DNA of 64,000 nt from Citrus sinensis (Eukaryota > Streptophyta > Magnoliopsida > Sapindales > Rutaceae), in the NCBI RefSeq assembly GCF_022201045.2, contig NC_068559.1:24807501-24871500 (forward strand), read 5' to 3'. This document shows positions 1 to 64,000 of the stretch, one piece after another (position 1 is the first letter of the stretch; every line of letters starts with the position of its first letter). The position numbers and the translations under genes were made by a program. Under the pieces are notes generated by a model, which saw nothing but the letters and a program-made list of their open reading frames with translations, searched no databases and had not been told where the DNA came from.

Positions 1-1079
1 CATTTACTAATTTAATTTAGATTTAATTATAACGGATTTTACGTTAGAAATATCATACAATATTTTTTAAAATATAAAATTAGATGAACATTAAATTTAA
101 AATATAACAACTAAATACACATTTACCCTCAAATAAAATTAGTCGAGCGTTTGTTCCCATCACATTTCTAGTTATAGATCTGCTAGCAATTCCAAAAACA
201 CGCTAGTCGAAAGGAAGCCAGTTAGCTGTTGATACTTGGTAGTATCGCCGCGGAATTCCACTAGTTTTTTTCTCTCCAAATTCCAATGCTCTGGTGTTTG
301 CATGGGAAAGTGCCAAACACTTACGATGAAAGAGAAATAAAAATCAATGGTTACCGCTCAAACGAATAAAAAATAAATAAAAGGGGAGAGAGAGAGGGAG
401 AGAGAAAAGAGTTATAGTGAATGGCCCAGCCCAGGGCGCTCGACTTGGTGTACGGAAGCAGTAATGACTGTTCGGAAAGGTCCCAACTCAAGCCAACCAC
501 GTGGAGAAACAAGAGGTGAGGGTTATTTGTGACAGAGACAACATGATCGCTAGACGGTAAATGAATCTCCAGCCAGAAAATGGGGTCCCCAAACGAAACA
601 GCTGTGAAAGAAGAGAAAAGGACCAGACTAAGCCTATGATAATAGCCATTAGGTGTAATGAACGTAAAACATAGGATGGTAGTGTAAATTAGCTGTGTTG
701 TCGTAAATTTCCTGACATGTAGGGCGGCGCCGTAAATGATTGCAACATATATGTGCAAGCTGTGGGGAGAGCCGAAGAGATGGAGAGAGAGGGAAAGAGA
801 CCTTTAATGGGGATGGCCATTGCGTTACTAAGTCGCTTTCAACCTGCTACAGTTCTGCTGCTGCTGCAACCACCGGGCTAGCTACTGTCAAGTGTCAACA
901 TGGCTACGACTGTCAACATTGACGACGAAGTTTCACCTCTTTTTACACAATGAATGTTCGTGTTTCCCTGCTCTGCCCACTGACCTCCTTTAGGGTGAGT
1001 TTAGTTACGAAATCTATCCAATAATACTGTATTTACGGTGTATTTACTTCGTAGAATGAGTAATTAAAATAGATTAACC
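1..1079. other. Intergenic, no gene recognised
   Basis: AT-rich spacer with a short GA-rich stretch near 383-410. Short open frames occur on both strands (351-758 minus, 740-922 plus) but show no recognisable domain, and both read through low-complexity sequence. From about 1035 the sequence enters the MITE-like repeats described next. Confidence 0.5.
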
Positions 1080-1688
1080 GTGTGTTTACTTTATAAAATG
1101 ATGGTGAGGATAAGGATGAAAATGATATTTTAATATTTATTTAATAAAAATAAATATAAATGAGAATATATTAAAATATTATTGATATATTTATTTAATA
1201 AAATAAATAGGAATGAGAATTAATTTATTAAAATAATAATAATATTAAATAATATATTTTTTATTAACTATATATATATAAATATTATTATAAAAATAAA
1301 ATTAATTAAAACAATAATAATAATAAAAGTTAATAATGAGAATATTAATAAAAATACTAATAACAATAATTAATAATAACTAAAATAATAAAGTTAATAA
1401 AATTTAATAATAATAATGATAATAACATTTAAAATAATAAAATTAATTGTGATTTGAACGAGGATAATTTAGAAAATATAAAAAAATTATAGGGATATAA
1501 AAGTCAGTTTAAGGAGTAGGAATCCCCATTCCCAACCCCCCATGAGAATGAAATTCACATTCTTTATTCCTAAATTGTGTGGGACTCACACATTTTATTT
1601 CCATTCCCAAATTATATTTTACCAAGTAAACATGAGTTTCATTCATATTCGTTCGTTCACATTCCCTAAAACCTCAAGTAAACACACA
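1080..1688. mobile_element. MITE-like element with GTGTGTTTACTT terminal inverted repeats
   Basis: The left end carries GTGTGTTTACTT (1080-1091) and the right end its exact reverse complement (1677-1688). The interior is extremely AT-rich with no coding potential. The right half carries a 'CATTCCCAA'/'GGGACTCACACA' block that recurs near 3130-3250 beside another AGTAAACACACA end, so the family has more than one copy here. A further variant of the left terminus lies at about 1037-1050. Short terminal repeats and no transposase suggest a small non-autonomous DNA transposon, hAT-like by general look. I could not define a clean 8-bp target duplication, so the superfamily is a guess. Confidence 0.5.
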
Positions 1689-1862
1689 TAAAATCAAAAT
1701 AGAGTAAGATTGAAATAAACTGAAAATAAAATTAAAAAAATGAGAATTAAAATAAATTTTTATTTTTAATTCTCTTTTATTTTTTATTTTTTTATTTCAA
1801 TTTACGTTTATTTTAAAATAAATTATCCTAGTCTATTTTTTCAATTCTCATTTTTCATTTTT

Positions 1863-1879
1863 AAAAATAAATTATTTAC
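1863..1879. repeat. Left copy of 17-bp LINE target-site duplication
   Basis: Identical to 2893-2909. Removing 1880-2909 would restore one uninterrupted AT-rich sequence, so this is the pre-insertion target. Confidence 0.85.
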
Positions 1880-2892
1880 CTGCGATGGTTGGTTGGACAT
1901 GGAAAATGCAGTTTTTGGTATAATTGTTGGTTAAGCTTTTGTCCTTTAGTTGTTTATAATCCTACAGCAGCTTCTTCGATGCTGATTTCTTTTTACTGGC
2001 ATGATACAGTTTGGGATAGGGGTAAGTTGAAGGATGTTTTGCCTTATTTCATCGTGGTGCAAATTTTATTGGTTCCTATTTCTAGAAGGGAGCCGTATTT
2101 GCTTCGTTGGGATCTTTCTTCTGATGACATTTTTCATTTGCGGACGACTTAGGAGCTTGTGCATGGTTCTAGGTTGAGAGATGAGGTTTTTCGATTATTT
2201 GGCAGCGACATATCTCGTCTTGGGTTTCTTTTTTTCTCTGGCAGTTGTTACATGAGTTTTTGCCTACTCATAATGTCTTGTGGTCGAGGGATTTTTGCAT
2301 GGTCTCTCGTTATTTTTGTGGTCGAGCTGCCGAGACCTCTTGACACTTATTTATTGATTGCCAATGGGTTCGCCAGATTTGGGTTTATTTTAAGTGAATC
2401 TTGGGTATGAGAGATATTATTTTTTTAACTCCCCATGCTTTGCTTCTTCATTGGCGGCGGTGTGCCCCCTCTCAAAATCATCTTCAGGTCCTTTTACCTT
2501 GCTTTATTTTGTGGCAAGTTTGGAAAGCCCATAATACTTTTCGGTTTGATTCGCAGTCTTTCTCTGTTGATGTGGTTATCTTGCAGGTGATATTAGATCT
2601 CAAGTTGTGCCTCACATCAGACGCTAGTATGATAGTTTTCCTTTTCTTTTTCGGTTTATCTGGTATTCTCCATTTGGACGCACAAGTTGTGCCTCACATC
2701 AAACGCTAATATTGATGGTTTTCCTTTTCTTTTTGTTGTTTTTATTTGTTTTTGTTTATTCGTGTGTTTTTACATTTACCCTAGAAGGTTTTAGTCTATG
2801 TCCCTCCTCCTTGTGTATTCGCCTCATTTTTTTAATTTATATTGCAGGTAGGGGTCCCGCCTAATCCTCCAACTCTTGGTGGTTTTAATTAA
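1880..2892 (+). mobile_element. 5'-truncated LINE (non-LTR retrotransposon), degenerate
   Basis: Broken plus-strand frames over 1889-2709 resemble the C-terminal, zinc-binding reverse-transcriptase region of plant LINEs: an FWYNCWL motif near the start, then a HLFIDCQWV-type stretch that needs a frameshift, then LLPCFILWQVWKAHN. Stops and frameshifts separate the pieces, so the copy is dead. It ends in an A-rich tail (about 2887-2897). The insertion is flanked by a 17-bp direct repeat, AAAAATAAATTATTTAC, at 1863-1879 and 2893-2909, the expected target-site duplication. The truncated 5' end, A-tail and long duplication together are the signature of target-primed reverse transcription. Confidence 0.85.
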
Positions 2893-2909
2893 AAAAATAA
2901 ATTATTTAC
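2893..2909. repeat. Right copy of 17-bp LINE target-site duplication
   Basis: Identical to 1863-1879. It overlaps the end of the A-tail, so the exact tail/duplication border is ambiguous by a few bases. Confidence 0.8.
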
Positions 2910-3089
2910 TTTAACATTGAATCAAAATAAAAAATGAACTATGTTATCATTAATGTGTTAATTTTATTTTAAAATCAAAATAAATTATTACAAGTTATTA
3001 AATTGATGTTAGTTGATTATTGTCATACTACTACTACTACTACTACTACTATAAATGGGGTAAAAAGAAATTTTTAATTTTCACTAAAG

Positions 3090-3250
3090 GTACAAATGTC
3101 AATTCACTTTTCATCCACTTGGGAATGATATTCCCATTTCAAGTTCTCAAATTTGCGGAGCCCACTCAAATTTTATTCTCCATTTTTTTTGTTTTGAAAG
3201 TAAACAAATTATTCATTTTTATTCTCTCATTTCCAATCAGTAAACACACA
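3090..3250. repeat. Second right-hand end of the 1080-1688 MITE family
   Basis: Shares the order 'ATTCCCATT', 'GAGCCCACTCA', 'AAGTAAACA' and terminal 'AGTAAACACACA' with 1520-1688. It may be the outer right terminus of an element whose left end lies at about 1037, with the LINE and possibly the inner MITE nested inside. A short (ACT)n tract lies just upstream at about 3028-3049. Confidence 0.4.
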
Positions 3251-3328
3251 TGAATGTTATTTTTAATAATGCAAGTATTTAATAACTAAATTATATCTGG
3301 GATATTCACGATATCGTAAGTTATATTA

Positions 3329-4110
3329 TGTTGGAAAATGAACTACCACAAGCAGCTGAAAATTAAGCGGAAACAAAAATTATTTCCCTCTTTGTGTGAT
3401 TAAAATAAAATGTGTACCACAAATAAATATGCAGAAAAATAAATCAATAAATCCAAAGCAAAAACTAACCACAAAAAACACCGATTTTTACGTGAAAAAC
3501 CCAAATCGGGAAAAACCACGAGACCGTAGTCCGATATAAACTTCCACTATATCAATGGGATTACAACACAATTTCTTCTCCAGATAGCACTAGAGGCTAA
3601 CAACATCAAGATTCTCAACAATCTTGACTTACAATAATATATCTAAAATATATTTCTCTAACAAATGGGTATATCAAATAACAACTATAGAGAGAATAAA
3701 ATACAAATAAACATCAGTAGAAATATATAAGGTGATGTCATGAACTTACCCTCCAAATTTAGGATAAATCGGTGCTAAAATCACCTTCCGATAATTGAAT
3801 CAAAGATTGAAACCCTAAATAAAACTTTCTCTCTCGCAGCGTCTTCCCCCTCTCGCGGAATGATTACAGCTCTCGCGATTCTTCACTTATTTCCTTTATA
3901 TTTTTTTTGGTTAATTTCATCCAAATCCAAAGGTTTACAATAATTACACATCAAGTGAATTATTTTAGACTTTAAGCATTTTAGTCCACCAAAGTGAGAT
4001 GGACCCAATTTATTATTATGTAACTTAACAAAATGTACATTTTCTATATACATAATGTGTCCCCACTTGACTCACCTTCTCTCAAAGTCTCTTTTTTCCC
4101 CTTCTTTTGT
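3329..4110. mobile_element. Possible LTR-retrotransposon LTR fragment (copia-like)
   Basis: Begins with TGTTGGAAAATG and contains the phrase 'CGATTTTTACGTGAAAAACC' followed by 'CGGGAAAAACCACG' (about 3480-3520). I associate this with the LTRs of common plant copia-type elements. No internal gag or pol is present, so it would be a solo LTR or fragment. I could not fix the right end or a 5-bp target duplication, so the limits are approximate. Confidence 0.35.
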
Positions 4111-4229
4111 GAAAAAAAAGGCTAAAAGGACATAGGTAAAGTGGTGAAAATAGACCTTATTAAATTATATTATATTATAATATAATTTATATTAATTTAA
4201 AAATTGTACCAAATAAGTTAAGTATAAGC

Positions 4230-5395
4230 CTCTTTGTGTTATCGTATTAACCTTAATCATAGTTAATGGACTTCTGTGAATAATACTTTTGTTGCTATAG
4301 TCTTAGTGGAGTATGATGTCTCGCGACCTTATATTGCCGCACATGTGAATTGGTGAGGATGATTTTGAATTTTGACAAAATATTGTTTTTGAGGGGGTTC
4401 TTACTTATTGTGTTCCCTATAAGTTCTTGGCCACTCCACTGATACCTATTATGTAGCTAATCTTAGGCTTCTGAAGTCCCAAAAGCTTGTTCATCAGGTG
4501 TAGGATGTAGTCGTTTGGGATAAGGGTATGAAGCCAATTTCAAGTGCAAATCTGTAGAGTAGGATGACTCTTGCTCCTCGGTATGTAGATGTTGCAGATA
4601 ATCACTCCCAAGGGCTTATTTTTATGCCTCCTTATGATTTGGATAATAATGCTCAAGTTCCTGTGGATCAGGGTTAGAGCACTCATTCGTGCGTTATAGC
4701 CTAATTATGATGTTGATAATATGCCTTTGAGTTTAAATCATGTTGTTCCTCTTATTTTAAGCATGGATGTAGGGTACATGATTTTGAGGTCCTGATTGAG
4801 TCTAATTTAATTGTTAAGCCTAGAAATTATGATGATTCTCCTTTGAGAAATTTGATCATACTAGTGATGCTGATAATATGATTCTAGTTGATTTGGGTGT
4901 TCAAAGTGTTTCCACGAGCTCTACTTTCTTTGACATTTGGTTGTGTGCTTTAAATCACAATCCTACTATAATTCTTGTTCAATCAAATGAGGATTGCAGT
5001 TCAGACAGGAAACTTGGAGTTGATGCTTATTTCTTGTTTGAACTTGAAGGTAGTAGGAGCTTGACCTTAGCTCTGACTTCAATGCTGCTAGCCCGCGTTC
5101 ATTTAGTTATAAGAAATGTTTCACTTTAGTCACTAATCGTAAGTATCGTAAGAGACAATTCTTCTATTATTTTTTTCCTTTAGGATTCGTGCTTGGCTCG
5201 TCATTATTTTAGTGTTTTTGGTCTTATTACATTTTTTAGTAACTTTTTCTCGTTAATTTGTTGGACTTCAAAGTTTTGACTCTTGATCTCCTCTAGATTT
5301 TTCTCATTTTTTTAATATTAATTTACAAATAAGAGAGTCTGGCCCAACCCTCATCCTTTGGTGGTCTTTAATAATTAATATATAAAAAAAACACT
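4230..5395 (+). mobile_element. Second LINE remnant sharing the 3' end of the first
   Basis: Plus-strand frames broken by many stops read like a LINE ORF1: an EYDVSRDL...IGEDDFEF..NIVFEGV stretch around 4300-4420, then a decayed knuckle region. The 3' end (about 5320-5390: T-run, then 'CCCAACCCTCATCCTTTGGTGG', then TTTAATAATT and an A-run) closely matches the 3' end of the 1880-2892 LINE ('CCCGCCTAATCCTCCAACTCTTGGTGG' then TTTTAATT and A-run). ORF1-like sequence sits near the 3' end with no reverse transcriptase between, so the copy appears internally deleted. No target duplication was found. Confidence 0.55.
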
Positions 5396-6597
5396 TGATT
5401 AAGGTTCTTTATTTTATTTTATTTATTATTTGAATCAAAAGGTTCCAACTAGGACAGTCAATCGTATAGATAATTCTTTAGGCAAAAAAGTCGGCAATTT
5501 GGTAATTAATTGCACTTATAATACGGCTTAATGACCCATTACAAATTTATTTCAACAATAATAAAACGAAATCATGATTGACTACTTTAAAGCGTTAGGA
5601 AGTACCCCATAAAAGTATCGTAGAAAGTTGTTTAATCTCTCTATTCATATCAGTATTTAGAAAAAAAAAAAATTAGGTTTTTTGTTGAGTTAATATTTTG
5701 TTAATTTTTTTAAAAATATATAATTAGCAGTTTGTTGAATAAAAATATAAAATTAAATTTTAATCATATGTTATTATATACGTATGTGTAATAAAAAATA
5801 TAATAATTAAACATAAATTAATTTAATAATATATTATTATAGGGACTTACATGTATAATTAAAAATTATGAATTATTGAATACAAATCAACTTATTACAA
5901 AATCTAAATCCAAAAACCACGATTCATGAATTTTATTTCTAAAACGGAAAACATAAATGCGAAGTGCAACGAAAGCTTTCGGGTCATTGATTGACTTCAT
6001 TATTACCAAAGTCAATCGTCTGATATGGCGGAAAAAAAAATTCTGGAGAATCAAGTCGCAGAGAGTCACGTGAACTCCATCAATCCGCTTCTGCTTACTC
6101 TTCTTTTTCCACGGCTTTAGTTCAGTACAAACCACATCACCGATTATGTCTAAAATCACACGGCTAAGATTATCTATCTGATCACGTTGATCTTGACATC
6201 ACTGAACTGCTAGCAATTAATGGGATCTTTTTAATGTTCCAAGCAGAATCAAAAGGACTATTACGATTCCGAAAAGGATTCTCTCTCGTTCATAAAGTTG
6301 GTCCTGTTCTTTTCAACTCCACAAATGAAAAAAGAAAATTACAAAACAAAGAACATAACTCTTGCGATTTGTATCCGTCAAAAAACAATAAACTTTTGCA
6401 ATTTATAGTACTATTCAACCAGGGTTAATTCTTTTACTATGGTTAAGTTATTCTTCAAAACCGCCAACCCAGCTGCTATTTAACCCACTCGTTTCACTCT
6501 CTTTGTTTCTCGCGAGTTACCAGCAACTACCTTTTCCGTTCTCTCTTCTGCATAAACGTGAAAGCCTCTGTCATTGCAAACGATACGCGTTTTCGAA
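5396..6597. other. Spacer and probable promoter of the CYP78A gene
   Basis: AT-rich up to about 5880, then more balanced. A TATA-like TATTTAA lies at about 6476-6482, some 115-120 bases before the CYP78A start codon, followed by a CT-rich stretch typical of plant leaders. No independent gene is supported here. The minus-strand frame at 5887-6159 has no recognisable domain. Confidence 0.4.
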
Positions 6598-8258
6598 ATG
6601 TCACCGGAATACCACCTTTTGTTTTTTGAGTATGGTCTTGTAAGCTTTGAATCTTTCCTTTGGGTTGTGTTCTTCATGGCCATTTTTGCAGTCTGGCTAT
6701 CACCTGGTGGACTCGCCTGGGCTCGTGCTAGAGCCAAGGCTCCGAAATCAATTGCTGGTCCGACAGGTTACCCGCTCATTGGTTCACTCACTGTGTTCGT
6801 GGGTTCAACTCCTCACCGTGTCCTTGCCAAGCTCGCTACAGCCTTCAGGGCCGTGCCTTTAATGGCTTTTTCCGTGGGGTTGACTCGGTTTGTTATTTCC
6901 AGTGAACCTGAGACTGCAAAAGAGATTCTGAGTAGCCCTGCTTTTGCTGACAGGCCGGTGAAGGAGTCTGCTTACGAGCTGTTGTTTCATAGAGCAATGG
7001 GTTTTGCTCCATACGGTGACTACTGGAGGAACCTCAGGAGAATCTCAGCTACCCATCTGTTTAGCCCCAGAAGAATCGCCGGGATTGAAAGTTTCAGGCG
7101 TGAAGTGGGACTCAAAATGGTGGAGCAAGTGAAGTCTTTGATGGCGGGAAATGGTGAGGTTAAGGTTAAAAAGGTGCTTCACTTTGCATCTCTTAACAAT
7201 GTCATGATGTCTGTGTTTGGTAAAAGATATGATTTTGACGAATCGGAAGGACTCCTGCTTGAGGAGCTGGTGAGTGAAGGGTATGAGCTGCTAGGAGTAT
7301 TTAACTGGAGTGACCACTTTCCTCTGCTGGGTTGGCTTGATTTGCAAGGTGTGAAGAAAAGGTGTCGGATTCTGGTCTCAAAAGTGAATGTGTTTGTTGA
7401 AAAGATAATACAAGAGCACAGGTTGAAGAGGACTGCTGGTGTTTCGGATGATCACAAAATTTGTGTCGGTGATTTTGTTGATGTCTTGCTTGATTTGGAG
7501 AAAGAAGCCAAGTTAAACGACTCTGATATGATTGCTGTTCTTTGGGTATGTTTCATATTTTCTCATTCTTCATAATTTGGCTTTTGTCGTATTATGTTTG
7601 TAGTTTCTTTCCTTTTTAATTATATTGTGTTAATCCGCAGGAAATGATATTTAGAGGAACAGACACAGTTGCTATCCTGCTGGAGTGGATCCTAGCAAGA
7701 ATGGTATTGCACCCTGAAATCCAATCAAAAGCTCAGGCTGAAATTATTTCTGTTGTTGGCAACTCAAGGCCTGTGCAGGATTCTGACATCCCTAGCTTGC
7801 CTTACCTTCAAGCTATTGTGAAGGAGACTCTCAGGATTCACCCACCAGGCCCTTTACTCTCATGGGCCCGCCTTGCCGCACGCGATGTTTATGTCGGTGA
7901 CAACTTTGTCCCCGCCGGAACTACTGCCATGGTCAACATGTGGGCAATCACTCATGATCCAAGAGTCTGGGCAGAGCCGGAGAAGTTCAAGCCTGAGAGG
8001 TTCATTGAAGAGGACATAAGCATCATGGGATCCGACCTGAGGCTGGCTCCTTTTGGCTCAGGCAGGAGGGTTTGTCCTGGAAAAGCAATGGGTTTGGCCA
8101 CTGTCAATCTCTGGTTGGCTCAGTTGCTGCAGAGCTTCGAATGGGTGGCTTCCGATGAAGCAGCAGCTAACGTGGACTTGACGGAAAGCTTGAAACTTTC
8201 CATGGAGATGAAAAACCCCCTAGTTTGCAAAGCCATTCCTAGGGAGCAGCTGGTCTGA
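6598..8258 (+). CDS. CYP78A5: Cytochrome P450, CYP78A subfamily (KLUH/CYP78A5-like)
   Basis: Two exons, 6598-7545 and 7641-8258, with a 95-bp GT-AG intron after ...AVLW; 521 residues, normal for CYP78A. The start is the ATG opening [11 protein letters not shown], which matches the start of Arabidopsis KLUH as I recall it; the open frame extends upstream only through a TTG. An N-terminal membrane anchor (about residues 15-42) ends in the CYP78A-typical [15 protein letters not shown] marks the C helix. Exon 2 has the I-helix RGTDT (321-325), the ExxR motif ETLR (378-381), PERF and the heme loop [12 protein letters not shown] with Cys461. CYP78A enzymes are endoplasmic-reticulum monooxygenases that promote organ and seed growth non-cell-autonomously through an unidentified signal; the substrate is unknown. 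The family is certain; orthology to CYP78A5 rather than a sister CYP78A is inferred. Confidence 0.93.
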
Positions 8259-11200
8259 TCGGTTAATCTTTAAGCTTTGCGGGCTCCCAAGTTTAGATCA
8301 TAACACGATAGATTGTGTTATAGCAAAAGTAGTTGGCTAATGTTACTGCACTGTCGCTCATGGTTGTGCTTAAGCTTAGTTTTAGTTTTTGTGTAACAAC
8401 AATAAGTTTAAATCTTTTGCCGCATTGTGTTCCAAGTTTAACGTCGTAATGCATTGTACACGGATATTAATCTTAAGAATTGAAGTTTTATGTGAATAGA
8501 TCTTAATTTTTACGTAATGGTTTAGTTTGTTCAGTTTTGAACATTCAAAAACACACAACACCAATCGCGTGTTAGGGCTGAGTTAATTATCAGGTGAACG
8601 GTGAATACAATATGAAACCTGCAGGTTGATTACTCATGAATTTGTTTTGGTTACTTACTGTGTAACCGGTCCGTGAATTATTCATAATATTCTACGAGCC
8701 ATGCAAAGAACGGCTCTTTTTAAATATTGCTTTATACTGAATTGATAGCAATTGCTTTTAGTCCTGGCGTTTTTGTGAGAAATCTTAGAATCTCTCCCTA
8801 TAATACGTTAAAGTTATAAACAAATAAATGATATTATGATCAAAGGATTAGTATGTGAAGGGTAGATATAAAATTTAACTCTCACACATCTATTAATTGG
8901 TTAAATTATGTTAAATGTATTCTAATTTTTTTATATTTTAATTTATAACGGCTCAAAAATAATAAATTGAAAATTTTGGGTGAGGATATGATGGATAGTA
9001 AATGGATGAGAAGTAACCTTTTAAAAAGGGTGAAAGTCAATTTAGACCATATATTTTTTAAAATATCTCGAAATATTTTTATTGTTATTTTTTATTTCTT
9101 TTAACTTACTTTTACAATGTTATTCTTTTATAATAATTTTTTTAGATATTAATAAAAAAATAATTAAATTATTAATTTAATCTTTAAAAAAATTATATTA
9201 TTTTTTTGTAAGTACTGTTTGCACACTCAGTAGTTTGTATACATTTTTGACAATTAAAATTAATATAAATATTTATTTTTATTTTTTAAGATTAAATTTT
9301 TAATTTAATTATTTTATTTTTATTAATGTCCAAATAAAAAAATTATTATTAAAGGATAATATTGTAAAAGTAAGTTAAAAAAATAAAAAGTAATGATATG
9401 GGTATAAAAAGTAATGAAAAAGTTTAAGATTGATATCCATTTAGTCCTTATAATTTTAAAAATATTATATATATTTAAAAATATCAAACTTTTTCATAAT
9501 ATGGATATCTCCTTAGTTTAGTAGTCTTTGGTGTGATTTATTTAATGACAAAATATTTATTTAATCTTATTTTTAAAAAAATATGAAATAAAATTCAGGA
9601 ATATTTTTTAAGGTAAAAGCAATACAATCAACATTTTAAAGTGAAAAATATACGCACTATAATTTGAAAAGATTTATGTACACAAAAAGAACGAAAAAGA
9701 ACTCAAAACTGACATTCATCTCATCCAACTCCAAGGTTAAAATCAAAACTCACCTTTATGAACAATTGTAAAGAAGAGGAGAAAAAAAAAATCACTGGGC
9801 CTCCATGGTGGTCACTAGAGTTCTTCGTCACTATCAAACATCAATTGAATCTGTGATGAAATGAAACGATAATAGGCATAATTTGAGGCATAACTTACAC
9901 TTTTATTTGATATTATTTTATGTCATTTTTTGAAGTTTGTAGATTAACCAACCTTCTACAATATGATTCTACAACCTAATGAAACCATTCTTTCCGAGGG
10001 TCCGACGAGGTCGTGGTCATAGTCGTGGTCATGGAGAGCATCCGTGTATCCCTAGATATTGGTGGTACAATCGACATATTGTTTATCGTATCTTTTCTGA
10101 TTTACCATGCAAATGGATACCTTATAAACATCTTTTATTTTTGTCGCCATTGTGCTGCATAATTTAGATACTCTTAATCTTATATTGGCCAGAAAAACAA
10201 TCAATGGATCGTCCATTTATCATCTATATCTACCCGCCTTTATTCTCACTTTCCATTTTTGTATGCATAGTTGTCTCTTGCACAGTGCACGGCCTTTCAC
10301 TCGTCCTCTTAGAATTTATTAAATGGTAAATGAGAATCGTGGTTGCTGCTATTACCATTCATATATTTTACAAAGTGTTGTTCCTTCTTTAATCTGATCG
10401 AAACAACCCAATAACGTGTAAAAAAAAAAAAAAAAGTTATGAGAAAACGATGAGATTCTATGTTAGTGGTTGTGGCTTTAAAAATTTGTTAGTCTAGTAT
10501 TTCCCATATTTAGAATTTCACTTTAACGTTTTGGAAAGCACCTTGCCTTACTGCAGCACCTTTCAAATGATTGAAGAAAGGAATAAGAACCCGAAGCCTC
10601 GAAACACACATGGTCACGAGTCTTTTTGGTGAAGAGACTCATCTTCTTTAGAAATCGGAATATATATATCTGTAAAAACATAATTTGTTCTTCGGAACGC
10701 TATCTAACTTTGCATTTGTTAAAGGAGAAAAGCAGATGCAATTGGTATTTTAGATTTGGATATCCAAACCAATGTACACTTTGATTGCTGTCTTCAGTAC
10801 TTTTCTTATTCTTTCGTCTCCTTACTGTTCTTTTTCTTCTCCTTTTTTTTTTTTTTCTATTTTATTTGTTAACGTACGTTATATAGGAATGATTTTTGTT
10901 TTTAAATTAAACAAACCACAGTTGGAAGTGTGCCATAAAACTCTCTCAGCCCTACCATACCAAAATTGCTAGATAGTTACTAATTCTTGTTCTAGCATTG
11001 TTCGGATCCCCGTCACATGAGTGAGGAGGAGATTGAGTTGTCAGGAGATTAAATAAAGAGATTATAAAATTAAATTCTAATTTGAATCTCATTAAAATGA
11101 AAAATATAAAAAAAATCCAAAACAATTAAAATTTAAAAATTGTATATGTCAAATGGGATGGCATATTTGAGATGGAAAAATTTAGTAAACTACCGAATAA

Positions 11201-13742
11201 ATATGATGTTATTCGTACTTTTTTTTTTCTCGCATATGGTCACTTAATTTGAATTTAATTCAATGATTATGTCCCAACTAAATTGTATTTGTTCATGCTG
11301 GAAAATTCCAAATTCCCCCTCAAATATAAGTTGCCAAAGAATTAAATATATTAATCGTGTTAGTGTAAGGTAGTTAAGTGTAATGTTTTTAAATTTAAAA
11401 GAGATAAGTCTTACAATCTATTTGAATTTGGGTGTATGCGTTTCTAACTTATATTTGTAGGAGAAATCTGTAATTTTCCCTTATTCATATTTCTTGGTTT
11501 ATGATGACGAATTATAAAATACATCAGAGGTAATACAACCAACTAATGCATGTGTAACATGTGTAATCGAATTTAATATAATTACCACTTGTCTATTGAT
11601 TTTTCAAAATAAATGTACACGTATGATAGCATCATTACTTATTATATAGATGACATAATACCTCTAATTTATTATAATATTTCTCTTCAACTTGAATTAA
11701 CTAATTCACACACACACACGATAATACTATGAGCGGGGAATATATCCTAGCTACACGTGAAAATGACATGATGCTCAAGTGATATAAAGTTTACACTGTC
11801 AATTTTCCCGCATCTCTATATAATTTTGAGGCGAACAAACAATATATGTACATACACATATACACTGCTTCTTGATTAACCACAGGCATCTGTATACTCT
11901 GCCGAGGACCATTTCCAAATGACACCTTTATTAGTGCTGAAAGCCCGAAAGTAAGTTAAATCAACTTCACAGACCGTACGTAATTGCACTCTTTCACTTT
12001 CAAAAGAACGAACAATCAAATAAATAAATGGATTACATTCTGTCAAGATTACAGAATATATATTTCCATACCGATCCAAATATAAAATAGCATCATCTTT
12101 TATGCATGGGTGGTCTAGTACTGATATATAAAAAGAGATACTGATATAAACTTTTACAATCAAAACAAGGTCCCCTTAAGGATGTCAATAGTATCGGTAA
12201 ATTTATAAATTTGCCCAAACCCACCCACAGTAGGTGATTTTACAGGTTGCGGGTGGGATTAGTGTTAACAAAAAAAATCTATTAGATGATGAGTTTTATA
12301 ATTTGAAAATTACTCTTTTACCGTTCAATTGATACGTTACTCAAATTTTAATAGTAATTGCAATAACGATTATATTTTACATATACAACTATTATTTACA
12401 AATTAAAATTATACTCATGATTATAGTGATGATAACAAGGTAAAAAACTTTGGTCATATAAACATACCTTTATAGTGGAGGTGTTCAATGGTTAAAATCC
12501 CCTAGATTTTATCAAATTCAAGTCCAATTCATCATACACCGGATTTTACATTTTGGATCCAATCACTTATTGAAATCTAATATAATCCAAATCAACAAAA
12601 AACAAAATCCAATTTAATTTGATCTGATCTAATCAATCCGAATAAAATAAAAATTATCAATTGCACTCTAGAGTTCTAATTACTAACAATTTATGACTCG
12701 TGTTTTTTATTGTCATATGTTGGAAAGGAAAAATACAATTGAAATTTGAGTACTTTTAATTTGTACTCCGCATTATTATTTTATAGTTATACTTACACAA
12801 AAATGAGGTTTTAATCTTTTCAGAAAAAAAAAAGATTTTATTTTTCTAGACACTTAAATATAAAGGTGACATGTAGTTTTATAATAAATAAATAAATAAA
12901 ATAAAATAATTGATTGGAATGGTTTACATTAGATTTAAACTATAGATCAATATATAAATCAATCCAATAACGTTGAATTTTCTATTTTGCAAGAGTATTG
13001 ATATTCGAGCTTCACCCTTCTCACTTTATCTCACCAACTGACCAAACCCCACCACTCCTCGTATTATTCATAACCCCACTACCCACTTTTTTTTTCTTTA
13101 AAAAAAATCCTTGAAAATTTTAAAATAATTTTAATCTCTCATTTTTCCATCCACCCACTATATAATTTTTTTTTAAATCTATTTAAAAATGAAGTTAAAC
13201 TCTAATAATATTTCCCTTTCTCTTCGTATTATTCATAGCTTTCAAAAAGAAAAAAAAAAGAATTTGTAATTTGTGCTGGTGGTGCAGGCGTGGATTTTAT
13301 GGCTGGAATTTTGCTAAATTGAATCCAATTAGAGCTATATAGTGATCAAATTCTTGGGGTAGAGATTGGAATGAGTGGATTTGTCACGAGATGATAGGGC
13401 AATAGTCATAAATTTCTCTAAAATTTTCTTGTTTGATTAAATTTTAGTCTTTGAATAATGTATAAGCTCAAATGCTTATCATAAAATTGAGTACAAAAAT
13501 TAAATGGAAATAAATTAAACTTACTTCTTCATCTTCTTCTATTAGATGTTGGAAACTATTTTCATCAATAATTAAAAAAGTACTATATATAATATTTTTG
13601 TACATATAACTGTTTAAAAAGTTTTTAAATTAAATTATAAAGTAAGTTAATTATCATGTGGGTGTATGTAAATGCTATTTATCCTTTTAGGTAATTTTAC
13701 ACAAGGATAACATATGCATTAGTATACACGTGGTTTGTGGGG
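8259..13742. other. Large AT-rich intergenic region
   Basis: Begins with the CYP78A 3' untranslated region. No conserved coding sequence was recognised. A short RG/H-rich frame (9979-10167) is too small and isolated to call. A 'CCAAATC/AATCCAATTTAATTTGATC'-like degenerate repeat occupies about 12480-12660. Poly-T and poly-A tracts are common. Confidence 0.5.
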
Positions 13743-13942
13743 AGAAATTATATAGTTACAAACTCTTGTACAAATTTATTTTGTACAAACTGATGTGGCA
13801 TTAATTCATTGGTTGAATTAAATATCTCTTAGTCCACATGATTTATTTATATTATTTTATATTTTCATTCAACCAATGAATTAATGTCATATCAGTTTGT
13901 ACAAGATAAGTTTGTACAAAAGTTTGTGGCTGTATCATCACT
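13743..13942. mobile_element. Palindromic MITE (~200 bp)
   Basis: The two arms are near-perfect inverted repeats over about 60 bases. The left arm (about 13750-13812) contains TTGTACAAA twice, then CTGATGTGGCATTAATTCA. The right arm (about 13870-13935) is its reverse complement with scattered substitutions. The AT-rich loop between is short, so the unit would fold as a hairpin. No coding sequence. Size and structure fit a foldback MITE. I did not find an unambiguous target duplication. Confidence 0.65.
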
Positions 13943-14103
13943 CGATTTGTGGGGGCTGGTCAAATAAAATAAGAGGCCAGATATCGCCACTTATTTTACA
14001 ATCCAATTTAATAAAAATACCAATTTTATAAAAATTGGATTGATTGAGATTGAATTGGATCTAAACAACCCTAACTAAATATATGTTATAAAATTCGTCT
14101 ATT

Positions 14104-14890
14104 TAATAGGAGTGGTGATATATAACCCTCTCATTTTATCTCACCATCCCTCACTTTTAAATATAGCTCAGCTATTTTCCAAAATATCCTTATTAAAAAA
14201 ATTATTATTTTTATTATATTTTCTTTTCTCTCTCTCTCTCTCTCTCAAACATCACTACCATCCCTTCTACCAGTCTTCATCACCAATTCACCACTGCCAG
14301 CAGGAAAATAATTACAAAATACATTATTTTTAATTGAAATGAAAATCAAATAATCAAATAAAGATTACAAAATAATTAAATCTACATACATTAGATTTGA
14401 CAATTATTATAAAACTAAAATCCATAAATTCCAAAAACCATAACCCATGATCCAAAGTCGACAAGTTAAGATCCAAAATGCAAACTGGGCCAACGCCATT
14501 GTTCTGGTTGCCCTGCATTTAGATTGTGCTAAGTTGAGAAGCTCTTATTGGCCGTGTGGACAATCAAATTGACTATAATCATCTAATTGAATTTAGATAT
14601 TCTCACTGCAAAGTAAAACATACACAGGAACAAATTAATCTTTATAAAATAATGTACAAGCGGGCAATTTTGTTAAAAATATTGAGTTTTAAAATTCTAT
14701 TTGAAGTAGCGATGAAAATAGGTGGTGATGTTTGAAGGATGAGAGAGGGAGAGAGAGAGAGAGAGATAAGAGAGAGAGCGCAAATTCAATTAGATGATCA
14801 ATTGAAAAGATAAAAAAAAAGTTTTTATTCTTATTTTTCATAAGGCAAATTTAAAAATAAGTGAGGTTTTGAAAAGTATGAATATGATCC
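14104..14890. mobile_element. Long imperfect inverted-repeat element with CT/GA tracts
   Basis: The left arm (14104-14290) reads ...CTCATTTTATCTCACC..., ACTTTTAAAT, an AT-rich block, a (CT)n run (about 14227-14247) and AAACATCACTACC. The right arm (about 14700-14890), read on the minus strand, repeats the order: CCTCACTTATTTTTAAAT, AT-rich block, (CT)n run, CAAACATCACCACC. Arms in the same order but opposite orientation suggest a degenerate inverted-repeat transposon. The 13028-13210 stretch ('CTCACTTTATCTCACC', poly-T, 'CTCTCATTTTTCC') looks like another partial copy. Divergence is high and the ends are approximate. Confidence 0.45.
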
Positions 14891-15342
14891 TCTCCTGATA
14901 TGAGTTTTACTGAGTTTGTAAAGATTTTCTGTCATGTGTCTTTTAGTGGTAGTGTATGAGTAAAATTTAACTTTTTTTATTTATTTATTTCTTAATAACC
15001 AATCAGTAATTGAGTTATTTGATCAGGATTCAGGACTGAAAAGCAAGGGTTGATGAGATAAATTAAATGGGTCAAATATCACTACTCATTTAATAATAAA
15101 AACTGAAAATTTTCTAATAATATATATAAAAAATAATTTAATGGGTTCAAATAAGCCCAAATAAGCATCCTCAGTATTTTAATGCAGTGTATTAAGAAGA
15201 CAAAATATATGGAATTTGCAGCAGTAGGCCCAACACGAAACAATGTTTGCGGATTAACGGACACTGGAGTCCAATAACGGCTGCAATTTGCTTGGGCGAA
15301 AATAACATTTCACTTGCGGTCTCTTTCTTCGTGGGCAGAAAA
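14891..15342. other. Upstream flank of the SIK1-like kinase gene
   Basis: AT-rich to about 15200, then GC content rises towards the coding exon. The frame of the kinase stays open upstream of its ATG to a TTG at 15247, but no earlier in-frame ATG exists. The core promoter is not identifiable by eye. Confidence 0.4.
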
Positions 15343-18300
15343 ATGGATCACACGCCCACATCTCGGCGGACCCCGAAGCCGCCATCGAGATCGGAAATCT
15401 ACTCAACAGTCGTAATTCACGACGACGACGATGATGACGATGACGATGAAGAGACCAGATACGACTCAGATTCCAGAACCAACTATTCGCAGAACGACGC
15501 CGTCATGGAGGACGACGACTCCCTCCCCCCGCTCCTCAAACGCCTGCCTAAAGATTTCGGCGCCGCTCCTCCCGAAGACGATGACGAGGAAGACGGAGAT
15601 TTTGGCACTATGATCATCAAAACCAGAACTAAAACTAAAGCTAAAAACAGCCGTACGATAGTGAACAAACCGTATTCGGAGTTTAAGAAAACGGACGGTG
15701 ACGATGAGTTCGGGACGTTTGTTGTTAGATCGAAGGACGGAGAGAGGAGGAGCGGAGGATACGACGATTCGACGATGGGGAGGGCGGTGGCTAGCATGCG
15801 GAGGTTTGGGAGTAGCTCGTCGTTGCATGGAGAGGATGTGAGGCAGCAGACAAAGGTGTCCTCGAGCTCGATCCCGGAGAGTGTTACCAGAGAAGATCCT
15901 ACTACTAAGTATGAATTGCTCAACGAACTCGGTGCGTCTTGAACTCGAATTTAGTACTGAATTTTTTCTTCACTTTTGTTATTATTTTTTATTTTTTTTT
16001 GAAATCCACGTACTGACTTCTGACAGGTACTGTTAGTTAATCCTGTTTTTCTGTATGAACATGAATTTTCTCTTTTGATCGTTTTATAATTTCTAAAATT
16101 GTGCTTCTACTATTTAAGCAGCAAACTCGGTAGGCTATGTGCTTTCAAAATTAATCTGAATTAGAAGCACAACAGTTACAGATAGGCTCTTAGTCAAAAT
16201 TTCAAATCAATTACAGCTCTGGCATTTTTAGTTGGCTCTTTTGGGGTGAATTGGAAAATACTTCAAGTTTGTAAGGCTTTTCAATGAGGCATATAATATG
16301 CTTTGTACTTTGTGCTTAGTGTAAGGCTTTTCAGCAAACTTTGTGCTTTATTAAGGCATTTTTTCTCCTTACCAATTGAAAAAAAATAGAAAAAAGAAAG
16401 GGTTTGTTTGCTCGTGGATAGCTGATTTTGCAGTATATTTTGACACTGCTGATACTTGTTTGTTTGGTTATTGTTCTAATTTTTGAGGAGGCAGGGAAGG
16501 GGTCTTATGGGGCTGTTTACAAGGCTAGAGATCTTAAAACTTCAGAGCTTGTTGCCATCAAAGTTATATCATTATCTGAAGGGGTATAAATGTTTCCTTG
16601 TTTGGTATGAAACTATTTTCTATGATTGTTTTAAGTTGGAGGGATTGCAGGAAATGAGTTTTTGATGTTGTTTGTGTTCAGGAGGAGGGATATGAAGAAA
16701 TTCGTGGTGAAATTGAGATGTTGCAGCAGTGTAGTCATCCGAATGTTGTCCGCTACCTTGGTAGTTACCAAGGGGAAGAGTATCTTTGGGTGGGTGGTTC
16801 GGCATTTGCTAAATACTCCTTGTTTCCATAGCCCGTCGAATCATCATTGTCGGGTGTTTAGAGTTCAGTATAAATAATTTTGTTATTTGGCAGATAGTGA
16901 TGGAGTATTGCGGGGGTGGAAGTGTGGCTGACCTGATGAATGTTACTGAGGAGCCTTTGGAGGAATATCAAATAGCATACATTTGCAGGGAAGCTTTAAA
17001 GGTATCCATAACTTTGATAAGTTTGAAAATGAATATTTAAATATTAAGCAATGTAGTGTCATACATATTTCTGCCTGCCTTTCTTTCTCTTATTATATGC
17101 AGGGCCTTGCTTATTTGCACTCAATTTTCAAAGTCCATAGAGATATCAAGGGTGGTAATATCTTGTTGACTGATCAAGGAGAGGTGAAGTTGGGTGAGTA
17201 CGAATCATCAAACAATATTAATTTATCAAAAACAGTGCGTTGGTGCATGTTGTAGGTTTTGCATTTCACTTCCAGCCTGTGATATTGTTAGTTTTTGTTT
17301 GTACTTCAATCCTAATTGTTGGCCTCTCCATCTTCCCTCCCTTCCCCCCCTCCCCCCCCCCCCCCCCCCCCCCCCCCCCGGGTTTTCTAATTTCCCTTTC
17401 TCAGTTCGTGGTTTCCCATTGCAAAGTTAGCATATTGGTTCTCCATTTGCTTGTAACAGTTCATTGATTCAGAACTTTGGTGTCAATTTATCAGGTGATT
17501 TTGGAGTTGCAGCGCAGCTTACAAGGACCATGTCAAAACGTAACACGGTATTTTATCGTCTAACTTTTGCATAAATAGTTAGACGGGTGCTCGAGGTTTC
17601 TAGAAAGCTGGCATTACAAATGAGTAGTAATATTTGATTGAAGTGATAAAGCATTTTAACTTAATCTGCTCACCTTGGAATAAGTAATATGTTTTCCTAG
17701 TTGCTCATTTCTTTTGATTTTACTCTCTGGATTATGTACCCAAACGGTAACGTATTTGATATATGGATTTTGCTTTAATTTCTTATATCCTAATAAACTA
17801 ATTTTAACTTCTGAGTAGTACTAGTATGTCATAGATTTTGAGATTTTGTTGCAAATGCGCTGGAGAAAAATAAAAAGAGTAGTGATTTCTTTTGCCTTAA
17901 TGTTCATATGGATCTTCCTATTTGCTTATGTGAAAGCCAATTGAATTTTTTAGCTAAAATATTTCCTTCGAGTTTGGTATTTACTCTGCTTTTATGTTTA
18001 TTTTTTCCTATTTCTTTTTACAAACTCCATTTTGTCACTATTTCTACATAACTTGGTCTTTTTGTTGGCATTTGCCAGTATTGCTCCTGCATTGATGACT
18101 TCTTTTGTTACTCTGTATGGATTTGACTTCTGATAGTATGTTTTATGACCTTCTACATTGTTTCAGTTTATTGGCACTCCACATTGGATGGCTCCAGAAG
18201 TTATTCAGGAAAGTCGATATGATGGCAAGGTATTGTATCTTTTGGCTGCATGAACTTTATTTTCTTTAAATCTCCTTCTTGCTTTGTGGTTCACCATCTC

Positions 18301-21300
18301 ATCCTTTCCATCATTGGTAGAATTAAGTACCTAAGTAGCAGAGGAAACAGGTTTTAAGTATAGATGTGTATGCTAAAGTACTTTCATGGATTATGAGATA
18401 GATTGGTTATGGGGCTGCCTGATCCTTGGCTAACTACTGCATTTATTTTAACATCTGAATAGATTTGTCATAAAAAAGAAAAAGAAGGAATCTGAATAGA
18501 TTAAGGAGATATTTTTTCTACTTGTACCCGCTTGAGTAACTAGTAGTTTTGGGATTTTGGGCCTCAGTAATAGTGAAAAGTGGATTTTAGGATTTTCTTC
18601 ACTGATGCTGGACGCATATATAATTTTGATGGGTAACATAATGTTGATACTTCCATTGAGGAACGAGTTTGGTTAGGTGTTCTTGTTGAGCACTATTTCT
18701 TTTTCCTTTCTTTTTTATTTTTCTCTTTAATGCTTTTGTATTTGGATTTGATTGAGGTCATCGGATATCTTCTTGTCTTAATTTCAAGTTTTATTTGAAG
18801 GTGACTAATCTCCAGATGTGCATAAAAAACAATATAAATTACTAACACAAAGATTGTGGGTATGAAGTTGAACGAAAACCCTTGGAAGCACAAGTGGACT
18901 GATCTTTATACAAGATTAGGTGGAAATCACACGAAAAGCTTAAGAAACATATCTGAAAATTTTGTTACTTCAGTAAGTAATTTTTTAATGACATAATGAA
19001 GAACAAAATGTCAATCAAGCAATCTGATTATGTGATTAGGGTTCTAATGTCCTTTATGGATATTTGTAAATCCACATGACTCTTGTTCTTCCATTTGTTT
19101 TTTTCCGAAACCCTTTTGTGAGTACTTCGTTTGTTTTCGTTCTTATTCTTGAAATAAACAACCCGCACACACTCCCTTTCCAACCATCACATTCAAATGT
19201 TGAATCTGTAAGTTTTAGAGCAATGACTGTCCTGTTTTAGCTATTAATGATGAGGTTCTTGGATTAATACTTGGTTCCTGTGCTATTGGGAAGCTTTGAT
19301 ATGGTGCTGATTTTGCTATGATAAGTCATTGGTCATGCTAACTTCTTGGTACGCTTTCAAATCATCTCCCAGGTGGACGTTTGGGCCCTTGGTGTCTCTG
19401 CAATTGAAATGGCTGAGGTATGTCTGTCCAGGGGATAAATGGCTCCACTGTTCTTCCTGCCCCCCACAAAAAAAAAAAAGTTATCTGTGAAATTTTTTTC
19501 CCCCTCTGAATGAGCAATTTTTTCCAGTCATATCTTTTTTTGTGCCCTTGCCTTAGGTAATCTTAAGTCATTTTAGTTTCTGCCAGAGATATTCTTGTAT
19601 GATTATAAAACCTTAGAATTTGTCCACATTCTTGCCTGGGGGTGCCTGGAAGGCTGGAATGAAAATATAACTCAGTAGAGTTGAGTTCATCAATCTTAGC
19701 TTTTCCGTTTATCAACTTATTTAGAATCTCTTCATCGAATCATAAATTGGCTCCTTCTATTTCTGTTTGGTAATGATGTTTTGAGCACTGCTATTCCGTA
19801 TTTTCTTTTTCCTATTTTCAGGGCCTTCCTCCAAGGTCAACGGTCCATCCGATGAGGGTTAGTGCATTTAATTTCTTTTTAATCTGAACTCTTTATATTT
19901 TGGAATACTGAAGCATTTGAACTTCTATATTTTAATTGCCTTAATTTATATTGATGTTGGCTTCAACTGTCACTACATTATTTCTTGATACAGAAGCTAC
20001 ATCTGGATCTGTAAATTGTAGGATGTTTTGAAGATGAAGAGTGGGGGATAGATGTCCCAAAACATAAAATTGAAAGTTTGCTCATCTTAATTAGGTGTGA
20101 GAGATCACCATTCAGTTTGATGTATTATGGTTGATGGAACTGCTATGGACAGCCAAAATAGTTTTAAGGAACAGTTTGGTTGGTTTGGCCTCTTGCTTGG
20201 GAAGCAAGGGATCAAGGGTGTGAATCCCCTTCATACAAATGGAAGGGAAGTATTTTAATTTGGGGTGGGATACATGATAACTTACAGAAAATGGAGTATT
20301 GTGGGAATACGCCGTTTGGGATAATCTACAGGGATGGATATGATGCTTAAATAGATTGAGGGATTCTGTGGGGGCGATTCATTATTGTTTTAGACATCAT
20401 TTCTTTTTTATAAATTAGAAAATGATAAAGAAACATGGTCAGGTTATTTTTGGAAAATGGGAGCAGGCTTCAATATCATATATATTTCTTCTGCTGTTAT
20501 ATAGATTTACATGAAGAAGTTTTTACTCCATTTTTTCTCTTATTTCCATGTCTTGTAATTCCTTTTCATTTTTTGTATTCAATTTTTGCTTATTAAGAAT
20601 GTGACTTATTAATTTTTTATTATAGGTCTTATTCATGATATCCATTGAGCCAGCTCCAATGCTCGAGGATAAAGAGAAATGGTTTGTTATTTTAGTTCTT
20701 TTTGTGAACAATCTCTTAAAACAAGTCCTCTAGAAACATTGTCTTGCAAGTGGCTTAGAAATTCAGAATATGATTGCCATGCTGAACAGATTCTTTTGCT
20801 GGCTTTATGAGTCAGCAACCGAATTTGCAGCCATTATTTTCTATGCCATATAATATGTCACATTCATCGGCCATCTTCTCTTTACAGACCCCAGTTCTTT
20901 TAGTCCTTTCTGTTTCCCAAGTGTTTCATTCTCAAACCATATCCCGTTTTACAGGTGCAGTCATCAGATTCATCGCAGATAATCAAAAGACTTTAGTAGC
21001 CTTTCTTTTCATAACTGCATCTGCAGTTTCATTCTTTTGTTGCCTTTTGCATGTATGCACATGCTGTGGTTTCCTGAGCTGTCATGCAACTTGTTGCTTG
21101 CAAACAGTCCAAATCCCGCAAATTTGGTGGGAATTCATGGTCATTCAACATTATATTACAATTTTTCCTAAAAAGATATTGATGATCATCATCGGGTCTC
21201 TTTTTGCTTAAGTTGTCTATCTCTGGTTAAGCCCTGTTTTCCTTCATAAATTTCTTTTGGGTCTGCTTTTGTAATGCATATCCCCTATAACCTTTTGGTT

Positions 21301-24300
21301 GTAAAGTACAAAGTTGGGGTCTCAAGTCATTAATCCAGCTTCAATTATGACACTAAGAAATTGCAAAAGACATAGTTGGAGTTGTTAAGGGTGAATTTTT
21401 GCTGCATTTAGTCAGCTTTTGGTTATACTCAACTCAATGATCCTTATGGCACTGCATTGTAGAACAAAAGACATAGTTGGATGTATTGACTCCTCCACCA
21501 GAGGCTGTGGGCTCATGTATGGTAGCCTTTTAAGTATCAGTTTCCTTATACTCATAAATCTGATGATGTGTCTCAAAATCAGAGGAATAATCATAAAAAA
21601 TTCCCACATCTTTCTAGTAAAGATTGTGCCTACTTATGCTTGTTTCATGACTGGCATTGTAAATCAATGTTTAAATTTGATGATTCTCATTCAGGTCTCT
21701 TGTCTTTCATGACTTTGTTGCAAAATGTCTTACCAAGGAACCGCGTGCTCGTCCCACAGCAGCTGAAATGCTTAAGGTATGGTAATTATTGGTTTCTGTA
21801 TAATGTTGTCCTAAGAATTTCAATTTTGAAAAAGCTTGGTGCAATTATTCCTAAAGTAGTTGTTAAACATGAATTACCAGAAAAAGCTTCTCGCATTAAG
21901 ATTTAAAATCCACTTGTCTTAGTTTCCATATTGTTTTTATGCTCCAGTTGTCATTTTTTATAGAGTTTTCCATATTGTTTTTTATAAGAGTTTTATGTGC
22001 TTCCTAAGTAATATACTTTGTATCTCCATTATAGATTGTGAAAAATGCTTTGAATGCCTGCAAGAATTATCTGTGTTTGATGACCTTTTTTTTGGGGGGG
22101 ATGGGACTATGTAATAGTTTGATCTCTTAATAACTACAAGGAGAAAAAAGAAAAAAAGTTTTGCCTCTGTGATCACCATGATTTAGTGAACCATGTGATT
22201 TATATTCACATAGTTATAAGCTTTTGATAAATATAGTACTTATTAATACCTTTTAAGGATCAGACAACTACCTGTTGAGATTCGTGATGTCAAAACACCT
22301 GTATATTCATGTTCGCTAATGTCTGCTTGCATGTGCATGTGTTTTGTCTCTGTTTTTCTAACTTATATTATATAATTGGTATGCATTCTTTTGTTCTATT
22401 CTTATACTTTCCTACTTCAAAGCTATTCTCTTCATTTCAAACTTCAGCACAAATTCATTGAAAGATGCAAATGTGGAGCTACTGCAATGTTGCCAAAGAT
22501 TGAAAAGGCAAGGCAAATTAGGGCCTCAATGGCTCAACAAGCACAAAATATTCTCTCAGACGAACCAGAAGTCAATGTATGCTTCTATTTCCTTACTTTG
22601 TGTGCTCAGACATGTTATAAAATCTGTGTATCTCATCATCACACACACACACACACACAAACATGCACATACTGCTTGCATACATAAACGTTATATTTTA
22701 AGTATATATGTGATATATCATTGATTGTGCTTGTATTGCTTCCGGTTCTGAAACAGGCAACAATGGGTCTGAAGTTGAATGAGGATTACGGAGATACCGT
22801 GCCATCAAAGCCTCAGGTTCAAGTGACAAATGAAGTGCTTGCAACTAGTACTTTGAAAAAGCAACATACGTTGGAGGATATGGAAGAAGGTATTGCTTAC
22901 TCTGTGTATCTTATATTTCTAGTAAAATTCAGTTATTAGAAGGAAACTGTATTCAAACCCTAAATCACATTACAATTTGATTGCATTATTCTTATGTTGC
23001 TTTATCTTCATATTGAAATGCGGTATGGTTGTTGTGTGCATACTTTTAACTAAGATAAGAATAATGAGCAAACTAAAAAATTGTTGTTTCTTTTTAGTTA
23101 GTTCTTCATATAAACTAACTCTCACTCATGGGGAAAAATTCTCAAGTTTATTTACCATCTGACAATCTTAATCCAAGTTTGGATTGCATACTTGAGCCTG
23201 TTTGCTGGTGATAAATGGGAACCATGTAAATATATTGTGTAGTTAACCTTGTTTCTCTGTGAAGTATTGGTTACTGGGTAGAGAGAGCAAATTAGTTCAC
23301 TTCTTTCTGATTTAGCTGAAATCTTTGTTAAACAGGTGACTTTGGGACTGTTGTAGTTCATGAGACTGATAAAACAATATCCAAGACTCAATGTTCCAAT
23401 ATTAAAGAATCTTCAACTCTTCCTGGACATACTGAAATTAGTGGCACTGGCGGCAAATTGGCTGATGTCAGGTATTTCCTACCCTAGATACTTCATATTT
23501 AACTTGGAACCACATGTATGATTCTTGTCTTTTCTCTTTGCTCCAGGAAAATGCCAAATTTTGTTTATTTGGCTAAGATTATCTTTTGGTATATACAATT
23601 GTGGCAATAGATTTCATAACCTCGGTTTGTAACCTATCAATTAATTCCTGTTATGTATCTTCTTTAAAAAAGTTATTGTTTGCCTACTGAAGTGCCTGAT
23701 TCATTTGGGTATCCTATCCTATTAGGGTGGACGGTGCAGCAGGTGTTGCTTTAAACAATAAATTGGTTGGTGAATCACATCATCTTACACATACAATACA
23801 ACCTTCTTCTGCTGAAAATCTCAAGACAAAAATTTCTCAAGGACAGATTGGTAGTGGCAGGGATACCGGCAGTGGCGCATTGAAGAGTGAAACAGTCAGC
23901 AAGAAAGCTTTTGCTTTGCAAGACAAGGTGATTTTTGTTTTAAACTCTATTTACACCAAATAATTGAGGAATGGTGATAAATTTTTTCCAGATTGCATTA
24001 TAACTAACCTGACCTGAGCCCTTGGCTCCAGTGTTACATTGAAGTTGGAATGAATTTGGAAACTTCTAGAACTTTGTGAAAGTATGTAAGAACGTATAGA
24101 AGTCGAAAATAAATGGTTAGATTTTTACCCTATCAAGTTTATTTTGATATTTAGACAGTCTGTAAACATATGGTAGTTTAATTCACAAGAAACTCAGTAT
24201 TTCATTTCCTGAAGTTCAGAATGACCAGGTCTTGCTTTTCTGTTTAACGTTTTTCCTTTGCTGAGAAAATTGCTTAGTTACCAGATGCTTGTTTAGTTTG

Positions 24301-25136
24301 GCTTACCCTGCCTCGTGAAATTGAGTGATGCACTTTATTCTCTCTCGTTTCATTTAGGCATGCTTTATTGCTTGTCATGGGACTGCAATGAATATACCTA
24401 ATATTTAGTGCTTTCGGTTCCTGCAGCTTTGGTCCATATATGCAGCTGGTAATACAGTGCCAATTCCAATTCTGAGGGCAACTGATATTTCCCCTATTGC
24501 TCTCTTGTCGGACAATGTACTGGGAGCCATGCAACATGATAACAAAGGAACGGTGGCAGTGGAAGCACTGCAGGAACTTTTTACTGGTGATGGACAATCC
24601 AAAAAAGGACGAAGGGGCCAAAATGAGGTTAGACCTCTTGCTCTCTCTTTGTATGTGTGTGCACCCTATACTTTTGCTTGTCTTATAGGCTGTTTAATGT
24701 GGTACAGATTCCCCTCCCTCCAAGTGTCTACCAAAGGCTCACTTCAAGTTCCACGCTATTGAATCTGGCTCAGGCTTTAGCTTATCATAGAATGTATGAT
24801 TTCATCATTCGCTCAATTATACTCGTTTGTTCTGTTAACCTGTGGCATGTTAATTTTCTCTTATTGACCTTAGGCCCAGTAAATCAGATAGCTTATGCAA
24901 TTTGTGATATTTGAAATTCCCAATTGACTCCAGATAGTGATTCTTAATTTGTCTGTTCTGCCTGTATGAGTCATTCATGTGTTGCAATTTATTTATTTTT
25001 CTAAACTAGAGCTTGTTTTGATATATTACCGTGCAGGTGTTATGATGAAATGCCACTTCAAGAGCTGCAAGTAACACAAGAGGAACAGACCATTCAAAAT
25101 CTATGTGATACCCTTCGAACTATACTCCGCTTGTAG
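15343..25136 (+). CDS. SIK1: STE20/Hippo-class serine/threonine kinase (SIK1-like MAP4K)
   Basis: Eighteen exons: 15343-15931, 16495-16583, 16682-16789, 16894-17001, 17103-17193, 17495-17547, 18167-18229, 19373-19417, 19822-19857, 20626-20681, 21695-21776, 22448-22576, 22757-22889, 23336-23471, 23726-23927, 24427-24627, 24708-24793, 25037-25136; all GT-AG, 768 residues. Exon 1 encodes an acidic, disordered N-terminus with a long Asp run (residues 27-35). The kinase domain spans about 190-445: glycine loop GKGSYG (197-202), Lys219 in VAIK, catalytic HRD (310-312), DFG (330-332) and GTPHWMAPE. The order is typical of active GCK-type kinases. The C-terminal part has a second regulatory region and a conserved tail. 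Arabidopsis SIK1 is the plant Hippo/MST relative that binds MOB1 and controls organ size and exit from proliferation. Odd: recurrent FGT-[MFV] motifs at 87-90, 123-126 and 530-533. The kinase family is certain and SIK1 orthology very likely. Confidence 0.93.
17352..17379. repeat. 28-base poly-C tract in an intron of the kinase gene
   Basis: An uninterrupted C28 run, preceded by C7 and a T, lies in the intron between kinase exons 5 and 6 (17194-17494), followed at once by GGG. The G-rich strand is the template strand and could form G-quadruplexes. Tract length may also be unreliable in the assembly. Confidence 0.9.
22640..22658. repeat. (CA)n microsatellite in a kinase intron
   Basis: About nine CA units followed by an imperfect CA-rich tail, in the intron after kinase exon 12. 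A simple sequence repeat and probable polymorphic marker; no function implied. Confidence 0.85.
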
Positions 25137-26039
25137 ATAATTTTATGTGGAAATGAAAAATAGAAAAGTATTAAATCTTTTGAATTTTTGTTTCTCCCTT
25201 CAATAGTTCAATTATTGTTTTCCTGTTCTCCGTAGCAGTACATTTTGTGTAGGTTTGAGGATGGCCAAAGGTAGTTGCAAAGGGGCAGTTAAATGTCCAA
25301 TCTCATGTTCTCGCAATTTTTTCATGTACATTACATGTGGATGTGGGCTGTGTCGCTCTGGCCGTTGTTTTTGCTTCCAGTTTCATTTATTGTCCCTTAA
25401 AAAAGTTTTTGAAGGGTAGGATGGTGGGAATCCTTGTTAGAGATTTAAATTTAAGCAATTCTTAATGAATAAATACTCTCTGACTTTTTTTTTTTGGGTT
25501 GTTTGGGGGGGGGGGGGGTGGAGGTGGGGGAGGAGGAACGGTGATATGTATAATACAGTCAGAAATCTTGACTATCTGAGATTTAGACACTACATTTCTA
25601 CACACTCAGTGATGGGGAGATATTTGTTTCATCCACATTAATGGGGGAGATATGTAATAGATAATCTGTCAACCTCATATCCCAAACAACTTCATGCTAA
25701 AGAATGAGAGGTGATTACTTAATTAGGAAACAACAATTAGTAATTTAGAGTAAGAATCTGTTCGTTGGTATAATTCTGCAACTGTTAACTTGTTTTGTAA
25801 ATTGATATTGACTACTTATTAGAAGTCTCAAATCTGCTGTTCATTGTCGACTAATCATTCTATTCAATGACAGCCATAGCATCTCAAAAAAATCAGTTGG
25901 AATATCAGTTAAACGACAGGAAAATGCTACTTTCTCCGGGTCAAAAACCCTGAATTATTTCAAAACGGTGTCGTTTTGGTTTTTTTTTTTGTTCTTTTTA
26001 CTTGCATGAAACATAGTCGTTTGAGCTAGTAAATACAAA
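25137..26039. other. Kinase 3' flank and spacer
   Basis: Contains the kinase 3' untranslated region and an AT-rich spacer. A G14 run lies at 25505-25518, followed by further G blocks. A near-palindrome AAAACGGTGTCGTTTT sits at 25962-25977. A related AAACGACAGCGTTTC lies near 27062, at the other end of the pseudogene segment. Confidence 0.45.
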
Positions 26040-26435
26040 ATAAACTAAAGCAGAAAAAATTCAAGTGCTTCTCTGCCCCTTTCATTATGACAAAATCCCA
26101 AAATCATAGAGTTGCAAATAATCACATCCAATGAAAATGACTCCTTGAAAACCCGTATTGCATACTCAAGACAACGGCATTTAGTGTACACCTCAACTAA
26201 AGCTCCTCTGCATACAACATTTATCTTGTAACAATTTCTTATCATGAAACAATGAATTTGTTTGCCTTGCTCAAGAGAAGAAATGTTTGCACATGCTGCC
26301 AAAAAGAGTTTCAAATGTAAATTTACAAGGTCTTGTCTCCCATTACATCTTTGAGAAAGATGTCATAGCTTCTTCACTCTGAACACGACGAGCGTAGCCA
26401 GTCAACACAGCATTCCAAGAAACCTTGTCCCGCCG
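26040..26435 (-). pseudogene. Degenerate PLS-class pentatricopeptide-repeat fragment
   Basis: On the minus strand a VSWNAVLTGYA segment (about 26435-26400) is followed, after a stop and a frameshift, by AACANISSLEQGKQIH, GALVEVYTKC and DVIICNSMILGFCHNE, ending near 26045. These are the recognisable repeats of plant organellar RNA-editing PPR proteins, which are normally 500-900 residues long. Only about three to four repeats survive, with no start, no signal peptide and no C-terminal E/DYW domain. It is a dead fragment, probably a partial duplication of a gene elsewhere. Confidence 0.8.
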
Positions 26436-26458
26436 TTGACTGAACGCTGTATTTTTTG

Positions 26459-26576
26459 CAGACCAAATCAGCTCAAATTTCAGACCAAATCAGCACAATT
26501 TTCAGACCAAATCAAGCACAAATTGCAGACCAATTCAAGCACAAATTGCAGACCAAATCAGCACAAACTGCAGACG
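26459..26576. repeat. Tandem repeat, about five 22-23-bp units
   Basis: Imperfect units of the form CAGACCAAATCAGCACAAAT repeat head to tail about five times, with one extra A in some copies (CAAGCACAAAT). The unit is not a multiple of three in every copy, so the apparent open frame through it (26456-26650) is unlikely to be a conserved protein. It lies next to the PPR remnant. Confidence 0.8.
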
Positions 26577-27307
26577 AAAATGAAGACGAGAAAATGAAGA
26601 GGGGAAGACGAAAACGAAGAGGAGGGGAACAAGGAAGAAGGGCTGCTTGACTCTAGATCGAATGCGACTGGAGATTTTGATTTCCTAGCTCTAAAGGGAT
26701 TTTCCTCAACAAAGGGCAACAAGAAAGTCATGAAAGAGAGAAGATGAGACTATTAGCCAGCGGGCGAAGGATTTAGCTCTAGAACCGGCTAGGAACCCGA
26801 AAAAGAAAGGAGAATGTGAAAAGCGGATTCCCCTTCTCGTTATCCAATCCGCGGTTGAACAGTTCGAATCTCGACTAAGAATCTATGCTTTTGTAGTCGA
26901 TTGATGATACAGAGAGCTTGTTTTTATTTTTTTGTTTTAAAGCTCCGAGAGGTCTCTCTCTCCTCTCCGATTTTGTTTGTTGCTATGCTTTGCTTTTTTA
27001 GGAGACACTGAGAGAGAGAGAGAGGAAGACGAAAACGAAGAGAGGAACTTTTGCTAGGGTGAAACGACAGCGTTTCATGAAGAAGAGAAAACAACGTCAT
27101 TTTGTTTTATTTAATTTTTAGAGTTTGACCCGTGATTTAATCCGGGGTAAATATCAAAACTCTTAACTAAATCTAAAAAATCCTCACGGGTACTTTTTGG
27201 GCTCGCGCGGTTTCAGTCTCATAATGAAAGTGCTGCTTGGGGAAGCGGTTCTAGTAAATACATTTCTTAAGGTATATTAATGTTTATATAAGCTCAAAGC
27301 CCAAGTC
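26577..27307. other. Spacer upstream of tRNA-Ala
   Basis: Purine-rich stretches (GAGGAAGACGAAAACGAAGA occurs near 27020 and in similar form near 26610), a short (GA)n run at about 27010-27022, and AT-rich sequence. No gene recognised. Confidence 0.4.
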
Positions 27308-27380
27308 GGGGATGTAGCTCAAATGGTAGAGCGCTCGCTTTGCATGCGAGAGGTACAGGGTTCGATCCCCTGCATCTCCA
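27308..27380 (+). tRNA. tRNA-Ala (anticodon TGC)
   Basis: Seventy-three bases fold as a full cloverleaf. The acceptor stem GGGGATG pairs with CATCTCC (one G-T), the D arm is GCTCAAATGGTAGAGC, the anticodon stem CTCGC/GCGAG encloses the loop TTTGCAT with anticodon TGC, and the T arm is CAGGGTTCGATCCCCTG. The discriminator is A. There is no intron and no encoded CCA, as expected for a nuclear plant tRNA. The internal A and B boxes (TAGCTCAAATGG, GGTTCGATCC) are the RNA polymerase III promoter. A T-rich stretch follows shortly downstream. Confidence 0.97.
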
Positions 27381-27513
27381 TTCGTTTAACTTTTGCAATC
27401 ACAATTCGACAAAGTCGAAACTACGTCCTTTTATTTAGTTGAAAACCGATTTTCCAGCCCCCACAAAACCCAGGGGCCTGAGACAGTAGCCGGGCATTAG
27501 CAGTAGTAATACT

Positions 27514-29488
27514 ATGTTTCTTCAAAATTTACGACGCAGTGTGGGCAGGTGGTCACTCTTCTTCTCTTCTTCATCTTTGTCGACAAGAAGGCTCTCTTTT
27601 TTTGCTTTGCCCAATATACAACATAACTCACTCCTTTTTCAAAACCCTTGTCGTTTTGTTGATGTTTCTCTTAAACCAACTTCTCCTTTAGCTTTATCTC
27701 ATCGATTCTTAAGCTCCAGTGTCACTCAAAATAAAGACCACTACGAAGAACACCCACTTCAGCGTAAGCTTCGTTTTAGCTATTCCACGCAGGTTCTATA
27801 CGATGTTTTCTTCCATCACTCAAGTGTATTATGTGTTTGATTAAAGTTCTATTCCAACGGCTTTATTTGCTTATATATTATTTGATGTTCCAATCAACGT
27901 CAATTTTATAATTTTCTTACCACCTCCGCTCTCAATTCACTCTTTTTCCATTTGTGTTTTAAATTTCCATTGTATCTCACTTGTTTTTGATAATTTCTAA
28001 ATGTGGTTTGGGAGTCGCTGAGAAACTCTTGTTACTGCTGCAGATGAAGAAACTGAAGCGGGAGAAACCACAGATGATGGATGGGAAGAGGAGGATGAGG
28101 CCGAGCCTCAGGTACAGTGTTGCTGTGTTTTTGTTGAAGAGTTTGGTTGCCCATATTTCTTTTTCTACCATAAATTTATAGTGGATTAATTTATTTGTTC
28201 GTTATTACAGGTTGGTGATGGAGGGGATGGGGGTGGCGTGGTGTTTCAAGGTGTACCCTGGGGCGAACGAGCTCTATCTATTGCCCATGAGGTCTTGTTG
28301 CAGTTTGGTGATGACATAAAACTCTATGCTTTCAAGGCCACTCCTCGTGGATATGTTTATGTGAGACTAGATAAATTGTCAAACAAGTAAGGCTTTCTAC
28401 ACTTTTGTTTGTATTAAACTTTTTTCAGTGATGAGAACCAAAATTCATAATATTGTACGCAAATAATTACTGTTGAGCCCCTAATGGTTGATAGGTGCGG
28501 TATGAAGCATAGACTACCATAATAATTAATTTCCAAAATTTTATATCAACATATTCTACACATGTTCAAATATTTCAAACAATTCAATCCACTAGTTAAT
28601 AAGCGGCATTCAATCAACAAGTTCTAACTTATGGAGTTGTTTAAGTTGAAACCATTTTATTTGTTAGTTCCAGTTTTTCTATTTGGGCACTTGTTAAATA
28701 ACGATGTTAATTCAAAATCCTTAGTTAAATACTCTCTTGTAAACTGTCAAACTTTGATAGCTAATAGAAGCTTCATTCTTATGCAAAATATACCCATTTT
28801 CCTCTACACAAACAAACTAGATGAAAATGGTATCTATTCTTTTGCTTGACCACGTTCCTAAATGGTTTGATGTCAATTATGCTGGTTTTAGATTGTAGAT
28901 CGTGGTGTTGGTAAAGTACTTGTATTCATCTGTTGATGTTTCTTTAAGTTAAATTACCAACATGCCTTTTATTAGATATGGATGTCCTAGCATGGAGGAG
29001 CTTGAAAGTTATAGTCAAGAATACAAGAAAAAATTAGATGAAGTTGGAGCTCTTGGAGAAATACCTGATGATTTGGCTCTTGAGGTAACGGAACAAATTG
29101 CTAACTGTGCTTTTTTATTGTTGCTCAGTTCATATATGCTGTGATGGCAAAATATATATAACAAATAAGGCTTTGCTTTAATTTGCAGGTATCAACTCCT
29201 GGTGCAGAACGGATGTTGAAAGTACCCGATGATTTAGGTCGTTTTAAAGAGATGCCCATTACAGTTTGCTATGAAGACCAGGACTCTGATAGCAGGGAAA
29301 AGACTGGGGTCTTCCTGTTGGATTCCATAGAGATGGACTCAGAGATTTGTGTGTGGAAGTTGGCAAATGTGAAGGAGAACAGGGACCCTCAAGAGAAAGG
29401 TAGACCATTAAGCCGCAAACAGAGAGACTGGAGATTGAATTTGCCTTTTGTGATGCATAAAAGGGTGACTTTATATCTTGAATACTGA
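27514..29488 (+). CDS. Organellar RimP-like ribosome maturation protein (UPF0090/DUF150)
   Basis: Five exons, 27514-27763, 28044-28111, 28211-28386, 28976-29084 and 29189-29488; 300 residues. The donor at 27764 (CAGC|GTAAGC) was chosen because the downstream GT at 27793 puts exon 2 out of frame. The first ~70 residues are Ser/Arg-rich with no acidic residue until FVDV, a typical organelle-targeting peptide and more mitochondrial than plastid in look (MFLQNLRRSVGRW). A short acidic linker follows (ETTDDGWEEEDEAE), then the conserved body: VPWGERALSIAHEVL, GYVYVRLDKLSNKYGCPS, and SLSRKQRDWRL-type basic residues near the end. Bacterial RimP assists 30S subunit assembly. By analogy this would act on the small organellar ribosome. 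Arabidopsis has the corresponding gene next to SIK1, as here. The localisation is inferred. Confidence 0.82.
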
Positions 29489-30624
29489 AAAATCTGTGCG
29501 GAATGTATTATAGGAATTAGGAAACAAGATTATAGAGTCTCTGCTGTCTTAGTTGAAAAGGTCGAGCACTTGAGCTTGTATGCATTTAAAACAATGCTTT
29601 CAAAAGCATTTTCATCTGAAATATTAATCATCTGAATCGAATAAGATCATGCTTAAATTTCGATTTAGTTTCATGGACCATTAATAATGAGCGGCTCAAA
29701 TACCGGCTGCATATATCGTCTATGTAGACTTGTAAACTGAAAATTATTGTCTCGTTAGCTATTGATTAATTTTTACTCACATTGAGAGCAAGGGAAATCT
29801 CAATTTCGTTACTGATCTGTGAGAGCAAGAGCAATCAACAATCACCACTCATCAGCAATTAACTGATGATAAAATTACTAACAGATGAAGAAGTGATAAT
29901 GTGTTATCTTCTCAGCAAGGTAACCAACAAGCCGCGGCGTACAAAGTTTATCACTGAAATGTATGATTCTACTATGGTGATGAAAAAATATTTGGCAAAG
30001 AAAATTTGGCGAAACAGGTGAAAAGTTTCCATACCTGCTCGCCAAGATAAAAAGAGTTCCCAGAACGGGTACCGTATTGATAGAAATTTAAATGAAAAAC
30101 TCAAGAGAGAAGAAAGATATTAAATATGAATCAAAACCTATCAGGCTTGATGGAGCATGACCGAATATCAGTTATTTAAATAAGGTTCCGATATATATGC
30201 ACAAAACTAACAGTTGACGCAGAAATCTGATCAACTAGAGAATTAATCGTGTATGTAGAGGCGATACACAGAGTTTTAGGTAATTCAGCCATGGATAGAA
30301 ATTAAATGCTTTTAATACCATTAATTTAATGGTTTTACTTAATGAAAAACAAATCCAATTTTTACTGTTACAGTATCTTGTCCTTTGTATTAAGAGAGGC
30401 ATTCTATTTATAATCTTCTACTTATAACATAAAATTTGAATTCACATTCTTCTTAGTCATCTGTATTACTTAAGATTCGAATGATAATATAATTTTATAT
30501 CTATCCATATTTATTTAACGTATTTTCTTAAATTAAACTTATCGATTCTTTCAGGTCGCGAGAGTGGACTTAAACCAAGTGTCTAATTTTAAATTCATGG
30601 ATAAGACACTTGACTTAAGTCTAC
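29489..30624. other. Spacer between RimP-like gene and retrotransposon
   Basis: The 3' flank of the RimP-like gene and AT-rich sequence. The minus-strand frame at 29904-30104 is not recognisable. It ends at the left LTR of the gypsy element. Confidence 0.45.
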
Positions 30625-31010
30625 TGATGCAGCGGAAGTTTAATGTTCAAAATATTCCGTTGATTCTAGAAAATACCGGAACAAAAGAACAACTAAATTC
30701 ACGTTGATTCAAAAGAATACCGCGACTTTAGGGGTTAAGATTCGTTGATTCCGCAGAATACTGAGAATTAACTGTTCAAATACTCACAAAGAGATTTGAA
30801 AATTGAAATATTATTAAACTCAAAATTCTACCTTCAAAGGCTACAAGAGGGAGCTATTTATAGTAGTAGTAATTATCCTAATTCATGAAGTAAAACAAAA
30901 TCCTAAATTGAAAAGGAAACAAAATTTTAAATTAGAAAGGAATTAAAAAGTCTTTAAACTTTAGTTAATAAGGAAACTAATCCTAGTATAATATAGATTC
31001 TTACTCTTCA
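30625..31010 (-). repeat. 3' LTR of the gypsy element
   Basis: Starts TGATGCAGCGG and ends CTCTTCA on the plus strand, that is TGAAGAG...TGCATCA in element orientation, with the canonical TG...CA. It is bounded on the inside (31011-31025) by the polypurine tract, CTGGGGGGAATT in element orientation. Confidence 0.92.
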
Positions 31011-34000
31011 TAATTCCCCCCAGGGTGGAGAGAATTCGCCCTCGAATTCGGAGTGTCAGCAACCACATCTTCATCATGATCACCTCTATAAGGAATAAGA
31101 CGCTTGACATTAAATACATCTGCGGTGCGGATATGACTATGAAGCTTTAATCTGTAGGCATTAGGATTTATCTTCTCTATAATCTCCAAAGGGCCGATTT
31201 TCCTGGCAGAAAGCTTGTTGTACTCACCAACTAAGAATCTATCTTTAGTTAGGACAGCCCAAACAAGATCTCCCACTTGAAATTCCAAAGCTCGACGTTT
31301 TTTGTCTGCCACAATTTTATAACCTTCGGTTGTCTGCTTCAAAGACTCTTGCGTAGTTTCAAGAATTTTCTTAAGTTGCTCAATAAAGTCTTCCGCTTTA
31401 CTACTTTTGCGAACTAAATCTGGAATTGGAGCCAAGTTGATGGGAGCTTGTGGATTATATCTGTAATTCACCTGAAAAGGGCTTAAACTAGTACTGCGCT
31501 TAACTGCATGGTTATAAGCAAACTCGACTTGATATAACTTTTGATCCCACATCTTCAAGTTATCGCCGACTAGACTACGTAGATGGTTGCCTAAAGAGCG
31601 ATTGACAACTTCGATTTGACCATCTGTTTGTGGGTGGTAGGCATTACTGAAATTCAGGCGAGTGTTAGTCAACTTCCATAATGTCTTCCCAAAATGGCTA
31701 AGAAATCGTGTATCCCGGTCAGATACTATAGAACTCGGTAAACCATGCAATCTATAGACTTCCTTGAAGAATAGACGAGCAACAGTCAAAGCGTCTGTAG
31801 TATTTTTGCAGGCAATGAAGTGAGCCATTTTCGAGAATCGATCAACAACAACAAATATTGAATCCATACCCCTCTGAGTGCAGGGTAATCCCAAAACAAA
31901 ATCCATGCTAATGTCAGCCCAAGGTTGTGTTAGAATCGGCAGCGGCATATATAAACCAGCATTAGTTGCTGAACCCTTGGAAACTTGACAAATGCGACAA
32001 GTCTCGACATAGTGATAGACTTCACGCCTATAGTAGGCCAAAAATAAGTGTTGGCTATTAGAGCTAGAGTTTTGTCGCGACCTATGTGCCCTTCATTATG
32101 TAACTCTGCAATGATTTTCAATCTCAAACTTGAGTCAGGAATACACAACTGATTACTCTTGAAAAGGAATTTGTCGTGTAAATGATAATCTGAGCGAAAC
32201 CCTGCAACAACGTCTTCTAATATAGGAGCAAAGTAAGGATCAGAAGCATATAACTCTCGAAATGTGTCAAATCCGAGAACTTGATTATGCATCTTTGTCA
32301 ATAAAGAAGTTCGTTGACTAAGTGCATCTGCTGTCCGGTTGGATTCACTAGAGGTACGCTTCACCACAAAAGTAAATTGTTGAAGGAATGTTGTCCACAT
32401 GGCATGTCTGTGAGAGAGCTTGTCTTAACTATTGAGGTATTTTAACGCGGCATGGTCAGTGTATAAAACAAAGTCTTTATGGATTAGATAATGTTGCCAA
32501 TGTTTTAACGCTTGGACTACTGCGTAAAATTCCACGTCATAAATATTGTAGTGTGCCTTTGCTCCATTTAACTTCTCACTAAAATAAGATATAGGCTTAC
32601 CCTGTTGGCTAAGAACAGCTCCAATGTGAACCTTAGAAGCATCACAATGTACCTTAAAAGTGAGCGAAAAATTTGGTAGAGCAAGTACTGGGGCAGTAAT
32701 CATCTTTTCTTTGATAATCTTGAATGCCTTAGTAGCTGCCTCTATCCAAGAGAATTGTCCTCCTTTCATGCAATCCGTGATTGATGCCATAATAGTACTG
32801 AAATGAAGAATGAATCGCCTGTAAAAAGAGGCCAATCCATGGAAACTTCTGGTGGCAGATAAAGTAGTTGGCGAAGGCCAATCTCGAATAGCATCCGCTT
32901 TTGATTAGTCAACAGATATACCATCCTTCGACACCACATATCCCAAAAATAATACTTTCTCTGTCAAGAAAATACAATTGTTTACTGCTGTGTATAAACT
33001 TGCTATTCTTAAGGCTGAAAGCACTTCTCTCAAATGTTGTAGATGTAACTCGTGACTGGTGCTATATATAAGTATATCATCGAAGTAAACAACCACAAAC
33101 TTTCCAATGAAAGGGCGAAGAACTTGATTCATGACTTGCATAAAAGTACTCGGAGCATTGGATAAGCCAAATTGCATTACCAACCACTCGTATAACCCTT
33201 CGCGAATTTTAAAAGTTGTTTTCCATTCATCTCCAGGCCGTATTCAAATTTGATGGTAGCCACTTTTCAAATCAAGTTTGGTAAAAATTGTTGCTCCACT
33301 GAGTTGATCTAACAAGTCATCTAATCGAGGGATTGGAAAACGATATCGAACTGTAATTTTATTGATAGCTCGACTGTCCACGCACATCCTCCAAGAAGCA
33401 TATTTCGTTGGAGTCAACAAAGCAGGGACTGCACATGGACTAAGACTTTCACGGATAAATCCCTTTTCTAGTAACTCTTCCACTTGGCGCCTTAATTCCT
33501 TATGTTCTGTAGGACTCGTACGATAATGAGGTCGATTTGGTAATGTAGAACCAGATACCAAATCAATTTGGTGTTGTATATCCCGAAGAGGTGGTAAACC
33601 CTGTGGTAGCTCATTGGGGAACAAATCTTAAAATTCCTCCAGAATAGGTGTCACAGCTTCAGGAATCTTCGAATCACCGTTACTCTCTTTTCCCAATAAA
33701 ATGTAAACTCTCTTTGTCTATGCTACAACATCTATAAATTACTTCTTGCCTAACAAATAATTACCCAAGTCTTGCTGGAGAGTAAACTCCTTGTTAGGTA
33801 GGAGAACGATCTTGGTGTTGTTAAACATAAAGCTGTAGGTGTTTCTCTTCCCATTATGCACTATGTTTCGATCATATTGCCAAGGTCTACGCAGTAATAG
33901 ATGACAAGCATCCATAGCCACAACATCACACCAAATTTTGTCTTTATAAATTGAACCAATGGATAAGGAAATTAAGCAACGTTTCGATACTGTCACTTGA

Positions 34001-34152
34001 TTTCCCTTCTTCAGCCATGTGAGCTTGTATGGAGTTTGATGAGGTTATATCTTTAAATTTAGCTTTGTTATGGCTTCTTCTGAAATTACATTCTCGCAAC
34101 TGCCAGAGTCTATGACCATACGACCTATTTTACCCCCAATTGTGCAAGTAGT
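31001..34152 (-). pseudogene. pol region (protease, RT, RNase H, integrase), broken
   Basis: The protease active site DSG (IDSGSCENVIS) lies at about 34070-34110. Reverse transcriptase begins near 33560: [14 protein letters not shown] and [12 protein letters not shown], then a stop at 33244, then the catalytic YFDD at about 33076-33087. RNase H ([23 protein letters not shown]) ends at a stop near 32425. Integrase has its N-terminal zinc motif at about 32100 (HNEGHIGRDKT) with CRIC at about 31980, the DD-E core (MDFVLGLP, VSDRDTRF, HPQTDGQIEVVNR) and a C-terminal GPLEIIEKINPNAYRL segment. A frameshift near 32040 splits the integrase. I see no full chromodomain. Dead by multiple lesions. Confidence 0.92.
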
Positions 34153-35346
34153 CTAAAAGATATTTTGTCGTAGCCACTTGTCTTTGTCTTGCCCTTTAGG
34201 AGTGAATAATGCACGGTTCACGATCAACATTGGTCCACTATCACCATGTTCTTCAACAGATTGAGCGCTACCACTACTATTAAAAGTTGGCTCTACAGTG
34301 AATTCTTCAGTTTCTTCCTCCTGATAGTCTTCGCTTTCCTTTGTGCCTGCGAATAAGCCTTTACCATATTTTCCTCCCTTTTTACATTCTGTCATTCGGT
34401 GCCCATTTTCTCCGCAATTAAAACAGCATAATCCCGAACCCGAGGATTGAGTTTTGCTGCTTTGACCGATTTCACTAGGTTTACTAGTTTTATTTGGAGG
34501 AGTGAAATTACGAAATTGGGAAGTCGGGTTTGAATTATCACGAACAACACTTCGAGCACCCCGAAAGCTTGAGTCATTAGTACGTCGACTAAATTGCTTT
34601 TCCAACTGCAAGGCTTGTTGGTGTGCCTCTGAAATAGAGTATGGGTCAAGTAAATTTAATTAGTCTTGAAATTGAGATCGTAGGCCTCCAATGTAGTGGG
34701 AAACCTGTTGTTCTTTTGTCTCTGTCAAGTCATTGCGTGCCACCAACCAATGGAATTCTGTAGTGTAATCATCTACTGATCGATTACCTTGCCTTAAATT
34801 CTGTAGTTGTTGATATAACAGTCTGGCGTAATTATGAGGCAAGAATGCTCCACGCAAGTGCTTCTTGAACTTTTCCCAAGAATCAATCTTCTTTTTGCCT
34901 TGCCTAATCCTTGTGAGCTTAGTTTGTTGCCGCCAAGCTACTGCTCTTCCACGAAATCGAGTTGCAGTAAGCGAAACTAGTTTATTTTCAGGAACTTCTT
35001 TGTATTAAAAAACTTCCTCAATGGCGTTAATCCAATCCAATAATTCTTCAGGTCGACCACTTCCTTGAAATTCGGGAATGTCAATTCTCAACCCAGATTC
35101 CCATCTTCTGTCATCAGTAGACTCAGTTCTAGGTCGACGCCCAGAGAATGGATTAGCAAAGCTTCCACTTGATTTGTCTTCACGTTCTGGAGTATGATGG
35201 CGTTCGTCAAGTAACTCTGCCATTCGTGCCATTTGTGCAGCTAACATATCAATTCTGGCTATCATACTAGCCAGGACTTCATCTTTAGAAACATCTTCTT
35301 GATTGTAAGTTGCAGTATGAGCATCACGAGCTTTTCTTGGAGGCAT
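34153..35346 (-). pseudogene. gag region of the gypsy element, broken
   Basis: Opens with MPPRKARDAHTATY at 35346. A coiled, Met-rich stretch (ASMIARIDMLAAQMARMAEL) precedes the conserved capsid core (RIDIPEFQGSGRPEELLDW, then WWQQTKLTRIRQ, LYQQLQNLRQG and SVDDYTTEF). The CCHC nucleocapsid knuckle CFNCGENGHRMTEC is at about 34380-34427. In-frame stops at about 35005, 34657 and 34153 interrupt it. The last probably arose from CAG, since the frame otherwise runs on into the protease, so gag and pol were likely one continuous frame. Confidence 0.9.
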
Positions 35347-35997
35347 TTTTTCAAATTCGGGTTTAAAAAGGTAGTGGGCCTAAACTGAAAGTAAATAAAA
35401 ATTTTAGGTCGAAACTGTAATTAAATAGAAGTTTTAGATTTCTGATGACGGTGGTTGGAAATCGAGTAAGGATGGGTAGATTTGAAAGATTTTGGGTTGG
35501 TAAGTATGATGGTGGTGGTGGTTTGTCCGAAAAAGTGGTGTTTTGGTAGGAAATTGTAGATAAAGCCGGCGGTTTTGGAGGGCTTCGGTTTCTGGTGGTT
35601 TGAGCGTCGATCGGCAGTGAGGAATGGTAGGAAAGGTTCAGTTGATGGAGAGGAATGGACTGATGGTGGTGCTTCTGGCCAAATCGCGCCGGAAAGTGGT
35701 GAACGGAGGTGGCGGCGATCGCGGCTGTTTTGGCTTTGTCTTCTGGCAATCTGTGGCTAACGGATAGTGGAAGATGCTTGGGGTTTGATGGCCGGCGATT
35801 TATGATCCGTTTAGTGGTGGTTGCGTCCGGATCGGTGACGGAAAACGAGAGCCGGCAGCCTTGGACGGTGGCCGCAGGCTAAAGGTTTTGTTTCTGTTCT
35901 GTTTCAGTTTTTTTTTTTAACTAAACGGAAAAAATCAAAGAAGGAAAAAAGGAAAGGTTTGGTGGTAGATGGAGTTAGATTGGTGATACCAGGTTTT

Positions 35998-36010
35998 GGC
36001 TCTGATACCA
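35998..36010 (-). promoter_or_regulatory. Primer-binding site (initiator tRNA-Met)
   Basis: In element orientation the sequence is TGGTATCAGAGCC, the standard plant LTR-retrotransposon site complementary to the 3' end of initiator methionine tRNA. It lies 3 bases inside the 5' LTR. Confidence 0.93.
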
Positions 36011-36013
36011 AGC

Positions 36014-36399
36014 CGATGCAGTAGAAGTTTAATATTCAAAATATTTCGTTGATTCTAGAGAATACTGGAACAAAAGAACAACTAAATTCACGTTGATTCA
36101 AAAGAATACCGTGAATTTAGGGGTTAAGACTCTTTGATTCCGCAGAATACCGAGAATTAACTGTTCAAATACTCACAAAGAGATTTGAAAATTGAAATAT
36201 TATTAAACTCAAAATTCTACCTTCAAAGGCTACAAGAGGGAGCTATTTATAGTAGTAATAATTATCCTAATTCATGAAGTAAAACAAAATCCTAAATTGA
36301 AAGGGAAACAAAATTCTAAATTAGAAAGGAATTAAAAAATTTTTAAACTTTAGTTAATAAGGAAACTAATCCTAGTATAATATAGATTCCTACTCTTCA
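36014..36399 (-). repeat. 5' LTR of the gypsy element
   Basis: Same length as the other LTR and collinear throughout. The inner terminal base has mutated (CGATGCAG instead of TGATGCAG on the plus strand), destroying the canonical CA end. It is followed inward by a 3-base spacer and the primer-binding site. Confidence 0.92.
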
Positions 36400-37507
36400 T
36401 CATCCACCCTAGCAACCTAAAAAAATCTTAAGTTTAATTTAAAACAATAAGTTAAAAAGATACACATAGATACTTGACTCAAAATAAAAATATTTTAGAC
36501 TTTCCTTCACCAATTTTTCGCATTTCTTGATAGAAAATTACAAAATATATTTTTATTTGTTTAGTTTCTTGGAACTAGCTAATCAATTAAGTCCCATTCA
36601 ATTTTTCTTTATTTGTTACTTTTCAGGACAGTGACTGTGTTGTTTGTCGGATTAAAAAACTTAAAGAAACTTGGGATACCTCTTTGAGGCAGAAAGTAGA
36701 AGAATTGACAGCGACAATAATGCTATTCTGGAGTATTGTGGATATAGCAACTACACGGTAATGGCGCCGATGAATCTCGACACAATTACAACTGAACAAA
36801 CGGCACAAGCAAGCAGCGGCAGCCGGCACTTCTGTGTCTCTTACGTAATATTTCAAAGAAGAAGATCACGTAATATGCACATGCAGCCCATAGGCTTACT
36901 ACTCATCTAGTGGGCGGAAGGCATGAACGTTTCACGCTCAGCGAACAAAGCCTTGGTCACTAAAGTTCTCGTTGACAGTACGAGGCTTTCAACCCATTCC
37001 TTATTTCAGCACTCAGTGCATAAGCTTAAGCGTGAAAGAAAATTGCGGACATACGCAAGAGTTACAATACAATGGTTGCTATGTCATTCCGTGGTCATCA
37101 GTGACTGTTCAATACAGAAACTTTTGGGTCCAATATCAAGATAACAAAGAAATAAAGAACCCCGGGGGGTGGGGGGAAACAAAAAATTGGATGAATGAAT
37201 TGCTACAATCGCCTTGACAAAAAGAACCAAAAAAAAAAAAAAATGAATTGCAGCAACTTTGTGCGACAAACTTTCTAATCTACAGCTTCGAGCAGAGCCC
37301 TTGGATCAGTTGTTGACATAAAATCTGTCGAGCACCTTGGCATACACAACAAATGCTGATGCAGTGAGACTATTCGTGCTGCGGCAATAGTAACAAGGGC
37401 GTAAGGTTATTACTGCCAATGATTTATCCTCCACCTCTGGACAGATTTTGAGTGATTACCAGAGACCCAAAAAAATGTACAAGTCGTATCATGTGATGCT
37501 AAATCAA
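36400..37507. other. Spacer and 3' flank of the QUL gene
   Basis: An acceptor-like TTTTCAG at about 36621-36627 is followed by a short open stretch on the plus strand (DSDCVVCRIKKLKETW...) that soon meets stops. It may be an exon remnant of an unrecognised gene, but nothing upstream supports it. A CCCCGGGGGGTGGGG tract lies at about 37161-37175. Confidence 0.35.
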
Positions 37508-40500
37508 TTATTTTTTCAAGAAAGGTTTTTGACAAACAAGTAGCCGTTGGTCACTCCCATTCTGAAGGTCGATCACCCTTGCTTCCCATCGCATCTGTGT
37601 AACAACCATTCGTGCCATCTCTATAGCTCCCAATTTATCAGAAATAACAACCCATCCCTGGTGACCAAACACATATCTCATATATCAAAATAAAGTGATG
37701 GTGGATTATTGACTGCTGTAAAACAATACCGGGAACAAGGAGCAAATGACCATAATAAACAACTTTGTAGGCTACAGCATAATGTTCAAGAATAAGCAGT
37801 TGGATAATAAACAAATGGAACGCAGAAAAAATACCTCAGGGCGTAGAATTCGATCCATCTCCAAAAATAAATCCATCAGATCGCACCTCTCTGAAGAGAG
37901 ATGTGAGAGGAGCCCATTTGCATGAAGCATGTCATATGTTCGGGGATAAGTGGGGAAGGGTTCACACCTGTGCCCATACAGATAGATCAGATCTGTAAAT
38001 CTAAATGATACAGCTGAGAGTCTGACACAGTAATTTTCTTCTCGACAAAATATTTCAATTCAGAACTAACAAATAACAAAAACAAAAAATAACTAGAATT
38101 TTTTAAATTTTGTCTTAAACATGCCTTTGAATTTTATGAAGGTCCTCAGCAAATACGTATAACTGTCTTGGGACATGTAGATCAAAGAAAGAGTCAAACA
38201 TAGTTATCATTTGAGGGATCTTGATTTCCTAAATTCCTGTTATATGGGCAAATTTTATATCTTAGAAATTTACTCTTCCCTAAGAAGTAAAGAAGTCAAC
38301 ATCCTCACTGAAAAAAAAATTGTAAAGAAGTCAACACAAAAAGGCTACAGAACAATTGTTAGCAACTTAATCTCAGCAGGTTTCAAAATCAGAAATTATT
38401 CAAATAGCATAAACCATTCAAAATAAAAACTTTTATCAACAAATTTGCCAGAAAATTCAATCAGGAAAACCTCAGAAGAAATTGAATTTTTGTTTTTATT
38501 TTTCTTTCTGCAAAACCAAGTGATCAATCCTGATTCTTAATCGGCTCAATTCTAAGATGCTTACAAACATCACACTCACAAATTTTATTTAACAAATCCA
38601 AAACTTAACTTACCAATCATGCAAAACACCAGCAAAGCCTTGATGAAGTATGAGTGGAAGCGTATTTCGAGCATTGACAGGCACAACATTCATCACCCAC
38701 ACAGATTTTTTCTCCTCCAAAAATGCAGCATTTAAACCCCCATAATGAGCATTCATGTCCATCACATTGCGTATCATGTTAAATGGAGGTAATGGATCTT
38801 CATCGCCTGGCCTCTTAGGATGGTCTGAGAAAATTAGGGGAGTGAGCAACGACCAGAAATTTTTCAGAGCTGACCTCCAGACCTGTAAGTCGTCAAAAAA
38901 ATCTTCAGGCTGGACTCCTGTAAGGACAAAACTCCATCAAAAAACTGGAACAGGAACAACACACCAATAAGGAATTAATACACAAGCTGCATGTAGCACA
39001 ACCAAAACAATACATTGGGAGAAGATAATCTTGAAACAATACTTTCCGTGAACTTCAAGCTCAGCTGAGCTCAGTTGGGAACCAGAGGACCTATTCTGGA
39101 TGGAAATCCAGCGCTTGCTGTTTGTTGCACTTATACATGAAACAAGGGGATGATAGTATGGTACAGCATCATGTTCTTCTTTGCAAAGTGGTAAACCATG
39201 CTTGCTATGTTATAGAAGAAAAAAAGAAGCATCAGAAGAGTTTTCCCTTAGAGCCATTACTTTGAGAAAGAAGTATGATAATTTCTCACAAACATAATTC
39301 AGTATAACAAGGCACATGGAAATATGGAAGTTACTAAAGTTAAAAAAACCTTCTACCTAGCAGCAAAACTAAAATAAGTTGTAATTCCTTTCAAAACAGA
39401 AAATAAACCTTTCAAAAAGAAATAAAGTGTAATAGAAAAGTGCTTATTGTTATAGAATCTCACCGAGATGTGTAGCAATGAGCATCAACAGTCTTTTGCC
39501 AAATGAAAGTCTCATCCTGCTGAGCAATTAAACTCCAACATATTTTTTCAGTGAATTCTTCCATTACCTTTAGCAAGCTTTTATTCTTCCTACTTGATGA
39601 ACTTCCCCGCGGCTTGCTTTCAGGCGAGGTTAAAACAAAGTAACCTCCGGGCTTGAGTAACCGGTCCGCTTCAATCAGAAATATGCCTTCTGTTTTGTGT
39701 AGTAATGGTCAGAAGCTAAGCAATGAGATTCTCAGAAGAAAGTAGTACGCACACACTAAAAATAAAAATTAAAGAAATCATGGCATTAGTTAACCAAATC
39801 ACATCGACAATAGCATAGACTTGATCATTGAAACGTCCAACACGAATACAGTGGTATATTACAAAAAACTCGAGTGTTTTATAATTCCTGAGAATTAAAA
39901 AAATTAAGTAATTCCAACATCAGATGTGTATTCTATGGTTTCCAATGTTTCTATCTCTCACCTTTTTTGTTTATCATTCAAACTAAAAAATATTGACCAT
40001 ATAAGTCTGGTTAAGACTATATCTGTGTCTGACAACCTAATAACATAGAATGTGATTTGGTGGAATATGCATTATTGGAATATTTTCACAAAGGAAAAAA
40101 TTTCTTATGTATAATGGCCTATTAATGCCAACAATCCAATTGGGATGAGATCTGCAGAGACGGCATTTCAGCATAGAAGTTCAGAATCAGTTCAATACAT
40201 GCTATTTGTCAATAAAATTATAACAATGGAGGGGCAGAGGACACAAAGAATTTTAGACAATTTTGAATATTAATAGACAGGAAATATAATTTCAGTTCAG
40301 GTTAAAAAAAAAAAAGGCTCATAAGATTTTAGCAAACAATCCAGCTGCGGCCAGCCATGCTAAGTTGCTAACAGCTCAAAATACAGCATCCAGTTTGAAT
40401 GCCATCTGGTCTTTGCCAAAATTTACCAGCAAATGGATTTCTTACCCTATACAGCCATCTTATCCTTCCTGATATTATTCTTGAGATACATCATTCCACT

Positions 40501-42207
40501 AAATTTCAGCACAGAAATTTAAAGAAGGTAGGCTCATATCAGTCAGGAATTCACTCAGGGTCGATAACCATATGATTCTTTCATTTATGGCCAAGCAGCA
40601 CCTATATGCTGTGGTTAAAACTAAATAAGCAGTAATAAAATACCTATGGATGTCAGTCAATGGATTAAAACAGTGAACCCCTATTTGTAACACTTTCAGA
40701 TAAGAACAATTCAGCACTGAAACAAACACAATAAATTTTAAGCAAACAACAGAAAGCAAAATATAGGATTCCAGCTACACTCACATTCCTTTCTCCAAAT
40801 AATATTTTGAATCAACCAAAAGAAAGCACACCGGTGACTAGAAGAAAAATGCTTAATAAGTCCAGATGTACCTTTTTGATCCCAAATGATCCCACACTGA
40901 GCACAATGAACCATGTCAAACGACAATGATGGATATGGAAGTTGTCTTGAGATGAAGTTGCCAATCATAGCTGGAAGACCTCTCTCAAGGGCCAACTGAA
41001 CTTGGCTGCCAGTTGCCTCATACACCGCAACACAAACAGCCATCAGCTTCAATGATACTAAATGAGCTCCAAAACTTCCAAATCCACAGCCAACATCAAG
41101 TACAGACTGAACCTGTAAGGGACATAGCAAAGATTAAAAATCATAATGCGAAGAGTTCTATTTTCCTTTCAAAAAGATAAAAGGGCAAAAGAAAAATTGC
41201 AAAATAGACACAAAACATGCCTGGGTTTTACTGCTAGAATAAAATGATACTAAAGTTTCTATTCAACAAACGCAAGCTCTTTTGGCAAGTTTTGACGTTA
41301 ATGTTAAAATATATGCATTAATAACCATGATATGCAAAGAAAACTTACACCGGCTTGAAGAAATTCAGAGTCAGTTCCTAGCCCTATCATCTCAGCAATC
41401 TGGCGAGAATAATCTTTGACACCGTCAAATACCAATCCATCTTCAGAATGAAATGCAATTTGATTCTCTTCCAGTAACATCAACCTAGCAGATTTATTAC
41501 AGATGACAAAGACATGACTAAATCATCATATCTCACAAATCCAACAAAAAACAGAGAGGAGAACAATAAACTTTGAATGAAACTATGCAATCCTAATGAT
41601 TTGAGCAAATCATGCAACTGTAGAGGATCAATGTAAGTTTCAATTTAACACTTACAACCACCGAAGAATCATGTTTAGCATAAATTAAGGAGTACCTCTT
41701 TGTCATGCTTCCAGAAGAAAGAAATTGGTCTTTTGTTATCTTCACATTTGCACTCCATATCACATCTCTACCAGCTGGCCACCTCAAGGGGATCTTATAA
41801 TCCTTTGGGGGCCGAACCAAACACCGGTCTCCTAGTCCTGACATTCCACAATGCCGATCAAACTCCTCTCCCTCTTTAAACCCAGCCAACAAATTTGCTG
41901 ACACATTGTAACAAGGCACAAAGTTTTCTCTTTCTTTGCCACAAAGATCAAGCTCCTTTGGCCTAGTTGTTCCCAATGAAAGAGTTCTAAGCTCCAAATA
42001 ATCAACCGCAGCTTGCTCCTTTAGCCTCCTATAGCTTGAATAAATATTGGGTTTCGAGGATGAAGTTACAAAGTCTAAGGTATTAGAGGTTGATGATCCT
42101 AATACAGCAATTAGCGCAACAATGCTTAAAAAGCATAATAACAACCAGCTGAGTGGGGGTCCGCGGCCAAGAATAACAGACAGTTTATTGCACCAGGGGC
42201 TTCTCAT
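37508..42207 (-). CDS. QUL1: QUASIMODO2-like Golgi methyltransferase (DUF248/PMT family)
   Basis: Eight minus-strand exons: 42207-41696, 41484-41349, 41112-40872, 39689-39464, 39204-39047, 38917-38614, 37967-37835 and 37657-37508; 619 residues. The true start is the ATG giving MRSPWCNK; two codons upstream the frame begins with a TTG. A type II Golgi anchor (about residues 19-37) precedes a lumenal methyltransferase region: LCGKERENFVPCYN, SAM-binding VLDVGCGFGSFG (220-231), GIIWDQKEGIFLIEADRLLKPGG, a second half with RNVMDMNAHYGG, and the end QRLLVCQKPF. QUA2 and the QUL proteins act in homogalacturonan synthesis and methylesterification and in cell adhesion. Odd: exon 5 joins exon 6 in frame only if the intron starts with GA (plus-strand 39046-39045). 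The family is certain; QUL rather than QUA2 is inferred from the N-terminus and from the DRL1 neighbour. Confidence 0.88.
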
Positions 42208-44111
42208 GTCCAAATTGCTGATCGCCTATACAGTCTAGAGTTTCAAAGTCCACTAGATAGCAAATCCCTTTAATGTATTAATCCAGGAACAACGAAAACC
42301 ATAACCTATCATAACACATAAGTTCCGATATATGTTACCATGAATCCGTACAACTAAAACAAGCATTGAGATACTCCTTTTTAAACTAAATCTCCAATAA
42401 AATGCACAGAGATTTCACGTGTGATTGGAGCATCACACACACTCACATTACTAAAAACGCACGAACCAGATCACCACACCCAAGTTTGAGTTCCTGATTA
42501 CAGATCAGTAATTCACAAAAACTGAACAGTGTAGCAGAACCAAAAGTCCAAATCACACCGAAAAAAGAATAAAGTTCTCTCAGAATAGTAATGCTGATTG
42601 TACACTACTGAGTAATGCCAATTGTAGAAACACCACCCTGCAACAGCAAGTAATCAACCAACCAATCAGATCAATCTGCAATAAGAAAAGTCAAAGATCC
42701 ACCGAATCAATATCACACAATTAATTTAGATTCAGTAACGGCTGGCATGAATGTTCCCCAAAAAAAAGAAAAAAGAAAAACTATCATTTGCTTTACACAA
42801 CTTCAACTACCCAAAAGACCAGAATGCAAAAGTTCCCATTTCTATAATCAACTATAGGAAACCCAGATCTCAAAAAAGAAATCAGATCAAGAGCACAATA
42901 AGAGATGAAAAGAAAAGAAAAATGAAAACAAAATTAGGGATTTTGAATGCGCACCAATTGAAAGAGTCGTTGAATCAGTGAAGAACAAAGATTGAAAGCA
43001 AACAGAGCTACTTTTGTTAAGCGTCCAGTTATATATCGAACTCAAGTTTTTGGGGATTGTGTTGGGTTGGAAATAAATACTTTAATTAAATCAGATCTGA
43101 AAAACAATCAAAGGCTCTAACTTTTAGACAAAACAAACAGGCAGCAAATCATTTCTCCTCTACAACACAAATAAGGAATAATTGTAATTTATGTTGCAAG
43201 CTTTTGCTTTTAGTGCCACTATTAAATTTGTTTGTTCTGTCAATTACGCAGCTACGCTGCGCCAGCCTTAAAAAAAGATTCAAGCCCATCTGGCATTTGC
43301 TAGAATGACAGGTGGTATTGCACTAGTGGGTGGCTTGGCCAGATTCTGGCCTTGGATTTGGTACAGAAGTGGAATGGGCGGTTGTGATTTTGCCCGTCAT
43401 CTGATTATGGAGTATAATACCCTTTATTTAAGTCTGCGATTAGCTGGATTTAATTAACAGAGACAGCGTTAAAATGTACCACTTGTCAAAACAGAATCAG
43501 AATGGACTCTGCATTGATTTTTTGCTTTCAAGCATTTCAGCATGTCAAATGACACCAACGCGAAACATGAAAGTTTCTTTTGGGTTCTTATTTTCATTCT
43601 CAACAGAAAAATTGATCCCGTCAAAATCAGGGGGTTTCTTTGCCCATTACTCATTTACCAACTTAATTTTTTCTAATTTAATTGGGTTGATGGAAATTTG
43701 ATAGCCTAACTTAATCGCTGATGCCAACCTGTAGATTAGATTTGGTTCTAGATTGACTATTCGGCCGTAATAAAAAATGTTGGTAGAAGCCTTGGGCTAT
43801 TAATTTCTCAAGTACTGCTCTGCTCGACACGAATCCTTGACAGAAATTTATTGATCGCACGTCTGCTAGGAAATGGTACAATGGTGCCCAATGATAAATG
43901 AAAAATGATAATTAGGCTTTCTCTGATGCAATAGATGCGAAAAACACAACATTCTTTTTTCTTTTTTTTATTTCTTTCCCCGGAAAGCAATACATTACTT
44001 CTTAGTACAAAGCCATTCATATTGCAACACAACCTAGAAGAGTATTCAAAAACTCAAAAGGAGGATTAACCCAGAGATGTATCAAATAGCTTACTAAAAC
44101 ATCGTCATCCT
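42208..44111. other. QUL 5' flank and spacer to DRL1
   Basis: Probably includes a 5' untranslated intron for the minus-strand methyltransferase, with acceptor-like TATAG near 42225 and donor-like G|GTGCGC near 42950; this is tentative. The rest is AT-rich spacer and the DRL1 3' flank. The short frames at 42751-42981 and 43474-43701 are not recognisable. Confidence 0.4.
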
Positions 44112-45023
44112 TCAAACAGTTGTTTCTAGTTCCCTATTCAAGTAGTCAACAAACATCCGCTTTGCACTGTCAGCATCTGAGGGAGGTGGTGGTCCACTCA
44201 AACTTGTTTGCCCTGTCAATTTGATGAATGTTCTTCGCAGCCTTCGTAGCTCTGGCAGCCCAACTGACCTTGAAATACTGATATTTGGTAAACCCTGCCC
44301 AAGAGATATCCCATTCATGGGCCCTCCAAGAGCCTTGGATTGCGCTTCGACAACGGCATTAATCACCTCTTGAGTTGCTCTGTCTAATTCATACAATGAA
44401 TTTGCCTCAGAGAATCGTGTATTTTGTGTTGCAATTGTTGGCTGTAAGATCTTAACATCCCGTGATTTTGAATCCACCTTTTTGGTTAGATAAGCAACGG
44501 CGTCCAAAATGGCGGCGGAAGAATTTTCTATTGCATCTTTATATGGGCACAGTTCAAACAAAGGGGAATCCCACCGATTTCTTCTATCTGGCTTCTCGAA
44601 CCTTCTTACCAAATCTTCAAATATCTTATCATCATAAGCGGCTTCTCCTTTCTCATGGCGCTCTTTATTCCATTTTCTACAATGATCTTCTTCCAAGTCG
44701 CAATACAGAACACAGTATCTAATCCCTGCAGCACGAGCCAAGCACCATAACTCATATCTGTAGCCCTTGATACTGTTCAAAGAATCTACTATTATAATAT
44801 TATCTTTGGACACAGATCTATCAACTTCAGACCTGAGAACTCCACGCAAATTCTTCTCTGCAGGCATACTGGCATAGCTCTGATTGCGATCAAGATGAAA
44901 AGAAGCTTCATCAATAATCCTGACAGTCTCTTTTGCCTCTGATTCTTTTAGAGCTTCAGCTAGACATGTTGCTGCCAGTGACTTTCCACTGCTCGGTTGC
45001 CCACAGATTACAACCAATGCCAT
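44112..45023 (-). CDS. DRL1: KTI12/DRL1 Elongator-associated P-loop protein
   Basis: A single uninterrupted 303-residue frame starting MALVVICGQPSSGKS, the length expected for plant DRL1 (ELO4). The P-loop GQPSSGKS occupies residues 8-15. DNIIIVDSLNSIKGYRYELWC is the Walker B/switch region, and CDLEEDHCRKWN and RFEKPDRRNRWDSPLF are KTI12 signatures. The C-terminal half (KTI12-specific, tRNA-binding in yeast) ends with a helix-rich RRLRRTFIKL...YLNREL. Kti12 is an ATPase that binds tRNA and regulates the Elongator complex, which modifies wobble uridines. Arabidopsis drl1 mutants have narrow leaves and defective meristems. The coding frame is intronless, but the 5' untranslated region appears split: CTCAG|GGCC lies about 20 bases before the ATG and a leader exon lies near 46 kb. 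Confidence 0.95.
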   Translation of the reverse strand: MALVVICGQPSSGKSLAATCLAEALKESEAKETVRIIDEASFHLDRNQSYASMPAEKNLRGVLRSEVDRSVSKDNIIIVDSLNSIKGYRYELWCLARAAGIRYCVLYCDLEEDHCRKWNKERHEKGEAAYDDKIFEDLVRRFEKPDRRNRWDSPLFELCPYKDAIENSSAAILDAVAYLTKKVDSKSRDVKILQPTIATQNTRFSEANSLYELDRATQEVINAVVEAQSKALGGPMNGISLGQGLPNISISRSVGLPELRRLRRTFIKLTGQTSLSGPPPPSDADSAKRMFVDYLNRELETTV

Positions 45024-45299
45024 CAGTCAAAACAGTTGGCCCTGAGATTAGACTAGAACATCAGTAACGATCCTTTTTGCCTCTAATCACTCATACACTG
45101 TGTATCACACTTCTTCCCAATCCCAAGTCCAAAATCATTAAAAAGACAGAAAGATTTGAAAACAACAATATTGAATAGAACTCTTGCTCTCATCCCATTC
45201 TAATAAATTTTGATAATAAAATAAAAGATCAGCTACAGAATAGAAGAATTTTGAAGATCAGGCTAATCAGATCAACAGTAATGGAATATAGATACTAAG

Positions 45300-45560
45300 G
45301 GATGGGCATATCAGGTTTCGGGGGTTGTTCGGGTTTCAGTTTGGGTTACAAGCAGTTCGGATGGGAGAATTCAACCCAATCAAATTCAAAAAGCAAACCA
45401 AACCGAAAGCGAATTTAATTCGGCTCGGTTGAGTTTGGGTTCGAGTTTTGGATCGGTTAGAATTGCAAATTCAGATATAAATTTCAGTTTTGGTTGCAAT
45501 TCGGGTTACAACCTATTCCAAAATTCAATTCAATTTCAAAATGAATCAAGTACCAGCCCA
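45300..45560. repeat. Degenerate TTCGGGTT/GGTTCGG-type minisatellite
   Basis: Many short variants of GGGTTTCGG, TTCGGGTT, GGTTCGAG and GGATCGGTT occur over about 260 bases, within the probable 5' untranslated intron of DRL1. Plant genomes often carry such cryptically simple tracts. No function is claimed. Confidence 0.55.
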
Positions 45561-45933
45561 GCTCAATGATGCAAAAATGAAAACAAAAATGAATACCAAC
45601 TACCAAGCAACCACAACAAGTATTTAAAAAAAAAAAAAAGCTGACGAAAAAGAAAAAAAATAACGCGCAATCCAGTACCAAGGCCGCAAGCTACTGAAGT
45701 TACAACTCCAAATGACAAACATATATAATAGATTGATATTTCATCACCATCAACACTCAAGACAAGAACAATTACAATATTAAGAAACTAAATCAGCAAC
45801 AAGTACAAACAGCCATTATACAAAGAAGATTGAACAGTTTCAGTGCCTGTAACGCCTCTTAAAAAGCCCAAAATAAGATTGAATTTCAAACATCCATTCA
45901 TGCACAATTTGGAATCGCACGTATAACCTCACC

Positions 45934-46130
45934 TTATGGCGCTGACGGCAGCGAACGAAGCCGGAGGCAGCGACCGCAGAGGCGGCAGCAACTGGAACGA
46001 GGAAGCAAATCGAGAACGGCTAGAAGCTGCAGCGCTGGCACACTTGAACGAAAGTGACAGCGGCGGCAGCGTGGGCGTGGGTGTGTGCGAGTGAATTTGT
46101 CGTTCTCTCTCTTTCACAATACAAAGAAGT
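45934..46130 (-). other. Probable DRL1 5' untranslated exon
   Basis: GC-rich sequence on the minus strand (CTCTCTCTTTCAC then CCGCTGTCACTTTCG...) ends in CCATAAG|GTGAGG, a strong donor. The matching acceptor CTAATCTCAG|GGCC lies about 20 bases before the DRL1 ATG, implying a ~0.9-kb leader intron. The open frame across it lacks an ATG, so no upstream ORF is evident. Inferred; transcript evidence would settle it. Confidence 0.45.
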
Positions 46131-47747
46131 AAAGAAAGAGAAAGGGAATTAGGGAATTAGGGATGGTAAAATTTATCTGCGTCGTCACCGTTTATACGAG
46201 CATTGGTTTTTTTGTGATGCGGATACACTATTAAATAATATAATTTAATAATTTTTTTTATACCAACACACTTTTAAATTATATCTAATAGTTAATTAAA
46301 ACGATTTTATCAAATTATATAGTTTAATAATGGTTTTAAAATTGATTCTATTAAATTTTATAAATTAATAGCGTGACCTTGTTAAAAAAAAGGTTAATAA
46401 CGTGTTCACATTAAAAATAATAATTAATAACATGTTCGCATTAAAAAAAATGAGGATGTCTATAATAAAATAGTGTTATATATAAATTTTGAACTTTATT
46501 AAATCATGCGATTTAATAATTTTTTTAAACTTAAATAAAGTAAAAGATTTTAAACTAAAACTCTGTAATGAAATTTAAACGACTATCAAGTATTTATTTA
46601 ATGATTATTTATTTATTTATTTTAATATTGTCAAAATTTTTATAAAACCTAGTCCAATCTTGTATTACACTAAAAACAAGATAATATTATTATAATCCAA
46701 TTGGTATTTTAAGTAAATGGGAGTGGAGAATATTTTAGCAAACTAAAATAATCCATCCATATTTTTAATATATAAATATGTTCACCTTTGACCCATACAA
46801 TAAAATATTTTAATGGACTAATATGTTAAAATTTTAAAACTTAATTTTTCCTTTTTTTTATTTTAATAAACAGAATGGACTACATCTTTAATAATCAAGC
46901 AAGTGCATCCATGTCGTTGAAATAGCTTTTGCAACTTGGGTTAGATTTAATGGTTGGATCACAAAAAGTCAAAGGATAGTGTATGAAACTATAGTTATAT
47001 TGTAGTTGGACCCTTATACGTAATACTCGTTTGGTTTAAGATTCTTAACTTTATTAAAATTTAAGAAAATAATTAAATTGTGTAGTTTAATAGTATGATA
47101 GATTTAATAATATAATGCAATTATAATATTAAATTGCTTTCGCCGTATTACACTATCTAATTGAGCTCAACTCGAACCGGAATAAAACCGACAGCTGCCC
47201 AGCGTTCGCTCAAAGCTAACCTAACAGAACCGAATTAGCTCTTTCAAACGAACTTTAATCGAACCATCCGGTTGGGATATTTGTCATTTTGTGTTTTTTT
47301 AATTTCCCCAATTTTTATCAAAAGCATAAACTTTTTTTTTTCCGAACGGATCAGGTTCATCATTCAAATAGAAACAGTACTTTTTACACGGATTCATTAT
47401 TTGGAGGGGAGTTTAGAATTACGATTGAAAAACAAATTAAAGCAAAAACAAAATAAAACTGAAATTGATAGACCATGGTGGCTTTTTGCGTGAGAAGACA
47501 TAAACAGATTCAATATTAAGAGGGGAGGTTAGAATTATAAATCAAATCAATACTTGTTTTACCTATTTCAGAAATCAAACGGTAAATTCATCCATGAATC
47601 TTCTGCCAGTTCTTTATTTCAGCACAGAAATCATTATGCTCCATCTTTCCATGAAAAAAAGAAAAAAGAAAAAAAATCAGTCTCCAGCGGAGACTCTCCA
47701 CTCGGCCGATGGTGGCCAAGTAATCGGCTGTGACTGTTCCTAAGTCA
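46131..47747. other. AT-rich spacer
   Basis: Very AT-rich. A ~45-base partial duplication of 'TTAATAACGTGTTCACATTAA' and 'TTAATAACATGTTCGCATTAA' lies at about 46393-46448. The frames at 47272-47493 and 47588-47818 are not genes; the latter overlaps NAC exon 3 in the wrong frame. Confidence 0.45.
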
Positions 47748-48604
47748 TCAACATGCTTTAGTCTTTTTGCGTACTGGTAAATTTTTCTTTTTCCCGGCTT
47801 CTGAACGTTTATTGCCACTCTCTTTTTTGTGATGAATTTTGCATGCCACGTAATTCACTACCTAAAGTTAATAAGATGAAATCAGAACATTATTTAGTAA
47901 AAGAAAATGATATTATAAGTAGTGCAATTTAATTAAAGATTAAATCAGATTTCCCTGTAATTAAGCAGAAGTGACGAAGCAGTGTTGCTTATTAGTTAGT
48001 ACGGACCTCGGTCTGAGTGGTTATGTCAAGAGCAAAGGCCGAAAGATACGAGGGATTAACTCTAAATTCATGCATGACCCAGCGACTTCTCGTTCCTGTC
48101 GGCGGCTTCCCCTCGTAGAAGACGAGAATTTTCTTGAACCCAACAATTGAATTATTCCAAATTATTTGTTCAACTTTACCGGTATCCTTCCAGTAACCAC
48201 TCTTCGTCGTCCGCTTAGGCTGTCCCTTGCCATCTCTGTTTTCCAACTGGGTGAAGAAGTACCCCTCGTCCGGCTTACAATTCTTAAATTCACCTGAACA
48301 GGTAATACATATTATATATAAATTAAACAAGAAAAACCAGAATGTATCAAAATACTATGTGTAGTGGAGCAAAATCTAAAAACTATAATGAAAAGAATGA
48401 ATCACCGATTGGGAGTTGACGAGGATGATCATAAGCATACAGATCAATGTCTTTGATAATATTGCTAGGAAGCCGTTGGTTCAAGATCTTTTTAGTAAGA
48501 TATTGCACGATAATCTCTTGACCATTGGGTGAAAATCGGTACCCCAACGGTAAATCAAACTCTTCTTCTTGATTAATACTGCCAAAAACACCTTGAGAGG
48601 CCAT
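47748..48604 (-). CDS. Short NAC-domain transcription factor
   Basis: Three minus-strand exons, 48604-48406, 48293-48007 and 47861-47748; 199 residues. All five NAC subdomains are recognisable: A is LPLGYRFSPNGQEIIVQYL (usual LPPGFRFHPTDEEL), B/C includes KPDEGYFF and SGYWKDTGK, D is GFKKILVFYEGKPPTGTRSRWVMHEFRV, and E is VNYVACKIHHKK on exon 3. A K/R-rich tail (EAGKKKNLPVRKKTKAC) could be a nuclear-localisation signal. The protein stops at once after the DNA-binding domain, whereas typical NAC factors have 100-250 further residues with an activation region. It may be a dominant-negative-like or specialised NAC, or a decaying duplicate. Exon 3 was added because subdomain E is missing otherwise and the phases fit (donor GAG|GTCCGT, weak). 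I do not recognise a named orthologue. Confidence 0.75.
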
Positions 48605-49355
48605 TAATAAGACACAGAGAGAGCTTATACGTTAGCTTTGCTTGCGTGCTTCCTTGCTTGCCAGTTGCTGTCCCAATGTTCTAGTGCCAGTCAGTAGTCA
48701 CAAGACACATTTATACATAGACCATAGAGAGAATGATTTCGCAGTTTAGGTCTACAAAAAGCCAATATCTCGTCCTAATCGTTTCCCAAAGTTGAATTTG
48801 ATTCCTACTTGAACTATGATCCAAGAGTTTCCAGTTTTCACTTATATAAAATTGGAAAAAGGTTCCTGCTGTTTCCGTTGAGCTCCTGTGCAATCTTTTT
48901 AACAGGAAATAAGATTAGCTTTCATGTTTGCTAACGGAAATAGGGAATAATAAACTCTTCTTGTGTCTCCTTTGGGCAACTTATGATCATCGAGATTCAG
49001 AGCAGTTTGATGCCTCCAACTCCCAGTGCAATACCTTTTCTATTCACTACTCTCGATTTTTCAAGATTTAAGTATTCACTGGTTCTCAATTTTTTAAGGT
49101 GAAAAAAAAATAAAAAAATAAAAAAAGAATTAAAGGGGAAGAGGTGATCACTGATAATTTATATAATATACATGCTGCTGCTTAAACTAATAAAATTCCA
49201 ATTACGAGAAAAAGTCTACTCAACAGGTAAAATCGGTATACACTGTATGAACTAACTGCTTGAGCTCCATTCAAAATAATTGGACTCAAAAAACAATCTT
49301 TAGAAAATTGAAGCTTCAAGATGGCAAATCTCTTCAAAATGCTTCTCACTATAAG
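48605..49355. other. NAC promoter flank and spacer to CobW gene 3' end
   Basis: AT-rich with a short A-run region near 49105-49125. No additional gene seen. Confidence 0.45.
48710..48715 (-). promoter_or_regulatory. Candidate TATA box of the NAC gene
   Basis: Reads TATAAA within GTATAAATG on the minus strand, about 105 bases before the NAC ATG; a plausible distance for a short leader. Position-based inference only. Confidence 0.4.
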
Positions 49356-52300
49356 CTAAGTAGTTGCTAATGTGCAAGTTCTGAAGGAATCTTGAAGAAT
49401 GTCTTGATTCAGGTGATGACCTGCCAGAGAAATTACAACAAAAATATAAATGAGGGCAGCAGGGAGGGAAAGAGCTCAAACTAAATTCTTTTTTTTTTTT
49501 TAAGGATTTTACTGAAAAAAAAAAGAGCAGCAACACCTTTAGAGGATTACCTATAAAAACTATCTTATTCATCTGATTCTCCTCTGTTCTCCATTTTCGA
49601 GCTGGAACAATCTCATAAATCTCCCTCACAGCCTGCCAAATGTTCAGCAACAAACAATTTAGAAATGAGACAGCATTCATCTAACCAGCTGAGGCAAGGC
49701 CAGTGATTAGAATAAAGATAAATTTGCATACATTAGTGAATAATGGCGCCAATAACCAATAATGAACAATTTTCAATTGAATCAGACACTCCTTCCAACT
49801 GAAATTTTTTTACGGTAAGCTTAACTGATATGATTAGAAACTTGATTTCTACATAGAACTTAGAGAGTTCTCCACTGATTCTAAGGTAGCTTCCCATGAA
49901 TTTCGGTGCAGATTTCTAACTGAAGATTTCGAGAATTTAGCAAACTATTTACATTGATCTGAAACCATCCAAATCTATCTATACATTAATCGAGAGGTAC
50001 AGGAGGTCCCTGAATACCATTAACCATTTCACAATAGAGCTAACCACAGGATGAATTAAATTCTTGAAAATGTTGGCATTTCTTCTTCCTACTACTATAT
50101 GTCTTGTTGCCAGATCTTTAACATTCTCTAAAAGAGAAACTCAAAAGACAATTAAGAGTACTATGAATATTATCATAAAAACAGCTGAGAATCTAGAAGA
50201 AAGCATAAAGTGACAAAGCATCAGAGATGACAAATGGAAAAGCACTTTGTCTATTTAAAAAACAAGAGCATAAGTGAACTTTTCATGTCATTATCAATCA
50301 TTGCAAAATATTACCTGCAAAGTATGCAGTTGATCGGAGTGTTTAACACTTAAAACCCCTTTGCAACGGTACACATCCATACCATCTTTTTTATCCCAAA
50401 GAATCTCCTCAAGCCATAAGCGAACCTACATAAAACATAATTGCAGGCATTATCAAACACAAAATATTTATTTTACACACAAAAGAATGCACTTTAACAA
50501 GAGAGATGTTTAAAACACTATATAAACAGAACATATACTGTTGCAAATTTCAAGTCATATAAGCAAGAAGGATTCGGTCATCTAACTTATCAGTTAGAAG
50601 ACATAATCCAAATAATTGTCCGTATACACTAGTGAGAAATGTAAAAACAACAAGGTGCACCAACTAAGTAGAGCATGACTTCAGCTAGCAATTTGGAGAA
50701 TTACCTTATCAAGATTAACTGCCAGTGGTTCACAAATGGACAAGGTTCGCACATTATTGTCATGAAGATTCTGAGAAGATTTATATTGGTGTTCCTCCAA
50801 CAGTCCTTCTAGACGAGTGACATGCTGTGAGCCAGTAGGGGTAAAAATCGAGTAACATCAGTTCAAATGTAGGTCAGTATAATCTACTAATACACCTATC
50901 ACGATGATTCTGAACAGAGTTTTATAGGATTTACTGTGGCATCATATGCTCGACAATTCAATACTTCAGACAGGTCAACTTGACATCGAACAGAGTGGAT
51001 GACATGGGCAAGGGAGTTAATTTCATGTATTTCCTTCTCCAATTCATCAAGAGAATCTCCAGAACGCTCTGGAGAAACTAAATCGACCTTGTTAAGAATC
51101 ACAACATCCTACAAGATAAGTGACATTCATAAGCCTCTAAGATGCTCAACTTATCCAATATTCATTACACTCCACAAAATATCCAAATAAAAAAAGTAAG
51201 AAAAATAAAATTAAAAAAAAAAAAAGAAGAAGAAGCAAACACTGTTTCTGAAAATACAAAAGCTATTGTGGAACTACATCATGAGAGTAGAACGGCATAA
51301 GACTTACAGCAAATGCTATTTGATGAATTGCTTCAGGATACGAAGACAAGTGACGATACTTATCAATCTGGAAAAGAAGATTTTTGGCATCCACAACCTA
51401 TTTGAAAACCAAATTATATGGTAAAAGGTAGCAAGATAAAAGAAGTAGAAACTCAGGATATAGCATATAAAAACTTGAAGATATAAAATTCATCACAAGC
51501 TCATAAAATAGACTACTACATACTATATCAAGAAAATAAACAGTCTGCATAATCAAGATAATCCTGAGAAAGCAACAATGCAAAGTCTAAACCATACAGA
51601 AATGAGAAATAAGTTTGCTTACAGTGATAATAGAATCAAGCCTGACAGCTGATTCCAGCTGGTCATCCAACCAAAGAACAGATGCCAGAGGAGCAGGATT
51701 TGCTAACCCAGTGGTCTCGAGCAAAATATGATCAAGTCTACAAGTCACAAAGCAACAATTCATCCCATTAGTTTCTGAAACTAACATGTCTATTGCAAAA
51801 TTTCAGAAGTCATAAACACTGATAAACTTAACTATCAGATTCCCCATAAGTTGTATGCTTAATGGCTTGAAAAGAAAAAAAATCATTACCTTTCTTTTCT
51901 CTGTACAAGTTGCTCGAGTGCTTGAACTAAACTATGTTTAACAGTGCAACAAATGCACCCATTTGCCAACTCCACCCACTCTTCAACTAGTGCACCTCCT
52001 TCTCCTTCATTTATCATTGCTCTCTCAACTCCAATCTCTTCACCAAACTCATTCAAGATGACAGCAATTCTCTTTCCATGTTTCCCATTCAAGATGTAAT
52101 TAACAAGCTGAAATTCATAACCCCATTTGAAAGTTCACAATTTGGCACAAACTATAATACTAATCCCACATATTTTAATACTTCTTCAAAAGTTTCTCAA
52201 ACTTCAACACCATTTCGTTACATGTTATTAACAGAAGAAGCAAACAAACCCACCAAAATTAAGCACAATAAAACACTATTTTCACGAAGAACGGGAGCAG

Positions 52301-52496
52301 AATTACATAAATAAATTATTAAAAAAAACTAAGCAAAAACAAGGGTTTTAGTTACAGTGGATTTGCCAGCTCCAAGAAAGCCAGTGATAACGGTTACGCC
52401 AACTGAAACGTCGTCGTTTTCATGAGAGTTGGAGAATTCATGGGTAGTTTCGTCAATTCGAACAGCTAGAGGTGGATCTTCTTCTTCGTCCTCCAT
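49356..52496 (-). CDS. CobW/ZNG1-type metal-chaperone GTPase
   Basis: Nine minus-strand exons: 52496-52356, 52107-51890, 51737-51623, 51397-51308, 51108-50935, 50824-50705, 50425-50315, 49632-49551 and 49420-49356; all GT-AG, 371 residues. Walker A is GFLGAGKS (39-46). The metal-binding CxCC (CICC, 98-101) sits in the family's GCICC context, after NEFGEEIGVE and EGEGGALVEEW. LLETTGLANPAP and the G4 motif NKVD (194-197) follow. The C-terminal CobW_C domain includes KGVLSVKHSDQLHTLQ and ends FRTCTLATT. COG0523 GTPases deliver metal; ZNG1 proteins hand zinc to methionine aminopeptidase. I see no CPELVPI-like motif at the N-terminus, which eukaryotic ZNG1 uses for client binding, so the client is uncertain. 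No transit peptide is evident, so it is probably cytosolic, like Arabidopsis At1g26520, to which it appears closest. Confidence 0.9.
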
Positions 52497-53191
52497 TTTC
52501 AATAGAATAAAAAAGGATTAAACTTCAATTTTATTTTTTTTTTTTGTTTTTCCTCCCTCGAGCAAGATTGATTCTTTTAGCAACTAAAAGTGGGCGGCCA
52601 TAAGACTTGAGAAAAAGTCAAAACCCGAAACCAATAGTCATTTGGTTGATTCATCAGATCATTTGCCAGTGAGTTGGCCAGCGGGCCGACCAGCAAGGCC
52701 CACGCCGACCACTCGGCCTCGTTGAACGAAACAGGACCCAAGGCCCAATACTGATGCAAGTGAAGCAAATATTCAATCTTAAGATTCCTTATAACTTAAA
52801 CTCAAAAAAAAAATTTTTTTCTTATAACTTAAACTGCTTACGAGTTAAAAACAGAAAGGGTGAAGTTATATGCACTCTAAAAATTTCTCTCAACACTCTA
52901 TTACTACGCACACTCATCCATTAATTTAAAAAAAATAAATTATACTTTGTACACTTTTTAAAATGCCAAAATAATCCTCAGTTAATCCTTTTTAAATTAA
53001 TCATCTTAATTACTCTACACACTCATGAAAATGCTATATACACTCCAACAAATAAATCAATTAAACAATATATCCTTTGGCCAAATCAAGGACGATGTTT
53101 GTTCCACTTCGCAAATTCGGAGTTTAGAATCAGGAAGAGAAGTGAAGATGAAATTCTTAATCGTAGTAGTTGATTAACTACACTCAGCATC
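52497..53191. other. CobW 5' flank and AT-rich spacer
   Basis: The CobW promoter region (T-rich at 52530-52550), then AT-rich sequence with recurrent ACACTC words near 52870-53045. No gene seen before the RPS23 fragment. Confidence 0.4.
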
Positions 53192-53432
53192 ATGACCAAG
53201 ACACGTGGTATGGAAGCTGGTCGCAAGCTGAAGTCTCACCATAGGATTCAAAGGTGGGCTGATAAGTCATACAAAAGGTGTCACCTAGGCAACAAGTGGA
53301 AGAAGCTATTTGCTGGTTCTTCCCATGGAAAGAAGATTGTGACTTTTGTTCCAAATGATGGTTGCTTGAACTATATTGAAGAAAATGATGAGGTGTTGAT
53401 TGTTGGATTTGGACGTAAGGGGCATGCAATTG
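53192..53432 (+). pseudogene. RPS23: Broken 40S ribosomal protein S23 (uS12) copy
   Basis: The frame begins [18 protein letters not shown] and continues [26 protein letters not shown], then jumps to [36 protein letters not shown] before losing similarity. About 31 residues of normal S23 are missing in frame after SSH, including the invariant PNSAIRK loop of the ribosomal decoding centre. The C-terminal third is also absent. Similarity stops at ATTG|GTAACT, which looks like an intact splice donor, so this is a truncated genomic copy rather than a processed cDNA. Several normally invariant residues have changed. It cannot make a functional ribosomal protein. Confidence 0.88.
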
Positions 53433-56400
53433 GTAACTTATTTCTGGATTTTTTTTTTTTCCTTTGGATTTGGTTGAAGATAATGTCGCAAACATGCTTG
53501 CGGGTTTGTAATATCTTAGTGTTGCAGACTAGCTTATAATAATATGAATAATTGTCAATGTTATTCTAATATTGTGGAATGACATGTATCTTTTGGAGCC
53601 AAAAAAAAAAAAAAAAAATCAATGCTATTCTAATATTGTCACCTACCTAACCATCGGGGAATAACAAGGAAGATTATTTGTACTGTAAACTAGAAAATTA
53701 AAAGTTAAAATCTTCACATATTGAGTTTCCTTTCTAAATATTTATTTAAGATATTTAGAAGAAAAAACTTAAGATTTAAAATAGTAAAAAAATTAAACAT
53801 TAATTACAGTGCCCTAAATGAATGTCCAAAGTAATAATATTAAATGTGCTCATAATAAAATATCCTTAATAGTAATTTATATCATGGGTATTTTTGTAAT
53901 AAAAATATTGATAAAAATAAGAGTATTAAGAGTAAATAGCATATAACCCCACCTAAATAGAAAGTAGAGTGTGCATTCATTGTCGGTCAAGTTACAACTA
54001 GATAATTAATTAATTTATTTTAGTTTTTTTATTTGAAAGAAGAACCGAAGTCCTCACCTATTTCGTACAATTAATTTCAAAATATATTCATATTTATATA
54101 TAATATAAGCGTTAAACGTGCATAATTGGGGGAGAAATTAAAAATAAAAAAAAACTTTTCATGGTCTAATTGAACTAAGAACACAAGTCAACAAGAAAAG
54201 GTGTCAAAAATCTATGATTACAATTCGACAATGGAATAGTACGAAATCCATAAAATAACTTTTGAACAATAATAAATTAATCCAAAAACTATGGTCTGAA
54301 CATGAACTCTACCTAACCAGAATACCATAGAATATACATCGAGCCATCAACTAGAGCAAGAGCAAATGTTACTATACATGCCCTACCGTATAAACAACTT
54401 GCACGTATGCCGACTCCTTTGCCTTCACACTTGCACTTTCCCGAAATAGTTGGCGTATACAAGAATTAATCAAATGGGGTTTTTATATTAGCTGTTCGCG
54501 AACTTTGTCCAACTGTTATGGCCCCATTAAACTCAATCAGCAAAATCTATCTTGTTTGTTGTCGAATTTTTTAACCATTACGTTTACGTATATAATCCTC
54601 TGAATCCCGATCAATTTTGCAGAAAATGACAATCCTCTCGTTACAAATTAATTATGAAGATAAATCCGTCTTTAACATTTTCGTTTCTTGGAAGTTTAGG
54701 CAAACCTCTCCGGACAAGAAAACTTTAAAAAACCAGACTTAATATTCAAAGGATCAGTTTTTCATCCCGCCCATCATAACCAAATGATCAATGATCTAAC
54801 TCTGAGACTACTGGAGATAGAAAAGTGAGCTGATTTCGGCGAGGGGAAAGGCAGATCCACTATTATTGACCCACGCGTATATGCTACTGAGGTGGGATTT
54901 TGTTGAGTAATCTTTAATTAATTTTGTCATCATAGTTAGCACACACTGTGGATTGTAGTCTTCATATCAATGCATGGCCAGCGAAGCAAGAAAGCAAATA
55001 AACTTTTATATACCAAAGGGGTGTTGAGGCATTATGTGTCCCGTCATCTATATCCATTTCTTCCGGACACGCAAAGAATTAACTCCTTTATTCTCGGCCC
55101 TATGAACCAAATAGAGGCATGACGTGACCCGAATCATAATTATGATAAGGATTTAACAAAAGACAAAAATTAAAAAAACAGAAAATTGCTGCCTGTATCT
55201 GACCTTATTGGAAGTTGCCGACACAGCGAGTATGGGGTTGGGTGTTATCGAGAAACAAAGATGCTTTTTTTTTTTTTTTTTGAAATAAATAAGCTTTTCT
55301 ATTTTGTCTATTTAGTTTCTCTTGGAATATTTCGAGAAGGAATATTCTTCTTCTTTGGAAATAGTGTAATATGAGTGGACCGGTTAGATAGTTTTTGATT
55401 GATTAACTTCTTGCAGATTAATTACACGTTGTAATTTGAACTTTTGTATATTATCTACCTGAAGAAATCCAATTCTAATCATAAAAAATTTGATGATCAC
55501 GGTGAGAAAATTCTAATCATAAAAAAATCATCAAATGAAAATTACTTACGCATCCACTTGAACGCATATTTCTTGGTATTGACATTGGAACCAATCTATT
55601 CGGTCGAAGAAAAAAGAAACCAAAAGACACATCCGATCTTGCACGTGGTGCGTACATATGACAAAATGAAAATCAAGCTTTTCACGCCAAAACAGACATT
55701 CCGTGCTTCATTATCACGGAAAATAGGAATGAAAAACAAACTCCCCAGTAGGAATTTGGACCTGGTCTGTGATATATCAAGAGAAAGTCTACAATGCAAC
55801 ACAACAAAGAAAAGATAAAAAGGCACTACAACAATCATCTAATCTAGTAATAACATGAATGATTATTATTGTGCACACGTCTTCTTTTCTGTTTATTACA
55901 TATCTTGTTAGAATAGGTGTTTTGGTTCAGTCCACCTCTCATTGATTGAAACCTTTTGCATCATCAGTTGACATTTTGCAGTAAATGTATACATTCCTCA
56001 AATGATGTGTTGTCTCTACTGTATTTTAGTATATCACGTTAGAGTAAAAGGTATCTCAAACAAGGAAAAAAAAATAGTAAAATATAGAAAGAAGAAAAAG
56101 CATAACAACAAATATACTAAAAAAGCAATCAAAAACGCCTCGAGCAGGGTATCTCAAACAAGAAAAAGAAGAGTTAAATACCAAAAAATACAAGGCATAA
56201 AAAGAAATACGTATATTGAAAAGCAATCGATTAGTTCTTATTTTTTATACATACATACGTGTGTGTGTTTATATATATAGTTTTTAATGATCTTAAAAGT
56301 TTAAAACTGTAAGTCTTTAAAATCGTATAATTTTAAAAAAATTTATGATTTTTCCGCACTTTAAAATCTTTGATCAGAAACCTTCTTTATATATATATAT

Positions 56401-56741
56401 ATATATAATCCATGGCCACCATCGGCTCATCGCCACCATTTGACCCGTTACCACTATGTATCATGTTCAATCTAGAAGACACTATAACTTATAAGGCTTG
56501 ATACCGTGTGCACACCATTAAACTAGCTCAGTGGGAAATGATACGCAAACCCCACGCCAACAACCCTGACATACAAGTGAATTTCAGACTGTCCAATTTT
56601 TTTTTGTAGTTCTCAATTGCGTGGGGCGTATTTTATCATTCCCAAACTCACTGCCATTTCTGGCTTTCTTAACGACCCCAATAGTTATTATTTCGCAATA
56701 TTTTAATTTCTTTCCTTAAATCTCATCCCTTTCCTCTTTTC
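53433..56741. other. AT-rich intergenic region upstream of the beta-glucosidase
   Basis: No recognisable gene. An A19 run lies at about 53600-53618 and a T18 run at about 55264-55281. The 124-residue plus-strand frame at 55444-55818 is Lys/Asn-rich with no known domain. A (TA)n stretch lies at about 56389-56407. Confidence 0.45.
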
Positions 56742-56748
56742 TATATAA
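56742..56748 (+). promoter_or_regulatory. TATA box of the beta-glucosidase gene
   Basis: TATATAA in a CTATATAAT context, 146 bases upstream of the start codon and followed by a pyrimidine-rich leader, a good plant core-promoter arrangement. Confidence 0.6.
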
Positions 56749-56893
56749 TCCCAAAACCAATTTTGCTTTGCTACAACTTTACATGAATTAACTCCCTCTC
56801 TTGAGTCTTGGCTTTTATTCTTCACATCCGCATCACCTCTTTTTACGTATCATTTTATCATTAATTTCTCTGTGGGGATTGTGAAGTTACACC

Positions 56894-61104
<4,211 letters not shown>

Positions 61105-61158
61105 AAGAGTTTATTCTTTTATAAGGAAATTGGTTTTTAATCTTTTTTTTTTTTGGTT

Positions 61159-61176
61159 GGGGGGGGGGGGGGGGGG
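61159..61176. repeat. Poly-G tract (18 G) in BGLU 3' flank
   Basis: An uninterrupted G18 following poly-T, 55 bases after the stop codon and probably transcribed in the 3' untranslated region. It could form a G-quadruplex or cause sequencing error. Confidence 0.85.
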
Positions 61177-61405
61177 CGGCTTTGAATTCATTAAGTTTTA
61201 TACTGTAACCTTGCTGCATTGATTTGATAGAATTATATTGATGTATTAGGTGAAATTATGTTCGATATACAAGCATGGAGATATAGAATTGAACTTTAAA
61301 GTTAAGAGTGTAAAGAAACAATTTATAATATGATGTTTGAAAGTTGTGATGAAATTGAAGTATATATAATATAAAGCATTGTCCTTAATACCCCTGTGTC
61401 CTAAA

Positions 61406-61415
61406 TAAGTTAGCA
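61406..61415. repeat. Left copy of 10-bp MULE target duplication
   Basis: TAAGTTAGCA, identical to 62635-62644. Confidence 0.88.
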
Positions 61416-62634
61416 GGGTAATTTTCAGTTTCATCCCCTAAGGTTTTGGGTCCGTTCACTTAGATAGAATGTATAAAGGTATCTCCACTTTACACCCCAC
61501 CGTTAGTATAAAGTTTAGTATATATTTAATATGTGAGGGCATTTAAGTAATTACATGCTAACTTGATTAAATAGTAAAAACATTTTGAATTTTTACACTT
61601 TTGAAACTGGAACATGTCAAAAACATTGTTATGTCCGTTGAGTAATAACAGAAGCATGTCAGTGTTCAATGGGTTTTATATCAAATGTTTGTTGGGTAAT
61701 AACATAAGCATGTTAGTGTTCAATGGATTTTACACCAAATCAAAAACAATGATTTGTTTAATTTTTATCTTTACAAATTGAAAAAGCAAATTCATATCCT
61801 CATTAACGCATTAAGCGAATTAGTTGTTGTGACGAACAAGATGTCGGGAAAGCAATCATAATCAAGTTTGACGGGAACTGATGTAAGAGTTCAAACTAAT
61901 TCGACGACCTTGAGTAAATACTGGCAACGACCAAGAATCCACCCACTTACGATGGAGTCGCATGCCAGGTAACTGAAACTTTCCTTTTTTGTTATACTTT
62001 TTTTTTTCCTTTTTACAGTGTTGGGATGAGCTAAAAGTGAAGTTGAGGTTGAACAATAATGCTGATGTGGGTCTGCAGAGTTGGTGCATGTGTTGTTTTT
62101 TTTTTTTTTTTCCTTCAAATCATGAAAACCCATGATAAAAATTGTTGTTTTAGTTTGTTATTTCTTCGTTGGTTGATTTTGGAGGTTGACTGCTACTAGA
62201 ATTAAGAACTTTTCATGACTAATTTTAGTTGGGTTATATGTTTTGGTCTCTAAATTGTGAATATTCATTGCATAAACAGTTGTTAGGTTGGTTAACATTT
62301 TGTTGAAGATGGATATTTCAGGCAAGATTTAGAGCAGTGATATGACAAATGCATGTATTTATTTCTTTTTGGGTGGTGATACTGATAAGTATATTTCTCA
62401 TGAGTTTTATTGAGATTTTAATATAATTTGGGACTAAATTTGTGAATGATCCAGTGCCCAGTACACATCTAGAATATTGTTTTACATACGCAAGGGTATT
62501 TAGTCATTTATACAATCAATTATCAGTCAACTAAACTTTATACTAACGGTAGGGGTGTAAAGTGAAAATACCCTTATACATTCTATCTAAGTGAAGGGAC
62601 CCAAAACCTCAAGGGATGAAACTGAAAATTACCT
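61416..62634. mobile_element. Non-autonomous Mutator-like element (MULE) with long TIRs
   Basis: A 1,219-bp unit with terminal inverted repeats of about 105-110 bp. The left end reads GGGTAATTTTCAGTTTCATC and the right end, on the minus strand, AGGTAATTTTCAGTTTCATC, with near-identity continuing through the GGTTTTGGGTC and AGATAGAATGTATAA words and ending at CGTTAGTATAAAGTTTAGT. It is flanked by an exact 10-bp direct repeat, TAAGTTAGCA (61406-61415 and 62635-62644). Long TIRs with a 9-11-bp duplication are the Mutator signature. The interior has no transposase-like frame, so the element would need a transposase in trans. It lies between the beta-glucosidase and the expansin. Confidence 0.88.
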
Positions 62635-62644
62635 TAAGTTAGCA
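62635..62644. repeat. Right copy of 10-bp MULE target duplication
   Basis: TAAGTTAGCA, identical to 61406-61415. Confidence 0.88.
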
Positions 62645-63119
62645 TAAGTTGTATTAAGTTGGCTTTCCCACATGTTACTAGGAGAGCTAATGAATTAACT
62701 TTTTTCTCATATTGAAAATTGGTGACAAATTGAAGTAGGAATACTAAGGGTAGTCCTACAGCTTCACTCAAGCTACTCAGATAAATCTAATATCAATAAC
62801 AGAACCTATTGATTTTCTGTATGCACAGATTTTTGTGTTCATCAAACAAGTTACCAATTAACTCTATTAGGACACACCTCGTCTTTATATGAGACATGAA
62901 AGCTTTCAAGGCAATATGAAAATTAAAGTTAATTCTTCATTATAAAGAAAAGATAGATAAAACTAAAATCATTAATTTGAGTCCCGAAAGTCGTTCTTAA
63001 TTTCTCATTTACTCAAATAAGCATGTTATTATTAGGATCCAAATTGGACTACATTACATACAACTAATTAGCAGAAGCAGCTAGCTTTTAGGGTCTTAAA
63101 CTTAGTTATATGGTGCTGC
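62645..63119. other. Spacer and expansin 3' flank
   Basis: AT-rich, no gene recognised. It contains the 3' untranslated region of the minus-strand expansin. Confidence 0.45.
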
Positions 63120-63995
63120 TTAAAAATTCTGTTTGCCCTCAAACACATCACCAAATTGCCAATGCGGCGGTGCAACATCATCAAATTGAACCATTTTGCC
63201 ATCACTGGTAGTGACTTGAAATGACAAGCTTTGCCCTAGTAATTGTGCAGAAGTTTGCCAGTTCTGGCCCCAGTTTCGCGACATTTGTATCCAACCCGTG
63301 CTTGATCCTTTAATCTTCACATCAATCACCTCACCAGCACCCCCAACATTGTACACTAAAACAAGTATCCAATAAGGATTCCCATGCATTTCAAACATAA
63401 CCCCTCCAGATTTAACGCAAGACACTCTTCGGTACAAGACAGGGACAAAGCCACCTTTGTACTCTGCAATTTTTCGGAACATGGGTTGTGACAAATCAAA
63501 GTGTTTCAGGGGAGGATTGCACCAATTTTCATGGGGTTTGCTGTAATTCGGAGGGCAAAAATTTGTCGCAGTTACGCCAATAGCACCCGCCCCCTTCAGG
63601 CACCATTTGGAGTTATAGCACACGATTTGATAACAGGCGCCGCAAGTTCGGCCATTGTTGAAAAGAGCTGTGCTTAAAGCTGTTGTCTCGAGGCCATACC
63701 CTTGTTTAAATAGGTCTCCGTAGCCACAAGCTCCGTCTGCATGGATGTTACGTGCAAAATGAAAACGAAATTAATGGTTCAATTTCTCAGGATTGCAAGC
63801 TATGTTTCTGAAAAAGAAAAGGAAAGAAAAATCTCGACATCGAGGTTGAAGTAATTTACACATTGTTTCATTGCCAGCCATGTCACCGTAAAACGTTGCA
63901 TGTGCGGGACTCCACTCAGTTAACGTTGAAGCTGAGCTAAAGAGGTTCAGCGCCATAGCCATTAATAAAAGAATAGACCCCTCACGGCCGGCCAT
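63120..63995 (-). CDS. Alpha-expansin
   Basis: Two minus-strand exons, 63995-63860 and 63736-63120; 250 residues, the normal alpha-expansin length. A signal peptide (about 1-24) precedes [11 protein letters not shown]. Domain 1 carries [32 protein letters not shown] and the GH45-like HFD triad (124-126). Domain 2 carries [16 protein letters not shown], the binding stretch [28 protein letters not shown] and WQFGDVFEG. Expansins loosen cell walls non-hydrolytically at acid pH. The donor is ATGT|GTAAAT, giving ETMYGACGYG where most family members have GTMGGACGYG; domain 2 also departs from consensus, so it is a divergent member. The second intron common in EXPA genes is absent. Its position suggests EXPA10, but sequence divergence makes subgroup assignment unsafe. 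The promoter lies beyond the window. Confidence 0.92.
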
Positions 63996-64000
63996 TTATT

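Follow-up and report, generated by a model that had tools for sequence, protein, structure and literature searches.

A SIK1/MAP4K3-type STE20 kinase gene lies within the 64,000-nucleotide stretch of Citrus sinensis DNA analysed here (the window; contig NC_068559.1, positions 24,807,501 to 24,871,500), and raises the question of how a plant kinase of this type holds its partner MOB1, the nature of the SIK1-MOB1 interaction being called unknown in the excerpts of a strawberry study (PMC12576436). The initial annotation had likened repeated threonine motifs around the kinase domain to the MOB1-docking motifs of animal MST1/2. Judged from the sequence, the sites are probably an MST1/2-like docking array, rearranged to the N-terminal side. 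With the exception of PMC12856036, the papers cited are represented by excerpts.

The kinase gene and its catalytic domain

The gene (15343-25136, plus strand) has 18 exons and encodes 768 amino acids (Table 1). The model was built by hand from the sequence, with GT-AG boundaries in 17/17 introns and a frame that is open throughout. The range first assigned to it (15343..23471) ends with exon 14, while exons 15-18, to 25136, also belong to the gene. The kinase domain carries DFG-V at residues 330-333, a Thr-type DFG+1 residue in an STE20 kinase domain; Val at this position is associated with Thr preference (PMC3898841), from which the kinase is predicted to favour Thr. SIK1 is placed in GCK-II (PMC7427426). 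The best-scoring solved kinases are STK25 (316 bits), STK24 (308.8), STK4 (302.6), MAP4K3 (300.8) and STK3 (300.2), and on these scores MST1/2 are not singled out by the kinase domain alone. A SARAH domain gave no Pfam match in the whole protein or in residues 574-768, a search that a diverged copy could escape, and SARAH is also reported to be absent from plant homologues (PMC12576436).

Table 1. Coding exons, kinase domain and threonine sites of the SIK1-type gene (positions in the window)
Feature	Positions	Strand	Basis
Coding exons 1-6	15343-15931, 16495-16583, 16682-16789, 16894-17001, 17103-17193, 17495-17547	+	Hand-built model
Coding exons 7-12	18167-18229, 19373-19417, 19822-19857, 20626-20681, 21695-21776, 22448-22576	+	Hand-built model
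Coding exons 13-18, including stop	22757-22889, 23336-23471, 23726-23927, 24427-24627, 24708-24793, 25037-25136	+	Hand-built model
Kinase domain, residues 190-444 (spliced), DFG+1 = Val333	15910..22459	+	Pfam PF00069, E 2.8e-69
Site 1: Y20-S-T22-V-V-I25, then His and an Asp run	15400..15417	+	Gene model; joint consensus match
Site 2: D86-F-G-T89-M-I-I92	15598..15618	+	Gene model; joint consensus match
Site 3: E122-F-G-T125-F-V-V128	15706..15726	+	Gene model; joint consensus match
Site 4: D529-F-G-T532-V-V-V535, first residues of exon 14	23338..23358	+	Gene model; joint consensus match
D141-D-S-T144-M145, then G-R; outside the MOB1 rule, nearer the SLMAP-FHA type D-x-T-M-x-R	15763..15777	+	Gene model

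Threonine sites on either side of the kinase domain

All five motifs of the initial annotation were found in the spliced model at the residues it gave (DFGTMII 86-92, EFGTFVV 122-128, DFGTVVV 529-535, STVVIHD 21-27 and DDSTM 141-145). Apart from DDSTM, three sites lie N-terminal and one C-terminal of the Pfam Pkinase match, in keeping with the proposed split, and their context is acidic, with 6-7 Asp or Glu within the 21 residues around each Thr. In the non-kinase regions M/F/V/I/L residues stand three in a row at four places, each of which has the form [F/Y]-x-T followed by three hydrophobic residues (T22, T89, T125 and T532). The FGT copies are retained within a common motif that is wider than FGT and includes T22 (IYSTVVI), while DDSTM is to be dropped as a MOB1 motif, T144 having Gly at +2, Arg at +3 and Asp at -2.

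MOB1 reads phospho-Thr with hydrophobic residues at +1 to +3 (PMC5461540), and human STE20 kinases favour substrates with an aromatic residue at -2, Thr, and a hydrophobic residue at +1 (PMC6445471). The latter arrangement, although derived from human kinases, occurs in 4/4 sites, and in the non-kinase regions the kinase rule, here [FWY]xT(hydrophobic), and the MOB1 rule pick out an identical set of four sites. Basic residues at +2/+3, which STE20 kinases favour on peptides, are missing from all four; they are also rarer than expected among MST1/2 protein substrates (PMC6445471). All four sites carry Thr. With 23 Ser against 16 Thr in the N-terminal part, Thr at all three of its sites has a chance of about 0.06, which is weak by itself, and the C part is richer in Thr than in Ser (28 vs 25). 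By charge-hydropathy score the N-terminal part is clearly disordered (+0.235), while the segment that includes T532 (residues 457-570) is borderline (+0.006). AlphaFold, run on residues 1-196 as a single sequence without an alignment, gave a mean pLDDT of 50.8 and a pTM of 0.16 and drew a weak hairpin over residues 125-139, which falls on site 3.

Shuffle tests were performed on residues 1-186 plus 457-768 (498 residues; 20,000 shuffles). Thr followed by three hydrophobic residues (MFVIL) was observed four times against 0.51 in shuffles, with at least four in 25/20,000, and in the N-terminal part alone three times against 0.076 (0/20,000). This test is sensitive to the alphabet, as adding W and Y gives 66/20,000, and V/I/L alone leaves two sites (760/20,000). 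With the aromatic residue included ([FY]-x-T+3), four were observed against 0.015 (0/20,000), and the joint count under the STE20 substrate and MOB1 reader rules, also four, was equalled in 0/20,000 shuffles. The hydrophobic triplets themselves are not enriched (4 vs 5.6).

Acidic flanks would also suit two other kinds of short motif, ATG8-interacting (AIM/LIR) and SUMO-interacting (SIM). The AIM core is [FWY]xx[LIV], and neither AIM/LIR nor SIM requires Thr. Y20-S-T-V23 and F530-G-T-V533 match the AIM core; however, its end position is occupied by Met or Phe in sites 2 and 3, the three AIM cores counted compare with 3.2 in shuffles, and SIM cores number 4 against 6.2 and coincide with 0/4 sites, and such a function is considered highly improbable. 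Autophosphorylation for another purpose, namely activity, stability, localisation or an FHA-type reader delivering a phosphatase in the manner of SLMAP-STRIPAK on MST2, agrees with the STE20 substrate rule and with the use of the MST2 TM sites by both MOB1 and SLMAP. The strict FHA pattern E/D-G-pT-M-x-R/K has no non-kinase match, which carries little weight with 0.0016 expected, while the hydrophobic residues at +2/+3 in 4/4 sites are a demand of the MOB1 rule and not of the FHA rule; such a purpose is regarded as unlikely. The AIM, SIM and strict FHA readings were set aside as showing no enrichment over shuffles.

Distribution of the motif in the window, the genome and other kinases

Among the six-frame open stretches of the window (19,650 residues), [FY]xT+3 occurs ten times, three being the exon 1 sites and seven lying elsewhere, while the two occurrences of FGT+3 both belong to exon 1. 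Site 4 is missing from this six-frame count as its frame (51 aa) is too short. Across the 299.7 Mb Citrus sinensis genome, the [DE]FGT(hydrophobic)3 DNA pattern matches 16 places, compared to ten for the reversed pattern. Three of the sixteen fall in the SIK1-type gene and every other locus has at most one; the clustering in one gene, and not the genome-wide total, is the unusual feature. In frame, the remaining matches comprise one in a truncated copy of the gene, one in a 129 aa frame of a non-kinase gene (L055) and eleven in frames of 8-39 aa, which may still be exons considering that the frame of site 4 is itself so short. Chance within a low-complexity acidic region might be argued from the restriction to a single protein of a single species, from the wider [FY]xT form having been spotted ahead of the kinase rule, and from the seven further occurrences in other frames of the window. 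However, considering that no shuffle reaches the joint count of four, that the genomic matches cluster in one gene and that the triplets are not in excess, chance is held to be extremely improbable.

A search of the genome with exon 1 recovered only itself and the truncated copy. Compared codon by codon, the three pairs of FGT copies are identical at position 2 in 6/6 cases each, at position 1 in 3, 3 and 5, and at position 3 in 0, 2 and 3. Recent duplication of the copies was ruled out by position 3 and by the flanks, of which 5/6 pairs are at background. The T89-T532 flanks match at 14/30 on both sides, over the 95th percentile of 12, and an old common origin of this pair is not excluded.

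When the plant's genome was searched with the kinase domain (1363 candidates, of which 146 were scored; mostly long single-exon frames), no second SIK1-like gene was discernible, and a kinase-signature pattern found seven genomic places, comprising the SIK1-type gene, L008 and five others (L065-L069). The T+3 hydrophobic site is absent from L008, which is BLUS1-like by the look of its sequence (541-residue open frame). The five others, taken as raw open frames of at least 40 aa in 9.9-kb stretches, are MAP3K-like rather than MAP4K and form a weak control; they contain six [FY]xT+3 matches (L065, 0; L066, 0; L067, 1; L068, 1; L069, 4), which sit in frames of 46-103 aa, mostly intronic-looking. 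The 9.9-kb stretch of the likely MAP3K-epsilon homologue has one match, in a 56-residue, intronic-looking frame. Arabidopsis MAP3K-epsilon binds MOB1, yet the stretch of its likely homologue is nearly without the motif, and plant MOB1 may thus bind by other routes. No relatives were recovered from two collections that are not plant collections, viral_contigs (searched with the whole protein and with 72 residues of the kinase) and genome_contigs (the same 72 residues).

MOB1 binding and comparison with known docking systems

The Citrus sinensis MOB1 has a phosphate-binding triad (K153, R154, R157) identical to that of the human protein, as are 7/8 of the other pocket residues named in PMC5461540; position 92 is Lys in Citrus sinensis and Arg in the human chain, where PMC5461540 prints A92. 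Fly Mats fully rescues atmob1a (PMC4778850). The N-terminal part of Arabidopsis SIK1 binds MOB1 (PMC7427426 and PMC8415026, both citing Xiong 2016), and OsSIK1 of rice phosphorylates itself and interacts with OsMOB1A (PMC12856036). For strawberry FvM4K1 in yeast, the full length and the N fragment (extension plus kinase) bind MOB1, and the extension alone, the kinase alone and the C part do not (PMC12576436). The extension alone is positive with MOB1 in leaf BiFC (PMC12576436). BiFC is a weak assay with false positives, and for the kinase-only and C fragments the excerpts give no BiFC result. Yeast binding of MOB1 is lost in the K269E/T396A double mutant, a change that could misfold the bait; the loss is claimed for K269E, while the yeast result described in the excerpts is that of the double mutant (PMC12576436). 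The T396A protein phosphorylates MOB1 little, yet retains yeast binding (PMC12576436).

These strawberry and Arabidopsis data are what a docking array would be predicted to give. They might also reflect binding of MOB1 to the N-terminal half through another surface, made up of a different part of the extension plus the kinase domain, or simply as a substrate, with the motifs as bystanders; yeast binding requires extension and kinase domain together, and MOB1 is itself a substrate, at T35/T36 (PMC12576436). However, BiFC with the extension alone would be unexpected for a composite surface, and it is expected if endogenous kinase phosphorylates the extension; the other surface is thought rather improbable. 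The same consideration offers a possible simple cause of the yeast/leaf discrepancy reported in PMC12576436, with yeast lacking a kinase for the bait and leaves having the endogenous one.

An autophosphorylated multi-site Thr array that docks MOB1 is thus favoured, with somewhat better than even confidence, as the best explanation of the whole. The kinase would autophosphorylate, in cis or trans, up to four Thr in the N-terminal extension and early C-terminal tail, and each phospho-Thr with its three hydrophobic residues would dock in the phosphopeptide pocket of MOB1. Docking would recruit MOB1, along with NDR kinase, as a substrate of the kinase that carries the sites, and the multiple sites would make a redundant or graded dock. 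The array of the initial annotation stands on the consensus match, the Thr-type DFG+1 residue, the MOB1 pocket and the published N-terminal, kinase-dependent binding, and loses DDSTM. We infer phosphorylation, binding and the use of each single site; T532 is a candidate by its residues only, as strawberry FvM4K1 deprived of its C-terminal part retains MOB1 binding in yeast. The literature search found no phosphosites at T22, T89, T125 or T532 and no published account of Thr motifs in plant SIK1-type kinases, the motif letters returning only PIEZO channel papers. The four nameable Thr residues make the docking idea directly and cheaply testable. If true, plant organ-size control uses the phospho-docking logic of animal Hippo despite the missing SARAH, which bears on the age of that logic. 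A survey requiring SARAH traces Hippo kinases no further than Amoebozoa and neighbours (PMC7035326). It is tentatively suggested, at somewhat less than even confidence, that a self-phosphorylated MOB1-docking array predates SARAH/Salvador, is common to plant and animal Hippo-type kinases, has shifted to the N-terminal side in plants and forms the plant kinase-MOB1 link; the array may instead have arisen independently in plants.

Arabidopsis SIK1/MAP4K3, strawberry FvM4K1 and rice OsSIK1 each have MOB1 as partner and are positive growth regulators, and the first two share a central kinase domain and a long N-terminal part. The SLMAP-FHA dock on MST2 (E/D-G-pT-M-x-R/K) shares the phospho-Thr followed by Met and the acidic flank, and DDSTMGR (141-147) comes close to it, whereas in the four plant sites +3 is hydrophobic and -2 aromatic. 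The yeast Nud1 peptide NNYSpTVHQKV, read by Mob1 (PMC5461540), has the same Tyr-Ser-Thr-Val core as site 1 (IYSTVVIH), but Nud1 is a scaffold separate from the kinase, and among +1 to +3 is hydrophobic at +1 only. The TM array of human MST1/MST2 resembles the plant system in its several Thr with hydrophobic residues, its Thr-preferring STE20 kinase and its MOB1 partner. Unlike that linker array, the plant sites are divided by the kinase domain into three N-terminal and one C-terminal, +1 is Met in one of four (the others being Val, Phe and Val), SARAH is undetected, and the second MOB1-binding helix of MST2 was not noticed by casual inspection. All four plant sites have an aromatic residue at -2, which the MST1 linker sites T353 (TMIEH) and T367 (GTMVINA; PMC5461540) lack, and the plant motif is therefore no copy of the animal one.

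Kinase gene and threonine motifs

The STE20 kinase gene encodes a protein in which Pfam places a kinase domain at residues 190-444, with overlapping matches to related kinase families, while nothing scored above the Pfam cut-off in the 186-residue N-terminal extension preceding this domain or in residues 574-768. Solved kinases with the top scores against this protein include STK25, STK24, STK4/MST1 and STK3/MST2. A long N-terminal part and a central kinase domain form the SIK1/MAP4K3 layout outlined in sections of two reports (PMC7427426, PMC8415026), and the strawberry relative FvM4K1 is described with the same layout (kinase domain 238-494; excerpts of PMC12576436). The gene name SIK1 rests on this layout and on the naming in the initial annotation. 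The residue after the kinase DFG motif (DFG+1) is Val, which accompanies selectivity for Thr in the MSTs, among other kinases, according to passages of PMC3898841.

Features in the window and elsewhere in the same genome
Feature	Position	Strand	Description
STE20 kinase gene	15343-25136	+	18 exons, 768 residues, 17/17 introns GT-AG
Site 1			Y-S-T22-VVI
DDSTMGR (T144)	15763-15783
28-C run	17352-17379		intron of kinase gene; possible polymorphism or assembly hot spot
Site 2			F-G-T89-MII
Site 3			F-G-T125-FVV
Site 4	23338-23358		F-G-T532-VVV
tRNA-Ala (TGC) gene	27308-27380	+
Truncated copy of kinase gene 5' end	contig 4, 1579013-1579366	-	79% identity
Second MOB1-like stretch	contig 5, 18100614-18100778	-	in-frame TAG; possibly decayed MOB1 copy

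All five motif stretches named in the initial annotation are present at their assigned residues of the spliced protein. Outside the kinase domain, M/F/V/I/L triplets occur four times, below the 5.6 averaged over shuffles, and all four are immediately preceded by a Thr with Phe/Tyr two residues upstream. Parts of PMC5461540, on peptide arrays and crystals, give the MOB1 reader rule as a phosphorylated Thr followed by hydrophobic residues at positions +1 to +3, with little required farther along, while the STE20 substrate rule, in portions of PMC6445471 and for profiled kinases except PAKs, comprises an aromatic at -2, Thr over Ser, a generally hydrophobic +1 and basic residues downstream. Outside the kinase domain the matches to the kinase rule (basic part omitted) and to the MOB1 rule are the same four sites, and this count of the joint pattern was reached in 0/20,000 shuffles (shuffle mean 0.015-0.020). 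The -2 aromatic was noticed before the STE20 rule was consulted, the rule itself being independent; a V/I/L-only letter set leaves just two sites. The four-site feature is real and non-random.

Site 4 starts two bases past the acceptor of exon 14 (136 bases), so skipping of this exon would delete the site and also shift the frame. By charge-hydropathy the extension is disordered (+0.235) and residues 457-570, with T532, are borderline (+0.006). AlphaFold, run on the single sequence of residues 1-196 (mean pLDDT 50.8, pTM 0.16), predicts a weak hairpin at 125-139 covering site 3; made without an alignment, this model is weak evidence on disorder in either direction.

Rarity and divergence of the motif copies

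Within the window, six-frame open stretches of at least 60 aa (19,650 residues) contain [FY]xT+3 ten times, three of them in exon 1; a lone site therefore means little, and it is four in 498 polar residues that count. A DNA pattern for [DE]FGT plus three hydrophobic codons, searched without regard to introns, matched the 299.7-Mb genome 16 times (reversed pattern, 10): three in the SIK1-type gene, one in the truncated exon 1 copy and twelve singly elsewhere. One of these, DFGTIVM near 14842636 of contig 7, lies in an exon-like frame of polar composition (SSSNDFGTIVMDDEK), part of a large gene that does not encode a kinase and is tentatively PDS5-like by the look of its sequence, and is a candidate further MOB1-type site.

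Recent duplication of the three FGT copies is ruled out by their third codon positions (0, 2 and 3 of 6 shared) and by flanks at background in five of six pairwise comparisons, T89-T532 being above it. Second positions are shared 6/6; the likeness was thus kept or independently reached at the protein level, although these data do not substitute for orthologues. The contig 4 copy comprises upstream pieces and about 125 codons of exon 1, with no kinase part found within a 9.9-kb stretch and no in-frame ATG ahead of the matched stretch, and is probably a pseudogene fragment. Sites 1 and 3 are kept and site 2 is lost through an 8-base gap, which, in one copy only, proves little about constraint.

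Proposed MOB1 docking and comparison with MST1/2

One MOB1 gene in the same genome shares 138/203 residues with human MOB1A, including K153, R154, R157 and 7/8 further named pocket residues. Fly Mats and Arabidopsis MOB1A share 63% identity, and the fly protein gives full rescue of the Arabidopsis mutant (sections of PMC4778850); rice OsSIK1 binds OsMOB1A and autophosphorylates (PMC12856036). In the strawberry yeast assays, as excerpted from PMC12576436, the full-length kinase and the extension plus kinase domain bind MOB1, and the kinase domain, C-terminal part or extension alone do not; in leaves the extension alone is BiFC-positive, an interaction its authors call unexpected and a discrepancy. 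In yeast the extension would meet no phosphorylating kinase unless the kinase domain is attached, and in leaves endogenous SIK1 could phosphorylate it. The K269E/T396A double mutant does not bind MOB1 and the T396A single mutant does (same excerpts). For the docking reading to hold, the latter, which hardly phosphorylates MOB1, would need residual autophosphorylation, a weak point of that reading.

The MOB1-docking array proposed in the initial annotation is partly supported, the four sites being candidate docking sites that match both rules non-randomly. DDSTM falls outside it, as it matches neither rule; DDSTMGR is nearer the SLMAP-FHA TM type, D-x-T-M-x-R (from parts of PMC5663475), and may serve a separate reader. 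A role of T532 is not supported by the strawberry data, since extension plus kinase suffices. Thr motifs of plant SIK1 were not described in the open literature searched; prior description is possible in three studies outside that scope, reportedly on the Arabidopsis SIK1-MOB1 interaction (Xiong 2016), SIK1 phosphorylation (Mu 2022) and rice (Zhou 2025).

On balance, and with moderate confidence, the four putative sites most likely work like the TM array of animal MST1/2, the autophosphorylated linker motifs bound by MOB1. A SARAH domain was searched for in the SIK1-type protein and none was found, so by architecture this kinase is not fully of the MST1/2 type, in which that domain is present.
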